From Crossiella cryophila (GTDB taxonomy: Bacteria > Actinomycetota > Actinomycetes > Mycobacteriales > Pseudonocardiaceae), in contig NZ_JACHMH010000001.1 of assembly GCF_014204915.1 (NCBI RefSeq), positions 992,001-1,056,000 of the forward strand: 64,000 bases of DNA. The letters are read 5' to 3'. Every line of letters starts with the position of its first letter. Position 1 is the first letter of the stretch. Position numbers and translations under genes: made by a program. The notes under the pieces are model-generated. The model saw nothing but the letters and a program-made list of their open reading frames with translations, was not told where the DNA came from and did no database searches. Positions 1-64,000 of this stretch are shown here, piece after piece.

Positions 1-1
1 C

Positions 2-289
2 AAGACCACGCCCGCGGACATGCAGCACGGCACCTTCACCATCACCAACATCGGCGTGTTCGGGGTGGACACCGGCACCCCGATCATCAATCCCGGCGAG
101 TCCGCGATCCTGGCCCTTGGCGCGATCAGGGACATGCCGTGGGTGGTGGACGGGCAGGTGGTGCCGCGCAAGGTGTGCCAGCTCGCGCTGAGCTTCGACC
201 ACCGGGTGGTCGACGGGCAGCAGGGTTCGCAGTTCCTGGCCGATGTCGGCGCGCTGCTGGCCGACCCGGCGATGGCCTTCACCTTCTAG
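2..289 (+). CDS. 2-oxoacid dehydrogenase E2 component, C-terminal end (5' truncated by window)
   Basis: This is the last 95 residues of a dihydrolipoamide acyltransferase, the core subunit of a pyruvate or branched-chain 2-oxoacid dehydrogenase complex. The reading frame is open to the window edge, so the lipoyl and E1/E3-binding domains lie outside. The catalytic motif SFDHRVVDG near the end carries the active-site histidine and aspartate of the CoA-acyltransferase domain. [12 protein letters not shown] and the ILALGAI strand are also typical of that domain. Substrate (pyruvate or branched-chain oxoacid) cannot be decided from this part. It converges on the next gene with a 4-base overlap. 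Confidence 0.93.
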
Positions 290-912
290 GTCAGCAGTAG
301 TTCCAGGCCGAGGTAACCACCACCACCGGCCAGGATGCCGACGGCGCCGCCGACGAGCACCTGGCCGGTGGTGTGGTCCCGCAGGGCGACCCGCGACCAC
401 ATCACCCAGGCCGCGAGCAGAGCGCCCAGCCACAGCCATGGCCCGTAGACGAGCACCAGCATCACCACCGCGCCGGCGGCGACCGCGGCGTGCAGCGAGA
501 TCTTCCAGCGCGCGCCCAGGGTGATCGCCACACAGGCGAGCAGCGAGACGAACATGGCCGCGGCCAGCGAGATGAGCTGGTGCGGGGCCTGGCCGAGGAA
601 GAGGATCAGCCAGCCGGTGGACAGCGAGGCCAGGCAGAGCAGCAGCGGGACGGTGCGGCCCTCCCGGTTGTGCACGTGGTGGGTGTCGTAGCGGCCGGCC
701 TTGGCGCCGCGCAGGATCACCAGCATCGGGAGCACCGCGCCGGTGACCCCGACCACCAGTCCCCACAACAGGGTCGGGCCGATCCGGTGCCCGGTGGCCG
801 GCCAGGCGACCAGCAGTGGCAGCGCCAGCACCCAGACCCAGGGCGCGAGCATCTCGGTGGCGATCCGGGCCGCGAGCGGCCGGGCCAGGGTTTCCGGTTG
901 TTCGGTGGTCAC
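286..912 (-). CDS. PAP2-like phosphatase-family membrane protein
   Basis: A 208-residue integral membrane protein with about six hydrophobic segments. The C-terminal half resembles the PAP2 (phosphatidic acid phosphatase type 2) fold: an NREGR element near residue 80, a KISLHA element in the position of the second phosphatase motif, and SRVALRDH matching the third motif with its histidine. The first motif is weak, so catalytic activity on a lipid phosphate or pyrophosphate is likely but not certain. Its start overlaps the stop of the EspR-like regulator by four bases (ATGA), so the two are co-transcribed and translationally coupled. Confidence 0.7.
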
Positions 913-1337
913 CGGTCGGTCTCCCGTTTCTCCAGCTCGCCGACCTGCTCGATCATCACCATGATCAGGTGCTGGTGCAGCGGGGACAGCTCGCGCACCC
1001 GGTCCAGCAGCGCGTCGGAGGCCCCGGCCTGCGCTACCCGGCCGTCGAGTTCGGCCCGGACCCGCTCGTGCACCGGCGCGTCCAGGAAGTAGCCGGCAGG
1101 CACGTCGAAGGCGGTGGCCAGGGCCCTGAGGTGGCTGGCCTTGGGATCGTCGCGCTGACCGTTGCGCAGCATCCAGATGTAGCTCTGCGTGATGGCGCCG
1201 CCGTTCGCGCGAATGGCGGCCGCGATGTCCTCGTTGCTGAACATCCGGCCGTCGGCTCGCCTGCGCTTGTCGAACAGCAGGTTCAGCGCCTCGGCGAAGG
1301 GCGGTGGCCCCTCGCCATCGTGTTCCCCAGTACCCAC
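909..1337 (-). CDS. EspR-like helix-turn-helix regulator
   Basis: A 142-residue DNA-binding protein. The order of elements (a FAEALNLLFDKRR leader helix, an HTH at about residues 30-70 containing SYIWMLRNGQRDDP, then ALATAFDVPAGYFLD) matches the mycobacterial EspR/XRE group, which binds DNA as a dimer of dimers and acts partly as a nucleoid protein. An in-frame TTG lies further upstream at 1373, but GTG at 1337 is preferred: it sits seven bases after a TACCCT -10 box, with a TTGTTT -35 at 17-base spacing, which indicates a leaderless transcript. It probably controls itself and the PAP2-like gene; inverted repeats lie just upstream. Confidence 0.8.
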   Translation of the reverse strand: MGTGEHDGEGPPPFAEALNLLFDKRRRADGRMFSNEDIAAAIRANGGAITQSYIWMLRNGQRDDPKASHLRALATAFDVPAGYFLDAPVHERVRAELDGRVAQAGASDALLDRVRELSPLHQHLIMVMIEQVGELEKRETDR

Positions 1338-1344
1338 CTTGAGC

Positions 1345-1373
1345 AGGGTACTTTCACATGGGTGGAGAAACAA
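1345..1373 (-). promoter_or_regulatory. Promoter of the EspR-like/PAP2 operon (leaderless)
   Basis: On the minus strand TTGTTT (1373-1368) is followed after 17 bases by TACCCT (1350-1345). The GTG start at 1337 lies seven bases further, where transcription would begin. No Shine-Dalgarno site precedes this GTG. Confidence 0.55.
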
Positions 1374-1390
1374 CGGGGGTCATCTTCACT

Positions 1391-1405
1391 ACTGTTGACA
1401 ACAGT
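1391..1405. promoter_or_regulatory. 15-bp palindrome, candidate operator
   Basis: ACTGTTG-A-CAACAGT is a perfect 7-bp inverted repeat around one base. It lies about 55-70 bases upstream of the proposed EspR-like start, so it is a candidate binding site for that regulator. Confidence 0.5.
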
Positions 1406-1431
1406 TGGCAACCTGTGATTACCTGAGCGGG

Positions 1432-1500
1432 CTTCAACGGGGGTGAAGACAGGGGGGCCTGATTTCGACGGCGGTGAACGTCGCCGAATGGCTTCACCGC
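1432..1500. promoter_or_regulatory. Iterated TGAA/TTCA inverted repeats
   Basis: CTTCA (1432-1436) pairs with TGAAG (1444-1448). GCGGTGAA (1471-1478) pairs exactly with TTCACCGC (1493-1500) across 14 bases. GGTGAA therefore occurs twice on the plus strand and once inverted inside 70 bases. The spacing suits oligomeric binding by an EspR-type protein, but this is inference. Confidence 0.4.
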
Positions 1501-1544
1501 AGGGGGGACACACTGGGGGACCCTCATGCCCGTTGACGCTCCAG

Positions 1545-1583
1545 CCGCGGCTCCGCTTGGTCCCCAGTCGAGCGGAGCCGCGG
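1545..1583 (-). terminator. Terminator hairpin of the cyd-kinase operon
   Basis: A perfect 13-bp stem (1545-1557 with 1571-1583, loop 13) begins two bases beyond the histidine kinase stop codon. There is no U tract, as is usual for GC-rich actinomycete terminators. Confidence 0.65.
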
Positions 1584-1584
1584 T

Positions 1585-2730
1585 TCAGGGCAGCGGTACT
1601 TCCCAGCTCACCGTGGTCCCACTGCGCGGCGAGGACGCCACCCGGCAGCGCCCGCCGGCAGCGGCCGCCCGCTCCTCGATGTGCCGCAGCCCGCGCCGGG
1701 TCACCCCGCGCGGAATCCCGCAGCCGTCGTCGGCGACCTGCAGCCGCAGCCCGTCCACATCCCGGTTCACCCGCACCCACACCGAACGCGCGCCGGAGTG
1801 CCGGACCACATTGGACAGTGCCTCGCGCAACGCGGCCCGCGCGTGGTCGGCCACCGCGGTCGGCACATCGGTGAGATCGCCGTTGATCTGGAGTTTGGGT
1901 TGCACACCAAGGAGTTCACCCGCGATGGCGATCTCCGCGCGAACCGAGTCGACCAGGTCGGGGGCCCGGTCCGCGCCGTCCGGATCGGCCGAGCGCAGGG
2001 TGCGCACGGTGGCCCTGACCTCGGCGATGGTCTTGTCCAGCTCGTCGACGGTGTCCGCGATCCGGTGCGCGTCCGCCTCGTCGAGACGGCCGGCGAGCCT
2101 GCGCCCCAGCAGTTCCAGCTGCACGCCTGCCGCGTAGAGGCGTTGCACGATCACGTCGTGCAGGTCACGCGCGATCCGCTCCCGCTCCTGGTAGACCGCG
2201 ATCCGTTGGCGCGCGGTGGATCCCTCGGCCAGCACCAGCGCCAGCCCCGCCTGCACCGCGAAGGAGTTCACCACGTCCACAGTGGACTGGGCGAAGGGCT
2301 TGGCCGCCTTGCGCCGGTACACCGCCAGCGCACCGAGCCGCTGTTCCCTGGTGCCGAAGGGCGCCACCGCGAACGGCCCGTAGCCGCGCAACGCCCGTGG
2401 CACGAACGGCGCGGTCCGCGGGTCCTGGTTGAGGTCGTCCACCACCACCGGCACCCCGCTGCGCGCCACCCGCGCCGCCGCCGAGCGCGGTGACAGCACG
2501 GCGCCCACCGGGTCCTCCGCGCTCTGCCCGTGCGCGGCCTCCACGGTCAGCCCGCCGTCGTCGTTGCGCACCATGACCAGCCCGAGATCCGCCTCCGCCA
2601 GCTCCGCCACCCGCCGGACCACCAGCGGCAGCACCGCGTCCGGGTCATCGCCGGACAACGCCGCCGAGGTGATCTCGGTCGAGGCGGCCAGCGCACGAGC
2701 GGCGAGCGAGGGGTCCATGACCAGAATCAT
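1585..2730 (-). CDS. GAF-domain sensor histidine kinase (NarL/DosS type)
   Basis: A 381-residue soluble kinase. An N-terminal GAF domain (about residues 15-165) is followed by a HisKA_3 dimerisation helix with the phosphoacceptor motif ERIARDLHD near residue 190, then an HATPase_c domain with the N box EALSNVVRHSG and the G box DDGCGI. No membrane segment is present, so it should sense a cytoplasmic signal; DosS/DosT-type GAF kinases bind haem and sense O2, CO, NO or redox state. Its ATG overlaps the cydDC stop by four bases, so it is the last gene of the cytochrome bd operon. No response regulator lies beside it. Whether this GAF domain binds haem cannot be read from sequence. Confidence 0.9.
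   Translation of the reverse strand: MILVMDPSLAARALAASTEITSAALSGDDPDAVLPLVVRRVAELAEADLGLVMVRNDDGGLTVEAAHGQSAEDPVGAVLSPRSAAARVARSGVPVVVDDLNQDPRTAPFVPRALRGYGPFAVAPFGTREQRLGALAVYRRKAAKPFAQSTVDVVNSFAVQAGLALVLAEGSTARQRIAVYQERERIARDLHDVIVQRLYAAGVQLELLGRRLAGRLDEADAHRIADTVDELDKTIAEVRATVRTLRSADPDGADRAPDLVDSVRAEIAIAGELLGVQPKLQINGDLTDVPTAVADHARAALREALSNVVRHSGARSVWVRVNRDVDGLRLQVADDGCGIPRGVTRRGLRHIEERAAAAGGRCRVASSPRSGTTVSWEVPLP
2276..2286. repeat. Recurrent 11-mer TCCACAGTGGA, copy 1
   Basis: First of five exact copies (either orientation) at 2276, 7128, 15557, 20558 and 60326. This one lies inside the histidine kinase gene and encodes Ser-Thr-Val-Asp. Confidence 0.7.
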
Positions 2731-5700
2731 GCCCCGACCCGCACAACCAGGTCCGCCCCCGCCGCCTCCGCCGCCCGATGGGTGACGTGCACCAGCGTGC
2801 TGCCCGGCAACTCGGCCCGGATCGCGGCCAGCACCCGCCGCGCGGTGGGTTCGTCGAGGTGCGCGGTCGGCTCGTCCATCAGCAGCACCCCGGTCCCCCG
2901 GGCGTAGAGCAGTGCGCGGGCCAGGCCGAGGCGCTGCGCCTCGCCACCGGACACCGCGGCCCCGCCGACGCCGACCTGGGTGTCCAGGCGCTGCTGCCAG
3001 TCCTCGAGGGCGACGGTGCGCAGTGCGGCGCGGAGTTCGTCGTCGGTGGCGTGCGGGTCGCCGAGCAGGAGGTTCTCCCGGACGGTGGTGGAGACCAGTT
3101 GTGGGTCCTGGGGGGACCAGGCGGCGGTGGCGGGGATGGTGGCGTGGCCCTGGTCGGGGTGCAGGAAACCGAGCAGGACGGCGAGCAGGGTGGATTTGCC
3201 AGCGCCGGAGGGGCCGACGATGGCGGTGTGGGCGCCGGGCGGGATGTGCAGGGTGAGGTCGCGGAGGGTGGGGGTGGGGGTGCCTGGCCAGCGGACGTCG
3301 ATGTGGTCAAGGCGGATTTCGGGGGGCTGTGGATAGGTCGGGATTGTGGATAGGTCGCGATCTTGGCGGGGGTTTGGGGAGGGGGGTGGGGGTGGGGTGG
3401 GGCAGTCTGGAATTGGGGGGACCCCCTCGCGCGCGCGGGTGAGGGCGGGGGCGGGGGTGGGCGAGGGGTCGAGGTCGAGGTCGGGGGCGGCGGCGAGGGC
3501 GGGAGCGGCGGCGGCTCGGCCGGAGGTTGGGGCGGGGGCGGAGGTTGGGGCGGGGGCTCCGGCGGAGGTGCGGGCTGGGGCGGGGGTGGATTGGCTGGTC
3601 AGGTTGGCGTAGGCGGTGCGGAGGGGGCGGAGTTGCTGGGCGGCTGGGGCGAGCAGCGACAGGGTTTCGGTCAGGGCCAGGGGCAGGAGGGCCAGGACGG
3701 GGGCGAGCAGGGGGTTGAGGGTTCCGGCGGCTACTGCTTCGGCGCCCTGGTGGATGGCCAGGGTGGTCGCCGTGCCGGTGCAGAGGGTGAGCAGGGCCAG
3801 GGCGAGGCCGTTGGCCAGGGCTTGGCGGCGGGATTGGGTGGCCAGGGTTTGGTCGGCCTGGGTGACTACTCGGTGGCGTTGGTGGGCTGCGTTGGTGGCG
3901 AGCAGGTCCGGGGCGGCGGTCAGCAGGGTGAGGATGGCGTTGGCGAGGGTTCTTCTGCCCTGGGACAGGTTGCGGGTGGCCTTGTTGTCGGCGAGTACCG
4001 CTAGCAGGGGGGCGAGGGTGGCCGCGGCGAGGACTGCCAGGGCCAGGGTGAGGCCCGCCGCGGGGAGGATGAGGGTTTGGATGGTGATGGCGACTGTGGC
4101 GACCACGGCCGCCACCACCGGGGGGATGAGGACTCTGGGGATGAGGTCGCGGACCGTGTCGGTGTCGGTGACCAGGCGGTGCAGGCCGTCGGTGCGGGGC
4201 AGCGGGCCCTGGGCGACCAGGTCGCGCCACAGGCTGGTGCGCAGGGTGTTGGCGGTGCGGAAGGCGGCGTCGTGGGTGACCAGGCGTTCCAGGTAACGCA
4301 GCACCGCCCGGCCGAGGCCGAAGGTGCGCACGCCGACCACCGCGACCAGCAGGGTCAGCATGGGGGGCTGGGTGGAGGCCTTGGCGATCAGCCAGGCCGA
4401 GGTGGCGGTCAGGGCGATGCCGCTGGCCAGGGCGGTCGCGCCGAGCAGGGCGCCCAGTAGTGAGCGGCGGGACAACAGTGTCCGCAGTGGACGGTGACGC
4501 GGGCGGCGAGGGTGGGGTGCCGCCCGCGTCACCTCGACACCGCCGAGGGGTGTCCCGGCGGTGGGTTCGGGGGTGGTGTGCGAGATCAGGACTACCGCGG
4601 CGCCCGCGGCCTTGGCCTGCTCGACCGCGTTGAGCACGGCGGTGGCGGTGGCCGGGTCCAGGTGCGCGGTGGGTTCGTCGAGCAGCAGCAGCCAAGCGCC
4701 GCGGCGCAGCCGGAGCAGGGCGCGGGCCACGGCCAGGCGCTGGCGTTCGCCCGCGGAGAGTTCGGCCGGGGGGCGGTGCAGCAGGTGGTCGATGCCGAGT
4801 TGGTGGGTGAGGTCGAGGAGTTCGGCGATGCGGGGTGGTTCGCCGGGCAGGTCCTGGACGGACTCGGTGAGTTCGGCGGTGACCGTGGCGGCGGCGAACT
4901 GGGGGCGTTGCGGGACCCAGCCGATCTGGCGACGCCAGCCCTCTCTGTCCACTTCGGACAGATCGACGCCGTCGACGGTGATCTTGCCATGGTCCGGGTC
5001 GCGGAAGCCCAGCAGCACGGCCAGTGCGGTGGACTTGCCGGTGCCGCTGGGGCTGTGCAGGTGGACCAGTTCGCCTGGGGCCACCGAGAAGGACAGGCCG
5101 TCGGGGGCGTCCCGGTCGCGGCGGCGGACGTGCAGGCCGGCCACGAACACCCGGCCGCGGTGCGCGGGCACGCTGCCTGACTTGGGCGTGGGCTCGTCGA
5201 GGATCTTGGTCACCCGGCGGACGACCTCCATGCCGTCCTCGCTGGCGTGGTGCGCGGCGCCGACCGCGCGAATTGCCTGGTAGCACTCGGGCGCGAGGAT
5301 CAGCACCAGCAGGCCGACCTCCAGCGTCAGCCCGCCCGCGGCCAGCCGGGTGCCGATGAGCACCGCGACCAGCGCCACCGACAGCGTGGCCAGCAGTTCC
5401 AGTGCCAGCGCCGAGGTGAAGGCGATCCGCAACGTCCTGCCGACCGCGGTGCGGTGTGCCTCGCCGACCCGGCGGATCGCCTCGGTCTGGGCCTGTGCCC
5501 GGCGGAACGCGGTCAGCACCGGCAGCGCGCGGACCAGTTCGGCGGCGTGGCTGGACAGCCGTAGGGTGGCGTCGGCGGCCTTGGCCGCCACCTCCGCGGT
5601 GTAGCCGCCGATGAGGATCGCGAACAGCGGCAGCAGCGGCACGGTCACCGCGATCACCAGCGCGGACGGCCAGTCCGTCCACAGGATCGCCGCACCCACC

Positions 5701-6151
5701 AGCGGGGGCGCCACCGCGACGGTGACCAGGGCGGGCAGGTAGCGGGTGAAGTAGTCGTCCAGGGCGTCCAGGCCCTTGGTGGCCAGCGCGGTAAGTGCGG
5801 CCGGGCCGCCGCCGGCGCGTTCCGGGTCGGCGATCCACTCCGGGCCCAGCCGCAGCGCGTGCGTGAGCAGCGCGGTGCGCAGTTCCTCCTTGGCGCCGGC
5901 GGCGGCGCGGGCGGCGACGGTTTCGGTGCCCCAGGCCAGGATCGACCTGGCGGCGACCGCGATGGCCAGCACGGTGACCGGGGTGGCCAGCTCGAACCGG
6001 CCTGCCACGATCCCGGCGAGCGCGGTGGCCAGTGCCCAGGCCTGGGCGACCAGGGCCGAGGCGGTGAGGGCGGCGAGCACCGCGGTCACCGCCAGGGCGC
6101 GGCGGGTGGAGCGGGACAGCGCGGGCAGGGCGCCCAGCGGGCCACGGGTCC

Positions 6152-6155
<4 letters not shown>
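2727..6155 (-). CDS. cydDC: Fused thiol reductant ABC exporter CydDC
   Basis: At 1142 residues this is CydD and CydC joined in one chain, each half with six membrane helices and an ABC ATPase. Walker A motifs are SPSGTGKST in the first half and GPSGAGKST in the second; signatures are LSAGERQRLAVARAL and VSGGEAQRLGLARAL. The exporter moves cysteine/glutathione-type thiols, or haem, out of the cytoplasm and is needed to assemble cytochrome bd. ATG at 6155 was chosen because it overlaps the cydB stop by four bases; a longer frame to 6446 is cydB shadow. Between the second membrane domain and its ATPase (about residues 850-950) is a Pro/Ala/Thr-rich low-complexity linker encoded by a strongly strand-skewed G tract. 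Confidence 0.95.
3363..3420 (+). repeat. G-tract able to form G-quadruplexes inside cydDC
   Basis: The plus (template) strand has at least six runs of four or more G within 58 bases, for example GGGGAGGGGGGTGGGGGTGG. It encodes part of the proline-rich linker of CydDC and is the most strand-biased stretch in the window. Confidence 0.7.
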
Positions 6156-7132
<977 letters not shown>

Positions 7133-7143
7133 TGTGGACACTC

Positions 7144-8634
7144 CTAGTAGGCGAAGGCCAGTACGTCGTCGGACTTCTTGTTCTCGCCCTCGTCCGGTTC
7201 CTCGGGTTTGGGTGGCATCACCCCGGCGACGCCCGCCATCGCGTAGCGGCGGAGCAGGAAGAACTCGACCACGGCGAGCACGCCGTAGAGCGTGGTCAGC
7301 GAGATGAGCGAGATGAGCGCCTCGGTGGTGCTGATCGCGGAGACCGCCTGCGCGGTGTACATCCACACCCCGTCCACGCCGCTGGGGTTGGGCACCACCA
7401 CGAACGGCTGGCGGCCCATCTCGGTGAAGATCCAGCCGAAGCTGTTGGCCAGGAACGGGGTGGCGATCCCGCCGAGCGCGGCCCAGACGAACCAGCGCCC
7501 CTTGGGCAGCCGTCCCCTGCGGGTCAGCCAGAGCGCGGCGGCCGAGGCGAGCGCGGCCAGCGCGCCGAAGCCGATCATCAGCCGGAAGCCCCAGTAGGTC
7601 ACCGGCAGGTTGGGCACGTACTCGATCGGCTTGCCCGCGAAGGAACCCATCCGCGGGTCGTTGGGGTAGTTCTCGCCGTACTTGGCCTTGTAGATCTTGA
7701 CCAGGTCCTCGACGCCCTTGACCTCGGAGTTGAGATCGCTGTTGGCCAGGAAGGACAGCAGCGCGGGCACGGTGACGCTCTTGACGCTCTCGCAGTCCGC
7801 GCGGGTCACATCGCCGACGGCGAAGATCGAGAAGCCGGCCGGTTTCTCGGTGTGGCAGAGGGCTTCGGCCGCGGCCATCTTCATCGGCTGCTGCTCGAAC
7901 ATCAGCTTGGACTGCAGGTCGCCGGTGAGCGCGACCCCGGCGAAGGCGATCACGCCGACCCAGCCGCCCAGCTTGACCGAGGCCCGCCACACCGGGGTGT
8001 CGGTGCCCTTGCGCCGGGCCAGGTGCCAGACCGAGACGCCGACCAGCAGTGCGGCGGCCACCGCGAGTGCGCCGAACATGGTGTGCGGGAAGGCGGCCAG
8101 CACGGTGGAGTTGGTCAGCAGGTCGCCGATCGAGCGCAGCTGCGGGCGGCCGTTGGGGCCGAGGGTGGCGCCGACCGGGTGCTGCATCCAGGAGTTCGCG
8201 GACAGGATGAAGTAGGCCGAGGCGACCGTGGCCAGCGAGGCGGCCCAGATGCAGGCCAGGTGCACCCGCCGGGACAGCCGGGACCAGCCGAAGATCCACA
8301 GGCCGAGGAAGGTCGACTCGACGAAGAAGGCGACCAGGCCCTCGATGGCCAGCAGCGAGCCGAAGACGTCGCCGACGAAGCGGGAGTACTCGCTCCAGGA
8401 CATGCCGAACTGGAACTCCTGCACGATGCCGGTCACCACGCCCATGGCGAAGTTGATCAGCATCAGCTTGCCCCAGAACTTGGTCATCGCCAGGTACTTG
8501 GGGTTCCCGGTGCGGTGCCAGGCCGTCTGCATGCCTGCCACCAGCAGCGACAGACCGATGGTCAGGGGCACCATCAGGAAGTGGTAGACGGTGGTGATGC
8601 CGAACTGCCACCGCGCGATATCGAGGACCTCCAC
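7144..8634 (-). CDS. cydA: Cytochrome bd oxidase subunit I
   Basis: This 496-residue protein carries the haem ligands of the bd oxidase: the N-terminal WQFGITTVYHFLMVPLTIG helix with its conserved histidine, the GVVTGIVQEFQFGMSWSEYSR helix, and the periplasmic Q loop region, which is of the short type. It is the first gene of cydA-cydB-cydDC-kinase. The start is GTG at 8634 with only a weak ribosome site. A DosR-like box lies about 80-95 bases upstream, suggesting induction by low oxygen or NO. Confidence 0.96.
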   Translation of the reverse strand: MEVLDIARWQFGITTVYHFLMVPLTIGLSLLVAGMQTAWHRTGNPKYLAMTKFWGKLMLINFAMGVVTGIVQEFQFGMSWSEYSRFVGDVFGSLLAIEGLVAFFVESTFLGLWIFGWSRLSRRVHLACIWAASLATVASAYFILSANSWMQHPVGATLGPNGRPQLRSIGDLLTNSTVLAAFPHTMFGALAVAAALLVGVSVWHLARRKGTDTPVWRASVKLGGWVGVIAFAGVALTGDLQSKLMFEQQPMKMAAAEALCHTEKPAGFSIFAVGDVTRADCESVKSVTVPALLSFLANSDLNSEVKGVEDLVKIYKAKYGENYPNDPRMGSFAGKPIEYVPNLPVTYWGFRLMIGFGALAALASAAALWLTRRGRLPKGRWFVWAALGGIATPFLANSFGWIFTEMGRQPFVVVPNPSGVDGVWMYTAQAVSAISTTEALISLISLTTLYGVLAVVEFFLLRRYAMAGVAGVMPPKPEEPDEGENKKSDDVLAFAY

Positions 8635-8711
8635 GGCTTTCAGCCTGCCCCGTACCCGGCCTGAGCAGCAGGTACCGGAGTCCTCTCTCGCCCGGCCGAG
8701 GGTCCCCCGGT

Positions 8712-8731
8712 GGCGGGACCAAGGTCCCGGT
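8712..8731. promoter_or_regulatory. DosR/DevR-like box upstream of cydA
   Basis: CGGGACC-AA-GGTCCCG is an inverted repeat centred at 8721.5. It keeps all the G/C core positions of the mycobacterial DosR consensus (GGGACT-WW-AGTCCC), differing at the T/A flanking the spacer and in the outer A/T positions. An extra half-site GGTCCC lies at 8701-8706. Another GGGACC in the window (54873-54878, near uspA) lacks a partner. Confidence 0.5.
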
Positions 8732-8782
8732 GACCGGCCTCACCCCGCGCCGTAGCTCGCTTCGCCCGGTTCGCCGGGTTAG

Positions 8783-8920
8783 GATCGCCTTGCCTGAGGG
8801 GAGTAGTTCCCGCAGTCGCCGCCGGTTCGCCTGCGGTGGTTCGGCGAGGTGATCGACATACTGAACGCCCATTGCGGCGTTCCGGTCCCTCACCCACGGT
8901 TTCCGTGGGCGAACGAGACC
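8783..8920 (+). promoter_or_regulatory. yybP-ykoY (Mn2+) riboswitch aptamer
   Basis: The two conserved Mn-binding loops are recognisable: GGGGAGTAG at 8798-8806 and GACATACTG at 8855-8863, with the closing GAGACC at 8915-8920 and hairpins between. This is the order of the yybP-ykoY family, which binds Mn2+ and turns on Mn exporters. It directly precedes a GDT1/TMEM165-type gene, a known partner family. Confidence 0.85.
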
Positions 8921-8998
8921 TCCGGCCGGGTTGACCATGCCCGGTCGGAGTCATCCTGCCTCCGTCTGGGTCGAATCCACGGAGAGGGACCCAGGCAG
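8921..8998 (+). promoter_or_regulatory. Riboswitch expression platform (SD sequestration)
   Basis: TCCGGCCGGG (8921-8930) pairs with CCCGGTCGGA (8940-8949) with one G-U pair. A second stem pairs CTGGGTC (8966-8972) with GACCCAG (8988-8994) and CTGCC (8956-8960) with GGCAG (8994-8998, sharing one base). The Shine-Dalgarno GGAGAGGG (8981-8988) lies inside the second hairpin, next to the ATG at 8999. There is no U tract, so control is probably translational. Confidence 0.55.
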
Positions 8999-9604
8999 AT
9001 GACGTTCTCCCTGCTCGCGCTGGGCGCCGCGTTCGCGCTGGTGCTACCGGTCGAGCTGCCGGACAAAACGCTGATCGCCACCCTGGTGCTGACCACCAGG
9101 TACCGGGCCTGGCCGGTGTTCATCGGGGTCACCGCGGCCTTCGCGGTGCAGTGCGTGATCGCGGTCGCCTTCGGCAGCGCGCTGACCCTGCTGCCACCGC
9201 AACTGGTGGCCGCGGTGGTCGCGCTGATGTTCGGCATCGGCGCGTTCATGCTGCTGCGCGAGGGTTTCCGCAAGGTGGATCAGGGCGAGGACGACGCGGC
9301 GGGCGCCGGTGAGCAGGAGGTCCCGGCCTGGCGGGCGACGCTGACCTCCTTCGGCGTGCTGTTCGCGGCCGAGTGGGGCGATGCCTCCCAGCTGGCCATC
9401 GCCGCGCTGACCGCCCGCTACGCCGCACCGCTGGAGGTCGGCCTTGGCGCCTTCCTGGCGCTGGTGACGGTGGCCGCGATCGCGGTGCTGGTCGGGCGGA
9501 AGGTGCGGCACCGGCTGCCCACCCACCTGATCCAGCGGGTCGCGGGCGGGGTGTTCACCGTGTTCGCGTTGCTGGCCGCCGGGCAGGCCGTGTTCGGCGG
9601 CTGA
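8999..9604 (+). CDS. GDT1/TMEM165-family Mn2+ exporter (UPF0016)
   Basis: A 201-residue membrane protein built of two homologous three-helix halves. Each half carries the family's acidic motif: ELPDKT near residue 18 (usually ExGDKT) and EWGDASQ near residue 125. Bacterial members such as MneA export manganese. A yybP-ykoY riboswitch sits in the leader and fits that role: excess Mn2+ would open the ribosome site. ATG at 8999 was chosen over an upstream frame start because it follows GGAGAGGG and begins the first membrane helix. The first motif has P in place of G, a small departure. Confidence 0.9.
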   Translation: MTFSLLALGAAFALVLPVELPDKTLIATLVLTTRYRAWPVFIGVTAAFAVQCVIAVAFGSALTLLPPQLVAAVVALMFGIGAFMLLREGFRKVDQGEDDAAGAGEQEVPAWRATLTSFGVLFAAEWGDASQLAIAALTARYAAPLEVGLGAFLALVTVAAIAVLVGRKVRHRLPTHLIQRVAGGVFTVFALLAAGQAVFGG

Positions 9605-9646
9605 TTTCCGCCGGACTTCGCCGGGCAGGACGGCGAGGCTGGCGAT

Positions 9647-10126
9647 ATGGGATTCGAGATCTTGGCTGTTCCGCCGGAGACTTTGGCGGTTTTGCGCGCC
9701 CAGGAAGGCGCCGAACTACTCGTTGACGAAGAGGGCGGCAGCCCGTTGCGGTGTTGTCTTGGCCGGGCCAAGGCGGGCGAGGAAATCGCGCTGGTGTCCT
9801 ATGCGCCATTGGGTGGCTGGGTGGCCGACACCGGGGCCGATCCCGGCCCCTACCTGGAGTCGGGCCCGATTTTCATCCATGCCGCGGACTGTGGTGGGCC
9901 GGTGGACAAGGGTTTCCCTGACGAGCATCGGAAGGCGCCCCGGGTTTATCGGGCGTACAAGCGGAATGGGCGGATCCTGGGCGGGCGGCTGGTCCAGCCG
10001 GGCGAGGTCGCCGAATGCGTGCTGGCCGAGATGTTCGGGGATCCGGACATCGCACTCGTGCACGTGCGCGCGGTGGAATTCGGTTGTTTCCACTTCGAGG
10101 TCCGGCGGTGCCGGGACGTCGCGTGA
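9647..10126 (+). CDS. DUF1203 family protein
   Basis: A 159-residue soluble protein. GPIFIHAADC in the middle and the following RVYRAYKRNGRI segment match the DUF1203 family, whose function is unknown. It stands alone, converging on the IclR gene and starting 42 bases after the Mn exporter. It has no signal peptide or membrane segment. Confidence 0.75.
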   Translation: MGFEILAVPPETLAVLRAQEGAELLVDEEGGSPLRCCLGRAKAGEEIALVSYAPLGGWVADTGADPGPYLESGPIFIHAADCGGPVDKGFPDEHRKAPRVYRAYKRNGRILGGRLVQPGEVAECVLAEMFGDPDIALVHVRAVEFGCFHFEVRRCRDVA

Positions 10127-10132
10127 GCGAAC

Positions 10133-10780
10133 TCAGCGCAGCGCGACGGCGACCGCGGCCGCGGCGGCCACCACGTGCGGGCCCACCTCGTCGGCCTTGA
10201 GTGGCTCGAAGGAGACCACGCCGACGCTGGCCTGCAGGCCGGGCACGCCGCGGACCGGGGCGGCCACGCCGTGCGCGCCCGCCTGGAGTTCGCCGGAACT
10301 GGCCACCCACTCGGGGCCCTCGGCAGGCAGGTGGATGGCTCTGCCCGCGGCGCCGCGCTGTACCGGGTGACGGGTGCCCACCCGGTAGGCGACGTGGTAG
10401 GCGGTCCAGGAGGGTTCGACCACCGCGACCGCCTGGGCCTCGTTGCCGTGCACCACGGTGAGGTGCGCGGTGGCGCCGATCTTCTCGGCCAGGCCGCGCA
10501 GCGCGGGCAGCGCGGCGAAACGCAGCTGCGGCAGCACCCGGCCTGCCAGTTGCAGCACGCCGAGGCCGAGCCGGACCCTGGAGCCCTCGCGCCGGACCAG
10601 GCCGCGGGCCTGCAGCGGGCCGAGCAGCCGGTAGATGGCCGCTCGGCTGGCGCCGATGGCGGTGGCCAGGTCGCTGATGCTGGGGGCCTCGGTGTCCGCG
10701 TCGGCCACCGCCTGGAGCAGGGCGAGCCCGCGCTCCAGGGTGAGGGAACTCTCCCTGGCCGCTCCGGGCACCGCTCCCAT
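10133..10780 (-). CDS. IclR-family transcriptional regulator
   Basis: A 215-residue regulator with an N-terminal winged helix (LTLERGLALLQAVAD, then SISDLATAIGASRAAIYRLL) and a C-terminal ligand-binding domain ending in a Val/Ala-rich helix. IclR proteins often control aromatic catabolism and bind a pathway intermediate. It follows fumarylacetoacetase by eight bases with a GGGAG ribosome site, so it is the last gene of the tyrosine-degradation operon and its likely regulator. Confidence 0.9.
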   Translation of the reverse strand: MGAVPGAARESSLTLERGLALLQAVADADTEAPSISDLATAIGASRAAIYRLLGPLQARGLVRREGSRVRLGLGVLQLAGRVLPQLRFAALPALRGLAEKIGATAHLTVVHGNEAQAVAVVEPSWTAYHVAYRVGTRHPVQRGAAGRAIHLPAEGPEWVASSGELQAGAHGVAAPVRGVPGLQASVGVVSFEPLKADEVGPHVVAAAAAVAVALR

Positions 10781-10788
10781 ACCGCTCC

Positions 10789-11982
10789 CTACTCTCCGCT
10801 CACCACGGTTCCGGCGACCTCGCTCAGGCCCACCAGCGAACCATCGGGCCCTGGCGCGGTGGCGGTCAGCACCACCGTGTCGCCGTCGGCCAGGAAGGTC
10901 CGTTCCGTGCCGTCGGCCAGGGTGACCGGTTCCTTGCCGCCCCAGGACAGTTCCAGGAAGCTACCGCGCTGGCGCTTGTCCGCACCGGAGACCGTGCCGG
11001 AACCGAACAGGTCGCCCGGTCGCACGGTGGCGCCGTTGACCGTCATGTGCGCCAGCTGCTGGGCGGCCGACCAGGACATCTCAGCGAACGGCGGTTCGGC
11101 GACCAGCGAGCCGTTCCAGTTCACCTGGATGCGCAGGTCCAGGCCCCACGGCTGGTCCTCGACCAGGTAGTCCAGCAGCGGGTTGGGCGCGGCCGGGGTG
11201 GGCAGGCGGGCGTTGCTGAACGCCTCCAGCGGGGTGATCCAGGCCGAGATCGAGGTCAGGAAGGACTTGCCGAGGAACGGGCCGAGCGGCACGTACTCCC
11301 AGGCCTGGATGTCCCTGGCGGACCAGTCGTTGAGCAGCACCACGCCGAAGAGGTGCTCGGCCGCGGCCGAGGTGGACACCCTGGAGGCCACCGGGCCGCC
11401 GCAGACGAAGCCGACCTCGGCCTCGATGTCCAGCCGCTTGCTCGGGCCGAACCCCGGCGCGTCCGCGCCTGGCGGGCGGCTCTGGCCGTGCGGGCGGACC
11501 ACGTCGGTGCCGGAGACCACCACGGTGCCCGCCCGGCCGTGGTAGCCGACCGGCAGGTGGGTCCAGTTGGGCAGCAGCGGGTCGCCGTCGGGGCGGAACA
11601 TCCGGCCGACGTTCTCCGCGTGGTGCCGCGAGGAGTAGAAGTCCACGTAGTCGCCGACCCGGAAGGGCAGCAGCGAGCGGACCGCGCTCAGCGGCAGCAG
11701 GTCGGCGCCGACCGGGGTGGCCGGCAGCTGGACCAGTTCGGTCAGCCGGGCCCGCAGTTCGCTCCACAGCGGCCGTTCGGCGGCCAGCAGGTCATCCAGG
11801 GACTCACCGGCCACCAGCGGGCTCAGGCGGGCTCCCAGGTCCAGTGAGCGCAGCGGCAGCGCGTGGTCGCCCACCCGCACCGCCACCACCGGGCCGGAGC
11901 CCGCGTCGATCACGCCGTAGGGCAGGGTCTGCGGGCCGAATGGCGACTGGGCCGTGAAGGCCGGGTCCTTGATCCAGCTCAC
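10789..11982 (-). CDS. fahA: Fumarylacetoacetase
   Basis: A 397-residue enzyme of the last step of tyrosine/homogentisate catabolism, splitting fumarylacetoacetate into fumarate and acetoacetate. Metal and catalytic residues are present: DYVDFYSSRHHA (Asp ligand and catalytic His), DIEAEVGF (two Glu ligands) and LLNDWSARDIQ (Asp ligand). Length is normal for the family. GTG at 11982 overlaps the stop of the upstream unknown gene by four bases, so the two are translationally coupled. Confidence 0.96.
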   Translation of the reverse strand: MSWIKDPAFTAQSPFGPQTLPYGVIDAGSGPVVAVRVGDHALPLRSLDLGARLSPLVAGESLDDLLAAERPLWSELRARLTELVQLPATPVGADLLPLSAVRSLLPFRVGDYVDFYSSRHHAENVGRMFRPDGDPLLPNWTHLPVGYHGRAGTVVVSGTDVVRPHGQSRPPGADAPGFGPSKRLDIEAEVGFVCGGPVASRVSTSAAAEHLFGVVLLNDWSARDIQAWEYVPLGPFLGKSFLTSISAWITPLEAFSNARLPTPAAPNPLLDYLVEDQPWGLDLRIQVNWNGSLVAEPPFAEMSWSAAQQLAHMTVNGATVRPGDLFGSGTVSGADKRQRGSFLELSWGGKEPVTLADGTERTFLADGDTVVLTATAPGPDGSLVGLSEVAGTVVSGE

Positions 11983-12878
11983 AACAGGCCCAGCCCTTCC
12001 AGGTCCTCCACCGGTTCGGTCAGCGAGCAGGAGCCGTAGGAGGCGAACACCCCGCGGACGGCGTGCGCGGCCGCCTCCGGCAGTGCCTTGGCCTCCTCGG
12101 CGAGTGCCTCGGGGTCGTCGCTGGCCAGCGCCTCGCGGGCGTCCTTGCCGGAGAGCGTGCGGGCGGTGGCGACCAGCAGGTTGAGGAAGCCGTGGTGGTT
12201 GAACCCGGTCTCCTCGTCGCGGTGCCGCAGCGCGTTGTGCAGCCCGGCGGTGGCCTTGAACGGCACACCGGTGGTGCTGGCCACGCTGAGGAAGTCGGCG
12301 ACCTCGTCGATGCTCGGGAACGCCTCCGGGGTCTGGCCGCCGCAGCGCAGCTTGGGCCAGCTGCCGTGCTCGGCCACGCCGCGCACGCTGTCCAGCCATT
12401 CGCTGCTGGTCCCGGCCTCGGTGTTCTGGCTGGGGCGGCGTGGCTCGATGACCCGGATGACGTCCTCTGGCACGAACTCCGAGACGCGTTCCAGCCACAC
12501 GTCGTCGACCTCCGACGGCGCGGGCATCTCGACCATGCGCAGGGCGAGCAGCTCGGTGCGGGACTCGACGATGGAGATGGCCTTGGGCACCGCGCTCAGG
12601 CCGGTGTCGATCACCAGTGACAGACCGACCGGCTTCACCGGTTTGATCTTGATCAGCTCGGTGATCAGCTCGGGCAGCCGGGAGGCGTTGCACAGGAAAA
12701 GACCGACCACACCGGACCAGGACTCGGTCCTGGCCTGCAGGTGATTGCGCAGCGCGTCCGCCATCGGGGCGTTGCCCGGCGGGAACAACGCCGCGTCGTC
12801 GACCAGCCTTGCGAGCAGGGGCGGTGTACCGCGCGGACCGGGCGCACGGAGCTCAGCGACGCTTGACACGGCTGACAC
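11979..12878 (-). CDS. Conserved protein of unknown function in the homogentisate operon
   Basis: About 299 residues, soluble. I do not recognise a characterised family. Alternating hydrophobic strands and helices suggest an alpha/beta barrel. The most conserved-looking part is the second half: KLRCGGQTPEAFPS, then GVPFKATAGLHNALRH and NHHGFLNLLVATA, rich in Lys, Arg and His of active-site type. It is divergent from hmgA and coupled to fahA by a GTGA overlap. No maleylacetoacetate isomerase is present in this cluster, which is the one missing step between these two enzymes. Start choice is open: GTG at 12893, 12878 or 12869. Confidence 0.7.
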   Translation of the reverse strand: MSAVSSVAELRAPGPRGTPPLLARLVDDAALFPPGNAPMADALRNHLQARTESWSGVVGLFLCNASRLPELITELIKIKPVKPVGLSLVIDTGLSAVPKAISIVESRTELLALRMVEMPAPSEVDDVWLERVSEFVPEDVIRVIEPRRPSQNTEAGTSSEWLDSVRGVAEHGSWPKLRCGGQTPEAFPSIDEVADFLSVASTTGVPFKATAGLHNALRHRDEETGFNHHGFLNLLVATARTLSGKDAREALASDDPEALAEEAKALPEAAAHAVRGVFASYGSCSLTEPVEDLEGLGLL

Positions 12879-12931
12879 GCTAGTGGTGTCCACGGAACCG
12901 AACAAAAATGTCCGGTCTCCGAACACCCGGA
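12864..12931. promoter_or_regulatory. Divergent control region between unknown/fahA and hmgA
   Basis: TGACACG occurs at 12864 and 12873 (nine-base period), CCGAAC at 12898 and 12919, and TCCGG (12911-12915) pairs with CCGGA (12927-12931). These are candidate sites for the IclR regulator encoded downstream; none is a clear consensus. The hmgA ribosome site GGAGGGAG follows directly. Confidence 0.3.
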
Positions 12932-12938
12932 GGGAGCA

Positions 12939-14126
12939 ATGCCTTACTACCGCGCGGTGGGTTCGATCCCCCGAAAGCGCCACACCCAGTTCCGCGATCC
13001 GGACGGCAAGCTCTACGCCGAAGAGCTGATGGGCGTGGAGGGTTTCTCCTCCGACTCGGCCCTGCTCTACCACCGGCATCTGCCGACCGCGATCGTGAAC
13101 GCCGAGGTCGTGGCCGAATGGCGGGGCACGACCACGGCCAACCAGCCGCTCAAGCCACGGCACTTCCGCACCCAGGACCTGAAATGGGACGCGCCTGCCG
13201 AGGTGGACGCGGTCACCGGGCGGCGGTTGCTCTTCGGCAACGCCGACGTCGCGATCTGCTTCACCGCGCCGACCACGGCCAGCCCGCTCTACCGCAACGC
13301 CTTCGGTGACGAGCTGCTCTACGTGCAGACCGGCGCCGCGGTGATCGAGACCATCTACGGGCCGCTGGCGGTGGCCGACGGCGACTACGTGGTCATCCCG
13401 ACCTCCTGCACCTACCGGGTGGTGCCCACCGGCCCTGAGCAGCTGCGGCTGCTCGTGCTGGAGGCCACCGGGCACATCGGGCCGCCCAAGCGCTACCTGT
13501 CCAGCAAGGGCCAGTTCCTGGAGCACGCGCCCTACTGCGAGCGGGACCAGCGCGGGCCGACCGAGCCGCTGCTGGTCGAGGGCACCGACGTGGAGGTGCT
13601 GGTCCGGCACCGTTCCGGGCTGACCAGGTTCACCTACGCCAACCACCCGTTCGACGTGGTCGGCTGGGACGGCTGCCTGTACCCGTGGGCGTTCAACGTG
13701 CGCGACTTCGAGCCGATCACCGGCCGGGTGCACCAGCCGCCGCCGGTGCACCAGACCTTCGAGGGCCCGAACTTCGTGGTCTGCTCGTTCTGCCCGCGCA
13801 AGGTCGACTACCACCCGCTCGCGGTGCCGGTGCCCTACAACCACGCGAACGTGGACTCCGACGAGCTGATGTTCTACGTCGGCGGGAACTACGAGGCGCG
13901 CAAGGGCTCCGGGATCGGCCTCGGGTCCATGTCCCTGCACCCCTCCGGCTGCACTCATGGACCGCAGCCGGGGGCCGTTGAGGCGTCCCTTGGGGCGGAC
14001 TACTTCGACGAGACCGCGGTCATGGTGGACACCTTCCGGCCGCTGGAGCTGGGTGAGGCCGCGCAGGACTGCGAGGACCCGCGCTACGCCTGGTCCTGGG
14101 CCAGGCGCGGACCCGACTGGAGCTGA
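12939..14126 (+). CDS. hmgA: Homogentisate 1,2-dioxygenase
   Basis: A 395-residue non-haem iron dioxygenase that opens the ring of homogentisate to maleylacetoacetate. Iron ligands are recognisable in the C-terminal cupin part: YNHANVDSDELMFYVGG and HPSGCTHGPQPG. The length is shorter than the roughly 430-440 residues of eukaryotic and proteobacterial enzymes, as in other actinobacterial members. ATG at 12939 follows a strong GGAGGGAG site. It diverges from the unknown/fahA/iclR operon. Confidence 0.95.
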   Translation: MPYYRAVGSIPRKRHTQFRDPDGKLYAEELMGVEGFSSDSALLYHRHLPTAIVNAEVVAEWRGTTTANQPLKPRHFRTQDLKWDAPAEVDAVTGRRLLFGNADVAICFTAPTTASPLYRNAFGDELLYVQTGAAVIETIYGPLAVADGDYVVIPTSCTYRVVPTGPEQLRLLVLEATGHIGPPKRYLSSKGQFLEHAPYCERDQRGPTEPLLVEGTDVEVLVRHRSGLTRFTYANHPFDVVGWDGCLYPWAFNVRDFEPITGRVHQPPPVHQTFEGPNFVVCSFCPRKVDYHPLAVPVPYNHANVDSDELMFYVGGNYEARKGSGIGLGSMSLHPSGCTHGPQPGAVEASLGADYFDETAVMVDTFRPLELGEAAQDCEDPRYAWSWARRGPDWS

Positions 14127-14131
14127 CCTGA

Positions 14132-14148
14132 AACGGATACGGTCCGTT
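14132..14148 (+). terminator. Small hairpin after hmgA
   Basis: AACGGA-TACGG-TCCGTT, followed by CCCTTTCG, lies six bases after the hmgA stop. It is a weak terminator or an operator for the next operon. Confidence 0.35.
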
Positions 14149-14196
14149 CCCTTTCGCAGCGTGTGCGGAGGGGGACGGACTGTCAGGGCGGGGCCA

Positions 14197-14202
14197 TAGG
14201 GT
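14197..14202 (+). promoter_or_regulatory. -10 box of the SWIM/MoxR/VWA operon
   Basis: TAGGGT lies eight bases before the GTG at 14211, with no Shine-Dalgarno site, which suggests a leaderless operon mRNA. No good -35 is visible. Confidence 0.35.
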
Positions 14203-14210
14203 TTGCCACC

Positions 14211-15509
14211 GTGGATGTCGACGCGGTGCTGGCACTGGCGCCCGACCAGCAGGTCGTGGCCAGCGCCACCAAGCTGACCGCCCTGGCCGGCTGGGACTGG
14301 CTGGGGCGGGACGACCGGCTGCTCTGGGGGCTGTGCCGGGGCAGCGGCGCGAAGCCGTACCAGGTGTGCGTCGACCTGACCGACCGCGCGGCCAGGTGCT
14401 CCTGCCCGTCCCGGAAGTTCCCGTGCAAGCACGCGCTGGCCGTGCAGCTGCTGCACGCGCTGGACAAGGTCGAGCCCGGCGTGCCGCCGCCCTGGGCCGC
14501 GGAGTGGCTGGGCAGGCGGGAGACCCGAGGGGTGTCCGTGGAGCCTGCGCCCTCGGCCGAGACGGTGCAGCGGCGGGCGGCGGCCAGCGCGCGCACCGCG
14601 GCCAAGCGGGCCGCGGCGGTGCAGGCCGGGGTGACCGGGTTGCGCGAGTGGCTGGCCGATCTGGCCACCGGCGGGATCGCCGGGCTGCCCTCGCGGGAGC
14701 CGGAGTGGTGGCGGGTGTCGGCGGCCCGGATGGTGGACGCCAAGGCGCCGGGACTGGCCGAGTCGATCACCGAGTTGTCCGCGGTGGTGCGCGCGGGCGG
14801 GCGGCACTGGGCCGAGATCGCCGCGGACCGGATCGGCGGGCTGCACCTGCTGGCCACCATCGCGCCGGATCCGCCGGAAGAGCTGGCCGGGGTGGTGCGG
14901 CGGCGGCTGGGTTTCACCGTGCGCGAGGAGGAGGTCCGGGCCGGGCAGGGCTGGACGGATCACTGGGTGACGTTGCTGCTGCGGGATTCCGACGACGGGC
15001 GGATCCGCACCGTGCAGCAGTGGGCCTGGGCCAGGCAGCGGCGGGAGTGGGTGACCGTGCAGCGGCACGGCGTGCTCGGCGGGCCGGGGCTGATGCCCGC
15101 GCTGCCGCTGGGCGGGGAGTTCGAGGGCACGCTGCACCCCTACCCAGCGGGTCTGCCGCGGCGGATGTCGGTGGGGGACATGGGTGAGGTGCACGCGGCC
15201 GGGGCGATCGAGCTGCCCGCGGACTGGACCTCGGCACTGGCCGGGCTGGAGCCCGCACTGGTGGCCGATCCCTGGCAGCGTCGGCATCCGCTGGGCTGCC
15301 AACAGGTCCGGCTCGGCGTGGCCGGTAACGAGCACGGGCTGGTGGACGCCGAGGACCGGTGGCTGCCGGTGCGCCAGGACAGCGCGGTGGACCGGGCGCT
15401 GGCCCTGCACGGCGGCGGGCCGTTCGACGCGGTGTGCCTGTGGAACGGGTGGACGCTGACCCTGGGCGCGGTCGCCGCGCCGGGTCAGGCGCCGGTGGTG
15501 CTGACGTGA
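14211..15509 (+). CDS. SWIM zinc-finger protein, first gene of a MoxR-VWA operon
   Basis: A 432-residue soluble protein with a SWIM zinc finger near residues 62-75 (CSCPSRKFPCKH, fitting CxC...CxH). SWIM domains bind DNA or proteins. A helical Ala/Arg-rich segment follows the finger, then a mixed alpha/beta C-terminal part. It resembles the YehQ-type SWIM proteins found beside MoxR ATPases. GTG at 14211 was preferred to the further-upstream start at 14163, which precedes the -10 box. The stop overlaps the next gene by four bases. Confidence 0.85.
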   Translation: MDVDAVLALAPDQQVVASATKLTALAGWDWLGRDDRLLWGLCRGSGAKPYQVCVDLTDRAARCSCPSRKFPCKHALAVQLLHALDKVEPGVPPPWAAEWLGRRETRGVSVEPAPSAETVQRRAAASARTAAKRAAAVQAGVTGLREWLADLATGGIAGLPSREPEWWRVSAARMVDAKAPGLAESITELSAVVRAGGRHWAEIAADRIGGLHLLATIAPDPPEELAGVVRRRLGFTVREEEVRAGQGWTDHWVTLLLRDSDDGRIRTVQQWAWARQRREWVTVQRHGVLGGPGLMPALPLGGEFEGTLHPYPAGLPRRMSVGDMGEVHAAGAIELPADWTSALAGLEPALVADPWQRRHPLGCQQVRLGVAGNEHGLVDAEDRWLPVRQDSAVDRALALHGGGPFDAVCLWNGWTLTLGAVAAPGQAPVVLT

Positions 15510-16921
15510 GCGCGTGGCTGGAGACCGTGCAGCGGCTGCTGGTCGGCGCCACTCGATCCACTGTGGACAGTCAGGAGCTGCTGGCCGACTGCGCCGCGTT
15601 CGGGCTGGCCCGGCACGGCGCGGCGCGACCGCGCAGCGGCGGCATCGAACTGCTCGCGCCCGCGCCGGTGGAGACCAGACCGGCCGCCCCGGACCGCACT
15701 GCCGCGCTGTTGAGCCAGATCCTGGCCTGGGAGGACGCGCACCTGCTCACCGAGTGGTGCCTGGCGGTGGCCAGGGCGGGCCGGATCGCGCCGCCGAGGG
15801 CGCTGCCGGACCTGCTGGCCGCCGGGACCGCGCGCACCGGCTGCCGGCCGGAGATCGTCGAGGTGCTCGGCGGGCGGGGGCGCTGGCTGGCCGGGATGCG
15901 GCCGTCCTGGTCCTGGGCCGCGGGCACGCCGGAGACGCCGGACCGGCTGGAGGACCTGAACGACCTGCTCGACCTGCCGCTGCCGCAACGCAAGGCGGGG
16001 CTGCGCTGGGCCCGGCTGTCCGATCCGGCCGGGGTACGGCAGCTGATCGCGCAGGGCTGGTCCGGGCTGTGGCGGGCCGGGGACCGGCGGTTGCTGATCA
16101 CCGCGCTGGCCGACGGGCTCAGTGCCGCTGACGAGCCGCTGCTGGAGTCCGCGCTGGACGACCGGGCCGGTGCGGTGCACAACGAGGCGGTGCGGTTGCT
16201 GCGGCTGCTGCCCGGATCCGCGCTGTCCCAGCGGTCCGCGACCCGGTTGCGGGCCGGGCTGCAGGTGTCGAGGGACGAGCTGACCGTGCGCGAGGACGGC
16301 CCCTACGGCGCGGAGCCGGATCCGGCCGAGGTGCGCGACCTGTTGCGGGAAGGCACGTTGGAGAGCGGGGTCAGCGGGCGGCTGCTCGGCGCGGCCAGCG
16401 GGGTGCCGCCGGAGTTGTTCACCGAACTGCTCGGGCCAGGCGCGGAACGGTTGCTGCGCGGCTCGCCGTGGGCGCCGATGCTGCTCAAGGGGATCGCCGC
16501 CGCGCTGCCGCGGTCGACCGATCCGCTGCGCTGGCTGCCCGCGGTGGCCAAGGTGCTCTCCCAGGCCGATCTGCTGGACATCCTCAGCGAGCTGCCGACC
16601 GACCTGGCCGCGCGGGCGCTGACCGGGCTGGTCGGCCGGTGGAACTACGACGTGCTCGACCACGCCTGCTCCGCGCTGCCCGGCCCGTGGCCCGCCGAGA
16701 CCACCAGGGCGGTGCTGGCCCGCTACGCCGAGATGAGCGACCGCCGCTGGCGGCCCGGCTACCCGCCCGAACTGCTGATGCGCCGGGGCGACCTGGGCGT
16801 GCTGACGCAGCAGTGGCCGCTGATCAGCCAGCGCTGGCCGGAGCACGGCGCCGAACACTCAGTACTGGAACTGCGCACCGAACTGTTCCGTGCGCTCGAC
16901 GATCGGAAGGACCCGGCGTGA
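15506..16921 (+). CDS. DUF5691 family protein
   Basis: A 471-residue soluble protein, mainly alpha-helical, with repeated Leu-rich helices that could form a HEAT-like scaffold. It matches the DUF5691 proteins that accompany MoxR/VWA genes in actinomycetes; function is unknown. GTG at 15506 overlaps the SWIM gene stop, and its own stop overlaps the MoxR start by four bases, so its dosage is tied to both. No catalytic motif is seen. Confidence 0.75.
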   Translation: MSAWLETVQRLLVGATRSTVDSQELLADCAAFGLARHGAARPRSGGIELLAPAPVETRPAAPDRTAALLSQILAWEDAHLLTEWCLAVARAGRIAPPRALPDLLAAGTARTGCRPEIVEVLGGRGRWLAGMRPSWSWAAGTPETPDRLEDLNDLLDLPLPQRKAGLRWARLSDPAGVRQLIAQGWSGLWRAGDRRLLITALADGLSAADEPLLESALDDRAGAVHNEAVRLLRLLPGSALSQRSATRLRAGLQVSRDELTVREDGPYGAEPDPAEVRDLLREGTLESGVSGRLLGAASGVPPELFTELLGPGAERLLRGSPWAPMLLKGIAAALPRSTDPLRWLPAVAKVLSQADLLDILSELPTDLAARALTGLVGRWNYDVLDHACSALPGPWPAETTRAVLARYAEMSDRRWRPGYPPELLMRRGDLGVLTQQWPLISQRWPEHGAEHSVLELRTELFRALDDRKDPA

Positions 16922-18012
16922 CGACCGAGACCGGCGGCGCACTCCGCCCCAGCGCCGAAGAGCAGTACGCCGCCGAACTGGCCGCGGTCGCCGCCGCGGA
17001 CGACCGCCCGCGCCCGCCGCGCTGGCGGATGTCCCCGCAGGCGGTGGTGCGTTACGTGCTCGGCGGCAAGCTGCCGGACGGCACCGTGATCACGCCCAAG
17101 TACGTCGGCGACCGGCGGCTGGTGGAGGTCGCGGTGGGCACCCTGGTCACCGACCGGGCGCTGCTGCTGCTCGGTGTGCCTGGCACGGCCAAGTCCTGGC
17201 TGTCCGAGCATCTGGCGGCCGCGGTCAGCGGTGATTCCACCCTGGTGGTGCAGGGCACAGCCGGCACCGGCGAGGACTCGATCCGCTACGGCTGGAACTA
17301 CGCCCGGCTGATCGCCGAGGGCCCGAGCGAGGCCGCGCTGGTGCCCTCGCCGGTGCTGCGCGCGATGCGCACCGGGGCGGTGGCCCGGATCGAGGAGCTG
17401 ACCCGGATGCCCTCGGAGGTGCAGGACTCGCTGATCACCGTGCTCAGTGAGAAGGCGCTGCCGGTGCCGGAGCTGAACATGCAGGTGCAGGCCATCGCCG
17501 GGTTCACCATCATCGCCACCGCCAACGACCGGGACCGCGGGGTCAACCAGATGTCGGCCGCGCTGGCCAGGCGGTTCAACACGGTGGTGCTGCCGCCGCC
17601 CGCCACCGAGGACGCCGAGGTGGCGATCGTCGCGCAGCGCTCGGCCCAGCTCGGCCGCGCCCTGCAGCTGCCTGCCGAGCCGCCCTCGCTGGCCGAGGTG
17701 CGCCGGGTGGTGCGGATCTTCCGCGAGCTGCGCAACGGCGGCACCGCGGACGGCCGCACCCAGCTGAAGAAGCCCAGCGGCAGCCTGTCCACCGCCGAGG
17801 CGATCTCGGTGGTGACCAGTGGGATGGCGCTGGCCGCGCACTTCGGCGACGGCACCATCGGCGCGGACGAGCTGGCCGCGGGGCTGCTCGGCGCGGTGGT
17901 CAAGGACCGGGTCTCGGACGCGGCCGCGTGGCAGGAGTACCTGGAGGCCGTGGTCAAGGAACGCCAGGAGTGGCGGGACCTCTACCGCGCCTGCCGGGAA
18001 CTCGGCGTCTGA
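16918..18012 (+). CDS. MoxR-family AAA+ ATPase (YehL-like)
   Basis: A 364-residue AAA+ ATPase. Walker A is GVPGTAKSWL near residue 86, Walker B is ARIEELTRM near 155, sensor 1 is IIATANDRDRG and the arginine-bearing helix is ALARRFNTV. MoxR ATPases act as chaperones that remodel protein complexes with a VWA partner; here that partner is the last gene of the operon. The gene order with SWIM, DUF5682 and VWA neighbours fits the YehL subgroup. GTG at 16918 overlaps the previous stop by four bases. Confidence 0.9.
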   Translation: MTTETGGALRPSAEEQYAAELAAVAAADDRPRPPRWRMSPQAVVRYVLGGKLPDGTVITPKYVGDRRLVEVAVGTLVTDRALLLLGVPGTAKSWLSEHLAAAVSGDSTLVVQGTAGTGEDSIRYGWNYARLIAEGPSEAALVPSPVLRAMRTGAVARIEELTRMPSEVQDSLITVLSEKALPVPELNMQVQAIAGFTIIATANDRDRGVNQMSAALARRFNTVVLPPPATEDAEVAIVAQRSAQLGRALQLPAEPPSLAEVRRVVRIFRELRNGGTADGRTQLKKPSGSLSTAEAISVVTSGMALAAHFGDGTIGADELAAGLLGAVVKDRVSDAAAWQEYLEAVVKERQEWRDLYRACRELGV

Positions 18013-20249
18013 TGGCCCGAACCCAGTCCCTGCCCGAGCGGGTCACCCTGCTCGGCATCCGGCACCACGGCCCCGGCTCGGCGCGGATGGTGCGCGCGGC
18101 GCTGGAGGCGCTGGCGCCCAAGGTGATCCTCATCGAGGGGCCGCCGGAGGGGGACGCGCTGCTGGCGCACGTGCCGGAGCTGACGCCGCCGGTGGCGTTG
18201 CTGCTGCACGACGAGGCCGATCCGGCCAGCGCCTCGTTCTGGCCGTTCGCCCGCTTCTCCCCCGAGTGGCAGGCGCTGAGCTGGGGCGCCGAACACGGCG
18301 CCGCGGTGCGCTTCTTCGACCTGCCCGCGGCGATGTCGCTGGCCAGGGCGGTGAATCCGCCTGCTGAGTCCGCCGAGAAGAAGGTGCTGGTCGATCCGCT
18401 GGCGGTGCTGGCAGAGGCGGCCGGGTTCGACGATCCGGAGCGCTGGTGGGAGGACGTGGTCGAGCACTCCGCCGCGGACCCGCTTGGCCTGGCCGAGGCG
18501 GTCGCCGAGGCGATGGGCGCGCTGCGCGAGGAGTTCGCCGACACCGTGGACGAGCACACGCTGCGGCGGGAGGCGGCCATGCGGCAGAACCTGCGCAAGG
18601 CGCTCAAGGACACCGACGGGCCGATCGCGGTGGTCTGCGGCGCATGGCATGTGCCCGCGCTGCAACAGCTTCCGGCCGCCACCGGGGACGCGGCGCTGCT
18701 GCGCGGGCAGCCGAAGCTGAAGGTGGCAGGCAGCTGGGTGCCGTGGAGCCACGGGCGGCTGGCCGCGACCTCCGGCTACGGCGCCGGGGTGGACTCGCCG
18801 GGCTGGTACGCGCACCTGTGGGAGCGGGCACCTGCCGGGGACGTGCTGCCGCGCTGGCTGGCCAGGACCGCGCAGGTGTTGCGGGATCAGGGTTTGCCGG
18901 CCTCCACGGCGAGTGCGGTGGAGGCGGTGCGGCTGGCCGAGACCCTGGCCGCGATCCGCGGGCGGCCATCGGCCGGGCTGACCGAGGTCACCGAGGCGAC
19001 CCTGGCGGTGCTCTGCGGCGGGGACGACACCGGGCTGAAGCTGGTGCGGGAACGCCTGGTGGTCGGCGAGGAACTGGGCGCGGTCGGGGACAAGGTGCCG
19101 CGCTCGCCACTGGCCGCGGACGTGGCCCGGTTGCAGCGGCGGCTGCGGCTGCCCCCGGAGGCCGCCGAGCGGAACCTGCGGCTGGACCTGCGCAAGGACA
19201 CCGACCGGGAACGCTCGAAGCTGTTGCGGCGGTTGCGGGTGCTGGAGGTGCACTGGGGCGAGCCGGAGGAGACCGGCGGGCTGGGCACCTTCACCGAGGG
19301 CTGGACGCTGCGCTGGGACCCTGGCCTGGCGGTGGCGCTGGCCGCGGCGGCCCGGCACGGCACCACGGTCGAGGCCGCGGCGACCCAGGTGCTGGTCACC
19401 GAGTCCGCCCAGCTGCCCAGCGTGGCCGAGGCGGCCCAGGTGCTCGACGTCGCGGTGGGCGCGGAGCTGCCGGCGGCGGTGCTGGCCGCGCGGGCCGGGC
19501 TGGACCGGTGCGCCGCGGCGGCCACCGACGCGATCGAACTGCTCACCGCACTGCCCGCGCTGGCCCGCACGGTCCGCTACGGCTCGGTCAGGGACACCGA
19601 TCCCGAACTGCTGCGCACCGCGTTGCACGGGCTGCTCGCCCGCGGTGCGGTCGGGCTGCCGATGGCCTGCCTGAACATCGACGAGGAGACCGCGGGCCAC
19701 GCGCTGTCCATTGTGGACGGAGCGCATGAGGCGGTGCGGCTGGCCGCGGACGAGGAGCACGCGGCGGCCTGGTGGGAGGCGTTGCGGCGGCTGGTCGAAC
19801 TGGGCGCGCGGGATCCGGCCAAGGCCGGGCACGGGCTGCCCACCGGGCGGGCCTGCCGGTTGCTGTGGGAGTCCGGGCGGCTGGACACCGAGGCGGTGGC
19901 GGCCCGGCTGCACCGCGCGGTCTCGCTGCGCGGCGTCCCCGGCGCCGCGGCCGCGTTCGTGGCCGGGTTCCTGCACGGCTCGGCCGCGCTGCTGGCCGCG
20001 GACACCCGGCTGCTGGGCCTGGTGGACGGCTGGCTGTCCGGACTGGCCGGCGAGGACTTCGAGGACGCGCTGCCGTTGCTGCGGCGCGCGGTGGGCACCT
20101 TCAGCGGTCCGGAACGCCGCACCCTGGCCGAGCGGATCGCCGCGGGCGCGGGCCGGACCGCGGTCGCCAACACCGACTGGGACCCCGGGCGGGCCGAGCG
20201 GCTGACCGGATTCGTGCGTGAGCTGTACCGGAGGGCGGGCACCCGATGA
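18012..20249 (+). CDS. DUF5682 family protein
   Basis: A 745-residue protein (YehM-like). The N-terminal domain begins LLGIRHHGPGSAR and continues with VILIEGPPEGDAL; a later GAWHVPAL lies near residue 210. The pairing of an early His motif, an EGP motif and a GxxH motif resembles the EreA/ChaN/TIKI hydrolase superfamily, so a metal-dependent hydrolase domain is likely (inference). The remaining 500 residues are helical. The ATG shares one base with the MoxR stop (TGATG), and the stop overlaps the VWA gene by four. Confidence 0.8.
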   Translation: MARTQSLPERVTLLGIRHHGPGSARMVRAALEALAPKVILIEGPPEGDALLAHVPELTPPVALLLHDEADPASASFWPFARFSPEWQALSWGAEHGAAVRFFDLPAAMSLARAVNPPAESAEKKVLVDPLAVLAEAAGFDDPERWWEDVVEHSAADPLGLAEAVAEAMGALREEFADTVDEHTLRREAAMRQNLRKALKDTDGPIAVVCGAWHVPALQQLPAATGDAALLRGQPKLKVAGSWVPWSHGRLAATSGYGAGVDSPGWYAHLWERAPAGDVLPRWLARTAQVLRDQGLPASTASAVEAVRLAETLAAIRGRPSAGLTEVTEATLAVLCGGDDTGLKLVRERLVVGEELGAVGDKVPRSPLAADVARLQRRLRLPPEAAERNLRLDLRKDTDRERSKLLRRLRVLEVHWGEPEETGGLGTFTEGWTLRWDPGLAVALAAAARHGTTVEAAATQVLVTESAQLPSVAEAAQVLDVAVGAELPAAVLAARAGLDRCAAAATDAIELLTALPALARTVRYGSVRDTDPELLRTALHGLLARGAVGLPMACLNIDEETAGHALSIVDGAHEAVRLAADEEHAAAWWEALRRLVELGARDPAKAGHGLPTGRACRLLWESGRLDTEAVAARLHRAVSLRGVPGAAAAFVAGFLHGSAALLAADTRLLGLVDGWLSGLAGEDFEDALPLLRRAVGTFSGPERRTLAERIAAGAGRTAVANTDWDPGRAERLTGFVRELYRRAGTR

Positions 20250-21418
20250 GCGAGGCGGAACGACTGCGCCGCTGGCGGCTGCTGCTGGGCCCGGCCGCGA
20301 ACGAGCTGGGCGAGCTGGACGCCGACGACCGGCGCCGGGACGCGGCGCTGACCGCGCTCTACGGCGGTGGCGGGCAGGGCATGCCCGGCGAGAGCGAGGG
20401 CAAGCGCAGCGGCGGGCTCAGCTCCAGCGCGCCGGTGCTGCACCGCTGGCTCGGCGATGTGCGCACCTACTTCCCTGCCTCGGTGGTGCAGGTGATGCAG
20501 CGGGACGCGGTGGAGCGGCTCGGGCTGACCAAGCTGCTGCTGGAGCCGGAACTGCTGTCCACTGTGGAGCCGGACGTGCGGCTGGTCGGCACCCTGGTCT
20601 CGCTGTCCAGGGCGATCCCGGCACGCACCAGGGAGACCGCGCGGCTGGTGGTGCGCAAGGTGGTCGAGGAGATCGAGCAGCGGCTGGCCGAACGGCTGAT
20701 CGCCGCGGTCGCCGGCGCCGTGGACCGGTCGCGGCGCACCCGCAGGCCGCGACTGTCCGATGTGGACTGGAATGCCACCATCCGGGCCAATCTGCGCAAC
20801 TACCAGCCCGTCCAGCGCACCGTGGTGGTGGACCAGCTCATCGGCGCCCAGCGGCGCAGCCGCAGTTCGGCGCTCAAGGACGTGCTGCTGCTGGTCGACC
20901 AGTCCGGCTCGATGGCCGAGTCGGTGGTCTACTCCGCGGTCTTCGGCGCCACCCTGGCCTCGCTGCGCGCGGTGCACACCCGGCTGGTCGTCTTCGACAC
21001 CGAGATCGCCGACCTGACCGAGGAACTCGAGGACCCGGTCGACCTGCTCTTCGCCACCCAGCTCGGCGGCGGCACCGACATCAACCGGGCGATGGCCTAC
21101 GCCCAGCAGCACATCCGCCGCCCGGCCGACACGGTGCTGGTGCTGATCAGCGACCTGTACGAGGGCGGTGTGGCTGGCGAACTGCAACGCCGGGTCCGGG
21201 ACCTGGTGGCCAGCGGGGTGACCGTGGTGGTGCTGCTGGCCCTGTCCGACAGCGGCAAACCCGCCTACGACCACGAACTGGCCGCCCAGCTCTCCGCACT
21301 GGGCGCACCCGCCTTCGCCTGCACCCCTGACCTGTTCCCCGACCTGCTGGCCACGGCGCTGCGCAAGGAGGACGTGGCCGCGTGGGCCGAGTCGGAGGGG
21401 ATCCAGGTGGGGGCCTAG
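20246..21418 (+). CDS. VWA domain protein, partner of the MoxR ATPase
   Basis: A 390-residue soluble protein. A helical N-terminal half is followed by a von Willebrand factor A domain with an intact metal site: DQSGSMAES near residue 218 and GGGTDINRA near 273, plus a later ISDLYEGG. VWA proteins of this type recruit MoxR ATPases to a target. It is the last gene of the five-gene operon, overlapping DUF5682 by four bases and converging on the next gene with a four-base overlap. Confidence 0.9.
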   Translation: MSEAERLRRWRLLLGPAANELGELDADDRRRDAALTALYGGGGQGMPGESEGKRSGGLSSSAPVLHRWLGDVRTYFPASVVQVMQRDAVERLGLTKLLLEPELLSTVEPDVRLVGTLVSLSRAIPARTRETARLVVRKVVEEIEQRLAERLIAAVAGAVDRSRRTRRPRLSDVDWNATIRANLRNYQPVQRTVVVDQLIGAQRRSRSSALKDVLLLVDQSGSMAESVVYSAVFGATLASLRAVHTRLVVFDTEIADLTEELEDPVDLLFATQLGGGTDINRAMAYAQQHIRRPADTVLVLISDLYEGGVAGELQRRVRDLVASGVTVVVLLALSDSGKPAYDHELAAQLSALGAPAFACTPDLFPDLLATALRKEDVAAWAESEGIQVGA

Positions 21419-22515
21419 ACCGGCCGCATGCCCGGCTCGAAGGTGGCCAGGCCGAGGATCGGGAAGCCGGGGTAGCCCACCGCGAACAGCTTGCCGGGCA
21501 CCGGGTCTCCGGCGATCCACAGGCCCTGGACCTGCTGGATGTTGCCGACCAGGTCCAGGTTGGCGTCGCGGAGCTGGATGTTCAGGTCGGTGCCGTTGAC
21601 CAGCCGGATGACGCCGTGCGCGTTGGCGTGCCCGTCCCGGCCGGGCTGCCACGGGGCCAGCGAGATGCCGACCGGCTGCCACGGGCCAGCCCGCAGCAGT
21701 TCCGGCAGCCTGGTCCACGGCTGGTAGCGGCGCTTGGCCGCGTTGTGCCTGCGCAGCTGGATGGGGAAGAAGGCGACCACCGCGACCAGGCAGACCACGC
21801 CGAAGATCGTCTCCGCCCCTTGGGTCAGCCAGGCGCCGAGGAAGAGCAGCGCGACAAAGGCGAACGCGCCCAGATGCGGCCAGACCCGGTACCGGACCGC
21901 CCGGCTGGACATCTCGGCCCACGCCGCGACCAGCGGATCATCGCCCGCGACACCCGCACTGCCGAAGGACTCCGCGGCAGGCGGCGTCAGGCCGGCCGGG
22001 CGCTCGACCCGGCGGCCGGACAACGGCACCCCGAACCCGTCCAGCATGGCCACCACGGCCCCGGCGGAGGAGGGGCCGACCAGCCAGAGCCTGCCGGTCC
22101 GCTGTGCCACCCGGTGCGCGACCCGGCCGCGCACCTCGGGGAAGCGCAGGCACGCACCGTCGGCCTCCACCAGGAAGTGGCGGGCGGTCACGCCGAGCAC
22201 GGTGACCGGGACCGGACGCCAGCGTTCCGCCCGCATGAGGTCCCGGCTCCCCCGCATGACCGGCCCGTACCGGATCAGCATGCCCAGCAGCAGCACCACG
22301 AGCAGCAGCAGGAGACCCAGCACGACCTGCAGCGCCTCGGTGCGGAGGTCCACCACGGTGAACAGCAGCCACACCGCCCCGGCCAGCACGATCACCAGCA
22401 CCGGCGTGATGAGCAAGTTGCGCAAGTAGGTCTGGACGGCCGCGGCGCGCGGGTCCTCGATCGCGGGACGGTCGGTCACCGGATGGGCGACCACGGCGGG
22501 CGGGATGGGCTGCAC
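21415..22515 (-). CDS. Four-helix membrane protein of unknown function
   Basis: About 366 residues with two membrane hairpins: one near residues 35-90 and one in the middle near 215-265, each followed by a soluble domain. I do not recognise the family. GTG at 22515 was chosen because a TATCCT -10 box ends six bases upstream, as for a leaderless mRNA, and the longer upstream frame runs through the divergent iron-box region. It is not obviously linked to its neighbours. Confidence 0.6.
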   Translation of the reverse strand: MQPIPPAVVAHPVTDRPAIEDPRAAAVQTYLRNLLITPVLVIVLAGAVWLLFTVVDLRTEALQVVLGLLLLLVVLLLGMLIRYGPVMRGSRDLMRAERWRPVPVTVLGVTARHFLVEADGACLRFPEVRGRVAHRVAQRTGRLWLVGPSSAGAVVAMLDGFGVPLSGRRVERPAGLTPPAAESFGSAGVAGDDPLVAAWAEMSSRAVRYRVWPHLGAFAFVALLFLGAWLTQGAETIFGVVCLVAVVAFFPIQLRRHNAAKRRYQPWTRLPELLRAGPWQPVGISLAPWQPGRDGHANAHGVIRLVNGTDLNIQLRDANLDLVGNIQQVQGLWIAGDPVPGKLFAVGYPGFPILGLATFEPGMRPV

Positions 22516-22571
22516 CGGCCAAGGATAGAGACCGACGTCGCTCGGTCGGTTGACTTTCCTCCAACCCCAAC

Positions 22572-22590
22572 TCAAGTTAGCCTTGCCTAA
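22572..22590. promoter_or_regulatory. IdeR/DmdR-type iron box
   Basis: The 19-mer at 22572-22590, with core GTTAGCCTTGCCTAA, matches the iron-box consensus (TTAGGTTAGCCTAACCTAA) at 15 of 19 positions. It lies 14 bases before the GTG of the DUF2470 gene and would place that gene under Fe2+-dependent repression. Confidence 0.65.
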
Positions 22591-22604
22591 GTTGGAGGTG
22601 ATCC

Positions 22605-23384
22605 GTGGAGACCAAGAGTCGTCGCCCACCGATGCCTGGGGCCGCAGAGCGGGCCAGGACGATGGGTGTCCGAGGCGGCAAGGCAGTGCTGATGCCCGCG
22701 GTGGAGGGGGAGACGCCGCGGGTGGAGCCATTGCTGCACCACGTGCACGCGGACGGGTCGACCTCGCTGCTGCTCGATGAGGACCACGAGCTGGTCGGAC
22801 TGGCCTGGCAGGCCCCGCACGGGGAGCTGACCGCCATGGTCGAGCTGACCGACCCGGCGCCGGTGCGGCTGCGCGAGCCGGTGCGCGGACTGCTCTGGAT
22901 CACCGGTTTCCTGCAGGCGCTGGACGAGCGCGGGGCCCGCGCCGAAGCCCTGTCGGTGGCCGTGACCAGGCCGGATCCCCGGCTGCTCGACGTCGGGCAC
23001 GGGGCGACCATGCTGCGTCTCGTGCCTGCCTCGCTGGTGCTGGCCGACGCCGAGGGCACCTGCTCGCTGACCCCGCAGGAGTACACCAAGGCCGAGCCGG
23101 ACCCGTTCTGCCTCATGGAGGACGACTGGCTGCGGCACCTGGAGCTGTCCCACCGCGATGTGGTGGACCTGCTCGCCCGGCACATCCCCGAGCAGTTGCA
23201 GGGCGGGCACGTGCGGCCGCTGGGGCTGGACCGGCTCGGGCTGCGGCTGCGGGTGGAGGCGGCCGACGGCGACCACGACGTGCGGCTGGCCTTCTCCAAG
23301 TCGGTGACCACCCAGCACGAGCTGTCCCTGGAACTGCGCCGCCTGGTCGGCTGCCCGTTCATGGCCTCCCTGCACAGCGACTGA
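22605..23384 (+). CDS. DUF2470-domain protein, predicted haem/iron related
   Basis: A 259-residue protein with a split-barrel N-terminal part and a C-terminal DUF2470-type domain (the LMEDDWLRHLELSHRDVVDLL and VRPLGLDRLGLRLRV region). DUF2470 domains also occur at the end of HugZ-type haem-degrading enzymes. GTG at 22605 has a GGAGG site six bases upstream. The iron box directly before it supports a role when iron is scarce. No redox-active Cys pair is seen; enzymatic activity is unproven. Confidence 0.75.
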   Translation: METKSRRPPMPGAAERARTMGVRGGKAVLMPAVEGETPRVEPLLHHVHADGSTSLLLDEDHELVGLAWQAPHGELTAMVELTDPAPVRLREPVRGLLWITGFLQALDERGARAEALSVAVTRPDPRLLDVGHGATMLRLVPASLVLADAEGTCSLTPQEYTKAEPDPFCLMEDDWLRHLELSHRDVVDLLARHIPEQLQGGHVRPLGLDRLGLRLRVEAADGDHDVRLAFSKSVTTQHELSLELRRLVGCPFMASLHSD

Positions 23385-23403
23385 ACCCCGGCACCCCGCA
23401 CAG

Positions 23404-23441
23404 CACGAAGCCCGGCTCCTGCCGGGAAGCCGGGCTTCGTG
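23404..23441. terminator. Bidirectional terminator hairpin
   Basis: A perfect 14-bp stem (CACGAAGCCCGGCT with its complement at 23428-23441, loop 10) stands between the convergent DUF2470 and acyl-CoA dehydrogenase genes. Confidence 0.85.
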
Positions 23442-23481
23442 GTTCGGCCTGGGAGGGGGCCACGTCCTCCCGGACCGGGGT

Positions 23482-24693
23482 CTAGCGGATGTGCATGCCC
23501 GAGATCTGCCGGGCGATCACCAGGCGCTGGATCTCACTGGTGCCCTCGAAGATGGTGAAGATCTTGCTGTCCCGGTGCCAGCGTTCCACCGGGTGCTCGC
23601 GGGTGTAGCCGTTGCCGCCCAGGATCTGGATCGCCCGCTCGGTCGCCCAGACCGCGACCTCACCGGCCTTCAGCTTGGACATCGAGCCCTCGGCCGCCTC
23701 GAACTTGGCCTCGTTGCGCCCCATCCAGGCCGCCCGCCAGACCAGCAGCCGGGCCGCGTCGATCTCCATCTTCATATCGGCCAGGGTGAAGGCGATGGAC
23801 TGGTTCTCGATGATCGGGCGGCCGAAGGTGATCCGCTGCTTGGCGTAGTCCAGCGCGTACTCATACGCCGCCCTGGCGATGCCGATGGCCATCGCGCCCA
23901 CCGGCGGCCTGGTCAGCTCGAAGGTCTTCATCGCGGCCTGGGCGCCGCCCTTCTTGCCCTCCCTGGCCCTGGCCAGCTTCTCGTCCAGCTTGTCCTTGCC
24001 GCCGAGCAGGCAGCTGCCGGGCACCCGGACGTCGTCCAGGAACACATCGGCGGTGTGCGAGGCACGCAGGCCGTGCTTCTTGATCTTCTTGGTGGCGACC
24101 AGGCCCTTGGTGCCGGGCGGCACGATGAAGGCGGCCTGACCCCGGGAGCCCAGTTCCTTGTCCACCACGGCCTGCACCACGTGCACGTTGGCGATGCCGC
24201 CGTTGGTGGCCCAGGCCTTCTGGCCGTTGAGCACCCACTCGTCCTTGGCCTCGTCGTAGACCGCGCGGGTGCGCATGGCCGAGACGTCCGAACCGGCCTC
24301 CGGCTCCGAGGAGCAGAACGCGGCCACCTTGGGGTCGTCCACCTCGCCGAAGCACTGCGGCACCCACTCCACGAACTGCTCAGGCGTGCCTGCGGCGAAG
24401 ATCCCGGCCACCGCCAGGTTGGTGCCGAAGATCGCCAGGCCGATGCCCGCGTCGCCCCAGAACAGCTCCTCCAGCACGATCGGCAGGGAGAGCCCGGTGG
24501 GGTCGGCGTAGAAGGTGGCCAGCGACTCGAAGTTGTACAGCCCGATCTTGGCCGCCTCCTGGATCAGCGGCCAGGGCGTCTCCTCCCGCTCATCCCATTC
24601 GGCGGCGGCTGGCCGAACCGAGTCCGCGGCGAACCCGTGCACCCAGTCACGGAGATCGCGCTGTTCCTCGTTCAGTTCCAGTGAGAAGGTCAC
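23482..24693 (-). CDS. Acyl-CoA dehydrogenase
   Basis: A 403-residue FAD enzyme that introduces the alpha-beta double bond into acyl-CoA. The family signature around CSSEPEAGSD, the GNGYTREHPVERWHRD segment and the catalytic-base region IFEGTSEIQ are all present. A short Lys/Gly-rich insertion (ARAREGKKGG) follows the FAD-binding strand. GTG at 24693 has a GGGAG site. It is 13 bases after the SCP2 gene in one operon diverging from a TetR regulator, pointing to fatty-acid or sterol side-chain degradation. Confidence 0.93.
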   Translation of the reverse strand: MTFSLELNEEQRDLRDWVHGFAADSVRPAAAEWDEREETPWPLIQEAAKIGLYNFESLATFYADPTGLSLPIVLEELFWGDAGIGLAIFGTNLAVAGIFAAGTPEQFVEWVPQCFGEVDDPKVAAFCSSEPEAGSDVSAMRTRAVYDEAKDEWVLNGQKAWATNGGIANVHVVQAVVDKELGSRGQAAFIVPPGTKGLVATKKIKKHGLRASHTADVFLDDVRVPGSCLLGGKDKLDEKLARAREGKKGGAQAAMKTFELTRPPVGAMAIGIARAAYEYALDYAKQRITFGRPIIENQSIAFTLADMKMEIDAARLLVWRAAWMGRNEAKFEAAEGSMSKLKAGEVAVWATERAIQILGGNGYTREHPVERWHRDSKIFTIFEGTSEIQRLVIARQISGMHIR

Positions 24694-24706
24694 CGGTGCT
24701 ACTCCC

Positions 24707-25255
24707 TCACGCCTTGGGGATGCTGAACAGGTTGGACAGGCCCGCGGCGAACCCCAGGTCGCCCTTCACCTTGATCTTGCCGGTCATGAACATCACCGGG
24801 GCGGAGCCGTTGCCGGAGGCGAGTTTGAGGAACTCGGCCGGGGACAGCGTCACGGTCACCCTCGGCTCGGCCTGGTTGTCCTTGTTCACCGAACAGGCGC
24901 CGTCGGCGATCACCGTCTCGTAGCGCTCGAAGTCCTCGCCGGCCTGGATCCGCCAGTGCACGATCGCCTTGGCCGTGCCTGCCTTCTCCGCCTTGAAGTG
25001 CGCCTCCATCCGGCGGAACACCTCGTCCAGCACCCGCACCCGCAGCTCGGGCCGGGCCATCACGGCCTCGATCTGGTCCTTGGACGCCCGCGAGATGAGC
25101 CGCGCGAAGGTCTGCGGGTCCATCGAGCTGAGGTCGACGGTCCCCCCGTTGCTGGCCACCTCGGAGGCGGCGGAGAGGAGCGAGACGAACTCCTCCTTGC
25201 TGATCTTCTTCGGATCGACCTCGGCAAGGGCGGCGATCGGATCGCTGTTCGTCAT
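24707..25255 (-). CDS. SCP2 sterol-transfer domain protein
   Basis: A 182-residue protein. The second half (GEDFERYETVIADGAC, then VTVTLSPAEFLKLASG and FMTGKIKVKGDLGFAAGL) is a standard SCP2 lipid-binding fold. The N-terminal 70 residues are helical and unassigned. ATG at 25255 was preferred to TTG at 25258 because GGGAGG is six bases from the ATG. It is the first gene of the SCP2/acyl-CoA dehydrogenase operon; lipid binding for the dehydrogenase is a reasonable inference. Confidence 0.85.
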   Translation of the reverse strand: MTNSDPIAALAEVDPKKISKEEFVSLLSAASEVASNGGTVDLSSMDPQTFARLISRASKDQIEAVMARPELRVRVLDEVFRRMEAHFKAEKAGTAKAIVHWRIQAGEDFERYETVIADGACSVNKDNQAEPRVTVTLSPAEFLKLASGNGSAPVMFMTGKIKVKGDLGFAAGLSNLFSIPKA

Positions 25256-25270
25256 CAAAACCTCCCGCTT

Positions 25271-25304
25271 ACCTACTGACGAGTAACTCTACTTTCGAGT
25301 AGGT
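25271..25304. promoter_or_regulatory. Double TetR-type operator
   Basis: TACT-GACG-AGTA (25274-25285) and TACT-TTCG-AGTA (25290-25301) are two inverted repeats with centres 16 bases apart. The outer arms ACCTACT (25271) and AGTAGGT (25298) are also complementary. The region controls both the SCP2 operon and the divergent TetR gene. Confidence 0.7.
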
Positions 25305-25348
25305 TCCCTGGCAAGAGTACCCTTCCTGTCACGTCAACGGGGGTGCCA

Positions 25349-26059
25349 ATGACCGATAACCGGGCTGAGTCCAACGGCGACCGACCCGCGCGCGCGAAAC
25401 GACTGCCACGGGCGGTCCGGGAACGCCAGATCCTGGACGCCGCGGTGGCGGTGTTCTCCCAGCGCGGGTACCACGCCGCGTCCATGGACGAGATCTCCGA
25501 GGTCGCCGGGATCTCCAAGCCGATGATCTACGCCTACCTGGGCGCCAAGGAGGAGCTGTTCGCCGCCTGCATCCAGCGGGAGGCGACCAGGCTGGTGGAG
25601 GCGATCGCCGGGGTGGTGGACGAGAGCCTGCCGCCGCGCGAGCAGCTCTGGCGCGGCATCCAGGGCTTCTTCGCCTTCGTCGCGGACAACCGGGACTCCT
25701 GGCGGGTGCTGCACCGGCAGGCAGGCACCCAGGGCGAGCCGTTCGCGGCCGAGCTGACCGCTGGCCGCAAGCGGGCCATCTCGGTGATCGGGCTGCTGCT
25801 GGAGCACGCGGCCCAGGCCCAGGGCGTGGGTTCCTTCGCCGAGGGCCAGACCGAGCCGCTGGCCGCCGGGCTGGTCGGCGCGGGCGAATCGCTGGCCGAC
25901 TGGTGGCTGGACCACCCGGAGGAGACGCCCAAGGCGATGTCCGGGCGGCTGATGAACCTGGTCTGGATGGGCTTCGGCAACCTGGTGCAGGGCACCGGCT
26001 GGCGGCCGTCGCAGGCCGAGGACGCCGGGTTGCAGCGCAGCGACGAGGTCAGCGCCTGA
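25349..26059 (+). CDS. TetR-family regulator of the SCP2/acyl-CoA dehydrogenase operon
   Basis: A 236-residue regulator. The N-terminal HTH (RQILDAAVAVFSQRGY, then SMDEISEVAGISKPMIYAYLGAKEELF) is canonical; the C-terminal ligand domain ends WMGFGNLVQG. ATG at 25349 was preferred to GTG at 25343 because of spacing from a GGGG site. It is divergent from the SCP2 operon across the double operator, so autoregulation and control by an acyl-CoA-type ligand are likely. Confidence 0.9.
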   Translation: MTDNRAESNGDRPARAKRLPRAVRERQILDAAVAVFSQRGYHAASMDEISEVAGISKPMIYAYLGAKEELFAACIQREATRLVEAIAGVVDESLPPREQLWRGIQGFFAFVADNRDSWRVLHRQAGTQGEPFAAELTAGRKRAISVIGLLLEHAAQAQGVGSFAEGQTEPLAAGLVGAGESLADWWLDHPEETPKAMSGRLMNLVWMGFGNLVQGTGWRPSQAEDAGLQRSDEVSA

Positions 26060-26065
26060 GCCGGT

Positions 26066-26968
26066 TCAGCCGCTGATCAGCCTGGCCGCGCCGACCAGGC
26101 CCGCGTCCCCGCCAAGGGTGGCCGGGACCACCCGCAGGCCGGCCAGGAAGGACAGGCCGGCGTGGGTGTCCAGGCAGCGGCGGATCGGGTCGAACAACAG
26201 CGGCCCGACCGCGGCCACCCCGCCGCCGATGACCACCAGGTCCAGGTCGCAGACCGCGGCCGCGGCGGCGATGGCCAGGCCGACCGCGTGCCCGCCGCGC
26301 TCGAAGGCGGCCAGCGCCAGCTGATCGCCCGCGCGCGCGTCCGCGGCCAGTGCGACCGTGTCCTGGCCGGTCCAGCCCTGCTCGCGGGCCCAGCGGGACA
26401 GGTGCGGGCCACCGGCCACCGTCTCCACGCAGCCGCGTCCGCCGCAGGTGCAGGGGTGGCCGTCCGGCTCGACCACCACGTGCCCGATGTGGCCCGCGTT
26501 GCCGGTGCGCCCGCCGAAGGGCCGCCCGCCCAGCACCAGTCCGCCGCCGACCCCGGTGGAGACCACCATGCCCAGCATGAAGTCGGTGCCCTGACCGGCC
26601 CCTGCCCAGTGCTCGCCGAGCGCGGTGCAGGCGCCGTCCACGGCCAGTGCCACCGGCAGGCCGGGCAGCAGCGCGCTGATCCGGTCCCGCAGCGGGAAGT
26701 CCTGCCAGCCACTGATGTTGATCGGGCTGACCGTGCCCCTGGTGGTGTCCACCGGTCCCGCGCAGCCGACGCCGATCCCGCGCACCGCCGCGCCTTCCGG
26801 CCCGGACAGCGCTTCCTCGATCACCTCGGTGACCGCGGTCCAGGCCGCCTCGCGATCGTGCGCCGGGGTGGGTCGGCGGGCGGTGCGCAGCAGAGTGCCG
26901 GAGCCGTCCACCAGACCGGCGGCGATCTTGGTGCCGCCCACGTCGACGGCCAGCGCGAGATCGCTCAT
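26066..26968 (-). CDS. ROK-family sugar kinase (glucokinase-like)
   Basis: A 300-residue kinase. The ATP motif AVDVGGTKIAAGLVD, the substrate motif VDGACTALGEHW, the GxGxGG region STGVGGGLVLGG, and the zinc motif CTCGGRGCVE identify a ROK glucokinase or N-acetylhexosamine kinase. There is no N-terminal HTH, so it is an enzyme, not a ROK repressor. ATG at 26968 has GGAG seven bases upstream; an upstream in-frame start at 27031 would run through the intergenic DnaA-like boxes. Confidence 0.9.
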   Translation of the reverse strand: MSDLALAVDVGGTKIAAGLVDGSGTLLRTARRPTPAHDREAAWTAVTEVIEEALSGPEGAAVRGIGVGCAGPVDTTRGTVSPINISGWQDFPLRDRISALLPGLPVALAVDGACTALGEHWAGAGQGTDFMLGMVVSTGVGGGLVLGGRPFGGRTGNAGHIGHVVVEPDGHPCTCGGRGCVETVAGGPHLSRWAREQGWTGQDTVALAADARAGDQLALAAFERGGHAVGLAIAAAAAVCDLDLVVIGGGVAAVGPLLFDPIRRCLDTHAGLSFLAGLRVVPATLGGDAGLVGAARLISG

Positions 26969-26976
26969 CGGTTGCT

Positions 26977-27030
26977 CCATCCACAGGCCCGCATGATCAC
27001 TTGTCCACAGATTCCACAGGTTCATCCACA
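26977..27030. promoter_or_regulatory. Cluster of DnaA-box-like 9-mers
   Basis: TTGTCCACA (27001-27009) is identical to the Streptomyces DnaA box. CCATCCACA (26977), GATTCCACA (27010) and TCATCCACA (27022) are related 9-mers in the same direction within 54 bases, upstream of the ROK kinase. Confidence 0.4.
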
Positions 27031-27039
27031 CACGGCGAA

Positions 27040-27080
27040 GCGGCCGTCATACTGTCCACTGTAGACAGTATGACGGCCGC
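27040..27080 (-). terminator. Terminator of the ABC importer operon
   Basis: A 17-bp perfect stem (27040-27056 with 27064-27080) with loop CACTGTA begins 15 bases after the ATPase stop. Confidence 0.8.
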
Positions 27081-27094
27081 GCCGGCGCGTTGGG

Positions 27095-27862
27095 TCAGGC
27101 CTCGCTGCGGCCCTGGTGGGTCGGATCCAGCACCCTGGCCAGGAAGGTCTGGGTGCGCTCCTGCCGGGGGTTGCCGATCACCTGCTCGGCCGGGCCCTCC
27201 TCGACCACGTGGCCGTCGTCCATGAACAGCACCCGGTCGGCCACCTCACGGGCGAACTGCATCTCGTGCGTGACCACCAGCATGGTCATGCCCTCGTCGG
27301 CGAGCTGGCGCATCACGCCGAGCACGTCGCCGACCAGTTCCGGGTCCAGCGCGGAGGTCGGCTCGTCGAAGAGCATCAGCTCCGGGTTCATCGACAGCGC
27401 GCGGGCGATGGCCACCCGCTGCTGCTGACCGCCGGAGAGCTGGGCCGGCATCGAGGTGGCTTTCTCCGACAGCCCGACCCGCTCCAGGTTCTCGTGCGCG
27501 ATCCGCTCGGCCTCGGCCTTGCCCCGCTTGAGCACCTTGCGCTGGGCCACGGTGAGGTTGTCCAGCACGCTCAGGTGCGAGAACAGGTTGAACGACTGGA
27601 AGACCATGCCGATCTTGATCCGGGCGCCGTCCAGATCGCAGTCCTCGTCGGTCAGCTCGACCCCGTTGACCACCACGGTGCCCGCACTGGGTTCCTCCAG
27701 CAGGTTCACGCAGCGCAGCAGGGTGGACTTGCCGGAGCCGGACGGGCCGATCACGCACACGACCTCGCCACGGGCCACCGACAGGTCGATGCCCTTGAGC
27801 ACCTCCAGCGGGCCGAAGCTCTTGTGCAGCTGCGACACCACGACCATGGGCTGTTCGGTCAT
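27095..27862 (-). CDS. Polar amino-acid ABC importer, ATP-binding protein (GlnQ-like)
   Basis: A 255-residue ATPase with Walker [11 protein letters not shown] loop [10 protein letters not shown], signature [15 protein letters not shown] and Walker [14 protein letters not shown]. It energises uptake of glutamate/glutamine-type amino acids. Its ATG shares one base with the permease stop. The frame opens further upstream only as shadow of the permease. Confidence 0.93.
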
Positions 27863-28674
27863 CACTTGCCCCCCTTCGCAGTGGTGTTGGCCTTGCGCTC
27901 CAGCCGCTGCTGCAGGATCGACAGCGGGATGGTGATGATCAGGTAGCACAGGCCGGCGACCACGAACGGCGTCATGCTGCGGTACTGGCTCAGCGCCTGG
28001 CGGCCGAACTGGGCCAGCTCCTGCTGATCCAGCGTGGAGCCGATGAAGAACACCAGCGAGGAGTCCTTGACCAGCATGATCAGCTCGTTGGTCAGCGGCG
28101 GCAGGATGATCCGGAACGCCTGCGGGATGACCACGGTGATCATGGTGCGGGCCGGGGACATGCCCAGCGAACGAGCCGCCTCGACCTGTCCCTTGGGCAC
28201 CGCCTTGATCCCGGCCCTGATCGTCTCGGCCATGTAGGCCGAGGCCACGATGCCCAGCGCCAGGGTGATGATCACCATGCGGTCGATCAGGGTGCCGGGG
28301 AAGGCGGTGGGGATGCCGAAGCCGACCGCGAGGAAGACCAGCAGCGCGGGCAGGCCGCGGAAGAACTCGATGTAGAGGGTGGCGATCCAGCGGTACGGGC
28401 CGACCGAGGACAACCGCATCAGCGCGAGCACGACACCGAAGACGATGCCGAAGGAGAAGCCCAGCGCGGTGTAGATGATGGTGTTCTTCAGCGCGATGAC
28501 GATGACGTTCGGGAACAGCTCCGCCGCGACGTCGAGGTCGAGGAACGAAGTGGCGATCTTGCCCCAGTCGGCGGCGAAGGCCAGCACCACGAGGATGACG
28601 ACGAGCGCGCCGTACTGGATGCCCCGGAACAGCCGGGCACGCTGTCTCCGGCTCATGCCGGTCTTTCCTGACAT
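27862..28674 (-). CDS. Polar amino-acid ABC importer, permease
   Basis: A 270-residue membrane protein of the HisM/GlnP group with about five to six helices. The EAA loop is [22 protein letters not shown], which contacts the ATPase. ATG at 28674 has an AGGAG site. Only one permease is encoded, so the transporter is probably a permease homodimer, in contrast to two-permease GluABCD systems. Confidence 0.92.
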
Positions 28675-28697
28675 CACAAGCTCCTGGCAAACAGACA

Positions 28698-28724
28698 GGG
28701 CCGGTGCGGATCGCGCACCGGCCC
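28698..28724 (-). promoter_or_regulatory. Intercistronic hairpin between binding protein and permease
   Basis: An 11-bp perfect stem (GGGCCGGTGCG at 28698-28708 with 28714-28724) lies between the two genes. Such hairpins often stabilise the upstream binding-protein mRNA and reduce read-through into the permease. Confidence 0.6.
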
Positions 28725-28736
28725 CGGACGGTCGGG

Positions 28737-29543
28737 TCAGCCCTGCTTGGGCTTCTCCTTGAACCATTTCTCGTAGAGGGTCGCGTAGGTGCCGTCGCTC
28801 TTGGCCTTGGCCAGCACCTCGTTGACCTTCTTCAGCAGCGCGTCGTTGCCCTTGCGGACGCCGATGCCGTAGTTCTCATTGGTGTTGAACGCCGTGGTCA
28901 TCTCGACGTCGGTGTTCTTGCGCGCGTAGTCCTTGAGCACGAAGTCGTCGTTGATGGCCGCGTCCACCGAGCCGTTCTTCACCGACTCCAGCAGCAGGCC
29001 GAGGTCCTCGAAGGTCACCTTCTTCACGTCATCGCCGGTGTTCTTCTCGGCGTAGACCTTGCCGGTGGTGTCGGCCTGGACGCCCAGCTTCTTGCCCTTG
29101 AGCGAGTCCAGGTTGGTGACCCCGGAACCCTTCTTGACCAGCAGCGCCTGGGTGGCCAGGAAGTACGGGCTGGAGAAGTCGAAGTTCTGCTTGCGGGTGT
29201 CGGTGATGGTCATCCCGGCCGCGGCCACATCGCACTTGTTGATGTTGAGGTCCTGGCCGGAGGCGATCGTGTCGAACGGGCCGTCCACGATCTCCTGCTT
29301 GACGCCCAGGTCCTTGGCGACCAGGTCCACCAGGTCCACGTCGAACCCGACGATGTTGTTGCCCTCCTTGAACTGGAAGGGCTCGTACGGCAGGTGGGTG
29401 CAGGTCTTGATCTTTCCGGCCTCGGCCAGCTGCACACCGTTGGCGGTGGTGGTGCCGCCTCCGCCGCCGCACGCGGACGCGGCGAGCAGCAGGGCTGCCG
29501 CCGGCAGCAGGGCGAGCACCTGGTGTCTGGATCGACGAGCCAC
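28737..29543 (-). CDS. Polar amino-acid ABC importer, substrate-binding lipoprotein
   Basis: A 268-residue SBP_bac_3 protein. A basic start, hydrophobic stretch and lipobox-like LLAASAC at about residues 18-24 mark a lipoprotein anchored outside the membrane. [18 protein letters not shown] and [15 protein letters not shown] are typical of glutamate/glutamine-binding proteins. GTG at 29543 follows GAGGAG by seven bases; an upstream in-frame start at 29612 lacks a ribosome site. It is the first gene of the importer operon. Confidence 0.92.
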
Positions 29544-29711
29544 GGTGTCACTCCTCGTAGTCAGTTTCCGGGCAAGTTCTGCGCATCCTGCCATCCTGAT
29601 GGGCCCTAGCACAGCAGGTTGACGGTCACGGGTCCATGACTATGCAGGCTGCGCTGCCTGGGCTAACGGCGTTACGGCTTTCTGGTTGAGCACTCCACCA
29701 AGCGGGTTGTT

Positions 29712-29726
29712 CTATTCCCCGAATAG
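29712..29726. promoter_or_regulatory. Inverted repeat, candidate operator
   Basis: CTATTC-CCC-GAATAG is a perfect 6-bp inverted repeat about 40-55 bases upstream of the candidate promoter of the cluster that starts at 29849. Confidence 0.4.
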
Positions 29727-29763
29727 TCAATTCGTCAGCTCGGCGAGGCTGCCCAAACGTGCA

Positions 29764-29793
29764 TTGACCCAGGCAACTCGGCGCTGCTAGACA
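29764..29793 (+). promoter_or_regulatory. Candidate promoter of the decarboxylase-like/EamA cluster
   Basis: TTGACC (29764-29769), 18-base spacer, TAGACA (29788-29793), about 50 bases before the ATG at 29849. Confidence 0.4.
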
Positions 29794-29848
29794 AATAATC
29801 CGTCGATATCTCGGCGTAGCATCACTATCGAAAGGGCCGCAGCCTGCC

Positions 29849-31012
29849 ATGGACGAGAAATCGATCTCAGCTGCCGTCAGCCAGTACGGCACCCCGTGCT
29901 ACCTCTACGACGAGTCCTTGATCAGGCGGAATGCCGAACGCTTCACCGGCCTGGCCTATCCGGACAAGGCGGTCCATTTCGCCTCGATGGCCAACAACAA
30001 CCCCGAGCTGCTCAAGCTCCTGCACGGGCTCGGAATGGGGATCTTCGTCAACTCGGCGCGGCACCTCAAGCTCGCCATGGACTGCGGGTTCGCCCCCTCG
30101 GAGATCATCTACACCTCGACAGGGGTGCGCCGCTCCGACCTCGAGCTGATCTCGAAGCTGGGCGTCGCGGTGAACCTGGACTCCCTCGGTCAGCTTGAGC
30201 TGTACGGCTCGATCGCGCCGGGCACCAGCTGCGGCATCCGGCTCAACATCGACGAGAACTCCCTCGGCAACGTCTTCATCGGCGCGGAGAGCCGCATCGG
30301 GCTGCTGGAGAACGAGCTGGAGCTGGCCGCCAAGATCGCGGACAAGTACCAGCTCACCATCACCGGCACGCACGTCTACCTCGGCACCAACATTGTTTCC
30401 CTGGAAACGATGATGCAGGGCGTGGCTCGTACGCTTGAACTGTCCGATTTCTTCCCCGATCTCGCCTACGTCGACCTCGGTGGCGGCTTCCCGGTGACCG
30501 AGGACGGAATCGAGGAGTTCGACTACGCCAAATACGACGAAGCCATCAGCAAGATGTTCACCGCCTATTCACAGAAGCGATGTCGTCCTATCAAACTGAT
30601 CCTGGAGCCCGGTCGCGCGCTTTTTGGCGATACCGCGGTGTTCTGCACCAGCGTGCTGGATGTGAAGAACCGGCCGGACCGGTCCCTGGTCTGCGTCGAT
30701 TCCAGCGCCACCCTGATCCCCCGTTCGCTGTTCTACGGCGAGTTCCATGAGGTGAGTGTGCTGGGCCGATCGGGCGAGGCGCCCGCGGACCGCCCCGCCG
30801 ACGTGGTCGGTTCCACCACCTACTCCCGCGACTTCCTGGCCAAGGGCGCGCCGTTGCCGCAACTGGCCACCGAGGACGTGCTGGTCTTCGCCAACGCGGG
30901 CAGCTACTGCTATTCGATGATCACCCAGTTCCTCGGCCAGGACGAGCCGAGTGAGGTGCTGGTGCACCCGGACGGCTCGCACACGCTGATCCGGAACCCC
31001 GAGCGTGGCTGA
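29849..31012 (+). CDS. Fold-III PLP decarboxylase homologue lacking the PLP lysine
   Basis: A 387-residue member of the Orn/DAP/Arg decarboxylase-2 family by overall architecture: an alanine-racemase-like barrel and a C-terminal beta domain, with EPGRALFGD near residue 253. In active enzymes the barrel begins with a (Y/H)xAxKAN motif whose Lys binds PLP. Here the same place reads HFASMANNN, so the Lys is Met47. HxGS is changed to VYLGTN, and the C-terminal CESxD motif to TTYSRD. It may be a pseudoenzyme, or use another cofactor mode. Codons such as ATT, GTT, CGT, CTT and AAA are more frequent than in neighbours, suggesting transfer. It leads a coupled cluster; the next start overlaps by eight bases. 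Confidence 0.75.
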   Translation: MDEKSISAAVSQYGTPCYLYDESLIRRNAERFTGLAYPDKAVHFASMANNNPELLKLLHGLGMGIFVNSARHLKLAMDCGFAPSEIIYTSTGVRRSDLELISKLGVAVNLDSLGQLELYGSIAPGTSCGIRLNIDENSLGNVFIGAESRIGLLENELELAAKIADKYQLTITGTHVYLGTNIVSLETMMQGVARTLELSDFFPDLAYVDLGGGFPVTEDGIEEFDYAKYDEAISKMFTAYSQKRCRPIKLILEPGRALFGDTAVFCTSVLDVKNRPDRSLVCVDSSATLIPRSLFYGEFHEVSVLGRSGEAPADRPADVVGSTTYSRDFLAKGAPLPQLATEDVLVFANAGSYCYSMITQFLGQDEPSEVLVHPDGSHTLIRNPERG

Positions 31013-31922
31013 GCGCTGGACCGTCGAGGAGATCGCCCCTGGTGAGCGGCACTGCCACCGGGTGACCGATGAGGTCGTGGTCCTCGACAGCGAGTTCCAG
31101 CGGATCGAGGTGCTGGAGACCCAGGCCTACGGACGCGGGCTGTTCCTGGACGGGCGGATCCAGCACGTGGCCGCGGATGAGTACATCTACAGCGAGTCGA
31201 TGGTGCACCCGGCCATGCAGCTGCTGGACGGGCGGGCGGCCAGGGTGCTGTGCGTCGGCGCCGGTCCGGGCGGGATCGTGCGCGAGCTGCTGAACTACCC
31301 CGGCGTCGGCGAGGTAGTGCAGGTGGAGATCGACACCACCGTGGTCGACATCGCCCGCGAGCACCTGCCCGACGTGGGCACGGAGTTCCGGTCGGACCCG
31401 AGGTACCGGCTGGTGGTGGCCGACGCGCTGGACTACCTGGCCGGCGGCGGCGAGCCGTTCGACCTGATCGTCAACGACCTCAGCGAACCCCTGCCCGGCA
31501 GCCCGGCGAGCAGGTTGTTCGCCGCCGAGGCGATCCGGCTGGTGCGGTCCAGGCTGAGCGGGCGCGGGCTGTACGTGTCCTGGTGCGGGTCGGTCGGCCC
31601 GGTCTCGGCGGAGTTCGCCGCCCGGATCTTCCAGGTGATCGAGCAGGTCTTCGGGCAGGCACACGGCTACCTCAGCTACCCGCAGTCCTACGGCACGGTC
31701 TGGCTGACCGGCATCGGCGCGGTCGGCTCGGTGGACCCGCTGGCGCTGAGCCCGGCCGAGCTGGACCAGCGGCTGGCCCGCACCTGCCCGGCGCCCACCC
31801 GGCTCTACGACGGGCAGACCCACCACCACATGTTCCTGCTGCCGAAGAACGTCCGGACCGCGCTGCGCGCCCCGGTCGCGGATTCGGCCGCTCCCATCGA
31901 GCTGCTTGTGGAGAGGCTGTGA
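31005..31922 (+). CDS. Spermidine-synthase-like transferase 1
   Basis: A 305-residue Rossmann-fold protein of the spermidine synthase family. GRIQHVAADEYIYSESM (gatekeeping/substrate segment), VLCVGAGPGG near residues 82-91, VEIDTTVVDIAREHLP near 108 and NDLSEPL near 157 align with family motifs. In polyamine synthases these read YHE, GGGDGG and D(S/T)xDP; here the substrate-contacting His and Asp residues are Ser, Pro and Ser/Glu. The nucleoside-binding EID is kept. It probably transfers a SAM-derived group to another acceptor. GTG at 31005 overlaps the previous gene; the end overlaps the methyltransferase by four. Confidence 0.8.
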   Translation: MAERWTVEEIAPGERHCHRVTDEVVVLDSEFQRIEVLETQAYGRGLFLDGRIQHVAADEYIYSESMVHPAMQLLDGRAARVLCVGAGPGGIVRELLNYPGVGEVVQVEIDTTVVDIAREHLPDVGTEFRSDPRYRLVVADALDYLAGGGEPFDLIVNDLSEPLPGSPASRLFAAEAIRLVRSRLSGRGLYVSWCGSVGPVSAEFAARIFQVIEQVFGQAHGYLSYPQSYGTVWLTGIGAVGSVDPLALSPAELDQRLARTCPAPTRLYDGQTHHHMFLLPKNVRTALRAPVADSAAPIELLVERL

Positions 31923-32740
31923 CGAGAGCAGCGCCGGAGGACTTCGCCCTGGTCGCGGAGCTGTACGACCAGGACATGGCCGGCAACAACCTGGTGCACG
32001 ACCTGGTCTACCCCCGGGTGTACGGGCCGGGTGAGTACATCGGGCAGTTCAGCGACAACAGCGCGTCCGAGCTGCGCGCGCTGGCCGCCGCGATGGACCT
32101 GGCACCGGATTCCGCGGTGCTGGACATCGGGTGCGGCACCGCGCCGGTGGCCGCGTTCCTGGCCGGTGAGTTCGGCTGGCGGATCACCGGCATCGACGTG
32201 GCGGCCAGCCCGTTGCGCAAGGCGGCGCAGCGGCTGACCGAGGCCGGGCTGGCGGACCGGGTCTCGCTGGCACACGGGGATGTCTACCGGCACGGGTTCG
32301 CCGCGCCCTTCGACGGGATCTACGGCACGGGCGCGTTCTGCCACTTCGATCCGGCGCGGTTGTTCGCTCGCTGCCATGAGTTGCTGCGGCCCGGCGGGCG
32401 GCTGGCGTTCATGGAGCGGGTGCGCACCGGGGAGCTGTCCGAGCAGGAGTGGCGGCAGCTCACCGTGGAATGGGCCTGCCCCACGGTGAACACGGTGCCG
32501 GAGTACCGGGAAGCCTTGTCCGGGGCCGGTTTCGCGGTGGACGTGGTGCAGGACCTCACGCCCACCTTCCGGGACTGGCAGGACCGCTCGGTGATCGTCC
32601 GGCACGAGCTGAAGGCCGAGATCATCGCGCTGACCTCGGCGGAGTACTTCGAGACCAGCGTGCGGCTGGCCGACTACGAGAACGCGGTGACCAAGGCAGG
32701 CAAGCTCGGCTATGCCCTCGTGACCGCGACTGCTCGATGA
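31919..32740 (+). CDS. Class I SAM-dependent methyltransferase
   Basis: A 273-residue enzyme. Motif I is VLDIGCGTAPVAAFL near residue 59, followed by ITGIDVAASPL, then motif IV YGTGAFCHFD and the post-motif LLRPGGRLAFMERV. It belongs to the small-molecule O/N/C-methyltransferase type. GTG at 31919 has GAGAGG upstream and overlaps the preceding stop (GTGA); the stop overlaps the next ATG (ATGA). It lies between the two spermidine-synthase-like genes, so it probably modifies their product. Confidence 0.9.
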   Translation: MTRAAPEDFALVAELYDQDMAGNNLVHDLVYPRVYGPGEYIGQFSDNSASELRALAAAMDLAPDSAVLDIGCGTAPVAAFLAGEFGWRITGIDVAASPLRKAAQRLTEAGLADRVSLAHGDVYRHGFAAPFDGIYGTGAFCHFDPARLFARCHELLRPGGRLAFMERVRTGELSEQEWRQLTVEWACPTVNTVPEYREALSGAGFAVDVVQDLTPTFRDWQDRSVIVRHELKAEIIALTSAEYFETSVRLADYENAVTKAGKLGYALVTATAR

Positions 32741-33651
32741 AACCGTTGTGGGACAAGCAGATCGAGGAGTACCTCGGTCCTGCCGAATGTCACGTGCACG
32801 CGGTGCGCTCGGTCCTGGTGACCGGGCGCACCGCCCGGCAGGGCTTCGAGATCGTCGAGCTGGGCGGCTACGGCCGGGCGATGGTGATCGAGGGCAGGGT
32901 GCAGTCCACCGAGGCGGACGAGGCGGCCTACCACGAGGCGTTGCTGCTGCCCGGCTACTGCCTGCTGCCGCACACCCGCCGGGTGCTCTGCCTCGGCGGG
33001 GCCAACGGCGGGGTGCTGCACCGGCTGTGCGCGATGCCGGAGCTGACCTCGGTGGTGCAGCTGGACATCGACCCGGAACTGCACCGGCACTCGCTGACCC
33101 ACCTGCCGCACATGCACCGCGGCGCGCAGCTTGATCCGCGCTGCCGCCTGGAGTTCGGCGATCCACGCACCCTGCTCGGGCAGCAGCCGGGCGGCTTCGA
33201 CCTGGTGCTGGCCGATCTGCCGGACGCGGTCGAGGGCTCGCCGACCCCGGCCCTGTTCACCCGCGAGTTCTACCGCCAGATCAAGGCGAGACTCGGGCCG
33301 CACGGGGTGTTCGTCACCCAGGCCGGCGCGGCCAGCTTCCTGGACCCGGAGTTCTTCGCCAGCGTGGCGCACACCCTGCGCTCGGTGTTCCGGCACGTGC
33401 TGCCCTACACCCTGACCGTGCCCGCCTACGGCATTCCCTGGGGCTTCGTGCTGGCCAGCGACGGCCTTGACCCGGCGACGCTGACCGAGGAGCTGATCGA
33501 GCGGCGGCTGGCCGAACTGAAGGCGGAGCCGGAGTGCTACGACGCGGCCACCCACCGGCACATGACCGCGTTGCCGCTGCGGTTGCGCCGGGCACTGGCG
33601 GCGGCCGGACGGGTGATCAGTGATGCGGACACCCTGGCCGTCCGTGTTTGA
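32737..33651 (+). CDS. Spermidine-synthase-like transferase 2
   Basis: A 304-residue second member of the family, not a close copy of the first. STEADEAAYHEALLLPG keeps the YHE motif, and VLCLGGANGG near residue 84, LDIDPELH and LADLPDAVEG near 159 keep more of the canonical pattern than its neighbour does. The Asp of GGGDGG is Asn. With the first protein it could form a heteromer or act in sequence. ATG at 32737 overlaps the methyltransferase stop by four bases. Confidence 0.8.
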   Translation: MKPLWDKQIEEYLGPAECHVHAVRSVLVTGRTARQGFEIVELGGYGRAMVIEGRVQSTEADEAAYHEALLLPGYCLLPHTRRVLCLGGANGGVLHRLCAMPELTSVVQLDIDPELHRHSLTHLPHMHRGAQLDPRCRLEFGDPRTLLGQQPGGFDLVLADLPDAVEGSPTPALFTREFYRQIKARLGPHGVFVTQAGAASFLDPEFFASVAHTLRSVFRHVLPYTLTVPAYGIPWGFVLASDGLDPATLTEELIERRLAELKAEPECYDAATHRHMTALPLRLRRALAAAGRVISDADTLAVRV

Positions 33652-33681
33652 TCGGCGGCGCACCGGAAACAGGGGGAGAAC

Positions 33682-34632
33682 ATGAGTCAGCAGACCGCCG
33701 TGCGCGGTGCGGGCCTGGCCGGGATCGGGCTGGGCATCGGCGCGAACCTCATCTGGGGCCTGGCCTTCCTGGTGCCGGTGCTGTTGCCGGAGTTCTCCCC
33801 GGTGGCGGTCACCCTGGGCCGCTACGTCTGTTACGGCCTGCTCTCCGTCGCGTTGATCGTGTTCACCGGCACCCGGCTGCGCGGGCATTCCTGGCCGGTC
33901 TGGCGCTCCTGCCTGCTCTTCGCCGTGACCGGCAACGTCGGCTACTACTTCCTGCTGGTCCAGGGCATCGCGCTGGTCGGGGCGCCGGTGGTGGCGGTGA
34001 TCATCGGCACCCTGCCGGTGACCGTGGCCGTCTACGGCAACCTGCGCCGCCGCGAGTTCCCCTTCCGCAGGCTGGCCCTGCCGGTCGGGGTGATCCTGCT
34101 CGGCCTGGTCGCGGTGAACCTCAGCGAGATCGACTGGTCCGGCCTTGGCGGTCGCTCGCTGGGCGAGCAGCTGCTCGGGGTGGGCTGCGCGGTGCTGGCA
34201 CTGGCCATGTGGACCTGGTTCGGGGTGGCCAACGCGCACTTCCTGCGCACCAACCCGCAGGTGAGTTCGGCGGACTGGTCCACGCTGATCGGCATCGCCA
34301 CGCTCGGGCTCTCCGTGCTGGCCGCGCCGCTGCTGCTGGTCACCGGGGACGCCGTCGGCCGCGGTATCGGCGCCGACTCGCTCTGGTACCTGCTGCTGGG
34401 CAGCCTGGTGCTCGGCGTGCTGGTCAGCTGGGGCGGCACCCTGCTGTGGAACCAGGCATCGAGCAGGCTGCCGGTCTCGGTGGCCGGTCAGCTGATCGTG
34501 TTCGAGACCATCTCCGGCCTGGTCTATGTGTTCCTGGCCAGCGGCAAGACCCCGCCGCTGCTGGGCGTGGCCGGGATGGCCGTGGTGCTGCTGGGGGTGC
34601 TGATCGGGATCCGGCAGGCCCGGACCGCCTGA
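33682..34632 (+). CDS. EamA-family (DMT) transporter
   Basis: A 316-residue membrane protein with ten predicted helices in two EamA repeats, typical of drug/metabolite exporters; staphylopine and pseudopaline exporters belong to the same family. ATG at 33682 has a strong AGGGGGAGA site, 30 bases after the last biosynthetic gene. Its place at the end of the cluster suggests export of the cluster's product. Confidence 0.9.
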   Translation: MSQQTAVRGAGLAGIGLGIGANLIWGLAFLVPVLLPEFSPVAVTLGRYVCYGLLSVALIVFTGTRLRGHSWPVWRSCLLFAVTGNVGYYFLLVQGIALVGAPVVAVIIGTLPVTVAVYGNLRRREFPFRRLALPVGVILLGLVAVNLSEIDWSGLGGRSLGEQLLGVGCAVLALAMWTWFGVANAHFLRTNPQVSSADWSTLIGIATLGLSVLAAPLLLVTGDAVGRGIGADSLWYLLLGSLVLGVLVSWGGTLLWNQASSRLPVSVAGQLIVFETISGLVYVFLASGKTPPLLGVAGMAVVLLGVLIGIRQARTA

Positions 34633-34656
34633 GTCTCCAGGCGGCCCGGGTCCGGC

Positions 34657-36093
34657 TCACTCGCCGGAGCGGGCGTGCGCGTCCAGCACGTAGGAGATCG
34701 CCTCGGTGATCCGCCGGGCGTAGTCCAGGTGCAGCGACTCATCCGGCACGTGCGCGTTGCTGTCCGCGCCCAGCGCGCCGGTGACCACGAACTGCGCCGC
34801 CGGGTACGCCTCGTGCAGCAGGCCCATGAACGGGATGGAGCCGCCCTCGCCGGTGGCCTTCCAGCCGGCGCCGAAGACCTGCTCGCCCGCGGTGTCCAGC
34901 GCCTCGCGCAGCCACGGCCGCAGGCTCGGCGCGTTCCACCCGTTGGCCGCCTCGACCTTGCCGAGTTCCACCTGGGCGCCGTAGGGCACCTCGGTGGTCA
35001 GCGCGCGGCGCACCGCGGCCAGCGCGGCGTCGGAGTCCGCGGTCGGGGGCAGCCGGAAGCCCAGCATCAGCGTGGTGTGCGGGCGCAGCACGTTGCCGGC
35101 GTCATCCGGCACCGGCAGGCCGTCCGCGCCGATGATCGACAGCGTTGGCCGCCAGGTGCGGTTCAGCGCCAGTTCCAGCTCGTCGGTCGTCACCGGCTGC
35201 ATGCCCGGCATCAGCGGGAACAGGCTCAGCAGCAGGCCGGGGAAGACCGCGAGCGCCTCCTTGGCCTCCAGCACCCGCTCGTCCGGGATCTCCACGTGCA
35301 GCTCGGGCAGCCGGACCTGGCCGGTCACCGAGTCCTCCAGGCGGTCCAGCAGCTGCCGGATGACCCGGAAGGAACTGGGCACCACGCCACTGGCCGAGCC
35401 GGAGTGCTGGCCGGACTCGAGCACCCGCACGGTGAGCTGGGTCTGCACCAGCCCGCGCAGCGAGGTGGTCAGCCACATCCGCTCGTAGTCGGCGGCGCCG
35501 GAGTCAAGGCAGACCACCAGGGTGACCGCGCCCAGCCGGGCGCTCAGGTGCTCCAGGTAGGCGGGCAGGTCAGGGCTGCCGGACTCCTCGCCGGTCTCCA
35601 GCAGCACCACGCAGCGGCCGTGCGTGCCACCGGCGGCGAGCAGGCCCTCGATCGCGGTGACCGCGGCGTAGCCGGCGTAGCCGTCATCGGCCGAGCCCCG
35701 GCCGTAGAGGCGGCCATCGCGCAGCACCGGCGTCCACGGGCCCAGGCCCTCGGACCAGCCGCCCACCGGGGGCTGCTTGTCCAGGTGGCCGTAGAGCAGC
35801 GCGGTGCCTGCCTCCTCGGTGCCCGGCTGGGCGGGCAGGTCGAGCAGCAGCAGCGGGGTCCGGCCCTCCAGGCGCACCACGTCCACGGTGGCGCCGGGCA
35901 GTTCGCGGGCCACCAGCCAGCGGCGCACGTGCTCGACCGCGGCCTCCAGGTGGCCGTTGCGGGCCCAGTCGGGGTCGAAGGCAGGCGAGATGGCCGGCAC
36001 GGAGACCAGTTCGGACAGGCTCGTCAGGACGTCGTTGTCCCACCGCGAGCGGACGGTGTCAGTCAGTACGGCTCGATCCACGTCTCGATTCAA
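34657..36093 (-). CDS. M20-family metallopeptidase (dipeptidase type)
   Basis: A 478-residue zinc peptidase. The metal-binding motifs LLYGHLDKQPPVGGW, YGRGSADDGYAG and ETGEESGSPD are intact, and SGSASGVVPSS matches the dimerisation/lid domain. It resembles CNDP-like dipeptidases or deacylases. The TTG at 36093 gives the full frame; GTG at 36081 is a credible alternative, and neither has a strong ribosome site. It is separated from the EamA gene by convergent orientation. Confidence 0.9.
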   Translation of the reverse strand: MNRDVDRAVLTDTVRSRWDNDVLTSLSELVSVPAISPAFDPDWARNGHLEAAVEHVRRWLVARELPGATVDVVRLEGRTPLLLLDLPAQPGTEEAGTALLYGHLDKQPPVGGWSEGLGPWTPVLRDGRLYGRGSADDGYAGYAAVTAIEGLLAAGGTHGRCVVLLETGEESGSPDLPAYLEHLSARLGAVTLVVCLDSGAADYERMWLTTSLRGLVQTQLTVRVLESGQHSGSASGVVPSSFRVIRQLLDRLEDSVTGQVRLPELHVEIPDERVLEAKEALAVFPGLLLSLFPLMPGMQPVTTDELELALNRTWRPTLSIIGADGLPVPDDAGNVLRPHTTLMLGFRLPPTADSDAALAAVRRALTTEVPYGAQVELGKVEAANGWNAPSLRPWLREALDTAGEQVFGAGWKATGEGGSIPFMGLLHEAYPAAQFVVTGALGADSNAHVPDESLHLDYARRITEAISYVLDAHARSGE

Positions 36094-36162
36094 ACACTAG
36101 ATTCACTCCAATGGCACCTTGCCGCCACGCACCGGACTCACACGACTGATTACCTGCTCAAG

Positions 36163-37191
36163 GTGCGACAGGACCCGTTCACCCTCGGTGTGGCCTCCGG
36201 TGACCCCGAACCGGACTCGGTGGTGCTCTGGACCCGGCTGACCGGCGGGCCCGATCTGCCGCTGTCCGTGCCCTGGCAGCTCAGCGCCGATCCGGCTGGC
36301 GCCAGGGTGCTGCGCGAGGGGGTGGCCGACGCGCTGCCCGAGTGGGGGCACAGCGTGCACGTGGAGGTCGACGGCCTCGAACCGAGCACCGAGTACTACT
36401 TCCGGTTCCGCCACGGCAGGCACCTCTCGCTGACCGGCCGCACCAGGACCACCCCGCATCCGGTCGCGCTCGAACCCCTGCGGCTGGCCGTGACCAGCGG
36501 CGACGCCCTGCCCGCCGCGGCCGACCTGGTGCTGTGCCTCGGCGAGCACCGGCCTTCGGGCGCGGGTTCGGCGCGGGAGCGGGCGATGGCCCGGCTCACC
36601 CCGGCCGCGCAGCTGGCCAGGGCCAGCGCGCCGCAGGTCTCCAGCTGGGGGCCGGGTGAGCTGTCCGGGGAGTGGGTGGCGGCCTGCCGCGCCTACTACG
36701 AGCACCAGCCGCTGCGCGCGGCCTCCCGGCCCGACGGCGGGCGGATGCCGATCTACCGCAGCCTGCGCTGGGGCCGGTTGCTGGCGTTGCGGCTGGTGGA
36801 CACCCAGCAGTACCGGCAGACCGGCTCGCTGCTGGGCGCCGGGCAGGAACGCTGGCTGGCAGGTGAGCTGGCCAGGCGGCGGCCGCTGTGGGACGTGGTG
36901 GCCGGACACGGTTCGGTGGCCGAACTGACCGGGGAACGGCTGGGCGCGCTGTGGCGGCGGGCCAGGGTGGAATCGCCGCTGGTGCTGCGTGGCGGACCAG
37001 GCCCGGCCGGCACCCGGCAGGTGGCCGGGGCGCCGGAGCTGGCCGTTGGCGTGGCCGGATCGGTGCTGTGCGAGATCGACGAACGTCTCTGGCGGGCGGG
37101 GTTCCCCGGACCGGGCGGCCCGGGGAACCTCGCGTTCCCGCGTCAGTGCGAGGCGACCGCCTTGAGCGAGGAGTCGCCCTCATCGGCGTGA
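36163..37191 (+). CDS. Degenerate PhoD-like protein (pseudoenzyme or decaying gene)
   Basis: About 342 residues. The N-terminal PhoD_N fibronectin-like domain is clear (DPFTLGVASGDPEPDSVVLW, then HSVHVEVDGLEPSTEYYFRF). The following phosphatase domain keeps scaffold pieces (ACRAYYEHQPLR, MPIYRSLRWGRL, LVDTQQYRQ, LGAGQERWL) but lacks the metal motifs: GDYIYE reads LGEHRPSG and the DDHE motif is missing. No Tat signal is present. The only near start is GTG at 36163 with a poor ribosome site, and the last 49 bases overlap the convergent symporter gene. It is probably inactive as a phosphatase. Confidence 0.6.
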   Translation: MRQDPFTLGVASGDPEPDSVVLWTRLTGGPDLPLSVPWQLSADPAGARVLREGVADALPEWGHSVHVEVDGLEPSTEYYFRFRHGRHLSLTGRTRTTPHPVALEPLRLAVTSGDALPAAADLVLCLGEHRPSGAGSARERAMARLTPAAQLARASAPQVSSWGPGELSGEWVAACRAYYEHQPLRAASRPDGGRMPIYRSLRWGRLLALRLVDTQQYRQTGSLLGAGQERWLAGELARRRPLWDVVAGHGSVAELTGERLGALWRRARVESPLVLRGGPGPAGTRQVAGAPELAVGVAGSVLCEIDERLWRAGFPGPGGPGNLAFPRQCEATALSEESPSSA

Positions 37192-38795
37192 TAGTCCTCG
37201 CCCTTGGTCTCGTCGGTGCCGTTGAACACCTTGAGCTGGCGGGCGATCAGCGTGCCGACGACCGCGACCACCAGGTTCACCACCAGGGCGATGAACCCGA
37301 CGTAGATCTGGGTCTTGGAACCGGCGAAGGGCTCCCAGCCCAGCAGCGACAGCTTGTCCAGGGTCAGCGCGGAGCCACCGAAGTGCGCGCGGCCCGCGGC
37401 CGGGTTCGGGATCAGGTACAGCAGGTAGAGGCCGTAGCCCATACCGGCCACCCAGCCCGCGACCAGGCCCCAGACGTGGAACCAGCGGGTGTAGAGCGCG
37501 ATCGCCACCGCGGGCAGCGTCTGCAGGATGATCACCCCGCCGATCAGCTGCAGGTCGATCGAGTACGCCGGGTCGACGAAGACGATGAAGGCGACCGCGC
37601 CGAACTTGACCACCAGCGAGGCCAGCTTGGCCTGCTGCGCCTCCTGCTTGGGTGAGGCGTCCTTCTTCAGGTACTCCTTGTAGATGTTGCGGGTCCACAG
37701 GTTGGCCGCGGCGATGGACATGATCGCGGCCGGCACCAGTGCGCCGATGCCGATCGCGGCGAAGGCGACGCCGGCGAACCAGCTGGGGAACATCTGGTCG
37801 AAGAGCACCGGCACGATGGTGTTGGAGTCCGGCCGCCCGGTGGCGTTGTTCGTGATCGGCTTGGTGCCCGCGGTGAGGGCCACGTAGCCGAGCAGCGCGA
37901 GCAGGCCCAGCAGCAGCGAGTACGCCGGCAGCGCGACCATGTTCTTCTTGATCACGTTCCGGCCCTTGGAGGCCAGGATGCCGGTCAGCGAGTGCGGGTA
38001 GAGGAACAACGCCAGCGCCGAGCCCAGCGCCAGGGTGGCGTACTGGAGCTGGTTGTTCGCGTTGAGCAGCAGCGAGCCCTTTGGCGCGCCGCTGGGGCCC
38101 GGCTGGGACAGGATCTCGGCCGAGCGGTCGAAGATGGTGGTCCAGCCGCCCAGCTTGGCAGGCAGGTAGATGACCGCCACCAGGATCACGATGTAGATCA
38201 GCGTGTCCTTGACGAAGGCGATCAGCGCCGGGGCGCGCAGGCCGGACTGGTAGGTGTAGACGGCCAGGATCAGGAAGCCGATGAACAGCGGCAGGTGGCC
38301 GAGGAAGCCACTGCCGTTGAAGCCCATGGTGCGCAGCACCGCTTCCAGCCCGACCAGCTGCAGCGCGATGTAGGGCATGGTCGCGACGATGCCGGTGATG
38401 GCGATCAGCAGCGCCAGGATGCGCGAGCCGTAGCGGCCGCGGACGAAGTCGGCGGGGGTCACGTAGCCGTGCACCCTGGAGACCGACCACATGCGCAGCA
38501 GCGGCAGGAACACCAGCGGGTACAGGATCACCGTGTAGGGCAGCGCGAAGAAGCCCATGGCGCCCGCACCGAAGATCAGCGCGGGCACGGCGACGAAGGT
38601 GTAGGCGGTGTAGAGGTCGCCGCCGACCAGGAACCAGGTGATCCACGAGCCGAACTTGCGCCCGCCGAGACCCCATTCGTCCAGGTGGTCGAGGGTGTCA
38701 CCGGCCTTCCACTTGGACGCCACGAACCCGAGCACCGTCACCAGCAGGAACAGCACGGCGAAGACGATCAGCTCGGTCCACTGGATGTTGTTCAC
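37143..38795 (-). CDS. mctP: Sodium:solute symporter, monocarboxylate type (MctP-like)
   Basis: A 550-residue SSS-family symporter with about 13-14 helices. The GGDLYTAYTFVAVPALIFG and GIGALVPAAIMSIAAANL segments are typical of the pyruvate/lactate/acetate permeases that travel with a small DUF3311 protein. GTG at 38795 overlaps the DUF3311 stop by four bases. Substrate assignment rests on family and partner only. Confidence 0.85.
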   Translation of the reverse strand: MNNIQWTELIVFAVLFLLVTVLGFVASKWKAGDTLDHLDEWGLGGRKFGSWITWFLVGGDLYTAYTFVAVPALIFGAGAMGFFALPYTVILYPLVFLPLLRMWSVSRVHGYVTPADFVRGRYGSRILALLIAITGIVATMPYIALQLVGLEAVLRTMGFNGSGFLGHLPLFIGFLILAVYTYQSGLRAPALIAFVKDTLIYIVILVAVIYLPAKLGGWTTIFDRSAEILSQPGPSGAPKGSLLLNANNQLQYATLALGSALALFLYPHSLTGILASKGRNVIKKNMVALPAYSLLLGLLALLGYVALTAGTKPITNNATGRPDSNTIVPVLFDQMFPSWFAGVAFAAIGIGALVPAAIMSIAAANLWTRNIYKEYLKKDASPKQEAQQAKLASLVVKFGAVAFIVFVDPAYSIDLQLIGGVIILQTLPAVAIALYTRWFHVWGLVAGWVAGMGYGLYLLYLIPNPAAGRAHFGGSALTLDKLSLLGWEPFAGSKTQIYVGFIALVVNLVVAVVGTLIARQLKVFNGTDETKGEDYHADEGDSSLKAVASH

Positions 38796-39082
38796 GCCTT
38801 GTCCCCCTCATCCAGCTTGTCCACGTCGAGGCGGTCCGGCGCGGTGGTGACCACCGGCTCGTCCCTGGTCTTGAGGTAGACCAGTCCGACGCAGATGACG
38901 CCGATCGGCACGAAGAGGAACTGCGACCAGTAGAAGAACGGGAGGCCGAGCACCCGGGGCTCATCGAAGTTGATCAGTGGGGTGACCAGCATCAGCAGTG
39001 GCACCACGAGTAGCAGGTTCCACCAGTTCCAGCGCAGCCCACTCGGGCGCGCGGGTACGGGTGGTGACGAACCAGACGGCAT
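38792..39082 (-). CDS. DUF3311 small membrane protein, symporter partner
   Basis: A 96-residue protein with two membrane helices (LLLVVPLLMLVTPLINF and FLFVPIGVICVGLVYL) joined by a PFFYWSQ loop, the DUF3311 pattern. It is translationally coupled to the symporter and is probably an accessory subunit, as in other SSS/DUF3311 pairs. Confidence 0.88.
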   Translation of the reverse strand: MPSGSSPPVPARPSGLRWNWWNLLLVVPLLMLVTPLINFDEPRVLGLPFFYWSQFLFVPIGVICVGLVYLKTRDEPVVTTAPDRLDVDKLDEGDKA

Positions 39083-39235
39083 CGAACTCCTCCGTTGTCC
39101 TCCCCCGCGGGCCTGCCACCGCTACGGTGACCTTGGCGGGCGCGGATGTGTCGCGGATGTTAGGCATGTGTGGCGATAGTCGTCATCGGGCAGCAGGAAA
39201 ACCCTGTGTTCGAAGTGCCCGAATCGTGACCATCA

Positions 39236-39252
39236 GCGCACCAGCGGTGCGC
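39236..39252. promoter_or_regulatory. Inverted repeat before the lipoprotein gene
   Basis: GCGCACC-AGC-GGTGCGC is a perfect 7-bp repeat, 42 bases before the ATG at 39294. The 211-base gap between DUF3311 and this gene holds no other clear signal. Confidence 0.35.
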
Positions 39253-39293
39253 AACGGTAGTCGGACGATCACGGTCAGCGAGGGGAGCCACGC

Positions 39294-40169
39294 ATGCGGA
39301 AGGCCGCGATCCTGCTCGCGCTGTCCGCGTTGCTGGCCGCGAGCTGCACCGCGGGCCCGGCCACCGTGCCCGGCGAACCGACCACCGCGAGCACCGGCCA
39401 GAGCACCCCGGTGCGGCCAAGCGGGGTGCTGACCGCGCCACCGGAGGAGAAGCTGCCGGGGGTCGGCGAGTGCTTCGACTCCAAGGTGCTGGGCAAGGTC
39501 GCCTGCACCCGCGCGCACGACGCCGAGGTCACCTGGCTGGAGACGCTGCCGCAGCACCTGCCCAAGGCCTATCCGGACGACGCCACGCTGCTGGCCAACT
39601 CGATCCCCCGGTGCACCGAGAAGCTCACCGAGTACATGGGCAGCGAGGCCGCCCCGGCCAGCAGGCTGCGGGTGGCCGCGATCTGGCCGGACAAGTCGCT
39701 GTGGGCCAAGGGCCAGCACTACGTGATCTGCACCGTGGTCGAGGTCGGCCCGGACGGCGCCCCGGTCAGCCGCACCGGCTCGCTCAAGGGCGCGCTGCAG
39801 AAGGACTTCTGGGCCTACCAGCTCTGCACGGCAGGCTCACCGTCGAAGGCGGAGACGCTCGTCGGCGTGCCCTGCGACCAGCCGCACGTGGGTGAGGCGC
39901 TGCCCGCGGTGAAGAACCTGGGCAAGAGCACCGACAAGATGCCCTCGGCCGAGCAGTTGCACGCGAGCATGGACAAGCACTGCAAACAGGTCGTCATCGA
40001 CTACCTGCTGGCCCTGGACGGCCGGCCGGACGTGGCCACCAGCTGGCGGGTGCCCTCCGAACGTGACTGGTCGGAGGGCTACACCGTCGGCACCTGTTTC
40101 GCCGAGACGAACAAGCCGGTCTCCAAGACCGTCCGCGGCATCGGCGGCCAGGCCGAACTACCGGCCTGA
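39294..40169 (+). CDS. Septum-formation-family lipoprotein
   Basis: A 291-residue secreted lipoprotein: basic start, hydrophobic helix and lipobox LLAASC at residues 13-18, then a Thr/Pro-rich linker. The body has two Cys-containing repeats (GECFDSKVLGKVACTRAHDAEV, trimmed here, and LVGVPCDQPHVGEAL) that match the septum_form domain found in actinobacterial surface proteins. Four or more conserved cysteines probably form disulphides outside the cell. It has a GAGGGGAG site before its ATG. Confidence 0.75.
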   Translation: MRKAAILLALSALLAASCTAGPATVPGEPTTASTGQSTPVRPSGVLTAPPEEKLPGVGECFDSKVLGKVACTRAHDAEVTWLETLPQHLPKAYPDDATLLANSIPRCTEKLTEYMGSEAAPASRLRVAAIWPDKSLWAKGQHYVICTVVEVGPDGAPVSRTGSLKGALQKDFWAYQLCTAGSPSKAETLVGVPCDQPHVGEALPAVKNLGKSTDKMPSAEQLHASMDKHCKQVVIDYLLALDGRPDVATSWRVPSERDWSEGYTVGTCFAETNKPVSKTVRGIGGQAELPA

Positions 40170-40292
40170 CCTGCTCGGCAGACGCTCGTGGCTACGCGCG
40201 TCCAGCTCCGCCCCCGGTTCTTCCCCCCGCTGTGCCAGCAGGACCATCACCACGGCGGCCACAGCAAGCACGAGCATCGCCAGTCCGGCCAC
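40158..40292 (-). CDS. Small single-helix membrane protein (44 aa)
   Basis: GTG at 40292 is preceded by AGGGAGG at six-base spacing. The frame encodes a Leu/Val/Ala-rich helix of about 20 residues (AMLVLAVAAVVMVLLA) and a charged tail (RGEEPGAELDARSHERLP), stopping with TAG inside the 3' end of the convergent lipoprotein gene (12-base overlap). Too short for standard gene callers; otherwise this gap has no gene. Confidence 0.5.
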   Translation of the reverse strand: MAGLAMLVLAVAAVVMVLLAQRGEEPGAELDARSHERLPSRSGR

Positions 40293-40460
40293 GGCACACC
40301 TCCCTTGTTGTCGCTGGTTTTCCCCTTACGTACTCCCCTGAAGACGCCCTGAGTGTGGTCCAGGTTCACTGCGCGCTCCACCGTTTTTCCCTAGCGTGAC
40401 CATTGAGCGCCGCGGCTGTGACTTCCTCGTCCGCGGCGCCTTTCCTGAGGGGGAAACCGC

Positions 40461-42035
40461 ATGAACGCAAGACGCAGGGCCACTGTGCTGACCGTCGCCG
40501 CCCTGTTGCTGGCCGCCCCGGCGGCCGCCTTCGCCACCGAGTCCACGTCCACCCCGAGCCGCTACCTCACCCAGCGGCTGGACTGGAAAGCCTGCTTCGA
40601 CCAGGCCAACCCACCGCCCGGCCTGCCACCGGGCGGGACCGCGCTGGAATGCGCGCGCTACACCGCGCCGATGAACTGGCGCAGGCCGAGGGACGGCAAG
40701 GACATCACCGTGGCGATCACCCGGCTGCGCGCCACCGGCGCCCGGCAGGGCGTGCTGTTCACCAACCCCGGCGGCCCCGGCCAGGCCGGGCGGGCCTTCC
40801 CGCTGGACTTCCTGGCCACCGGCCAGCGCGCGGTGCTGGCCAGTCACGACGTGTACGGCATCGACGTGCGCGGCACCGGCGGCAGCAGCCAGGTCGCCTG
40901 CGCGCCGGAGCTGCCCCCGCTGCTGCCGGACTGGCGCGATCGCGGCCAGGCCAACCTGAACAAACTGTTGCAGGCCAACGAGGACATCGCCCGCGCCTGC
41001 CAGAACAGCGAGCTGGGCAAGTTCGTCAACACCGAGCAGACCGCGCACGACCTGGACCTGCTGCGCCACCTGCTGGGCGAGCGCAAGATCAACTACTACG
41101 GGGTGTCCGGCGGCGCCTGGCTCGGCCCGTTCTACGCCACCTACTTCCCGCACCGGGTGGGCCGGTTCGTGCTGGACTCGGTCGCCGATGTCACCTCGAG
41201 CTGGCAGGAGCTGCTCAACGACCAGGCCCGCGGCATGGAACGCCGGTTCCGGGTGGACTTCCTGCCCTGGCTGGCCCGCCACCACGACCGCTACGGCTGG
41301 GGCGCCACCGCGGCCGAGGCAGGCGCGAACTACGAGACCGTACGGGCCAGGATGGCCGCGAAACCCATTGAGCTGAACGGGAACAAGCACAACGGCGCGA
41401 GCCTGGACATGCTGATCATCGGCGCGCTCGGGCAGAAGGAGACCTTCCCCGGCCTCGGTGAGAGCCTGGCCCTGGTCAAGCGGCTCAGCGAGGGCGCCCC
41501 GGCGACGAGGTCCGCGACGGAGCAGCGCCTGGCCGATGACCTGCTCAAGCCGGACCCGGCCGCCCAGACCGGCACCGCGCTGTCCATCATCTGCAACGAC
41601 ACGCCCTACCGCGGTGGCAGGGCCGGGACCATCGCCGACTCCGAGCGGCTGGGCCGTCAGTACCCGCTGATGGGCTGGCACAAGATCATCCAGCAGTGCA
41701 TGGCCTGGCAGCGCCCGGAACTGCGGCTGCCTGCCATCACCGGCCGCGGCCTGCCGCCGATGCTGCTGGTGAACTCGGTGCGCGACCCGCAGACCACCCT
41801 GGAAGGCGCCCAGCGGGCCCAGCGGGTGCTGCCCAAGGGCTCGCCGCTGCTGGTGGTCGCCGATGAGGGCGACCACTGGATGTACCTGCGCGGCTACGCC
41901 TGTGTGGACGCCAAGGTCAGCACCTACCTGACCACCGGCGCACTGCCGGCCAACGGCAGCACCTGCGCGGGCAACCCGCTGCCCGACCCGGCCGTCCCGG
42001 CCACCCCCCGGCAACCGTTCCCGGCCATCGGCTAA
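40461..42035 (+). CDS. Secreted alpha/beta hydrolase (tripeptidyl aminopeptidase type)
   Basis: A 524-residue exported hydrolase. A signal peptide ends near residue 25 (LLAAPAAAFA). The oxyanion strand FTNPGGPGQAG, the nucleophile elbow YYGVSGGAW, the acid NSVRDPQT and the His in DEGDHWMY form the triad of the SlpD/E and tripeptidyl-aminopeptidase group; TAP-like C-terminal domain. It likely cleaves peptides outside the cell. ATG at 40461 has a GAGGGGG site. The stop overlaps the convergent XRE gene by four bases. Confidence 0.88.
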   Translation: MNARRRATVLTVAALLLAAPAAAFATESTSTPSRYLTQRLDWKACFDQANPPPGLPPGGTALECARYTAPMNWRRPRDGKDITVAITRLRATGARQGVLFTNPGGPGQAGRAFPLDFLATGQRAVLASHDVYGIDVRGTGGSSQVACAPELPPLLPDWRDRGQANLNKLLQANEDIARACQNSELGKFVNTEQTAHDLDLLRHLLGERKINYYGVSGGAWLGPFYATYFPHRVGRFVLDSVADVTSSWQELLNDQARGMERRFRVDFLPWLARHHDRYGWGATAAEAGANYETVRARMAAKPIELNGNKHNGASLDMLIIGALGQKETFPGLGESLALVKRLSEGAPATRSATEQRLADDLLKPDPAAQTGTALSIICNDTPYRGGRAGTIADSERLGRQYPLMGWHKIIQQCMAWQRPELRLPAITGRGLPPMLLVNSVRDPQTTLEGAQRAQRVLPKGSPLLVVADEGDHWMYLRGYACVDAKVSTYLTTGALPANGSTCAGNPLPDPAVPATPRQPFPAIG

Positions 42036-42892
42036 CTCGCGCAGGCCAGTTCGCCGGCGTAGCCGCCGAGCAGGTGCGCGGACTCCGCGGGAGGCAGGGA
42101 CAGGTGCTCCAGCACCTGCCAGGCCTCCCGCGCCAGGTCCACCTCGTGCGTGTGCTGCAGGAAGGTGTGCGTGCCCGCCACCGGAACCCGCACCAGCGGC
42201 GGCGCGTCGGCGAACTCCAGGATGGTCATCGAGCCGCGCAGGCCGGGGTGCGCGCCCCGGCTCAGCGGCAGCACCCGCAGCGTGACATTGGGCCGCTCGG
42301 CCAGCAGGCACAGCGCCTGCAACTGCCGGGCCAGCACACCCGGTCCGCCGATCGGCCGGTGCAGCGCGCTCTCCTCCACCACGCAGTGCAGGCTCGGCGG
42401 CATCGGCCGGGACAGCACCATCTGCCTGGTCATGGTGGCCGCGACCTGGCGGCCCAGATCGGGCTCGTGCAGCCGGTGGTCCATGCCGCCGAGCGCGGAG
42501 CGGGCGTACTCGGCGGTCTGCAACAGGGTGGGCACCATGGCCAGCTCGAAATCACGCACCACCGCGGCCTCGTCCTCCAGGCCGATCAGCTGCCGCAGGT
42601 CGGCTGGCAGCCGCGAGCCGGGGGCCTGCCACCAGCCCGGCGAGGCGGGCGGGCGCACCAGCGCGAGCAGTTCCGCGCGTTCCTCGGCAGGCACCTGGTA
42701 GAGCGTGAGCAGGGCGGTGACATCGTCCGCCCGCAGTCCGCGCCGCCCGGTCTCCATCCGCTGCACCTTGGTCACCGAGACGCCGAGGGCGATCGCGACC
42801 TGGTGCAGGGTAAGGCGATTGTTCTTGCGCAGGGCACGCAGCGCGGCGCACACCCGGCGGGTGCGGGTGGCGGGACCAGGACGTTCGGGCAT
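42032..42892 (-). CDS. XRE regulator with DUF5753 domain
   Basis: A 286-residue regulator common in actinomycetes. An HTH (LTLHQVAIALGVSVTKVQRMETG) is followed by a DUF5753 domain (VPTLLQTAEYARSAL, RQMVLSRPMPPSLHCVVEES). These proteins are often paired with a small DUF397 gene, which is not seen here. ATG at 42892 follows GAGG. An imperfect repeat TGTGTCCCT/AGGGTCACA at 42902-42926 could be its own operator. Confidence 0.88.
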   Translation of the reverse strand: MPERPGPATRTRRVCAALRALRKNNRLTLHQVAIALGVSVTKVQRMETGRRGLRADDVTALLTLYQVPAEERAELLALVRPPASPGWWQAPGSRLPADLRQLIGLEDEAAVVRDFELAMVPTLLQTAEYARSALGGMDHRLHEPDLGRQVAATMTRQMVLSRPMPPSLHCVVEESALHRPIGGPGVLARQLQALCLLAERPNVTLRVLPLSRGAHPGLRGSMTILEFADAPPLVRVPVAGTHTFLQHTHEVDLAREAWQVLEHLSLPPAESAHLLGGYAGELACAS

Positions 42893-42933
42893 GCACCTCA
42901 CTGTGTCCCTTGCCACAGGGTCACACAAACCTG

Positions 42934-42975
42934 ACTCGGGGCCCGGCGGACGACGCTGGCCACCGGGCCCCGAGT
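42934..42975 (-). terminator. Terminator of pckG
   Basis: A perfect 13-bp stem (42934-42946 with 42963-42975, loop 16) lies 18 bases after the pckG stop, with a short T-rich stretch beyond it on the minus strand. Confidence 0.75.
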
Positions 42976-42993
42976 ACTGGTGCATGACTCTGA

Positions 42994-44814
42994 TCAGCCA
43001 AGACGCTGCTTGAGCGCCTCCAGCTCGTCACGCAGCGAGCTGGGCAGCTTGTCACCGATCTGAGTGAACCACTCCTCGATCAGCGGCAGTTCGGCCCGCC
43101 ACTCGGCCGCATCGACGGCCAGCGCGGCCTCGATGTCGGCCAGCGACGCGTCCAGCCCGGACAGGTCCAGGTCGGCCGCGGTCGGCACGTGGCCGATCGG
43201 GGTCTCCACCGCGGCGGCCTTGCCCTCGATGCGCTCGATGGCCCACTTCAGGATGCGGCCGTTCTCGCCGAATCCGGGCCACAGGAAGCGCTTGTCATCG
43301 CCCCGGCGGAACCAGTTGACGTAGAAGATCTTCGGCAGCTTGACCGAGTCGGCGTTCTTGCCGAGGGAGATCCAGTGCGCGAAGTAGTCACCGGCGTGGT
43401 AGCCGATGAAGGGCAGCATGGCCATCGGGTCGCGGCGGACCTCGCCGACCTTGCCCGCGGCGGCCGCGGTCTTCTCGCTGGAGAGGGTGGCGCCCATGAA
43501 CACGCCGTGCTGCCAGTCCCGCGCCTCGTTGACCAGCGGGATGGTGCCCGCGCGCCGGCCGCCGAAGAAGATCGCCGAGATCGGCACGCCGTTGGGGTCG
43601 TCCCACTCCGGGGCGAGCACCGGGCACTGCGACATCGGCGTGCAGTACCGGGAGTTCGCGTGCGAGCTGAGCACCCCGGCCTCGCCGTCGGCGGGCGTCC
43701 AGTCCTGCTTCTTCCAGGAGGTGGCGTGCGCGGGCTCGTTCTCCATGCCCTCCCACCAGATGTCGCCGTCATCGGTGAGGGCGACGTTGGTGAACACCGA
43801 GTTGCCGCGCTCGATGGTGCGCATGGCGTTCGGGTTGGTCTTCCAGTTGGTGCCCGGCGCGACGCCGAAGAAACCGGCCTCCGGGTTCACCGCGTACAGC
43901 CTGCCGTCCGCGCCGAAGCGCATCCAGGCGATGTCATCGCCCAGGGTCTCGACCTTCCAGCCGGGGATGGTCGGCTCCAGCATGGCCAGGTTGGTCTTGC
44001 CACAGGCCGAGGGGAAGGCCGCGGCGATGTAGTGCACCTTCTGCTCGGGCGAGGTGAGCTTGAGGATGAGCATGTGCTCGGCCAGCCAGCCCTCCTCGCG
44101 CGCGATGGTGGAGGCGATGCGCAGCGAGTAGCACTTCTTGCCCAGCAGCGCGTTGCCGCCGTAGCCGGAGCCGAAGCTCTGGATCTCGCGGGTCTCCGGG
44201 AAGTGGGTGATGTACTTGGTGTCGTTGCAGGGCCACGGCACGTCGGCCTGGCCGGGCTCCAGCGGAGCGCCGACCGAGTGCAGGCAGGGCACGAAGTCGG
44301 CGTCGTCGCCGAAGACCGCCAGCGCCTTGCTGCCCATGCGGGTCATGACGCCCATGGACACCACGACGTATTCGGAGTCGGTGATTTCCACGCCCAGCAT
44401 GGGCTTTTCCGCGGTGAGCGGGCCCATGCAGAACGGAATGACGTACATGGTGCGGCCGCGCATGCAACCGCGGTACAGCTCGGTCATGATGGACTTCATC
44501 TCGACCGGATTCATCCAGTTGTTGGTCGGGCCGGCGTCGGCCTCGTCAACAGAACAGATGTAGGTTCGCTCTTCAACCCTGGCCACGTCATTGGGGTCAG
44601 AGGCGCACCAGAACGAGTTCGGTTTGTTCTGGAGTCGCACAAAGGTGCCTGCGTCGACCAGTTTCTGGTTGAGGCGCTCAGCTTCCTCGGGCGACCCGTC
44701 GACCCAGACGACCTCGTCCGGCGCGGTCAGCTCCGCGACCTCGCGCACCCAGGAAAGCAGGCGCGCGTGCGTCGTGGGTGCCTGATCGAGACCGGGGATG
44801 GTCAGTGCGGTCAT
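42994..44814 (-). CDS. pckG: Phosphoenolpyruvate carboxykinase (GTP)
   Basis: A 606-residue enzyme that converts oxaloacetate and GTP to PEP, CO2 and GDP, the gluconeogenic entry step. The P-loop [10 protein letters not shown], the Mn/Mg site [25 protein letters not shown] and the GTP-binding part [19 protein letters not shown] are all present, and the length is typical. ATG at 44814 has an AGGAG site. It is monocistronic, with its own terminator. Confidence 0.98.
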
Positions 44815-45053
44815 GGCGTCTCCTGCCTGAGCGAAGAAAGCGTCGCTACGCCCGGGGGCGCCGGGCGTGGCGTGAAAAGGGATTGGTTTGAGGCTAGCGG
44901 TACCCACCAGGCGCTGCCGACACCCGGAGTGTCGCCTCGCTCACAGGACCGATAAGGGGATCGATTCAGCCACTTGTGGCGCGGAGATGAACGGGTGACA
45001 TTTCCAGCGCGCGCCCGGCCAGCAAGCGCTCTCCGGTGGCGTGTCCCACAAAG

Positions 45054-45090
45054 AGATCAACCCCACCCGGATTCCGGATGGGGCTGATCT
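45054..45090. terminator. Hairpin terminator after the DUF6802 gene
   Basis: AGATCA/TGATCT, CCCCA/TGGGG and CCGG/CCGG pair in order around an ATT loop with two single mismatches, 20 bases beyond the stop at 45110. The remainder of the 44815-45109 gap holds only the pckG leader. Confidence 0.65.
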
Positions 45091-45109
45091 GGCACGTGCG
45101 GGCGGGGAA

Positions 45110-45841
45110 CTAGGTCCAGCGGGGCTGCTGCGCGCCACCGATCCCGGTGCCGTTGCCGGTGGAGTCGACCCACTCGCCGGTGACCGGGTCCACGTGGAAG
45201 TTGCCCTGGGCGCCGGAGCCGCCGGTGGCGGTCTCGATCTCCCAGTCGGCGTCGGAGAGCCGGGCGGGCTCGCTGCCCATGGCCTGGCCGAGGTTCTCGT
45301 CGTGCACCACGACCCACTCGCCGTTGCCGCGGTGCTCGCTCACGATCACCTGGCCGCTGCCGGTGATCTCGGTGGCCACGTCCGCGTCGCCGTCGCCGTC
45401 GATGTCGGCGAAGACCACGGTGTCGCCGTCGGCGTCGGTGACCACCAGGGTGTCGCCCTTGCCGTCGCCGTCGGTGTCGGTCAGCTCGCCCTGCAGGTGC
45501 TGCTCGCCGTCGGCGGTGTGCACGATCAGCCCGGACCCGGTGCCCACCGCGGTCTGCGGGCCCGCACTGGAGCGCTGCCCCTCGGTGACCCACTCGCCGC
45601 TGGCCGAGTCGAAGCGCGAGGTGCTGACCACCGCGCCCTTCTCGTCCAGGGTGCGCATGACATCGGCGGTCCCGTCACCGTTGGTGTCGGTGAAGCTGAG
45701 GTAGCCGTCGTCGGTCTCGACCACCGCGGTGTCGTCGATGCCGTCGTGGTTGCTGTCGCTGACGGCCTCGACGGTCTGCTCCGCACCGTCGATGGTCACC
45801 TTGATGTCACCGTCGCCGGCGCCGTGCTCCTCGATGTACAC
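45110..45841 (-). CDS. DUF6802 family protein with EF-hand-like calcium repeats
   Basis: A 243-residue acidic protein. Four calcium-loop motifs are evenly spaced: DSNHDGIDD, DTNGDGTAD, DTDGDGKGD and DIDGDGDAD, each followed by a short beta strand. The C-terminal part ends with Gly/Asn-rich sequence. No signal peptide is visible. This matches DUF6802 proteins common in Pseudonocardiaceae, function unknown; the loops suggest Ca2+-dependent folding. A good promoter lies upstream and no neighbour is coupled. Confidence 0.8.
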   Translation of the reverse strand: MYIEEHGAGDGDIKVTIDGAEQTVEAVSDSNHDGIDDTAVVETDDGYLSFTDTNGDGTADVMRTLDEKGAVVSTSRFDSASGEWVTEGQRSSAGPQTAVGTGSGLIVHTADGEQHLQGELTDTDGDGKGDTLVVTDADGDTVVFADIDGDGDADVATEITGSGQVIVSEHRGNGEWVVVHDENLGQAMGSEPARLSDADWEIETATGGSGAQGNFHVDPVTGEWVDSTGNGTGIGGAQQPRWT

Positions 45842-45902
45842 CTGATCCCCCTCGTACTACCCGGGGTGCGGGCAAGCTGGGCGTTTCTTGCCACTTGGAC
45901 TT

Positions 45903-45931
45903 ACGGTAGGCCCGTTCGGTTCCATCGCCAA
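45903..45931 (-). promoter_or_regulatory. Promoter of the DUF6802 gene
   Basis: On the minus strand TTGGCG (45931-45926), 17-base spacer, TACCGT (45908-45903), about 60 bases upstream of the start at 45841. Confidence 0.5.
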
Positions 45932-45962
45932 GTCGGCAACCGATCGAAATGGTGACAACCTG

Positions 45963-47837
45963 TCAACGCCCCTCGGGCTGCTCCCGGCCCGCCGCGTTGT
46001 TCCGTTGCTCCCTGATCCGCCCGAGCAGCATCTCGGCCTGGGCCCGCCCGGCCTTCACCTCGGCCAGCCGCTTGCCGACCACCTGGAGTTGCCGGTTGCG
46101 CTCGGCGGTGTCCAGCCGCAGCGCCTTGTCCACCTCGCGCAACTCGTCCTCGATCGCGCCGATCCGCTTGCCAAGCGCCTCGTCCATGGCCAGCGACAGC
46201 TGCTGTTCGGCCTCGATGAGCTGTTCGGAGACCAGCTGCTCCATGGTGGAGCGGGCGTCCGCGACCACCTCGGTGAGCCACTGCTTGAGGTAGGTCTTGT
46301 CCGCGGTCTGCTTGCGGGTGCGGGCCAGCCACCAGCCCGCGCCGAGGCCGAGCACGATGGTCACCGGCAGCACCAGCGCGCTGGAGGCGGCGATGCCCAG
46401 CCCGGCCAGCGGCAGCGCGGCCGCCTTGCCGAGGCCGAGGCCGCCGGAGACACCCATGAACACCAGCAGCTTGTCCTCGGCGTTGGGCGGCCGCCGGTCC
46501 GGGCTGCGCAACAGCACCGGCGGCGCCCCGGCGCGGGCGAACTGGGCCCGGATGACCTCCAGCTCATCCGGCGCGAACAGTTCCGCGAGCACCGCCTGGG
46601 CCAGCGCGTCCAGCCTGGTGGCCAGCGCCTGGCTCAACCGGCCGGAGACCAGTTGCAGGGCCGCGTCCAGCTCCTGCGGCAGTCGTTGCAGGCCGTCCCG
46701 GTTGGCCGCGTCGATGGCCCGGCGGAACCAGGACTGCACATCGCGCATCTGCCTGGCGACCTCGTGCGAACTCTCCAGCCTGGCCCGCTGGGTCTCCCCG
46801 CGCAGCTTCACCTGCCAGCCCCTGGTGGCCGAGCGGCGCAGCGCGACCAGCTCGTCCTTGCGGGCCCGCAGGGATTCGGCCTCGGCCTCGCCGGTGCTCA
46901 GCGCGCGCTGCTCGGCGGAGAGCTGCACGGCCTGCCCGGCCAGCGCGGTGGCCGCGGCGCGCAGTGTGTTGGCCTCGGCGAGCATGGCCGCGTGCGCGGC
47001 GACCAGCTCCTGCAGCCCGGTCTGCAACGGCGCGATCCCGGACTGCTCGCGCAGCAGCGCCCCGGTCTCCGGTGTTGGCGCGGTCTTGGCCAGGCCGAAC
47101 ATCCGTGCCGAGACCGGGTGGAAGACGGCGTCGGCGAAGCGCGGCGCGTGCTCGGCGAGCAACGCCCGGTTGGCCTCCAGCACCTGCCGCCAGCCCCGGT
47201 ACTGGTCGGTCTTGGTGAGCGCGAACAGCACGGTCTCCACCCGTTCCCCGGCCTGGGCGAGGAAGGTCAGCTCCCCGCTGGTCAGCGGGGCGGAGGCGTC
47301 CACCACGAACAGCAGCGCGGTGGCGTTGGCGGCGGCCTCGGCGGCGAGTTCGCCGTGCATCGAGTCCAGCCCGCCGACCCCGGGGGTGTCGATCACGGTG
47401 AGGCGGCTGAGCAGCGGGATCGGCGCCTGCACCCGGACGAACCGGGGCGGCAGCTGGCCTTCGGGCAGCTCGCCGGAGACGGTCACCCAGCGGTGCAGCT
47501 GCTCCACCGGGAAGGACACCGGCTGCACCTGTCCCGGGTAACAGGCCTGCGCGGCCCAGTCCTCGCCGTGGGCGAAGACGAGGTAGTTGGCGGTGGCCAC
47601 ATGCGCGTCCACCGGCGACAGGTTCTCCGCCGAGAGCAACGCGTTGACCAGCGAACTCTTCCCCCGGTTGGTCTCACCGACGACCACGACCGACGGCACC
47701 GACGGCCGCCCGTCGCGCACCGCGGCCACCCACCGGGCCGCATCGGGATCGGCGTCCTTGAGCAGTTCGACCAGCCGCCCGACGGTGTGCCGGACCAGCT
47801 TGGGCAACGGCACCCCCGAGGTCACCGGCGTGCTCAC
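45963..47837 (-). CDS. Dynamin-like GTPase with membrane hairpin (IniA/DynA type)
   Basis: A 624-residue bacterial dynamin-like protein. G1 is GETNRGKSS at residues 54-62, G3 is DTPGVGG, and G4 is TKTD. Long helices with coiled-coil character flank a hydrophobic hairpin (GLGLGKAAALPLAGLGIAA, then LVLPVTIVLGLGAGWWLA) near residues 465-510, the membrane paddle. These proteins remodel membranes or stabilise septa; mycobacterial IniA and Streptomyces DynA are relatives. GTG at 47837 overlaps the GrpE-like gene by four bases. Confidence 0.88.
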   Translation of the reverse strand: MSTPVTSGVPLPKLVRHTVGRLVELLKDADPDAARWVAAVRDGRPSVPSVVVVGETNRGKSSLVNALLSAENLSPVDAHVATANYLVFAHGEDWAAQACYPGQVQPVSFPVEQLHRWVTVSGELPEGQLPPRFVRVQAPIPLLSRLTVIDTPGVGGLDSMHGELAAEAAANATALLFVVDASAPLTSGELTFLAQAGERVETVLFALTKTDQYRGWRQVLEANRALLAEHAPRFADAVFHPVSARMFGLAKTAPTPETGALLREQSGIAPLQTGLQELVAAHAAMLAEANTLRAAATALAGQAVQLSAEQRALSTGEAEAESLRARKDELVALRRSATRGWQVKLRGETQRARLESSHEVARQMRDVQSWFRRAIDAANRDGLQRLPQELDAALQLVSGRLSQALATRLDALAQAVLAELFAPDELEVIRAQFARAGAPPVLLRSPDRRPPNAEDKLLVFMGVSGGLGLGKAAALPLAGLGIAASSALVLPVTIVLGLGAGWWLARTRKQTADKTYLKQWLTEVVADARSTMEQLVSEQLIEAEQQLSLAMDEALGKRIGAIEDELREVDKALRLDTAERNRQLQVVGKRLAEVKAGRAQAEMLLGRIREQRNNAAGREQPEGR

Positions 47838-48193
47838 CCGATCCCCTCGCGCAGCGTGTAGACGGTCACGATCGGCGGCCGCACCGGCGCCCCGTGGTCG
47901 AGGAAGCCGACCACCTCGGTCTCGGCCACCAGCCCGGCCAGCGCCGGATCGTCGGTGGGTTCGGTGCCGCCCGCCTCGTGCACTGCCGGGTCGAAGCGCT
48001 GCCCGTCCGGCCGGACCGGGACGACCCCGACCCCGGCCAGCCCGTCCACGATCCGTTCGGCGACACCGGCGCTGCGGGCCCGGTCGAGCGCGTAGAGGCA
48101 GAGCTGGATCAGCTTCTTCCGCTCTCCGCCCGCGAGGTCGAACATGACCTCTTCCGACGCGGCGTCCACCGGTTCGGTTCCCCCGGTCGTCAT
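47834..48193 (-). CDS. GrpE-like small protein between two dynamin-like GTPases
   Basis: A 119-residue protein. A helix (ERKKLIQLCLYALDRARS) is followed by a beta part reading GVVPVRPDGQRFDPAVHEA, then VVGFLDHGAPVRPPIVTVY. The FDPxxHEA motif and the final Gly-Phe...Arg-Pro-Pro...Val pattern match the beta domain of GrpE, the DnaK nucleotide-exchange factor, but the long dimerisation helix of GrpE is missing. It overlaps both neighbours by four bases, so it belongs to the GTPase system. Confidence 0.72.
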   Translation of the reverse strand: MTTGGTEPVDAASEEVMFDLAGGERKKLIQLCLYALDRARSAGVAERIVDGLAGVGVVPVRPDGQRFDPAVHEAGGTEPTDDPALAGLVAETEVVGFLDHGAPVRPPIVTVYTLREGIG

Positions 48194-49713
48194 CTGGATC
48201 CTCCGCCGAGCTGCTGCCAGATCAGGAAGTATGCGCGGTGCACCACGTGCGCCACCCGGCTTTGCGCCGGAGTCGCCCCGAACGAGGCGAAGGCCCGCCA
48301 CCAGCCTGCCCGTTCCAGTGCGTAGGCCAGCAGTTCCGGGTGCGGGCGGCCGCGCAGGCCGAGTTGTTCGTCGACCTTGGCCGAGCCGCCGACCCGCAGC
48401 ACCTCCTCGGCCAGGTCCTCGGGCATGGCGACCTGGCCGGAGGTGACCAGGGTGAGGGCTTCCAGCAGGCGGAGCTGGTGGGCTTCGGGTTTGGCCAGCA
48501 GGACCTCGATCGCGTCGTGCACCCGCTGGCGTTCGCCGGGGTCGCCGGAGGCGCGGGCCAGTGCGGTGACCGAGGCCAGCGCGGCGGCGGCCTTGATGCC
48601 GTCGGCGCGGGCCTTGAACACCAGGTCCAGTTTGGCCAGGACCGCGGCCAGGCCGGATGCCTCCAGCAGGCCGCGGCGCAGGTTGCCCGCGGTCAGTCCG
48701 GGGTCGGCGGTGAGCAGGTCCAGCGCGGTGCCGATGCCGTGCAGGTCCAGCCGGGTGAGCAGGTGTTCCCTGGTCGCGGCAGGCACCGGGGCGTCCCAGC
48801 TCAGGAACAGGTCGGCGGAGAGCAGCATGGTGGCGCGGGTGGTCTCGTCCAGGGCGGCGAGTTGTCTGAGCGCGTCGGCGTCAGTGCTGGTGAAGCCGCC
48901 GGTCTCGGCGGTCTCGGCGAGCAGGCCGATCATCGGCAGCACGTCGGCGACCCTGGGTTTGAGCGTTTCGGCCTGGTGCGCGGCGAGCAGGGTGGCGGCC
49001 TGCCAGAGATCGCCGCCGGAGCCGGCCACCGTCTCAGGGACGATGGTGTCGGCCTTGTTCAGCACCGCGATCGCGTTCACCGGGCCCGCCTCCCGGCTGG
49101 CGGTGGCCGCGGTGAAGGCGGCCAGCGCGGCCCGGTCGTCCGAGCGCACGGTCTGGGTGACCACGTAGAGCACGGCCTCCGCGCCGACCACCGCGTTGCG
49201 GGAGACCTCGTCCAGCGCGTCGGCGCCCTTGCCCGGTTCGCCGAGCAGTTCGGACTCGGTGCGCGCGACCGAGGCCGCGTCGAGTGAGCCCAGGCCGGGG
49301 GTGTCGATCACGGTGAGGTCCCGCAGCACCGCGCTGGTGAGGTATGCCTCCAGATGCGAGACGGTGTCCAGGTCCACGCCCAGGCTGGCCGGGATCATGC
49401 CGTCGGCGTCGAAGGGCAGCACCTGTTTGCGGCCGTCGGTGAAGACCACCTCGACCCGGTCCACCGTGCCGTAGTGGAAGCGGGTGACCAGCCGGGTGCA
49501 CTCGCCGATGTCGGTGGGCGCCACCCGCCGCCCGATCAGCGCGTTGACCAGCGTGGACTTACCCGACTTGATCCGGCCGGCGACCGCGACCTGCAACGGG
49601 GCGCCCAGCCTGCGCAGCACCTCGGCGAATCCGGCCGCGGTGCGCGAGCCGACCTGCGGGGTCAGCCGCTGGCAGAGCTGGGCGACGGCTGCGGACAGTG
49701 GCCCCGGGTTCAC
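48190..49713 (-). CDS. Dynamin-like GTPase (IniC/DynB type)
   Basis: A 507-residue GTPase: G1 AGRIKSGKST at residues 45-54, G3 DTPGLGS, G4 LNKADT. The rest is helical with no membrane hairpin, in contrast to its partner. It is the first gene of the three-gene operon. GTG at 49713 (start of NPGPLSAAVAQL) is preferred; a frame extension to 49755 has low coding bias. The two GTPases probably form a heteromeric assembly. Confidence 0.85.
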   Translation of the reverse strand: MNPGPLSAAVAQLCQRLTPQVGSRTAAGFAEVLRRLGAPLQVAVAGRIKSGKSTLVNALIGRRVAPTDIGECTRLVTRFHYGTVDRVEVVFTDGRKQVLPFDADGMIPASLGVDLDTVSHLEAYLTSAVLRDLTVIDTPGLGSLDAASVARTESELLGEPGKGADALDEVSRNAVVGAEAVLYVVTQTVRSDDRAALAAFTAATASREAGPVNAIAVLNKADTIVPETVAGSGGDLWQAATLLAAHQAETLKPRVADVLPMIGLLAETAETGGFTSTDADALRQLAALDETTRATMLLSADLFLSWDAPVPAATREHLLTRLDLHGIGTALDLLTADPGLTAGNLRRGLLEASGLAAVLAKLDLVFKARADGIKAAAALASVTALARASGDPGERQRVHDAIEVLLAKPEAHQLRLLEALTLVTSGQVAMPEDLAEEVLRVGGSAKVDEQLGLRGRPHPELLAYALERAGWWRAFASFGATPAQSRVAHVVHRAYFLIWQQLGGGSR

Positions 49714-49819
49714 CGGTGCATCGTCGCACGCAGCCCGGCCGCACCGGGTGATCACGGGTAATCCACAAGGGGGAGGAAATGTACGCCTCCGGTACGACGC
49801 AGCTGCCGGAACCGGTGTT

Positions 49820-49825
49820 TAGGCT
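49820..49825 (+). promoter_or_regulatory. -10 box of the histidine kinase gene (leaderless)
   Basis: TAGGCT ends six bases before the GTG at 49832 and no Shine-Dalgarno site is present. Confidence 0.45.
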
Positions 49826-49831
49826 CGTCGG

Positions 49832-51019
49832 GTGCGGAGACTGAGCCTGTGGCTGCGGTCCCACCCGATGGTGGGCGACACCGCGCTGGTCCTCGTGCTG
49901 ACCATCCTGGACATGGCGTGGAAGAACCCGAAGTGGGATGTCACCGACGCCAACTTCTACTCGGTCGGCGCGCTGCTCACGGTGCCGCTGATCGTGCGAA
50001 GGCGTCAGCCGATGGTGGCTGCCGGGCTGATCGTCTTCGCCGAGGTGCTGCGGATCTTCACGCATCCGGTGGACATGGACTACCGGATCGGCGAGTTCGG
50101 CATCCCGATCATGCTCTACACCCTGGCCGTCTACAGCAACCGCACCGCGTCCTGCGGCTTCGCCCTGGCCATCATGCTGGTCAACTTCGCCATCCTGCTG
50201 CGTTTCCCTGAGCCCGGCCCGCCTGCCTGGTCGGTGTTCAGCTGGTTCGCCGCGCCCTCCTTCGCCTGGCTGCTCGGCGAGATCGTGGCCGCCCGGCGGG
50301 CGCTGAACGAGGAGGCGGTGCAGCGATTGCTGCTGCTGGAACTGGAACGGGATCAGCAGGCCAAGATCGCGGTGGCCCAGGAGCGCACCCGGATCGCCCG
50401 CGAGCTGCACGACGTGGTGGCGCACGCGGTGAGCGTGATGGTGGTCCAGGCCGACGGCGCCTCCTACATGATCAAGGACAAACCGGAGCTGGCCGAACGC
50501 TCGCTCAAGACCATCTCGGCCACCGGCAGGCAGGCGCTCAACGAGCTGCGCAGGCTGCTCGGCGTGCTGCGCACCACCGACGAGCACGATCCGGAGCTGA
50601 CCCCGCAGCCCAGCGCGGGCCAGGTCGAGGAGCTGGTGGCGAAGGTGCGCGCGGTGGGCCTGCCGGTGCAGCTGGAGCTGCGCGGCGACCTGGACGAGCT
50701 GCCCGCGGGCATCGGGCTTGGCGTGTACCGGATCGTGCAGGAGTCGCTGACCAACACGATCAAGCACGGTGGCGCCGGGGTCCGCGCCATCGTGCGGGTC
50801 TACCGGGGTGCGGACGCGGTGCAGGTGCAGGTGCTCGACAGCGGCAGCAGCTCGCCAGGCAGCCCCGGCCCGGAACTGGTCTCCGGCGGCAACGGGCTGA
50901 TCGGCATGCAGGAGCGGGCCAGCGTGTTCGGCGGTGAGCTGGAGGCGGGGCCGCGGCCCAACGGCGGCTGGCAGGTCTTCGCCCGGCTGCCGCTGACCAA
51001 CCGCGCCGCCGGGTCGTGA
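49832..51019 (+). CDS. DesK/NarL-type sensor histidine kinase
   Basis: A 395-residue membrane kinase. Four to five N-terminal helices (to about residue 150) form the sensor. A helix leads to the phosphoacceptor motif ERTRIARELHDVVAH, and HATPase_c shows the N box ESLTNTIKHGG and the G box GGNGLIGMQER. The signal is unknown. The adjacent LuxR-type regulator is its partner. Confidence 0.92.
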   Translation: MRRLSLWLRSHPMVGDTALVLVLTILDMAWKNPKWDVTDANFYSVGALLTVPLIVRRRQPMVAAGLIVFAEVLRIFTHPVDMDYRIGEFGIPIMLYTLAVYSNRTASCGFALAIMLVNFAILLRFPEPGPPAWSVFSWFAAPSFAWLLGEIVAARRALNEEAVQRLLLLELERDQQAKIAVAQERTRIARELHDVVAHAVSVMVVQADGASYMIKDKPELAERSLKTISATGRQALNELRRLLGVLRTTDEHDPELTPQPSAGQVEELVAKVRAVGLPVQLELRGDLDELPAGIGLGVYRIVQESLTNTIKHGGAGVRAIVRVYRGADAVQVQVLDSGSSSPGSPGPELVSGGNGLIGMQERASVFGGELEAGPRPNGGWQVFARLPLTNRAAGS

Positions 51020-51046
51020 GCACCGGTGACCTCTAAGCTCGGCACC

Positions 51047-51706
51047 GTGATCCGCGTGATGCTGGTGGACGACCAGGAACTGATGCGCATCGGGTTCCGC
51101 ATGGTCCTCGACGCCCAGGCCGACATCGAGGTGGTCGGCGAGGCCGCGGACGGCAGCGAGGCGGTCCGCAAGGCAGCCGAGCTGCGCCCGGACGTGGTGC
51201 TGATGGACGTGCGGATGCCGGTGCTGGACGGGGTGGAGGCGACCAAGCGGATCAGCACCGACGGCACCGCCAAGGTGCTGGTGATGACCACCTTCGACCT
51301 GGACGAGTACGTGCTGGCCGCGCTGCGCGGCGGGGCCAGCGGCTTCCTGCTCAAGGACACCCCGCCCGCCGACCTGGTCTCGGCGTTGCGCGCGGTGGCC
51401 GGCGGCGACGCGGTGGTCTCGCCGAGTGTCACCCGGCGGCTGCTGGAGCGCTTCCTCGGTTCGCCGGAGTCGGGTCAGCTGCGCGATGCCACCGTGCTGG
51501 ACACGCTCACCGAGCGGGAGCGCGAGGTGCTGGTGCTGGTGTCCAAGGGCCTGTCCAACGCCGAGATCGCCAAGACGTTGTTCCTGTCCGAGGCGACGGT
51601 GAAGACGCACGTCGGCCGGATCCTGTCCAAACTGGACCTGCGCGACCGGGTGCAGGCCGTGGTCCTGGCCTATGAGACCGGACTGGCCCGCCCCGGCGAC
51701 GCCTGA
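51047..51706 (+). CDS. LuxR/NarL-type response regulator
   Basis: A 219-residue regulator. The receiver domain has VDDQ, the phosphoacceptor DVVLMDVRMP and the conserved Lys in FLLKDTP; the C-terminal HTH is TEREREVLVLVSKGLSNAEIA (trimmed). GTG at 51047 was preferred to 51026 because TAAGCT (51034-51039) ends seven bases upstream, as for a leaderless mRNA. It is the cognate regulator of the kinase just before it. Confidence 0.92.
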   Translation: MIRVMLVDDQELMRIGFRMVLDAQADIEVVGEAADGSEAVRKAAELRPDVVLMDVRMPVLDGVEATKRISTDGTAKVLVMTTFDLDEYVLAALRGGASGFLLKDTPPADLVSALRAVAGGDAVVSPSVTRRLLERFLGSPESGQLRDATVLDTLTEREREVLVLVSKGLSNAEIAKTLFLSEATVKTHVGRILSKLDLRDRVQAVVLAYETGLARPGDA

Positions 51707-51708
51707 GT

Positions 51709-52626
51709 TCAGCGGTACTGCGCTGGGTCCCGGTCCAGCGGGGACTCGGTGAAGACGTTGTCGGCGAAGTAACTGCCGCAGTCCGGGCGGGACCCGTCGA
51801 CGTCGGTGAAGCCGTAGGCCTTGGCCAGCTGCCAGGAGGACAGCGACTGGCCGCCCCAGCGGGCCCGGTCCGGGTCGGCGGCCAGTGCGGCGACTGCGCG
51901 GCCGAGGTAGTGCGGGGTCTCGGAGATGCCGAAGTGCTTGTCCTTGGCGATGGCCTCGCGCCAGGTGGCCTCGGTGACGCCGAAGTGGTCGAGCACCTCC
52001 TCGGAGCGCAGGAAGCCGGGGGTGAGCGCGACCGAGGTGCCGCCGTGCGGGGCCAGCTCCTGGTGCAGAACCTTGCCCAGCCGCAGGATCGCCGCCTTGA
52101 CCAGGTCGTAGTAGACCGCTTCGCGGTAGCGCTGGTTGAACATCTCATCGCCGTCGGTGATCTCCACCAGCAGCCCGCCCGGCTGGGCGATGAGCAGCGG
52201 CAGTGCCTTGTGCAGGGCGATCAGGTGGGTGTCCAGGCCGTTGCGCAGCATGGCCAGGCCCTTGCCGAGGTCGTGTTCCCACACCGGTTTGTGCTCGGAG
52301 AAGCCGTCGCCGCCCCAGACGTCGTTCACCAGCACGTCCAGCCGCCCGTGCCCCTCGCGGATGCGCGCCACCAGAGTGTCCACATCGGACTCCTCGGTGT
52401 GGTCGCAGCGCACCGGGATGCCGGTGCCGCCCGCCGCGGTGACCAGTTCGGCGGTGTCCTCGATGGTCTCGGCCCGGCCCATCGGCGAGGGCCCGGTGGC
52501 CCGGCTGCTGCGCCCGGTCACGTAGACCGTGGCGCCCAGCGCACCCAGCTCCACCGAGATCCCCCGGCCAGCCCCGCGAGTGCCCCCGGTGACCAGAACA
52601 ACCTTGTCCGCCAACGCTTTGCTCAT
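51709..52626 (-). CDS. Short-chain dehydrogenase/reductase
   Basis: A 305-residue oxidoreductase. TGGTRGAGRGI is the nucleotide motif and YDLVK is the catalytic YxxxK. VLVNDVWGGDG replaces the usual NNAG. The C-terminal 60 residues, including YFADNVFTESP, are longer than in classical SDRs. It is co-transcribed with, and overlaps by four bases, a TetR regulator, so its substrate may be that regulator's inducer. Confidence 0.9.
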   Translation of the reverse strand: MSKALADKVVLVTGGTRGAGRGISVELGALGATVYVTGRSSRATGPSPMGRAETIEDTAELVTAAGGTGIPVRCDHTEESDVDTLVARIREGHGRLDVLVNDVWGGDGFSEHKPVWEHDLGKGLAMLRNGLDTHLIALHKALPLLIAQPGGLLVEITDGDEMFNQRYREAVYYDLVKAAILRLGKVLHQELAPHGGTSVALTPGFLRSEEVLDHFGVTEATWREAIAKDKHFGISETPHYLGRAVAALAADPDRARWGGQSLSSWQLAKAYGFTDVDGSRPDCGSYFADNVFTESPLDRDPAQYR

Positions 52627-53216
52627 TCCGACTCCTCTCCCGGCGCGGGCCGCGACCAGCCCGCGAGCACGGCGTCCAGGTCCGCCAGGACCCGGTCCAC
52701 CAGACGTCCCCGTGGCCGGACCGACCAGTGCACGGCGGTGCCCGCGGCCAGTGCGCCGAGGATGCGCGCGGCCTGCTCCGGCGGCGGCGCCCCTGGCAGC
52801 GCGGCCGCACTCAGCAGCACCCGCAGCTCCTCGTTGACCGCGGCGTTCCCGCGGGCGAGTTCCTCGCGTAGCTCCGGATCGGCCAGGTCGACGCCGAGCT
52901 GGGCCAGGTTGTTGGCCGCCTGCCCGGCGTTGTCCAGCAGCTCGTAGCCCACCGCGGCGGCCGCCCGCACCCCGGCCAGCGGACCGGCGGCGGAGGCGGC
53001 CGCGGTGCGCATGGCGAGGAGTTGCTCAGCCAGGTGCGCCCGGCTCAGTGCCAGCAGCAGCCCGTGCTTGCTGCCGAAGCGCTGCATCACCGTGCCGGTG
53101 GCCACGCCGGCCTGGCTGGCCACCTCGGCGATGGTGAAGGCGGGGCCGCTGCGGCCCAGCACCACGGCGGCGGCGGTGAGCAACCGCTGGTCGGTGATGG
53201 TTCTCGGTCTGGCCAC
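52623..53216 (-). CDS. TetR-family regulator
   Basis: A 197-residue regulator with an N-terminal HTH (FTIAEVASQAGVATGTVMQRFGSKHGLL, trimmed) and an Ala/Leu-rich ligand domain. The GTG at 53216 lies seven bases from the first of two strong palindromic operators, so it is autoregulated and probably represses its own operon with the SDR gene. Confidence 0.9.
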   Translation of the reverse strand: MARPRTITDQRLLTAAAVVLGRSGPAFTIAEVASQAGVATGTVMQRFGSKHGLLLALSRAHLAEQLLAMRTAAASAAGPLAGVRAAAAVGYELLDNAGQAANNLAQLGVDLADPELREELARGNAAVNEELRVLLSAAALPGAPPPEQAARILGALAAGTAVHWSVRPRGRLVDRVLADLDAVLAGWSRPAPGEESE

Positions 53217-53222
53217 GGCATT

Positions 53223-53261
53223 AGTGAACCACGGTTCACTAAGTTTGTGAACCGTGGTTCA
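53223..53261. promoter_or_regulatory. Two TetR operators
   Basis: AGTGAACC-AC-GGTTCACT (53223-53240) and TGAACC-GT-GGTTCA (53248-53261) share the same core with centres 23 bases apart, directly upstream of the TetR gene. Confidence 0.8.
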
Positions 53262-53272
53262 TAAACTGGGGG

Positions 53273-53707
53273 TCAGTCGGCCACGTCGGTCTTGGCCACC
53301 ACTTTGTCGATCTTCACCCGGACCAGCAGCTCACCCTCGCCGCCGTTGCGCTTGGCGAACTCCTCGGCCCGGTCCGCGCCCATGTACCGCGCGCCCAGCC
53401 GGCCGGCCCAGTACCGGACCGTCTCCGGGTCGTCGGTGGTGGTCGCGGTGCCGGTGACGGTCACGAAGTCGAACGGCGGGTGCTCGTTGTCGAAGCAGAT
53501 CGACACCCGGCCGTCGCGCGCGATCGACTTGCCCTTGATCGAGGGCGCGTAGGTGGTGAACACCAGGTCGTCCCCGTCCAGGTCGACCCAGATCGGCGAG
53601 ACGTGCGGGGAGCCGTCCTTGCGGGTGACGGCGAGTTTGCCGGTGTGCGGTGGCGTGGCGGCGATGAACTCCCGCCACCACCCTGCTGGCGCGTCGTTGT
53701 AGCCCAT
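53273..53707 (-). CDS. Pyridoxamine-phosphate-oxidase-like (PPOX) protein
   Basis: A 144-residue split-barrel protein. KLAVTRKDGSPHVSPIWVDL and YAPSIKGKSIARDGRVSICFD are typical of flavin- or F420-binding PPOX reductases. ATG at 53707 begins MGYNDAPAGWW; the longer frame has atypical codons. It ends beside the double TetR operator, which lies downstream of it, so it is transcribed independently. Confidence 0.82.
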   Translation of the reverse strand: MGYNDAPAGWWREFIAATPPHTGKLAVTRKDGSPHVSPIWVDLDGDDLVFTTYAPSIKGKSIARDGRVSICFDNEHPPFDFVTVTGTATTTDDPETVRYWAGRLGARYMGADRAEEFAKRNGGEGELLVRVKIDKVVAKTDVAD

Positions 53708-53830
53708 GGTCGAACCGTAGGGGTCCGTCCACGGTATGACGCCAAGTCCCGACCAACGGAGGACGCGAGAAACCACTCTTTCCGGTCATTGTTGGCCAGG
53801 GAGGCGATCTCACCCCCAGGAGCCCCGGCA

Positions 53831-54220
53831 ATGATCGAGACGGTCACCGCGACCGAACCATGCGGGACCAGGACCACCGCGCATCCCACCTGCCGATTCG
53901 GGCGGGTACTGCGCAGGCTGGCCGGGGTCCAGCCCGAGCACGCGCCCGAGGCGACCCGGTCCGACAACGGCGCCGCCGAGGGCCTGACACATCCGGAACT
54001 CCTTGTGCGCCAACGAGGTCCGGTGGTGCTGGTGCGCAGCCCGCAGTGCGAGGAGCTGGCCAGGGTGCTCACCGGGGCCGGCTTCGCGGTGCGCAGGGAA
54101 CTGGACAACGAGTGGGTAGGATCGCTCAGCGTCAGCGGCGCCAGCGCGGAGCAGGTGGGCGAGCTGGCGGCCAGCCACGGACTGGTGCTGCACGAGCTGC
54201 GCACGGACTCCCCGGGCTAG
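53831..54220 (+). CDS. Orphan C-terminal domain of an ABC-2 type ATPase
   Basis: A 129-residue protein. Residues 60-125 (VVLVRSPQCEELARVLTGAG, then GSLSVSGASAEQVGELAASH and GLVLHELRT) read like the regulatory tail that follows the ATPase domain of DrrA/CcmA-type exporters. No Walker or signature motifs exist here or nearby. The first 55 residues are unassigned. It is either a free-standing regulator or the remnant of a deleted transporter. A candidate sRNA follows it. Confidence 0.55.
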   Translation: MIETVTATEPCGTRTTAHPTCRFGRVLRRLAGVQPEHAPEATRSDNGAAEGLTHPELLVRQRGPVVLVRSPQCEELARVLTGAGFAVRRELDNEWVGSLSVSGASAEQVGELAASHGLVLHELRTDSPG

Positions 54221-54265
54221 CGGAAAGAAATTTTCGGAAACAACGCAACCCGGGTATACCCAGTG

Positions 54266-54385
54266 GCGTCCTCCAGGACGAGGACTTCACAGGGAAGCAA
54301 CCGATGGCTGCGGGTTCGGGGCCCGCGAAGTCGGCAGTGGGGTCCCGGCGACCTTCGGGGGGTCGCCGGGGCTCCACTCTTTTTT
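54266..54385 (+). ncRNA. Candidate small RNA ending in a strong intrinsic terminator
   Basis: The region is AT-rich just upstream (54223-54250), with TATACC at about 54255-54260 as a possible -10. It then runs about 120 bases without an open frame of coding character. Predicted elements are a GTCCTC/GAGGAC hairpin, a GCGGG/CCCGC hairpin flanked by CCGA/TCGG, and the terminator. It does not match SRP, tmRNA, 6C or known riboswitch consensus that I recognise. The next gene is on the other strand, so it is not a leader. Confidence 0.5.
54337..54385 (+). terminator. Rho-independent terminator
   Basis: A 17-bp stem (54337-54353 with 54361-54377) with two G-U pairs and a TTCGGGG loop, followed by TCTTTTTT. 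This is the only classical U-tract terminator in the window. Confidence 0.9.
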
Positions 54386-54387
54386 GC

Positions 54388-54855
54388 CTAGACGTTGGGC
54401 CGGACCACCAGCACCGAGCAGCGGGCGTGCCGGACCACCTGGTCGGCCACCGAGCCCAGCACCAGTCCGGCGAACCCGCCCCGGCCGCGATGGCCGACCA
54501 CCAGCAGATCGGCGCCGTTGGACGCGGCGATCAGCCCCTGCGGCGAGGGCGAGTGCACCACGTGCACGGTGATCTGGCAGTCCTCGCGCTTGCCGAGGTG
54601 CTGCTCGACCAGCTCCGCGGTCTGCTTGCGCAGCCACTCCGAGTACTCGGTCACGCTGGCCACCGATCCGGCCGGGCAGTCCGGCGGCCGGGGTGCGGTG
54701 CGCAACGTCCAGGCCCGCACCACGTGCAGCGGCAACTCCCGCAGACACGCCTCGTCGACCGCCACTCGCAGGGCCCGCAGCGAGGACGCCGAACCGTCCA
54801 CGCCGACCACCACTCCACCGCTGATGTCCACCGATTCGCGCAAGCGCTCAGCCAC
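54388..54855 (-). CDS. Universal stress protein (UspA)
   Basis: A 155-residue single-domain UspA. It begins with VVVGVDGSASSLRAL, and the ATP-binding motif is GHRGRGGFAGLVLGSVADQV, followed by CSVLVVR. ATP-binding members act in stress and dormancy physiology. GTG at 54855 was chosen at the start of the family domain; a longer frame extends into the intergenic region. Confidence 0.9.
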   Translation of the reverse strand: MAERLRESVDISGGVVVGVDGSASSLRALRVAVDEACLRELPLHVVRAWTLRTAPRPPDCPAGSVASVTEYSEWLRKQTAELVEQHLGKREDCQITVHVVHSPSPQGLIAASNGADLLVVGHRGRGGFAGLVLGSVADQVVRHARCSVLVVRPNV

Positions 54856-55030
54856 GGAACACCCCAAGGGCAGGGACCGGATGTTGTCTACGTCACAGTA
54901 CGGGGATGTCGCCGAGGTTGCGCGGCGTATGCATTGCGTTAACGCGCCGTGAAACAGCGCACTTCGACATGACAGCGGGCCTGAACAGGGATCAGATGGG
55001 GGTGAGACCTCACAGAGGTCGGAGGTGATC

Positions 55031-55648
55031 ATGACCGAACCGATGCTCGACTCACCGACGGTGAGCGCATCGACAGCGTTGTCGAGACTGCCGAACCAGC
55101 GCGGGGACCAGATCAAGCGGCGCCCGCCAGCACGACTTTCCGGGCTCAGGGTTGAGCCGACCGCGGCACTGGAATGGTCCCAGGCGATCGAACGCATGGG
55201 TTACGCCACCGCCGCGAGCACCCCCGCGCAGGCCCGCCGGTCCTGGGTGGAACGGGCGCCGGAGCGCCAGGTGCTGCACCTGTTCCGGGCCGCCTCGCAC
55301 GGCGGCAACACGGTGCAGGCGCCATGGTGGCTGCGTGCCCTGCATCGCGGCGACCTGGTGCACCGGCAGGCCGGATTCGCCGTCGAGGACGGTGTGCACG
55401 AGCTGCTGGCCAACCGTCCCGGGTGGTTCTACGTCCCCTGGGTGGGTGATGGTGAAGACGGTTACTGGGAGTACGTGCCGTCGGATCCCGGCACCTCGAC
55501 CGGGTTGCCGACCACGGTGACCCTGACGGATGCGCACCTGGGCTGGCTCGATGTGCACCCGGCACACGAGAACGACCCACGGCCCGCGGTGGCCGTGGCC
55601 GGACTCGCCGGACTCGCCGCCCGGTTGGCAGAGATCGAGGGCTGGTAG
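55031..55648 (+). CDS. Hypothetical protein, likely lineage-specific
   Basis: A 205-residue soluble protein of no family that I recognise. The middle is rich in aromatic and charged residues (APWWLRALHRGDLVHR, NRPGWFYVPWVGDGEDGYWE); the end is an Ala/Leu helix. ATG at 55031 has GGAGG five bases upstream. It is divergent from uspA. Codon bias is normal, so it is a real gene. Confidence 0.65.
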   Translation: MTEPMLDSPTVSASTALSRLPNQRGDQIKRRPPARLSGLRVEPTAALEWSQAIERMGYATAASTPAQARRSWVERAPERQVLHLFRAASHGGNTVQAPWWLRALHRGDLVHRQAGFAVEDGVHELLANRPGWFYVPWVGDGEDGYWEYVPSDPGTSTGLPTTVTLTDAHLGWLDVHPAHENDPRPAVAVAGLAGLAARLAEIEGW

Positions 55649-55730
55649 CCCGCTGGACCCGACTGCGGCCCCGGCACTGCCATTTGGCAGAGTCGGGGCC
55701 GTAATCGCAGGACCGCGGCGTGAGGGAACG

Positions 55731-56453
55731 ATGACTTCGACTGGGCAGGACCCCGTCCGGCCTGCGCACTGGCGCACCGTGGTGAGCTTTGTGCAGCGCA
55801 CCGCCCGGCTCAGCCCAGGACAGGAACGCGCCTACCAGCAGTACTGGCCGACGCTGGGCCGCAAGGTCGACGAGCTGGGCAAGGACCCGGTGGACTTCGA
55901 CGCCTGGTTCGGCAGGCCGGCCCCGGTGCTGCTGGAGATCGGTTCCGGCATGGGCGAGACCACCGCCCAGCTCACCGCCGCCGCGCCCGAGCTGAACTAC
56001 GTCGCCGCCGAGGTCTACAAGCCCGGCCTGGCCCAGCTGCTGCTGCGGGTGGAGAAGCTCGGCCTGACCAACCTGCGGCTGCTCCGCGGGGACGCGGTCA
56101 CCCTGCTGCGGGAGAACATCCCGGCCGACTCGCTGCACGGGGTGCGGATCTTCTTCCCGGACCCGTGGCCGAAGAAGAAGCACCACAAGCGACGGCTGGT
56201 GCAGCCGGAGTTCGTCGCGCTGGCCGCCTCCCGGATCAGGCCAGGCGGCACCCTGCACCTGGCCACCGACTGGGAGCAGTACTCGGTGGAGATGATGGCC
56301 GCCTGCCGGGCGACCCCGTTGCTGCGCAACCGGTTCGCGGACCAGCCGGGTGGCTGGGCGCCGCGGCCGGACTGGCGGCCGGTGACCAAGTTCGAGCAGC
56401 GGGCGCACGAAGAGGGCCGGGTCATCCACGATCTGATCTTCGAGCGCAGCTGA
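55731..56453 (+). CDS. trmB: tRNA (guanine-N7)-methyltransferase
   Basis: A 240-residue enzyme that forms m7G46 in the variable loop of tRNAs using SAM. LLEIGSGMGETTAQL is the SAM motif; the diagnostic FFPDPWPKKKHHKRR lies near residue 142. LHLATDWEQYS follows. ATG at 55731 has GAGGGA. The gene stands alone. Confidence 0.96.
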   Translation: MTSTGQDPVRPAHWRTVVSFVQRTARLSPGQERAYQQYWPTLGRKVDELGKDPVDFDAWFGRPAPVLLEIGSGMGETTAQLTAAAPELNYVAAEVYKPGLAQLLLRVEKLGLTNLRLLRGDAVTLLRENIPADSLHGVRIFFPDPWPKKKHHKRRLVQPEFVALAASRIRPGGTLHLATDWEQYSVEMMAACRATPLLRNRFADQPGGWAPRPDWRPVTKFEQRAHEEGRVIHDLIFERS

Positions 56454-56506
56454 CGGTCCGTGGTCAAGATCGCCACTCTCGGTGAATTGACCACTGGATC
56501 GGGTGA

Positions 56507-56524
56507 GAAAAGCTGCTGCTTTTC
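56507..56524 (+). terminator. Short hairpin after trmB
   Basis: GAAAAGC-TGCT-GCTTTTC is a perfect 7-bp stem 54 bases after the trmB stop. It ends at an ATG (56525) that could have been taken as the next start. Confidence 0.45.
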
Positions 56525-56578
56525 ATGCCCCGTACGGCAGTGACGCGTGACCGGGTTCACGAACTACGTTACCGACCC

Positions 56579-57733
56579 GTGACCGTAGTCGACACCCAGG
56601 TGATCAGCTTCGCGCCGGCGGCGGCGAGCCCCCCGGCCGCCCAGGTCGATCTCATGGCCGCGGAGGAGTTCCTCCGCATGTTCCATGACTCGCACTCCGG
56701 CGCCGGACCGCTGAGCCAGCGCCTGGCCGAGGTCCGCGCGGAGGTCGGCAAGAGCGGCACCTACCGGCACACCCCGGCGGAGCTGGCCTACGGCGCCAGG
56801 GTGGCCCTGCGCGACTCGGGCTGGTGCACCAGCGGCATGCCGTGGCGGCGGCTGAAGGTGCGCGATCTGCGCGGGGTGCGCAGGCCGGCCGCGGTGGCCG
56901 CGGAATGCTTCGACCACCTGCGCCAGGCCACCAACGAGGGCGCGATCCGCCCGCTGGTCACCGTGTTCGCGCCGGACACCCCGGACCGGCCAGGTCCGTG
57001 CATCTGGAACGAGCAGCTGGTGCGCTACGCCGGGCACCGCGGCGAGGACGATTCGATCATCGGCGATCCGCGCTACGCCGAGTTCACCGACTCGATGCGC
57101 GCGCTCGGCTACCGGACCCCGGCCCTGCCCGGCCGGTTCGACCTGCTGCCGCTGGTGGTGGAGACCGCGGATGAGGGCGCGAAGCTGTTCACGGTACCCA
57201 GCGAGGCCGTGCTGGAGGTGCCGCTGACCCATCCCGAACTGGCCTGGTTCGGCGAGCTGGGCCTGCGCTGGCACGCGGTGCCGGTGATCAGCAACATGCG
57301 GCTGTCCATCGGCGGCGTCAACTACCCGGCCGCGCCGTTCAACTCCTTCTTCGTCGGCGCGGAGATCGGCACCAGGGCACTGGCCGACGAGGGCGCGTAC
57401 GCGATGGCGGGCGCGGTCGCCGAGCGGCTGGGACTGGACACCGGCTCCGAGCGCACGCTGTGGCGGGACCGGGCCACCCTGGAACTCAACCGCGCGGTGC
57501 TGCACTCCTTCGACGCCGCCGAGGTCACCATCACCGACCACCACAGCGAGGCCCAGCACCGGCTGGCCTGGCTGCGGTCCCGGCAGCGGCCCAGTGGCGG
57601 GCGGCCTGCCTTCCGGGTGGACACCGGGGCGGTGCAGCGGGCCCGGTTCGGCGGCCCGGCCAAGTTCTCCCAGCCGCCTGCCCCGCCAGGTGGCCGGCTC
57701 GCCGCGCTGCGGAAACGGCTCGACTCGGTCTGA
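56579..57733 (+). CDS. Divergent bacterial nitric oxide synthase oxygenase
   Basis: A 384-residue NOS oxygenase homologue, which would oxidise arginine to NO and citrulline with a separate reductase. Family landmarks run in order: GTYRHTPAELAYGARVA, the proximal haem cysteine in DSGWCTSG near residue 83 (usual NSxRCIGR), IWNEQLVRYAGH, IIGDPRYAEFT, IGGVNYPAAPFNSF, the arginine-binding Glu in AEIGTRALADE near residue 262, LNRAVLHSF and ITDHHSEAQ. The C-terminal W-x-W pterin segment is missing. GTG at 56579 was preferred to ATG at 56525 because the 18 intervening codons have poor GC at third positions and TACGTT lies eight bases before the GTG. Confidence 0.85.
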   Translation: MTVVDTQVISFAPAAASPPAAQVDLMAAEEFLRMFHDSHSGAGPLSQRLAEVRAEVGKSGTYRHTPAELAYGARVALRDSGWCTSGMPWRRLKVRDLRGVRRPAAVAAECFDHLRQATNEGAIRPLVTVFAPDTPDRPGPCIWNEQLVRYAGHRGEDDSIIGDPRYAEFTDSMRALGYRTPALPGRFDLLPLVVETADEGAKLFTVPSEAVLEVPLTHPELAWFGELGLRWHAVPVISNMRLSIGGVNYPAAPFNSFFVGAEIGTRALADEGAYAMAGAVAERLGLDTGSERTLWRDRATLELNRAVLHSFDAAEVTITDHHSEAQHRLAWLRSRQRPSGGRPAFRVDTGAVQRARFGGPAKFSQPPAPPGGRLAALRKRLDSV

Positions 57734-57843
57734 CCCCTCGGCCATCCGGCCGATCCGGCACGCGGCGGGACGGACTCTTCGGCTGAGCGTTCCCGGCTGC
57801 GCGGTCGATGGGGCGGGACGCGAATTTCCCGAGCATTGACCAG

Positions 57844-58983
57844 GTGATCGCGACCTACCTCGGCTCCGTCCGCACCGGCCTGCTGCTGTTCCTTGGCATC
57901 GGCTTCGCGCTGCTGCTGCCGATGGCCGCGGTGCACTACCGGCGCTACGGCAGGCTGGAGCCGCGCCGGGCACTGGTGCTCTACGCCTTCCTGGCCTACG
58001 CCGCGATCGCGATCTCGTTGGTGTTCCTGCCGTTCCCCGACCCGGTCAAGGTGTGCACCGGGGTGCAGCAGACCACCCAGTTCACCCCGTTCCAGTTCAT
58101 CGCCGACATCCAGGCCGAGCTGGCCAAGCACAACCGGTCCGGGCTGCTGGCCGGGCTGACCTCCAAGTCCATGCTCAGCTTCGCCTTCAACATCGCGTTG
58201 TTCGCGCCGCTGGGTGTGTTCCTGCGCCGGGCCTTCGGCAAGGGCCTGCGCACCACCGCGGCGGCCGGGCTCGGGGTGTCACTGGCCTTCGAGCTGACCC
58301 AGCTCACCGGCAACTGGGGCCTGTACCCCTGCGCCTACCGGCTCTTCGACGTGGACGACCTGATCGCCAACACCGGCGGCACGCTGCTCGGATTCGCACT
58401 GGCCCCACTGGTGATCGTGCTGCCGAAGCTGGCGCCGGCCGTGCCGGTCTTCGCCGACACCGTCGGGGTGCCCCGCAAGCTGGCCGCGCTCGCGGTGGAC
58501 CTGCTGCTCAGCGGCATGTTCTTCCTGACAACCGGCGGCGGCGCGCTGGTCGCGCTGGCCCCGGTGCTGCTGACCCGCGTGGTGGTGCCGTGGCTGACCC
58601 GCGGCTGGACGCCGGGTGGCTACCTGCTGGGCTACCGGGTGCGCCGCGGTGACGGCTCGCCTGCCGGGTTGTTCCGGCTGGCCGGGCGGGAAGCGCTGGA
58701 GCTGCCGGGGCTGTGGTGCTTCGTGCTGATCGCGCCGGTGCTCACCGGGGACTGGTCGGACAACCTGCGGGTGCTCACCGCGCTGGCGCTGTGCGCGGTG
58801 CTCGGCCTGGTGCTGGCCTACGGCGCGCTGGTGGCGCCGATGTTCCGCCGCGACCAGCTCGGCTGGCCGGAGCGGATCTCCGGCACCAAGGGCGTGCGGG
58901 TGCGGCGGCGGCCGGTCCAGCCGATCGGGCAGGAGCGGATCGAGGACCCTGACTCCGTTCGTAGGTTGACCCCTACTGGGTGA
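57844..58983 (+). CDS. VanZ-RDD membrane protein 1
   Basis: A 379-residue membrane protein: a VanZ-like N-terminal domain (helices to about residue 210, with FNIALFAPLGVFLRRAFG and GLYPCAYRLFDVDDLIANT) joined to an RDD domain (from AALAVDLLLSG onward, with GYLLGYRVRRGDGSPAG). Both domains are of poorly known function; VanZ proteins affect glycopeptide resistance. GTG at 57844 was chosen because the first 12 residues then align without gap with the paralogue that follows; ATG at 57808 is the alternative. Confidence 0.82.
   Translation: MIATYLGSVRTGLLLFLGIGFALLLPMAAVHYRRYGRLEPRRALVLYAFLAYAAIAISLVFLPFPDPVKVCTGVQQTTQFTPFQFIADIQAELAKHNRSGLLAGLTSKSMLSFAFNIALFAPLGVFLRRAFGKGLRTTAAAGLGVSLAFELTQLTGNWGLYPCAYRLFDVDDLIANTGGTLLGFALAPLVIVLPKLAPAVPVFADTVGVPRKLAALAVDLLLSGMFFLTTGGGALVALAPVLLTRVVVPWLTRGWTPGGYLLGYRVRRGDGSPAGLFRLAGREALELPGLWCFVLIAPVLTGDWSDNLRVLTALALCAVLGLVLAYGALVAPMFRRDQLGWPERISGTKGVRVRRRPVQPIGQERIEDPDSVRRLTPTG
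58087..58231 (+). repeat. Near-identical duplicated segment, copy 1
   Basis: The 145 bases match 59298-59442 with about a dozen differences, although the rest of the two genes has diverged more. Confidence 0.8.
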
Positions 58984-59057
58984 ATCAGCCGGAATGCTGA
59001 GCGGCACTGGCCGATAAGCCGATCTGGATCACTGCCGCAGGCAACAGAATTCCCGCT

Positions 59058-60266
59058 GTGCCTCAGCTGTACGTGCAGAACATCCAGACCGGCCTGTTCT
59101 ACTTCCTGATCGTCGGCCTCGCGCTGCTGATACCGGTGGTGGTCTTCCACTACATGCGGTTCGGCCGGGTCGACCCGCGCCGGTCGTTCGTGCTGTACGC
59201 GACGCTGTTGTACGGGCTGGTGCTGCTGGCGCTGGTGTTCATGCCGTTCCCGCCGATCGACAGCGTGTGCACCGGCAGGCAGAGCACCCAGTTCGTGCCG
59301 TTCCAGTTCATCAGCGACATCCAGACCGAGCTGGCCAAGCACAACCGGTCCGGCTTCCTGGCCGGGCTGACCTCCAAGTCCATGCTCAGCTTCGTCTTCA
59401 ACATCGCGTTGTTCGTGCCGCTGGGTGTGCTGCTGCGCCGGGTGCACGGGCTGCGGCGGCGCTGGGTGCTGGCGATCGGCTTCGGCGCCTCGCTGCTGAT
59501 CGAGATCACCCAGGTCACCGGCAACTTCGGCATCTACCCCTGCCCGTACCGGCTCTTCGACATCGACGACCTGATGGCCAACACCCTCGGCGCCGCGCTC
59601 GGCGGGCTGATCGCGCCTGCCGCGCTGATCGTGCCGAAGCTGCTGCCCGCGGCGGAAACCAGGGCGCTGGCCGACTCGGCCAGCCTGCCCCGCCAGGTGG
59701 TCGGCTACGGGCTGGACGTGGTCATCATCGGGTTCGCCGCGCTGGTGCTCAACGCGTTCACCGGCTACGAACCGGGTTTGCTGCTGGTGCTGGTCTACCT
59801 GCTGGCGCGGATCGTGCTGCCGCTGCTGGACCACGGGTACACCCCGGCTGGCCGGTTGCTGAAGTTCAAGGTGCGCAAGGCCGACGGCAGCCCGGCCCCG
59901 CTGGGCAGGCTGGTGCTGCGCGAGATCTTCGGCCCGGCTGGTGTGCTGGTGGTGCTCACCGGGCTGGCCTTCACCGCGGCGGTGGTGCTGATCCGGTTGC
60001 AGGAGCAGCTCGACCTGGCGGCCCGGTTCGGCCTGCCGGAGAAGGAGATGCTGATCCTGATCGGCCTCGGCGGACTGGCCGCGTTCACCCTGTTGCTGCT
60101 GGCCCCGGTGTTCCGCCGCGATCAGCGGGCCTGGCACGACCTGTTCGCCGGGCTGCGCTGTGTGCTGGACCACCCGAGGCCGACGCCACCGGCCGAGCCG
60201 GATTTGGCAGGATCCGTACATGCCAGTGTCGATGCGCCTGAAAGCCCCCGTAGTCCTGCCCTGTGA
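59058..60266 (+). CDS. VanZ-RDD membrane protein 2
   Basis: A 402-residue paralogue of the preceding gene with the same VanZ (FNIALFVPLGVLLRRVHG, GIYPCPYRLFDIDDLMANT) and RDD (GYGLDVVIIGF, GRLLKFKVRKADGSPAP) order. The GTG at 59058 has CAGAAT seven bases upstream as a possible -10. The C-terminal tail is Pro-rich and overlaps the start of the amidohydrolase gene by 47 bases. Confidence 0.82.
   Translation: MPQLYVQNIQTGLFYFLIVGLALLIPVVVFHYMRFGRVDPRRSFVLYATLLYGLVLLALVFMPFPPIDSVCTGRQSTQFVPFQFISDIQTELAKHNRSGFLAGLTSKSMLSFVFNIALFVPLGVLLRRVHGLRRRWVLAIGFGASLLIEITQVTGNFGIYPCPYRLFDIDDLMANTLGAALGGLIAPAALIVPKLLPAAETRALADSASLPRQVVGYGLDVVIIGFAALVLNAFTGYEPGLLLVLVYLLARIVLPLLDHGYTPAGRLLKFKVRKADGSPAPLGRLVLREIFGPAGVLVVLTGLAFTAAVVLIRLQEQLDLAARFGLPEKEMLILIGLGGLAAFTLLLLAPVFRRDQRAWHDLFAGLRCVLDHPRPTPPAEPDLAGSVHASVDAPESPRSPAL
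59298..59442 (+). repeat. Near-identical duplicated segment, copy 2
   Basis: Partner of 58087-58231. The segment encodes PFQFI(A/S)DIQ(A/T)ELAKHNRSG and the following helix, with synonymous sites largely unchanged. Confidence 0.8.
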
Positions 60267-61551
60267 CGCCGCCTGCTCGGTGCTGCGGGACGCCGTCGTC
60301 GACATCGACGAAGCGGGCCGGATCGTCCACTGTGGACCCATCGCGGACGCGCCCGCGCTGCCGGCCGGCGCCCAGGTCCGGGAGCTGACCGGCATCCTGC
60401 TCCCCGGCCTGATCAACACGCACGCGCACACCCCGATGATGCCGCTGCGCGGACTGGGCGGTGACCTGCCGCTGATGCGCTGGCTGACCGAGGCGGTCTG
60501 GCCTGCCGAGGGCCGGATGGTGCCGAGGGACTCCTACGACGGCATGCTGCTCGGCTCGATCGAGATGCTCCGGGCCGGGGTGACCACCAGCGTGGAGATG
60601 TTCTTCCACGGCGAGCACATGGTCGAGGCGGTGCTGGACACCGGCGGCCGGGTGCTGCTCACCCCCGGCATCATCAACGCCCCCGGCCTGGAGCGGCTGG
60701 GCAGCTGGCAGGACCTGACCAACCACACCACCCGCTGGATCGACGCCGACGGCCTGCGCTTCGGCCCGGCCGACCGGGTCGAGCTGGGCTACGGCCCGCA
60801 CTCGGCGTACACGCTGACCCCGGAGATCATCGCCGAGGTCGCCCAGCTCTCCCGCGATCGCGGCGCGCTGATGCACATCCACGTGGCCGAGGGCCTGCAG
60901 GAGGACATCGCGGTGCGCGCCGAACACGGCTCGGTGCCGCAGCTGCTGGAGAAGATCGGCGCCCTCGGCGGCCGGGTGCTGGCCGCGCACGCGGTGCACC
61001 TGTCCGACACCGACCTGGACATCTTCCGGCGGCACGACGTCGCGGTCGCGCACTGCCCCAACTCCAACGCCAAACTCGCCTCCGGCACCGCCCGCCTGCT
61101 GGACATGCGCGCGGGCAACCTGCGCGTCGGCCTCGGCACCGACGGTCCGGCCAGCAACGACGACCTGGACATCTGGGACGAGGCCCGCCAGGCCGCCCTG
61201 TTCGCCCGCCTCGGCGCGGACGACGCGGCCGCGCTGACCGCCCCGCAGGCCCTGCTGATGGCCACCCGCGAGGGCGCACAGGCCATCGGCCGCCCCGACC
61301 TCGGCGCGCTGGAGGCCGGGCGCTGGGCCGATGTGGTGCACGTGGACGTGGACAGCCCGGCCTTCCCGCTGGGCACCTCGGCCCCGGACGTGCAGCTGCT
61401 GTCGAACCTGGTGTGGTCCTCGGCGGCGAGTCAGGTCACCGAGGTGTGGGTGGCCGGTGAGCTGGTGGTCAGCGGGCATGAGCCGACCAGGGTGGACCGG
61501 GGCAAGGCGCAGGCCGAGGTGCGCCGGATCGCCGAGCGGATCAGCGGCTAG
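60220..61551 (+). CDS. Amidohydrolase, MtaD/TrzA-type nucleobase deaminase
   Basis: A 443-residue metal-dependent deaminase. Metal ligands are visible: NTHAHTPM, HIHVAEG, AAHAVHLSD and GTDGPASNDD; HCPNSNAKLASG follows the usual pattern. It is closest in feature to methylthioadenosine/S-adenosylhomocysteine deaminases and related nucleobase deaminases. ATG at 60220 has an AGGA site; it overlaps the RDD gene. It converges on the FAD monooxygenase with a four-base overlap. Confidence 0.88.
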   Translation: MPVSMRLKAPVVLPCDAACSVLRDAVVDIDEAGRIVHCGPIADAPALPAGAQVRELTGILLPGLINTHAHTPMMPLRGLGGDLPLMRWLTEAVWPAEGRMVPRDSYDGMLLGSIEMLRAGVTTSVEMFFHGEHMVEAVLDTGGRVLLTPGIINAPGLERLGSWQDLTNHTTRWIDADGLRFGPADRVELGYGPHSAYTLTPEIIAEVAQLSRDRGALMHIHVAEGLQEDIAVRAEHGSVPQLLEKIGALGGRVLAAHAVHLSDTDLDIFRRHDVAVAHCPNSNAKLASGTARLLDMRAGNLRVGLGTDGPASNDDLDIWDEARQAALFARLGADDAAALTAPQALLMATREGAQAIGRPDLGALEAGRWADVVHVDVDSPAFPLGTSAPDVQLLSNLVWSSAASQVTEVWVAGELVVSGHEPTRVDRGKAQAEVRRIAERISG

Positions 61552-63032
61552 TCACCTGGTGCGGCCGCGGTCCTGGTGGTGGTGCGGGTGCCGAGCCAGG
61601 TGGACCAGGCGGCGGCGAGGGTGTCGGCGGGTTGCGGGTCGGTCGTGGTGGAGATCCAGGCGGTGTGCCCGTCGGGGCGGATCAGCAGGCCCTCGAGTTC
61701 GGGGTGATCGGGACAGTGGGCGTGGTGGATGTCCACTGTCCCGTCCGGAATGGTCGGCAGGGCGCGGTCACCGAGGTGGAGGAACACCGGGCGGGCCGGC
61801 CGGAGCAGTTCGGCGACGCTGGTGCGCTGTTCGCCCATGACCAGTTTCAGGTTCGGGGTGAGTTTGCCCAGCCACGGGTGCTCGCCGGGGATCCGGGGGT
61901 CGTACCGGGTGCTCACCCCAGCGGCCAGTTCGGCGAGATAGGTGTTGACCGGGGGAAGCCCGGCGAGTTCCCCGAACAGGTCCCGGACCGGATCGAGGTC
62001 CGGGTGCCGCCGCCCGAGGATGGCCTGGGCGCGGGTGGTGCGCAGCAGGCGTGCCCCGACCTCGTGCCGCTCGTGGTGGTAGCTGTCGAGCAGGCCCGCC
62101 GGCGCGCGGCCCAGTGCGCTGGCGGCCAGCTTCCAGCCGAGGTTGACCGCGTCCGCCAGCGCCACGTTCACGCCCACCGCCCCGGCAGGCGGGTGGATGT
62201 GCGCGGCGTCCCCGGCCAGCACGACCCGGCCCGCGACGTAGTGGTCCGCCTGCCTGGCCGCGTCGGAGAACCGGGTGAGCCAGCGCGGGTCGCGGAGTTC
62301 CACCGGGCGGCCCAGCACCTCGTTCAGCCGCTGCTGGAAATAGGCCAGTCGCACCGGTTCGTCCCGGTCGGCGGGCGGGGCAGGCTCGTCGAGCACGATC
62401 CGCACATAGCCAGGCCGGGGGATCACGAACACCGTGCCGTGCGCGCCGTCGGTCATCCCGAACGGCAGGTCGGCGGGATCGGCCAGTTCCACATCGGCGA
62501 GCAGGCCGTAGGTGCCGGCCGCGGTGCCGGGGAAGCCGATCCCGGCGAGTTTCCGCACGGCACTGCGGCTGCCGTCGCAGCCTGCCAGGTAGCCGACCCG
62601 CCTGCGCCCGCGCTGACCGCCGGTCCGGACGGTCACCTCGACCCCGGCACCGTCCTGGTCAAGGTCGATCACCTCGTGCCCCCAGGACACCGCCACACCC
62701 AGCTCGGCCAGCCACTGCTCCAGGAGTTCCTCGACCCGGGTCTGCGCGATACCGAGCACGTACGGGTGATCGGTGTCCATCGCGGTCAGATCCAGCGGAC
62801 GGTGCGGATCGGCGAACATGCCGTAGGGCACCGTCGGGCCCTCGGCCAGGAAGCGGTCGGCGATGCCGCGCCGGTCCAGCAACTCCAGGCTGCGGGCGTT
62901 GAGGGTGAACCCGCGGCAGAACGGCGACCGTCGCGGCAGCCGGTCCACCACTTCCACCCCGACCCCGGCCAGTGCGAGTTCGGCCGCCAGCATCAACCCG
63001 GCCGGGCCTGCCCCGGCCACCATGACCTTCAT
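61548..63032 (-). CDS. FAD-dependent aromatic monooxygenase
   Basis: A 494-residue group A flavoprotein monooxygenase. The dinucleotide motif is VAGAGPAGLMLAAEL; the DG motif is GCDGSRSAVR; the FAD motif GDAAHIHPPAGAVGVNVALAD has AGAVGVN where GGQGMNT is usual. A thioredoxin-like C-terminal domain follows. Relatives hydroxylate phenols, polyketides or rifampicin-type antibiotics. It starts 39 bases from the PadR gene in the same direction and is probably controlled by it. Confidence 0.88.
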   Translation of the reverse strand: MKVMVAGAGPAGLMLAAELALAGVGVEVVDRLPRRSPFCRGFTLNARSLELLDRRGIADRFLAEGPTVPYGMFADPHRPLDLTAMDTDHPYVLGIAQTRVEELLEQWLAELGVAVSWGHEVIDLDQDGAGVEVTVRTGGQRGRRRVGYLAGCDGSRSAVRKLAGIGFPGTAAGTYGLLADVELADPADLPFGMTDGAHGTVFVIPRPGYVRIVLDEPAPPADRDEPVRLAYFQQRLNEVLGRPVELRDPRWLTRFSDAARQADHYVAGRVVLAGDAAHIHPPAGAVGVNVALADAVNLGWKLAASALGRAPAGLLDSYHHERHEVGARLLRTTRAQAILGRRHPDLDPVRDLFGELAGLPPVNTYLAELAAGVSTRYDPRIPGEHPWLGKLTPNLKLVMGEQRTSVAELLRPARPVFLHLGDRALPTIPDGTVDIHHAHCPDHPELEGLLIRPDGHTAWISTTTDPQPADTLAAAWSTWLGTRTTTRTAAAPGD

Positions 63033-63071
63033 CGGACCTCCATCCGTCGGATTCCCGGTCTGCGCAAGGCG

Positions 63072-63683
63072 TTACGAGTTGGCGTCGACCCAGCCGGTCA
63101 CCGGCTCCGGCCAGGCCAGCCTGCCGGTCGTGATGTCGGTGGTGATTTCCTCGACCCAGTCCAGCTCGGCCGCCAGCATCCGCACCGCGTACTCGGCCTC
63201 CACCACGAACAGGCGCGGCACCTCGCCTGCCGCCAGCACCTCGTGGTGTCCCTGCCGGATCTCCGCCAGCGACGCGCGGATCCGGTCGGCCCGTGCCCGC
63301 AACGCCGCCACGGCGCCGGCCGGCCCGAGCGCGCCGAGATAGCTGACCGCCGAGAGGAACTTCGGGTACTCCTCGGCCGGGACCCGGATCAGCTCGTCCA
63401 CCCAGCGCACGAACTCCGCCCGCCCCAGCTCGGTGTGCTGGTAGATGGTCCGTTCCGGCCGGGCGCCGACCCTGACGGTCTCCCGCACCTCGATCCACCC
63501 GGCCCGTTCCAGCGTCCGGACCACGTCGTACAGGGAGCCGGTGGTCACCTTGAACGCCCGGTCCATGCCTCGTTCCCGCAGGGTGGCGGCCATGGCATGG
63601 GGATGCGTCGGTGACTCCATCAGCAACCCCAGCACCGCCAGTCCCAGCGGGTTGGACACCGCGCGGCGATCACTCGCAGTCAA
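63072..63683 (-). CDS. PadR-family regulator
   Basis: A 203-residue regulator. The winged helix (AVLGLLMESPTHPHAMAATL and TTGSLYDVVRTLERAGWIEV) and the C-terminal dimerisation helices are typical of PadR proteins that control efflux or detoxification genes. TTG at 63683 was chosen because AGGAGG lies eight bases upstream; the further GTG at 63722 lies in the operator. It probably represses itself and the monooxygenase. Confidence 0.87.
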   Translation of the reverse strand: MTASDRRAVSNPLGLAVLGLLMESPTHPHAMAATLRERGMDRAFKVTTGSLYDVVRTLERAGWIEVRETVRVGARPERTIYQHTELGRAEFVRWVDELIRVPAEEYPKFLSAVSYLGALGPAGAVAALRARADRIRASLAEIRQGHHEVLAAGEVPRLFVVEAEYAVRMLAAELDWVEEITTDITTGRLAWPEPVTGWVDANS

Positions 63684-63695
63684 TCGCTCGCCTCC

Positions 63696-63731
63696 TATCA
63701 GTCGGTGCCGAGTATTTGGCACCGACTGATA
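63696..63731. promoter_or_regulatory. Perfect 14-bp inverted repeat, PadR operator
   Basis: TATCAGTCGGTGCC pairs exactly with GGCACCGACTGATA across eight bases. It touches the PadR Shine-Dalgarno site, so binding would block its expression. Confidence 0.85.
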
Positions 63732-63767
63732 GCTGTCAAGGTCGGCCAGGCAGCCGGGCGGCTGTGG

Positions 63768-64000
63768 TCAGCGGGCCGCCGGGCGGATGACGATCTCGGT
63801 GAGGTGGGCGTCCTGGCTCGCGGTCGCGGCCATGAGCACGGCGCTCGCCACCGATTCCGGGGTCAGGTATGCCTCCGGCCGGAAGTCGCCGCCCTCGGCG
63901 GAGCGGATGCCGCGCTGCATGTCGGTGGCGGTGCGGCCGGGGTGCACCGAGGTCACCCGGACGCCGTGCGGCTCCTCCTCGGCGCGCAACGCGTCGCCGA
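63768..64000 (-). CDS. SDR-family oxidoreductase, C-terminal end (5' part outside window)
   Basis: The last 77 residues of a classical SDR. ALRAEEEPHGVRVTSVHPGRTATDMQ (trimmed) is the strand and loop after the active site, and the end carries YLTPESVASAVL. The catalytic YxxxK lies outside the window. It is on the same strand as the PadR operon, which starts downstream of it. Confidence 0.85.
   Translation of the reverse strand, partial: GDALRAEEEPHGVRVTSVHPGRTATDMQRGIRSAEGGDFRPEAYLTPESVASAVLMAATASQDAHLTEIVIRPAAR

Follow-up and report, generated by a model that had tools for sequence, protein, structure and literature searches.

What is made by a block of genes whose family names point to polyamine synthesis, but whose decarboxylase-like protein and both SpeE-like proteins are rewired? 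The block consists of five plus-strand open reading frames at positions 29849-34632 of a 64,000-nucleotide stretch of the Crossiella cryophila genome (0.992-1.056 Mb), which we refer to as the window. In order, they encode DCx, SpA, MT, SpB and EamA. Here, we show that these genes form a conserved unit and that residues of its decarboxylase-like and SpeE-like proteins are changed. The unit, which is gained and lost as one, appears to make and export one small molecule. There is about an even chance that it is a mobile or easily lost operon with a small amine-type metabolite as product.

Arrangement and occurrence of the block

DCx (29849..31012, + strand) matches the N- and C-terminal Orn/DAP decarboxylase domains of Pfam; it has the LysA fold (PLP fold type III) and no Schiff-base lysine. 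The two SpeE-like transferases SpA (31005..31922, +; PF01564 and PF17284) and SpB (32737..33651, +; PF01564) lie on either side of MT (31919..32740, +), a class-I SAM methyltransferase by Pfam, whose top PDB relatives are small-molecule O- and N-methyltransferases. The tetramerisation domain PF17284 is matched by SpA and not by SpB in Pfam. The last gene encodes a candidate exporter of the EamA family (33682..34632, +; PF00892). An earlier note on this DNA had described the five genes as coupled by overlaps of 8, 4 and 4 bases and a 30-base gap, and the coordinates agree.

The full set of five genes, ordered in this way, is found in three Crossiella genomes, Streptoalloteichus, Saccharothrix and Streptosporangium, hence in 5 genomes besides Crossiella cryophila (L006-L009 and L079). 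Two Stappia (Alphaproteobacteria; L010 and L011) carry the first four, DCx-SpA-MT-SpB, again in this order, and DCx adjoins SpA in all 8 block genomes. Since gene order is conserved across these other genomes, the five-gene arrangement is not a matter of chance. A close relative of EamA sits at the same place in L006-L009. At the Stappia loci nothing matches the EamA of the window; a different EamA-family gene lies nearby and SpB overlaps at its end with a YqcI/YcgG gene. In Stappia L010 the neighbours of the block include a betaine-binding protein similar to ProX and a protein related to cis-3-hydroxyproline dehydratase.

The earlier claim that the genes act together is borne out by this co-occurrence and by the loss of the whole block within Crossiella. 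In Crossiella G185 (L101) the block is absent almost exactly. The flanks align up to window position 29644 and resume from 34642, and 3 bases separate the two flank ends (8112 and 8108 in L101). The breakpoints of this alignment delimit the whole present/absent unit to 29645..34641, with no strand assigned. Crossiella G187 (L100) has lost the block except for pieces of gene 1 and of the region before it, and similarity restarts at 34611. Between Crossiella genomes the block is under purifying selection, with dN/dS values of 0.09-0.51 across the five genes in two comparisons (0.09 and 0.12 for DCx). An amino-acid ABC transporter lies beside the block. Its stretch is also present in the Crossiella genome without the block and thus the transporter is outside the unit.

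Of 390 genomes of the family, searches with the exact DCx motif and with the SpA profile (E 1e-55 or better) pick out the same 5. In a phylum sample of 396 genomes, profile A1 matches 4 at 1e-60 or better, namely Crossiella cryophila and three ordinary lysine-bearing LysA types. Among 385 genomes from the class of Stappia, 9 match at 1e-62 or better, which are Stappia and 8 lysine-bearing ones, and among 297 from the order of Streptosporangium the exact motif is found in the centre genome only. These counts hint that the DCx-type protein is rare, in samples that are small parts of their groups. Among plasmids, DCx has 5 matching records at 1e-40 or better and SpA has none at 1e-40. The search with SpA led to 14 loci, 8 of which (L012-L019) have no DCx, MT or EamA match at 1e-5.

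DCx is a LysA-fold protein without its lysine

PLP enzymes of fold type III rely on a Schiff-base lysine. We aligned 12 rows that lack this residue (two of them from one genome) with 14 comparison rows. At the lysine position the former have methionine in 11 of 12 rows and valine in one, against lysine in 14/14; in the window this is Met47 (codon 29987..29989, +). A histidine that is invariant in the comparison rows (14/14), and which we take to stack on the PLP, is replaced by Tyr177 in 12/12 (codon 30377..30379, +). The catalytic cysteine of the dimer loop (14/14) has given way to Thr324 (12/12), so that DCx reads Thr324-Tyr325-Ser326-Arg327 where LysA has Cys-Glu-Ser-Gly (30818..30829, +). 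Arg327 is found in all 12 lysine-less rows and in 0/14 of the others. Gly211-213, Glu253, Arg256 and Tyr353, presumably the contacts to the cofactor phosphate and ring, are retained in 12/12, and Asn68, Tyr177, Thr324 and Arg327 make up a new invariant set.

The model of DCx has the two-domain LysA fold over its full length, and its score against the curated NCBIfam LysA model is below the cut-off (209.5 versus 297.9 bits). The lysine-less proteins form one clade with a tree support of 100/99. Members of this clade also occur in rhizobial radical-SAM clusters and in one cyanobacterium, and relatives of DCx lie beside radical SAM enzymes or AsnB, among others. With lysine, stacking histidine and catalytic cysteine replaced and the phosphate site kept, the clade would offer a direct test of a second, non-Schiff-base chemistry in this fold. 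In the open-licence PMC literature, covered by titles and abstract openings, we found no lysine-less LysA-fold enzyme and nothing on this cluster.

SpA and SpB have lost the donor-amine acid

The model of SpA has the SpeE fold, and both SpA and SpB contain the Spermine_synth domain. The closest solved relatives of SpA are thermospermine synthase and SpeE from T. thermophilus; for SpB it is the T. thermophilus SpeE, an aminopropyltransferase. Both proteins are below the two NCBIfam SpeE cut-offs, with 195.7 (SpA) and 179.1 bits (SpB) against 260, and 129.3 and 129.6 against 249.55. In the tree the SpA proteins and the SpB proteins form one group each when opposed (100/99), and the two groups may or may not be sisters (63/16).

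In SpeE the catalytic aspartate deprotonates the acceptor amine. This residue is conserved in 14/14 block transferases. An acid at the ribose-binding position is retained in SpA and SpB, and Tyr62 is common to the block transferases and the SpeE references. SpB keeps His66 and Asp163, which are present in 10/10 and 9/10 references, while SpA has Ser63 at the position of the histidine of the ten references. A difference in both proteins concerns the acid that binds the amine of the donor, which is Asp or Glu in 10/10 references. It is Pro88 in 7/7 SpA (codon 31266..31268, +) and Asn90 in 7/7 SpB (codon 33004..33006, +). Asp98 of the K. lactis SpdS is described in this donor-acid role in PMC10146546. 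The earlier note was right that substrate-contacting residues are altered, and these two positions fit SAM better than decarboxylated SAM.

The note had also stated that no SAM decarboxylase is present. This holds for the block, and PF02675 (AdoMet decarboxylase) has no match in the 64-kb window. Elsewhere in the Crossiella cryophila genome, PF02675 is found in two places, at 4.42 and 6.77 Mb, and a separate set of decarboxylase (with its lysine kept), SpeD and SpeE lies at 4.419-4.422 Mb. PF02675 occurs elsewhere in the genome in 7/8 block-bearing genomes, which makes a supply of decarboxylated SAM probable in them. The eighth, Streptosporangium saharense, has the block and no match to PF02675, the prokaryotic type, in a genome of unstated completeness; the eukaryote-type search gave no signal even in control genomes, so that this class may be present there. 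The two block copies are its only Spermine_synth genes. Because the donor-amine acid is lost and a prokaryotic-type AdoMet decarboxylase was not detected in Streptosporangium, SAM itself appears to be the likelier donor for SpA and SpB, as judged from the sequences. The loss of the acid could instead mean another donor or lost activity.

Proposed pathway and alternatives

We infer the donor, the order of the steps and the product. SpA and SpB would act as two successive group transferases. They probably take SAM and pass on its 3-amino-3-carboxypropyl group, because they lack the carboxylate that normally holds the amine of decarboxylated SAM and keep the catalytic and ribose acids. The earlier note had left open aminopropyl or 3-amino-3-carboxypropyl transfer from SAM; SAM as donor has gained from the loss of the donor-amine acid, and the aminopropyl option is less favoured. 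MT would add one or more methyl groups and EamA would export the product. DCx has no lysine for an internal aldimine; tentatively, it may noncovalently bind PLP or PMP, or a pyridoxyl adduct formed by an intermediate, and catalyze a reaction other than classical decarboxylation. Alternatively, it might be a binding subunit. The full combination is unlikely to hold in every part: a new LysA-fold family without Schiff-base lysine that would hold PMP or a pyridoxyl adduct by the phosphate, SpeE-family partners that use intact SAM as 3-amino-3-carboxypropyl donor, and an exported, amino-acid-like metabolite of unknown class, N-oxygenated in Stappia, where the YqcI/YcgG gene is found. If true, the use of SAM itself by SpeE enzymes would connect the enzymes of polyamine synthesis with 3-amino-3-carboxypropyl transfer. 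With its 5 kb, the block is compact and therefore easy to express and assay.

SpA and SpB might instead be aminopropyltransferases that draw decarboxylated SAM from the SpeD of the cell and yield an unusual methylated polyamine. The fold of the SpA model, the retained catalytic aspartate, the kinship of SpB with the T. thermophilus enzyme and the PF02675 genes in 7/8 block genomes speak for this. However, the acid for the aminopropyl amine is gone in 14/14, Streptosporangium has no PF02675 match and both proteins miss the SpeE cut-offs, which makes this reading improbable. Loss of the same acid would also suit SpA and/or SpB as enzymes that cleave or cyclise SAM without an acceptor, giving a lactone or azetidine acid and releasing methylthioadenosine, and the neighbours in Stappia L010 would suit a proline-like product. 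This is a long shot, since the aspartate that deprotonates an acceptor is kept in 14/14, two such enzymes would be redundant and the azetidine-synthase motif PFNxxGN is missing from the SpA, MT and SpB translations, as inspected by eye. An ordinary polyamine operon seen through annotation noise is hardly credible; only the family names favour it, the genome has its separate decarboxylase-SpeD-SpeE set, and the residue data of all three rewired proteins already contradict it.

For DCx, the main rival is a pseudoenzyme that regulates the transferases or holds them together, as antizyme inhibitor and the trypanosome prozyme do for their partners. The loss of lysine, histidine and cysteine and the constant neighbourhood of SpA are what this role would predict. 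On the other hand, the cofactor-phosphate residues are kept in 12/12 and four other positions are newly fixed. Moreover, relatives of DCx stand beside unrelated enzymes (radical SAM, AsnB), hence a dedicated SpeE regulator is disfavoured and we regard the pseudoenzyme as rather doubtful.

Comparison with known systems

DCx shares with LysA, BtrK and D-ornithine/D-lysine decarboxylase the full-length fold, the residues for cofactor phosphate and ring nitrogen and Asp328. Unlike these, it has no Schiff-base lysine, PLP-stacking histidine or catalytic cysteine, and it has a new loop arginine, Arg327. The transferases share the fold (SpA), the ribose-position acid, the catalytic aspartate and Tyr62 with SpeE, thermospermine synthase and the T. 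thermophilus aminopropyltransferase, but differ in the donor-amine position and, for SpA, in Ser63.

In microcin C synthesis, MccD and MccE combine a transferase of SAM-derived alkyl groups with a decarboxylase domain that depends on PLP, as described in PMC10491745. The pairing in the block is similar, but none of the five genes encodes a precursor peptide, DCx is lysine-less and the transferases are SpeE-like. We keep microcin C as an analogy only. Transfer of the staphylopine or nicotianamine type involves the same donor group that we propose (PMC10491745). The metallophore-like product suggested by the earlier note finds no backing, as none of the five block proteins matches a nicotianamine-synthase or opine-dehydrogenase family (Pfam, E 0.001) and the adjoining ABC transporter does not belong to the unit. 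Azetidine synthases (AzeJ/VioH) carry the motif PFNxxGN according to PMC11794875; we rejected this assignment for MT and the Sp proteins on its absence from the translations.

ColD-type PMP enzymes show that a PLP fold can function when the lysine is lacking. ColD is lysine-free like DCx, but belongs to fold type I and not to fold type III, and a fold type III counterpart was not found in titles and abstract openings of the open-licence PMC literature. The earlier note had called gene 1 a PLP-decarboxylase homologue. This stands for family and fold, but the lysine that would bind PLP is absent. The note had overlooked this lysine-less PLP fold together with its family, the most unusual feature of the block.

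Organization and extent of the gene unit

The five genes lie on the + strand at 29849-34632 of the window, which spans positions 992001-1056000 in a genome assembled as one contig of 10.06 Mb. Their Pfam domains give the order LysA-like (DCx), SpeE-like (SpA), methyltransferase (MT), second SpeE-like (SpB) and EamA transporter (EamA), and the coordinates bear out the overlaps of 8, 4 and 4 bases and the 30-base gap described in the earlier note. A search with SpA yielded 14 loci, six of them with block neighbours. The complete order is found in Crossiella S99.2, Streptoalloteichus tenebrarius, Streptosporangium saharense and Saccharothrix algeriensis; two Stappia carry the four-gene core DCx-SpA-MT-SpB, and a whole-region match revealed all five genes in a third Crossiella (G188, locus L079). 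With the present genome, the block or core is kept in 8 genomes, so that the conserved synteny which the note had put forward as a check is indeed seen and the genes travel together. In a set of 390 family genomes, searches with the exact motif of DCx and with an SpA profile (E 1e-55 or better) picked out the same five genomes, the present one included. The genome comparison shows DCx, SpA, MT, SpB and EamA behaving as one unit.

The block is absent from two further Crossiella, G185 and G187. In G185 the flanking alignment ends at window position 29644 and restarts at 34642, where 3 bases of G185 DNA separate the two stretches, and in G187 it reaches 29721 and similarity is back from 34611. 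Because of these breakpoints we define the unit as the five genes together with roughly 200 bases of upstream DNA; the same breakpoints place the adjacent amino-acid ABC transporter and M20 peptidase outside it and rule out both as members. G187 retains four pieces of gene 1 (DCx) and upstream DNA, matching the window between 29781 and 30821 (L100, 8535-9110), and these remnants show a block caught in the process of loss.

Transferases and their donor

Both SpA and SpB score under the curated SpeE cut-offs. For the predicted structure of SpA (pLDDT 83, pTM 0.88), the best structural matches are SpeE of T. thermophilus and thermospermine synthase. We aligned 7 SpA, 7 SpB and 10 other SpeE-family proteins, of which 6 adjoin SpeD in their own genomes and 4 are of putative function. 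Every one of the 24 retains the catalytic Asp. The acid of the GGG(D/E) motif, D or E in 10/10 references, is Pro in 7/7 SpA and Asn in 7/7 SpB, which upholds the claim that substrate-contacting residues are altered; in this alignment SpA and SpB both show rewiring. We take the GGGD acid to be Asp98 of K. lactis SpdS, and the counterparts of human Gln80 are presumably SpA Ser63 and SpB His66. This last position is His in all ten references as in SpB, so only SpA departs there. In the K. lactis enzyme, Asp98 is reported to capture decarboxylated SAM by its aminopropyl portion and Asp167 to deprotonate putrescine (PMC10146546), and human Gln80 reportedly touches the aminopropyl group (PMC12812037).

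The genome has a separate decarboxylase (Lys kept)-SpeD-SpeE set outside the window (4419298-4421588; 4.419-4.422 Mb), likely the normal spermidine pathway. A genome search of Streptosporangium saharense gave no match to PF02675, the prokaryotic-type AdoMet decarboxylase family, and its only Spermine_synth genes are the two in the block. PF02675 is present in the other 7 of 8 block-bearing genomes (G186/G786, G377/G787 and G056/G789 share coordinates and each pair was counted once). S. saharense has the block without a PF02675 match; this one genome, searched for the prokaryotic-type enzyme, tentatively suggests that the block can be maintained where decarboxylated SAM is lacking. Between the aminopropyl and 3-amino-3-carboxypropyl transfer from SAM that had been proposed, the latter is favoured and is, with moderate confidence, our best reading of SpA and SpB.

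Possible role of DCx

Across the five genes, dN/dS ranges from 0.09 to 0.27 against Crossiella S99.2 and from 0.12 to 0.51 against G188, and DCx has practically the lowest value in both comparisons (0.09 and 0.12). Identity between genera (L007, L008, L009) is 69-71% for DCx, 71-76% for MT and 57-61% for SpB. Given its low dN/dS and its conservation between genera, DCx is by these measures not a gene in decay.

Comparison of active-site residues shows rewiring of DCx as well. Among its fold matches is PDB 9cpz, described as a C387S D-ornithine/D-lysine decarboxylase with PMP and an aldehyde bound. By analogy, this entry suggests that a loop-Cys change may shift such enzymes toward PMP; Cys387 would be the loop Cys that DCx has lost, which prompts us to consider that DCx may work with PMP. 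Non-covalent chemistry on PLP, PMP or an adduct is a tentative proposal, a binding or regulatory subunit is only slightly less likely, and some other role may apply instead.

Related loci

The Stappia locus L010 carries, in order, a ProX-like binding protein, an EamA-family gene (5715-6614), an enolase-superfamily gene, DCx, SpA, MT, SpB, a YqcI/YcgG-family gene (11623-12378) and a carbon-nitrogen hydrolase; the start codon (ATG) of the YqcI/YcgG gene lies within a 4-base overlap with the end of SpB. The EamA of the window as query found no match in L010 at 1e-5. The enolase-superfamily gene is nearest to cis-3-hydroxyproline dehydratase (308 bits, cut-off 500) and the YqcI/YcgG gene is GntA-like at 45.7 bits (cut-off 145). 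The latter is possibly an N-hydroxylase joined to the cluster; L010 looks like a biosynthetic cluster containing an N-oxygenase, with hints of a betaine- or proline-like product.

A plasmid search with DCx added five records, which extend its clade beyond the present cluster. In all four intact relatives the PLP Lys is replaced by Met or Val, the PLP-stacking His by Tyr and the catalytic Cys by Thr. On two Mesorhizobium plasmids, two radical-SAM genes precede the DCx relative and a DUF3050 gene follows; in M. huakuii 583 plasmid p_3 (L025, 4748-9958) the pair is of SPASM and B12-binding type and stands immediately before the relative. The same two types lie immediately 5' of the relative in Sinorhizobium meliloti GR4 plasmid pRmeGR4a (L027, 3655-8086), with a QueA-family gene upstream. 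L025 and L027 apparently represent a second cluster type based on the DCx fold. The relative on Gloeothece plasmid Cy782202 (L028, 6956-8185) has Val for Lys and directly follows an asparagine synthetase B gene; another neighbouring protein matched no family of Pfam or NCBIfam at E 0.001. On pMHb of M. huakuii 7653R (L026, 1963-3066) the DCx relative is frame-shifted, and its homologue is intact on two other Mesorhizobium plasmids.
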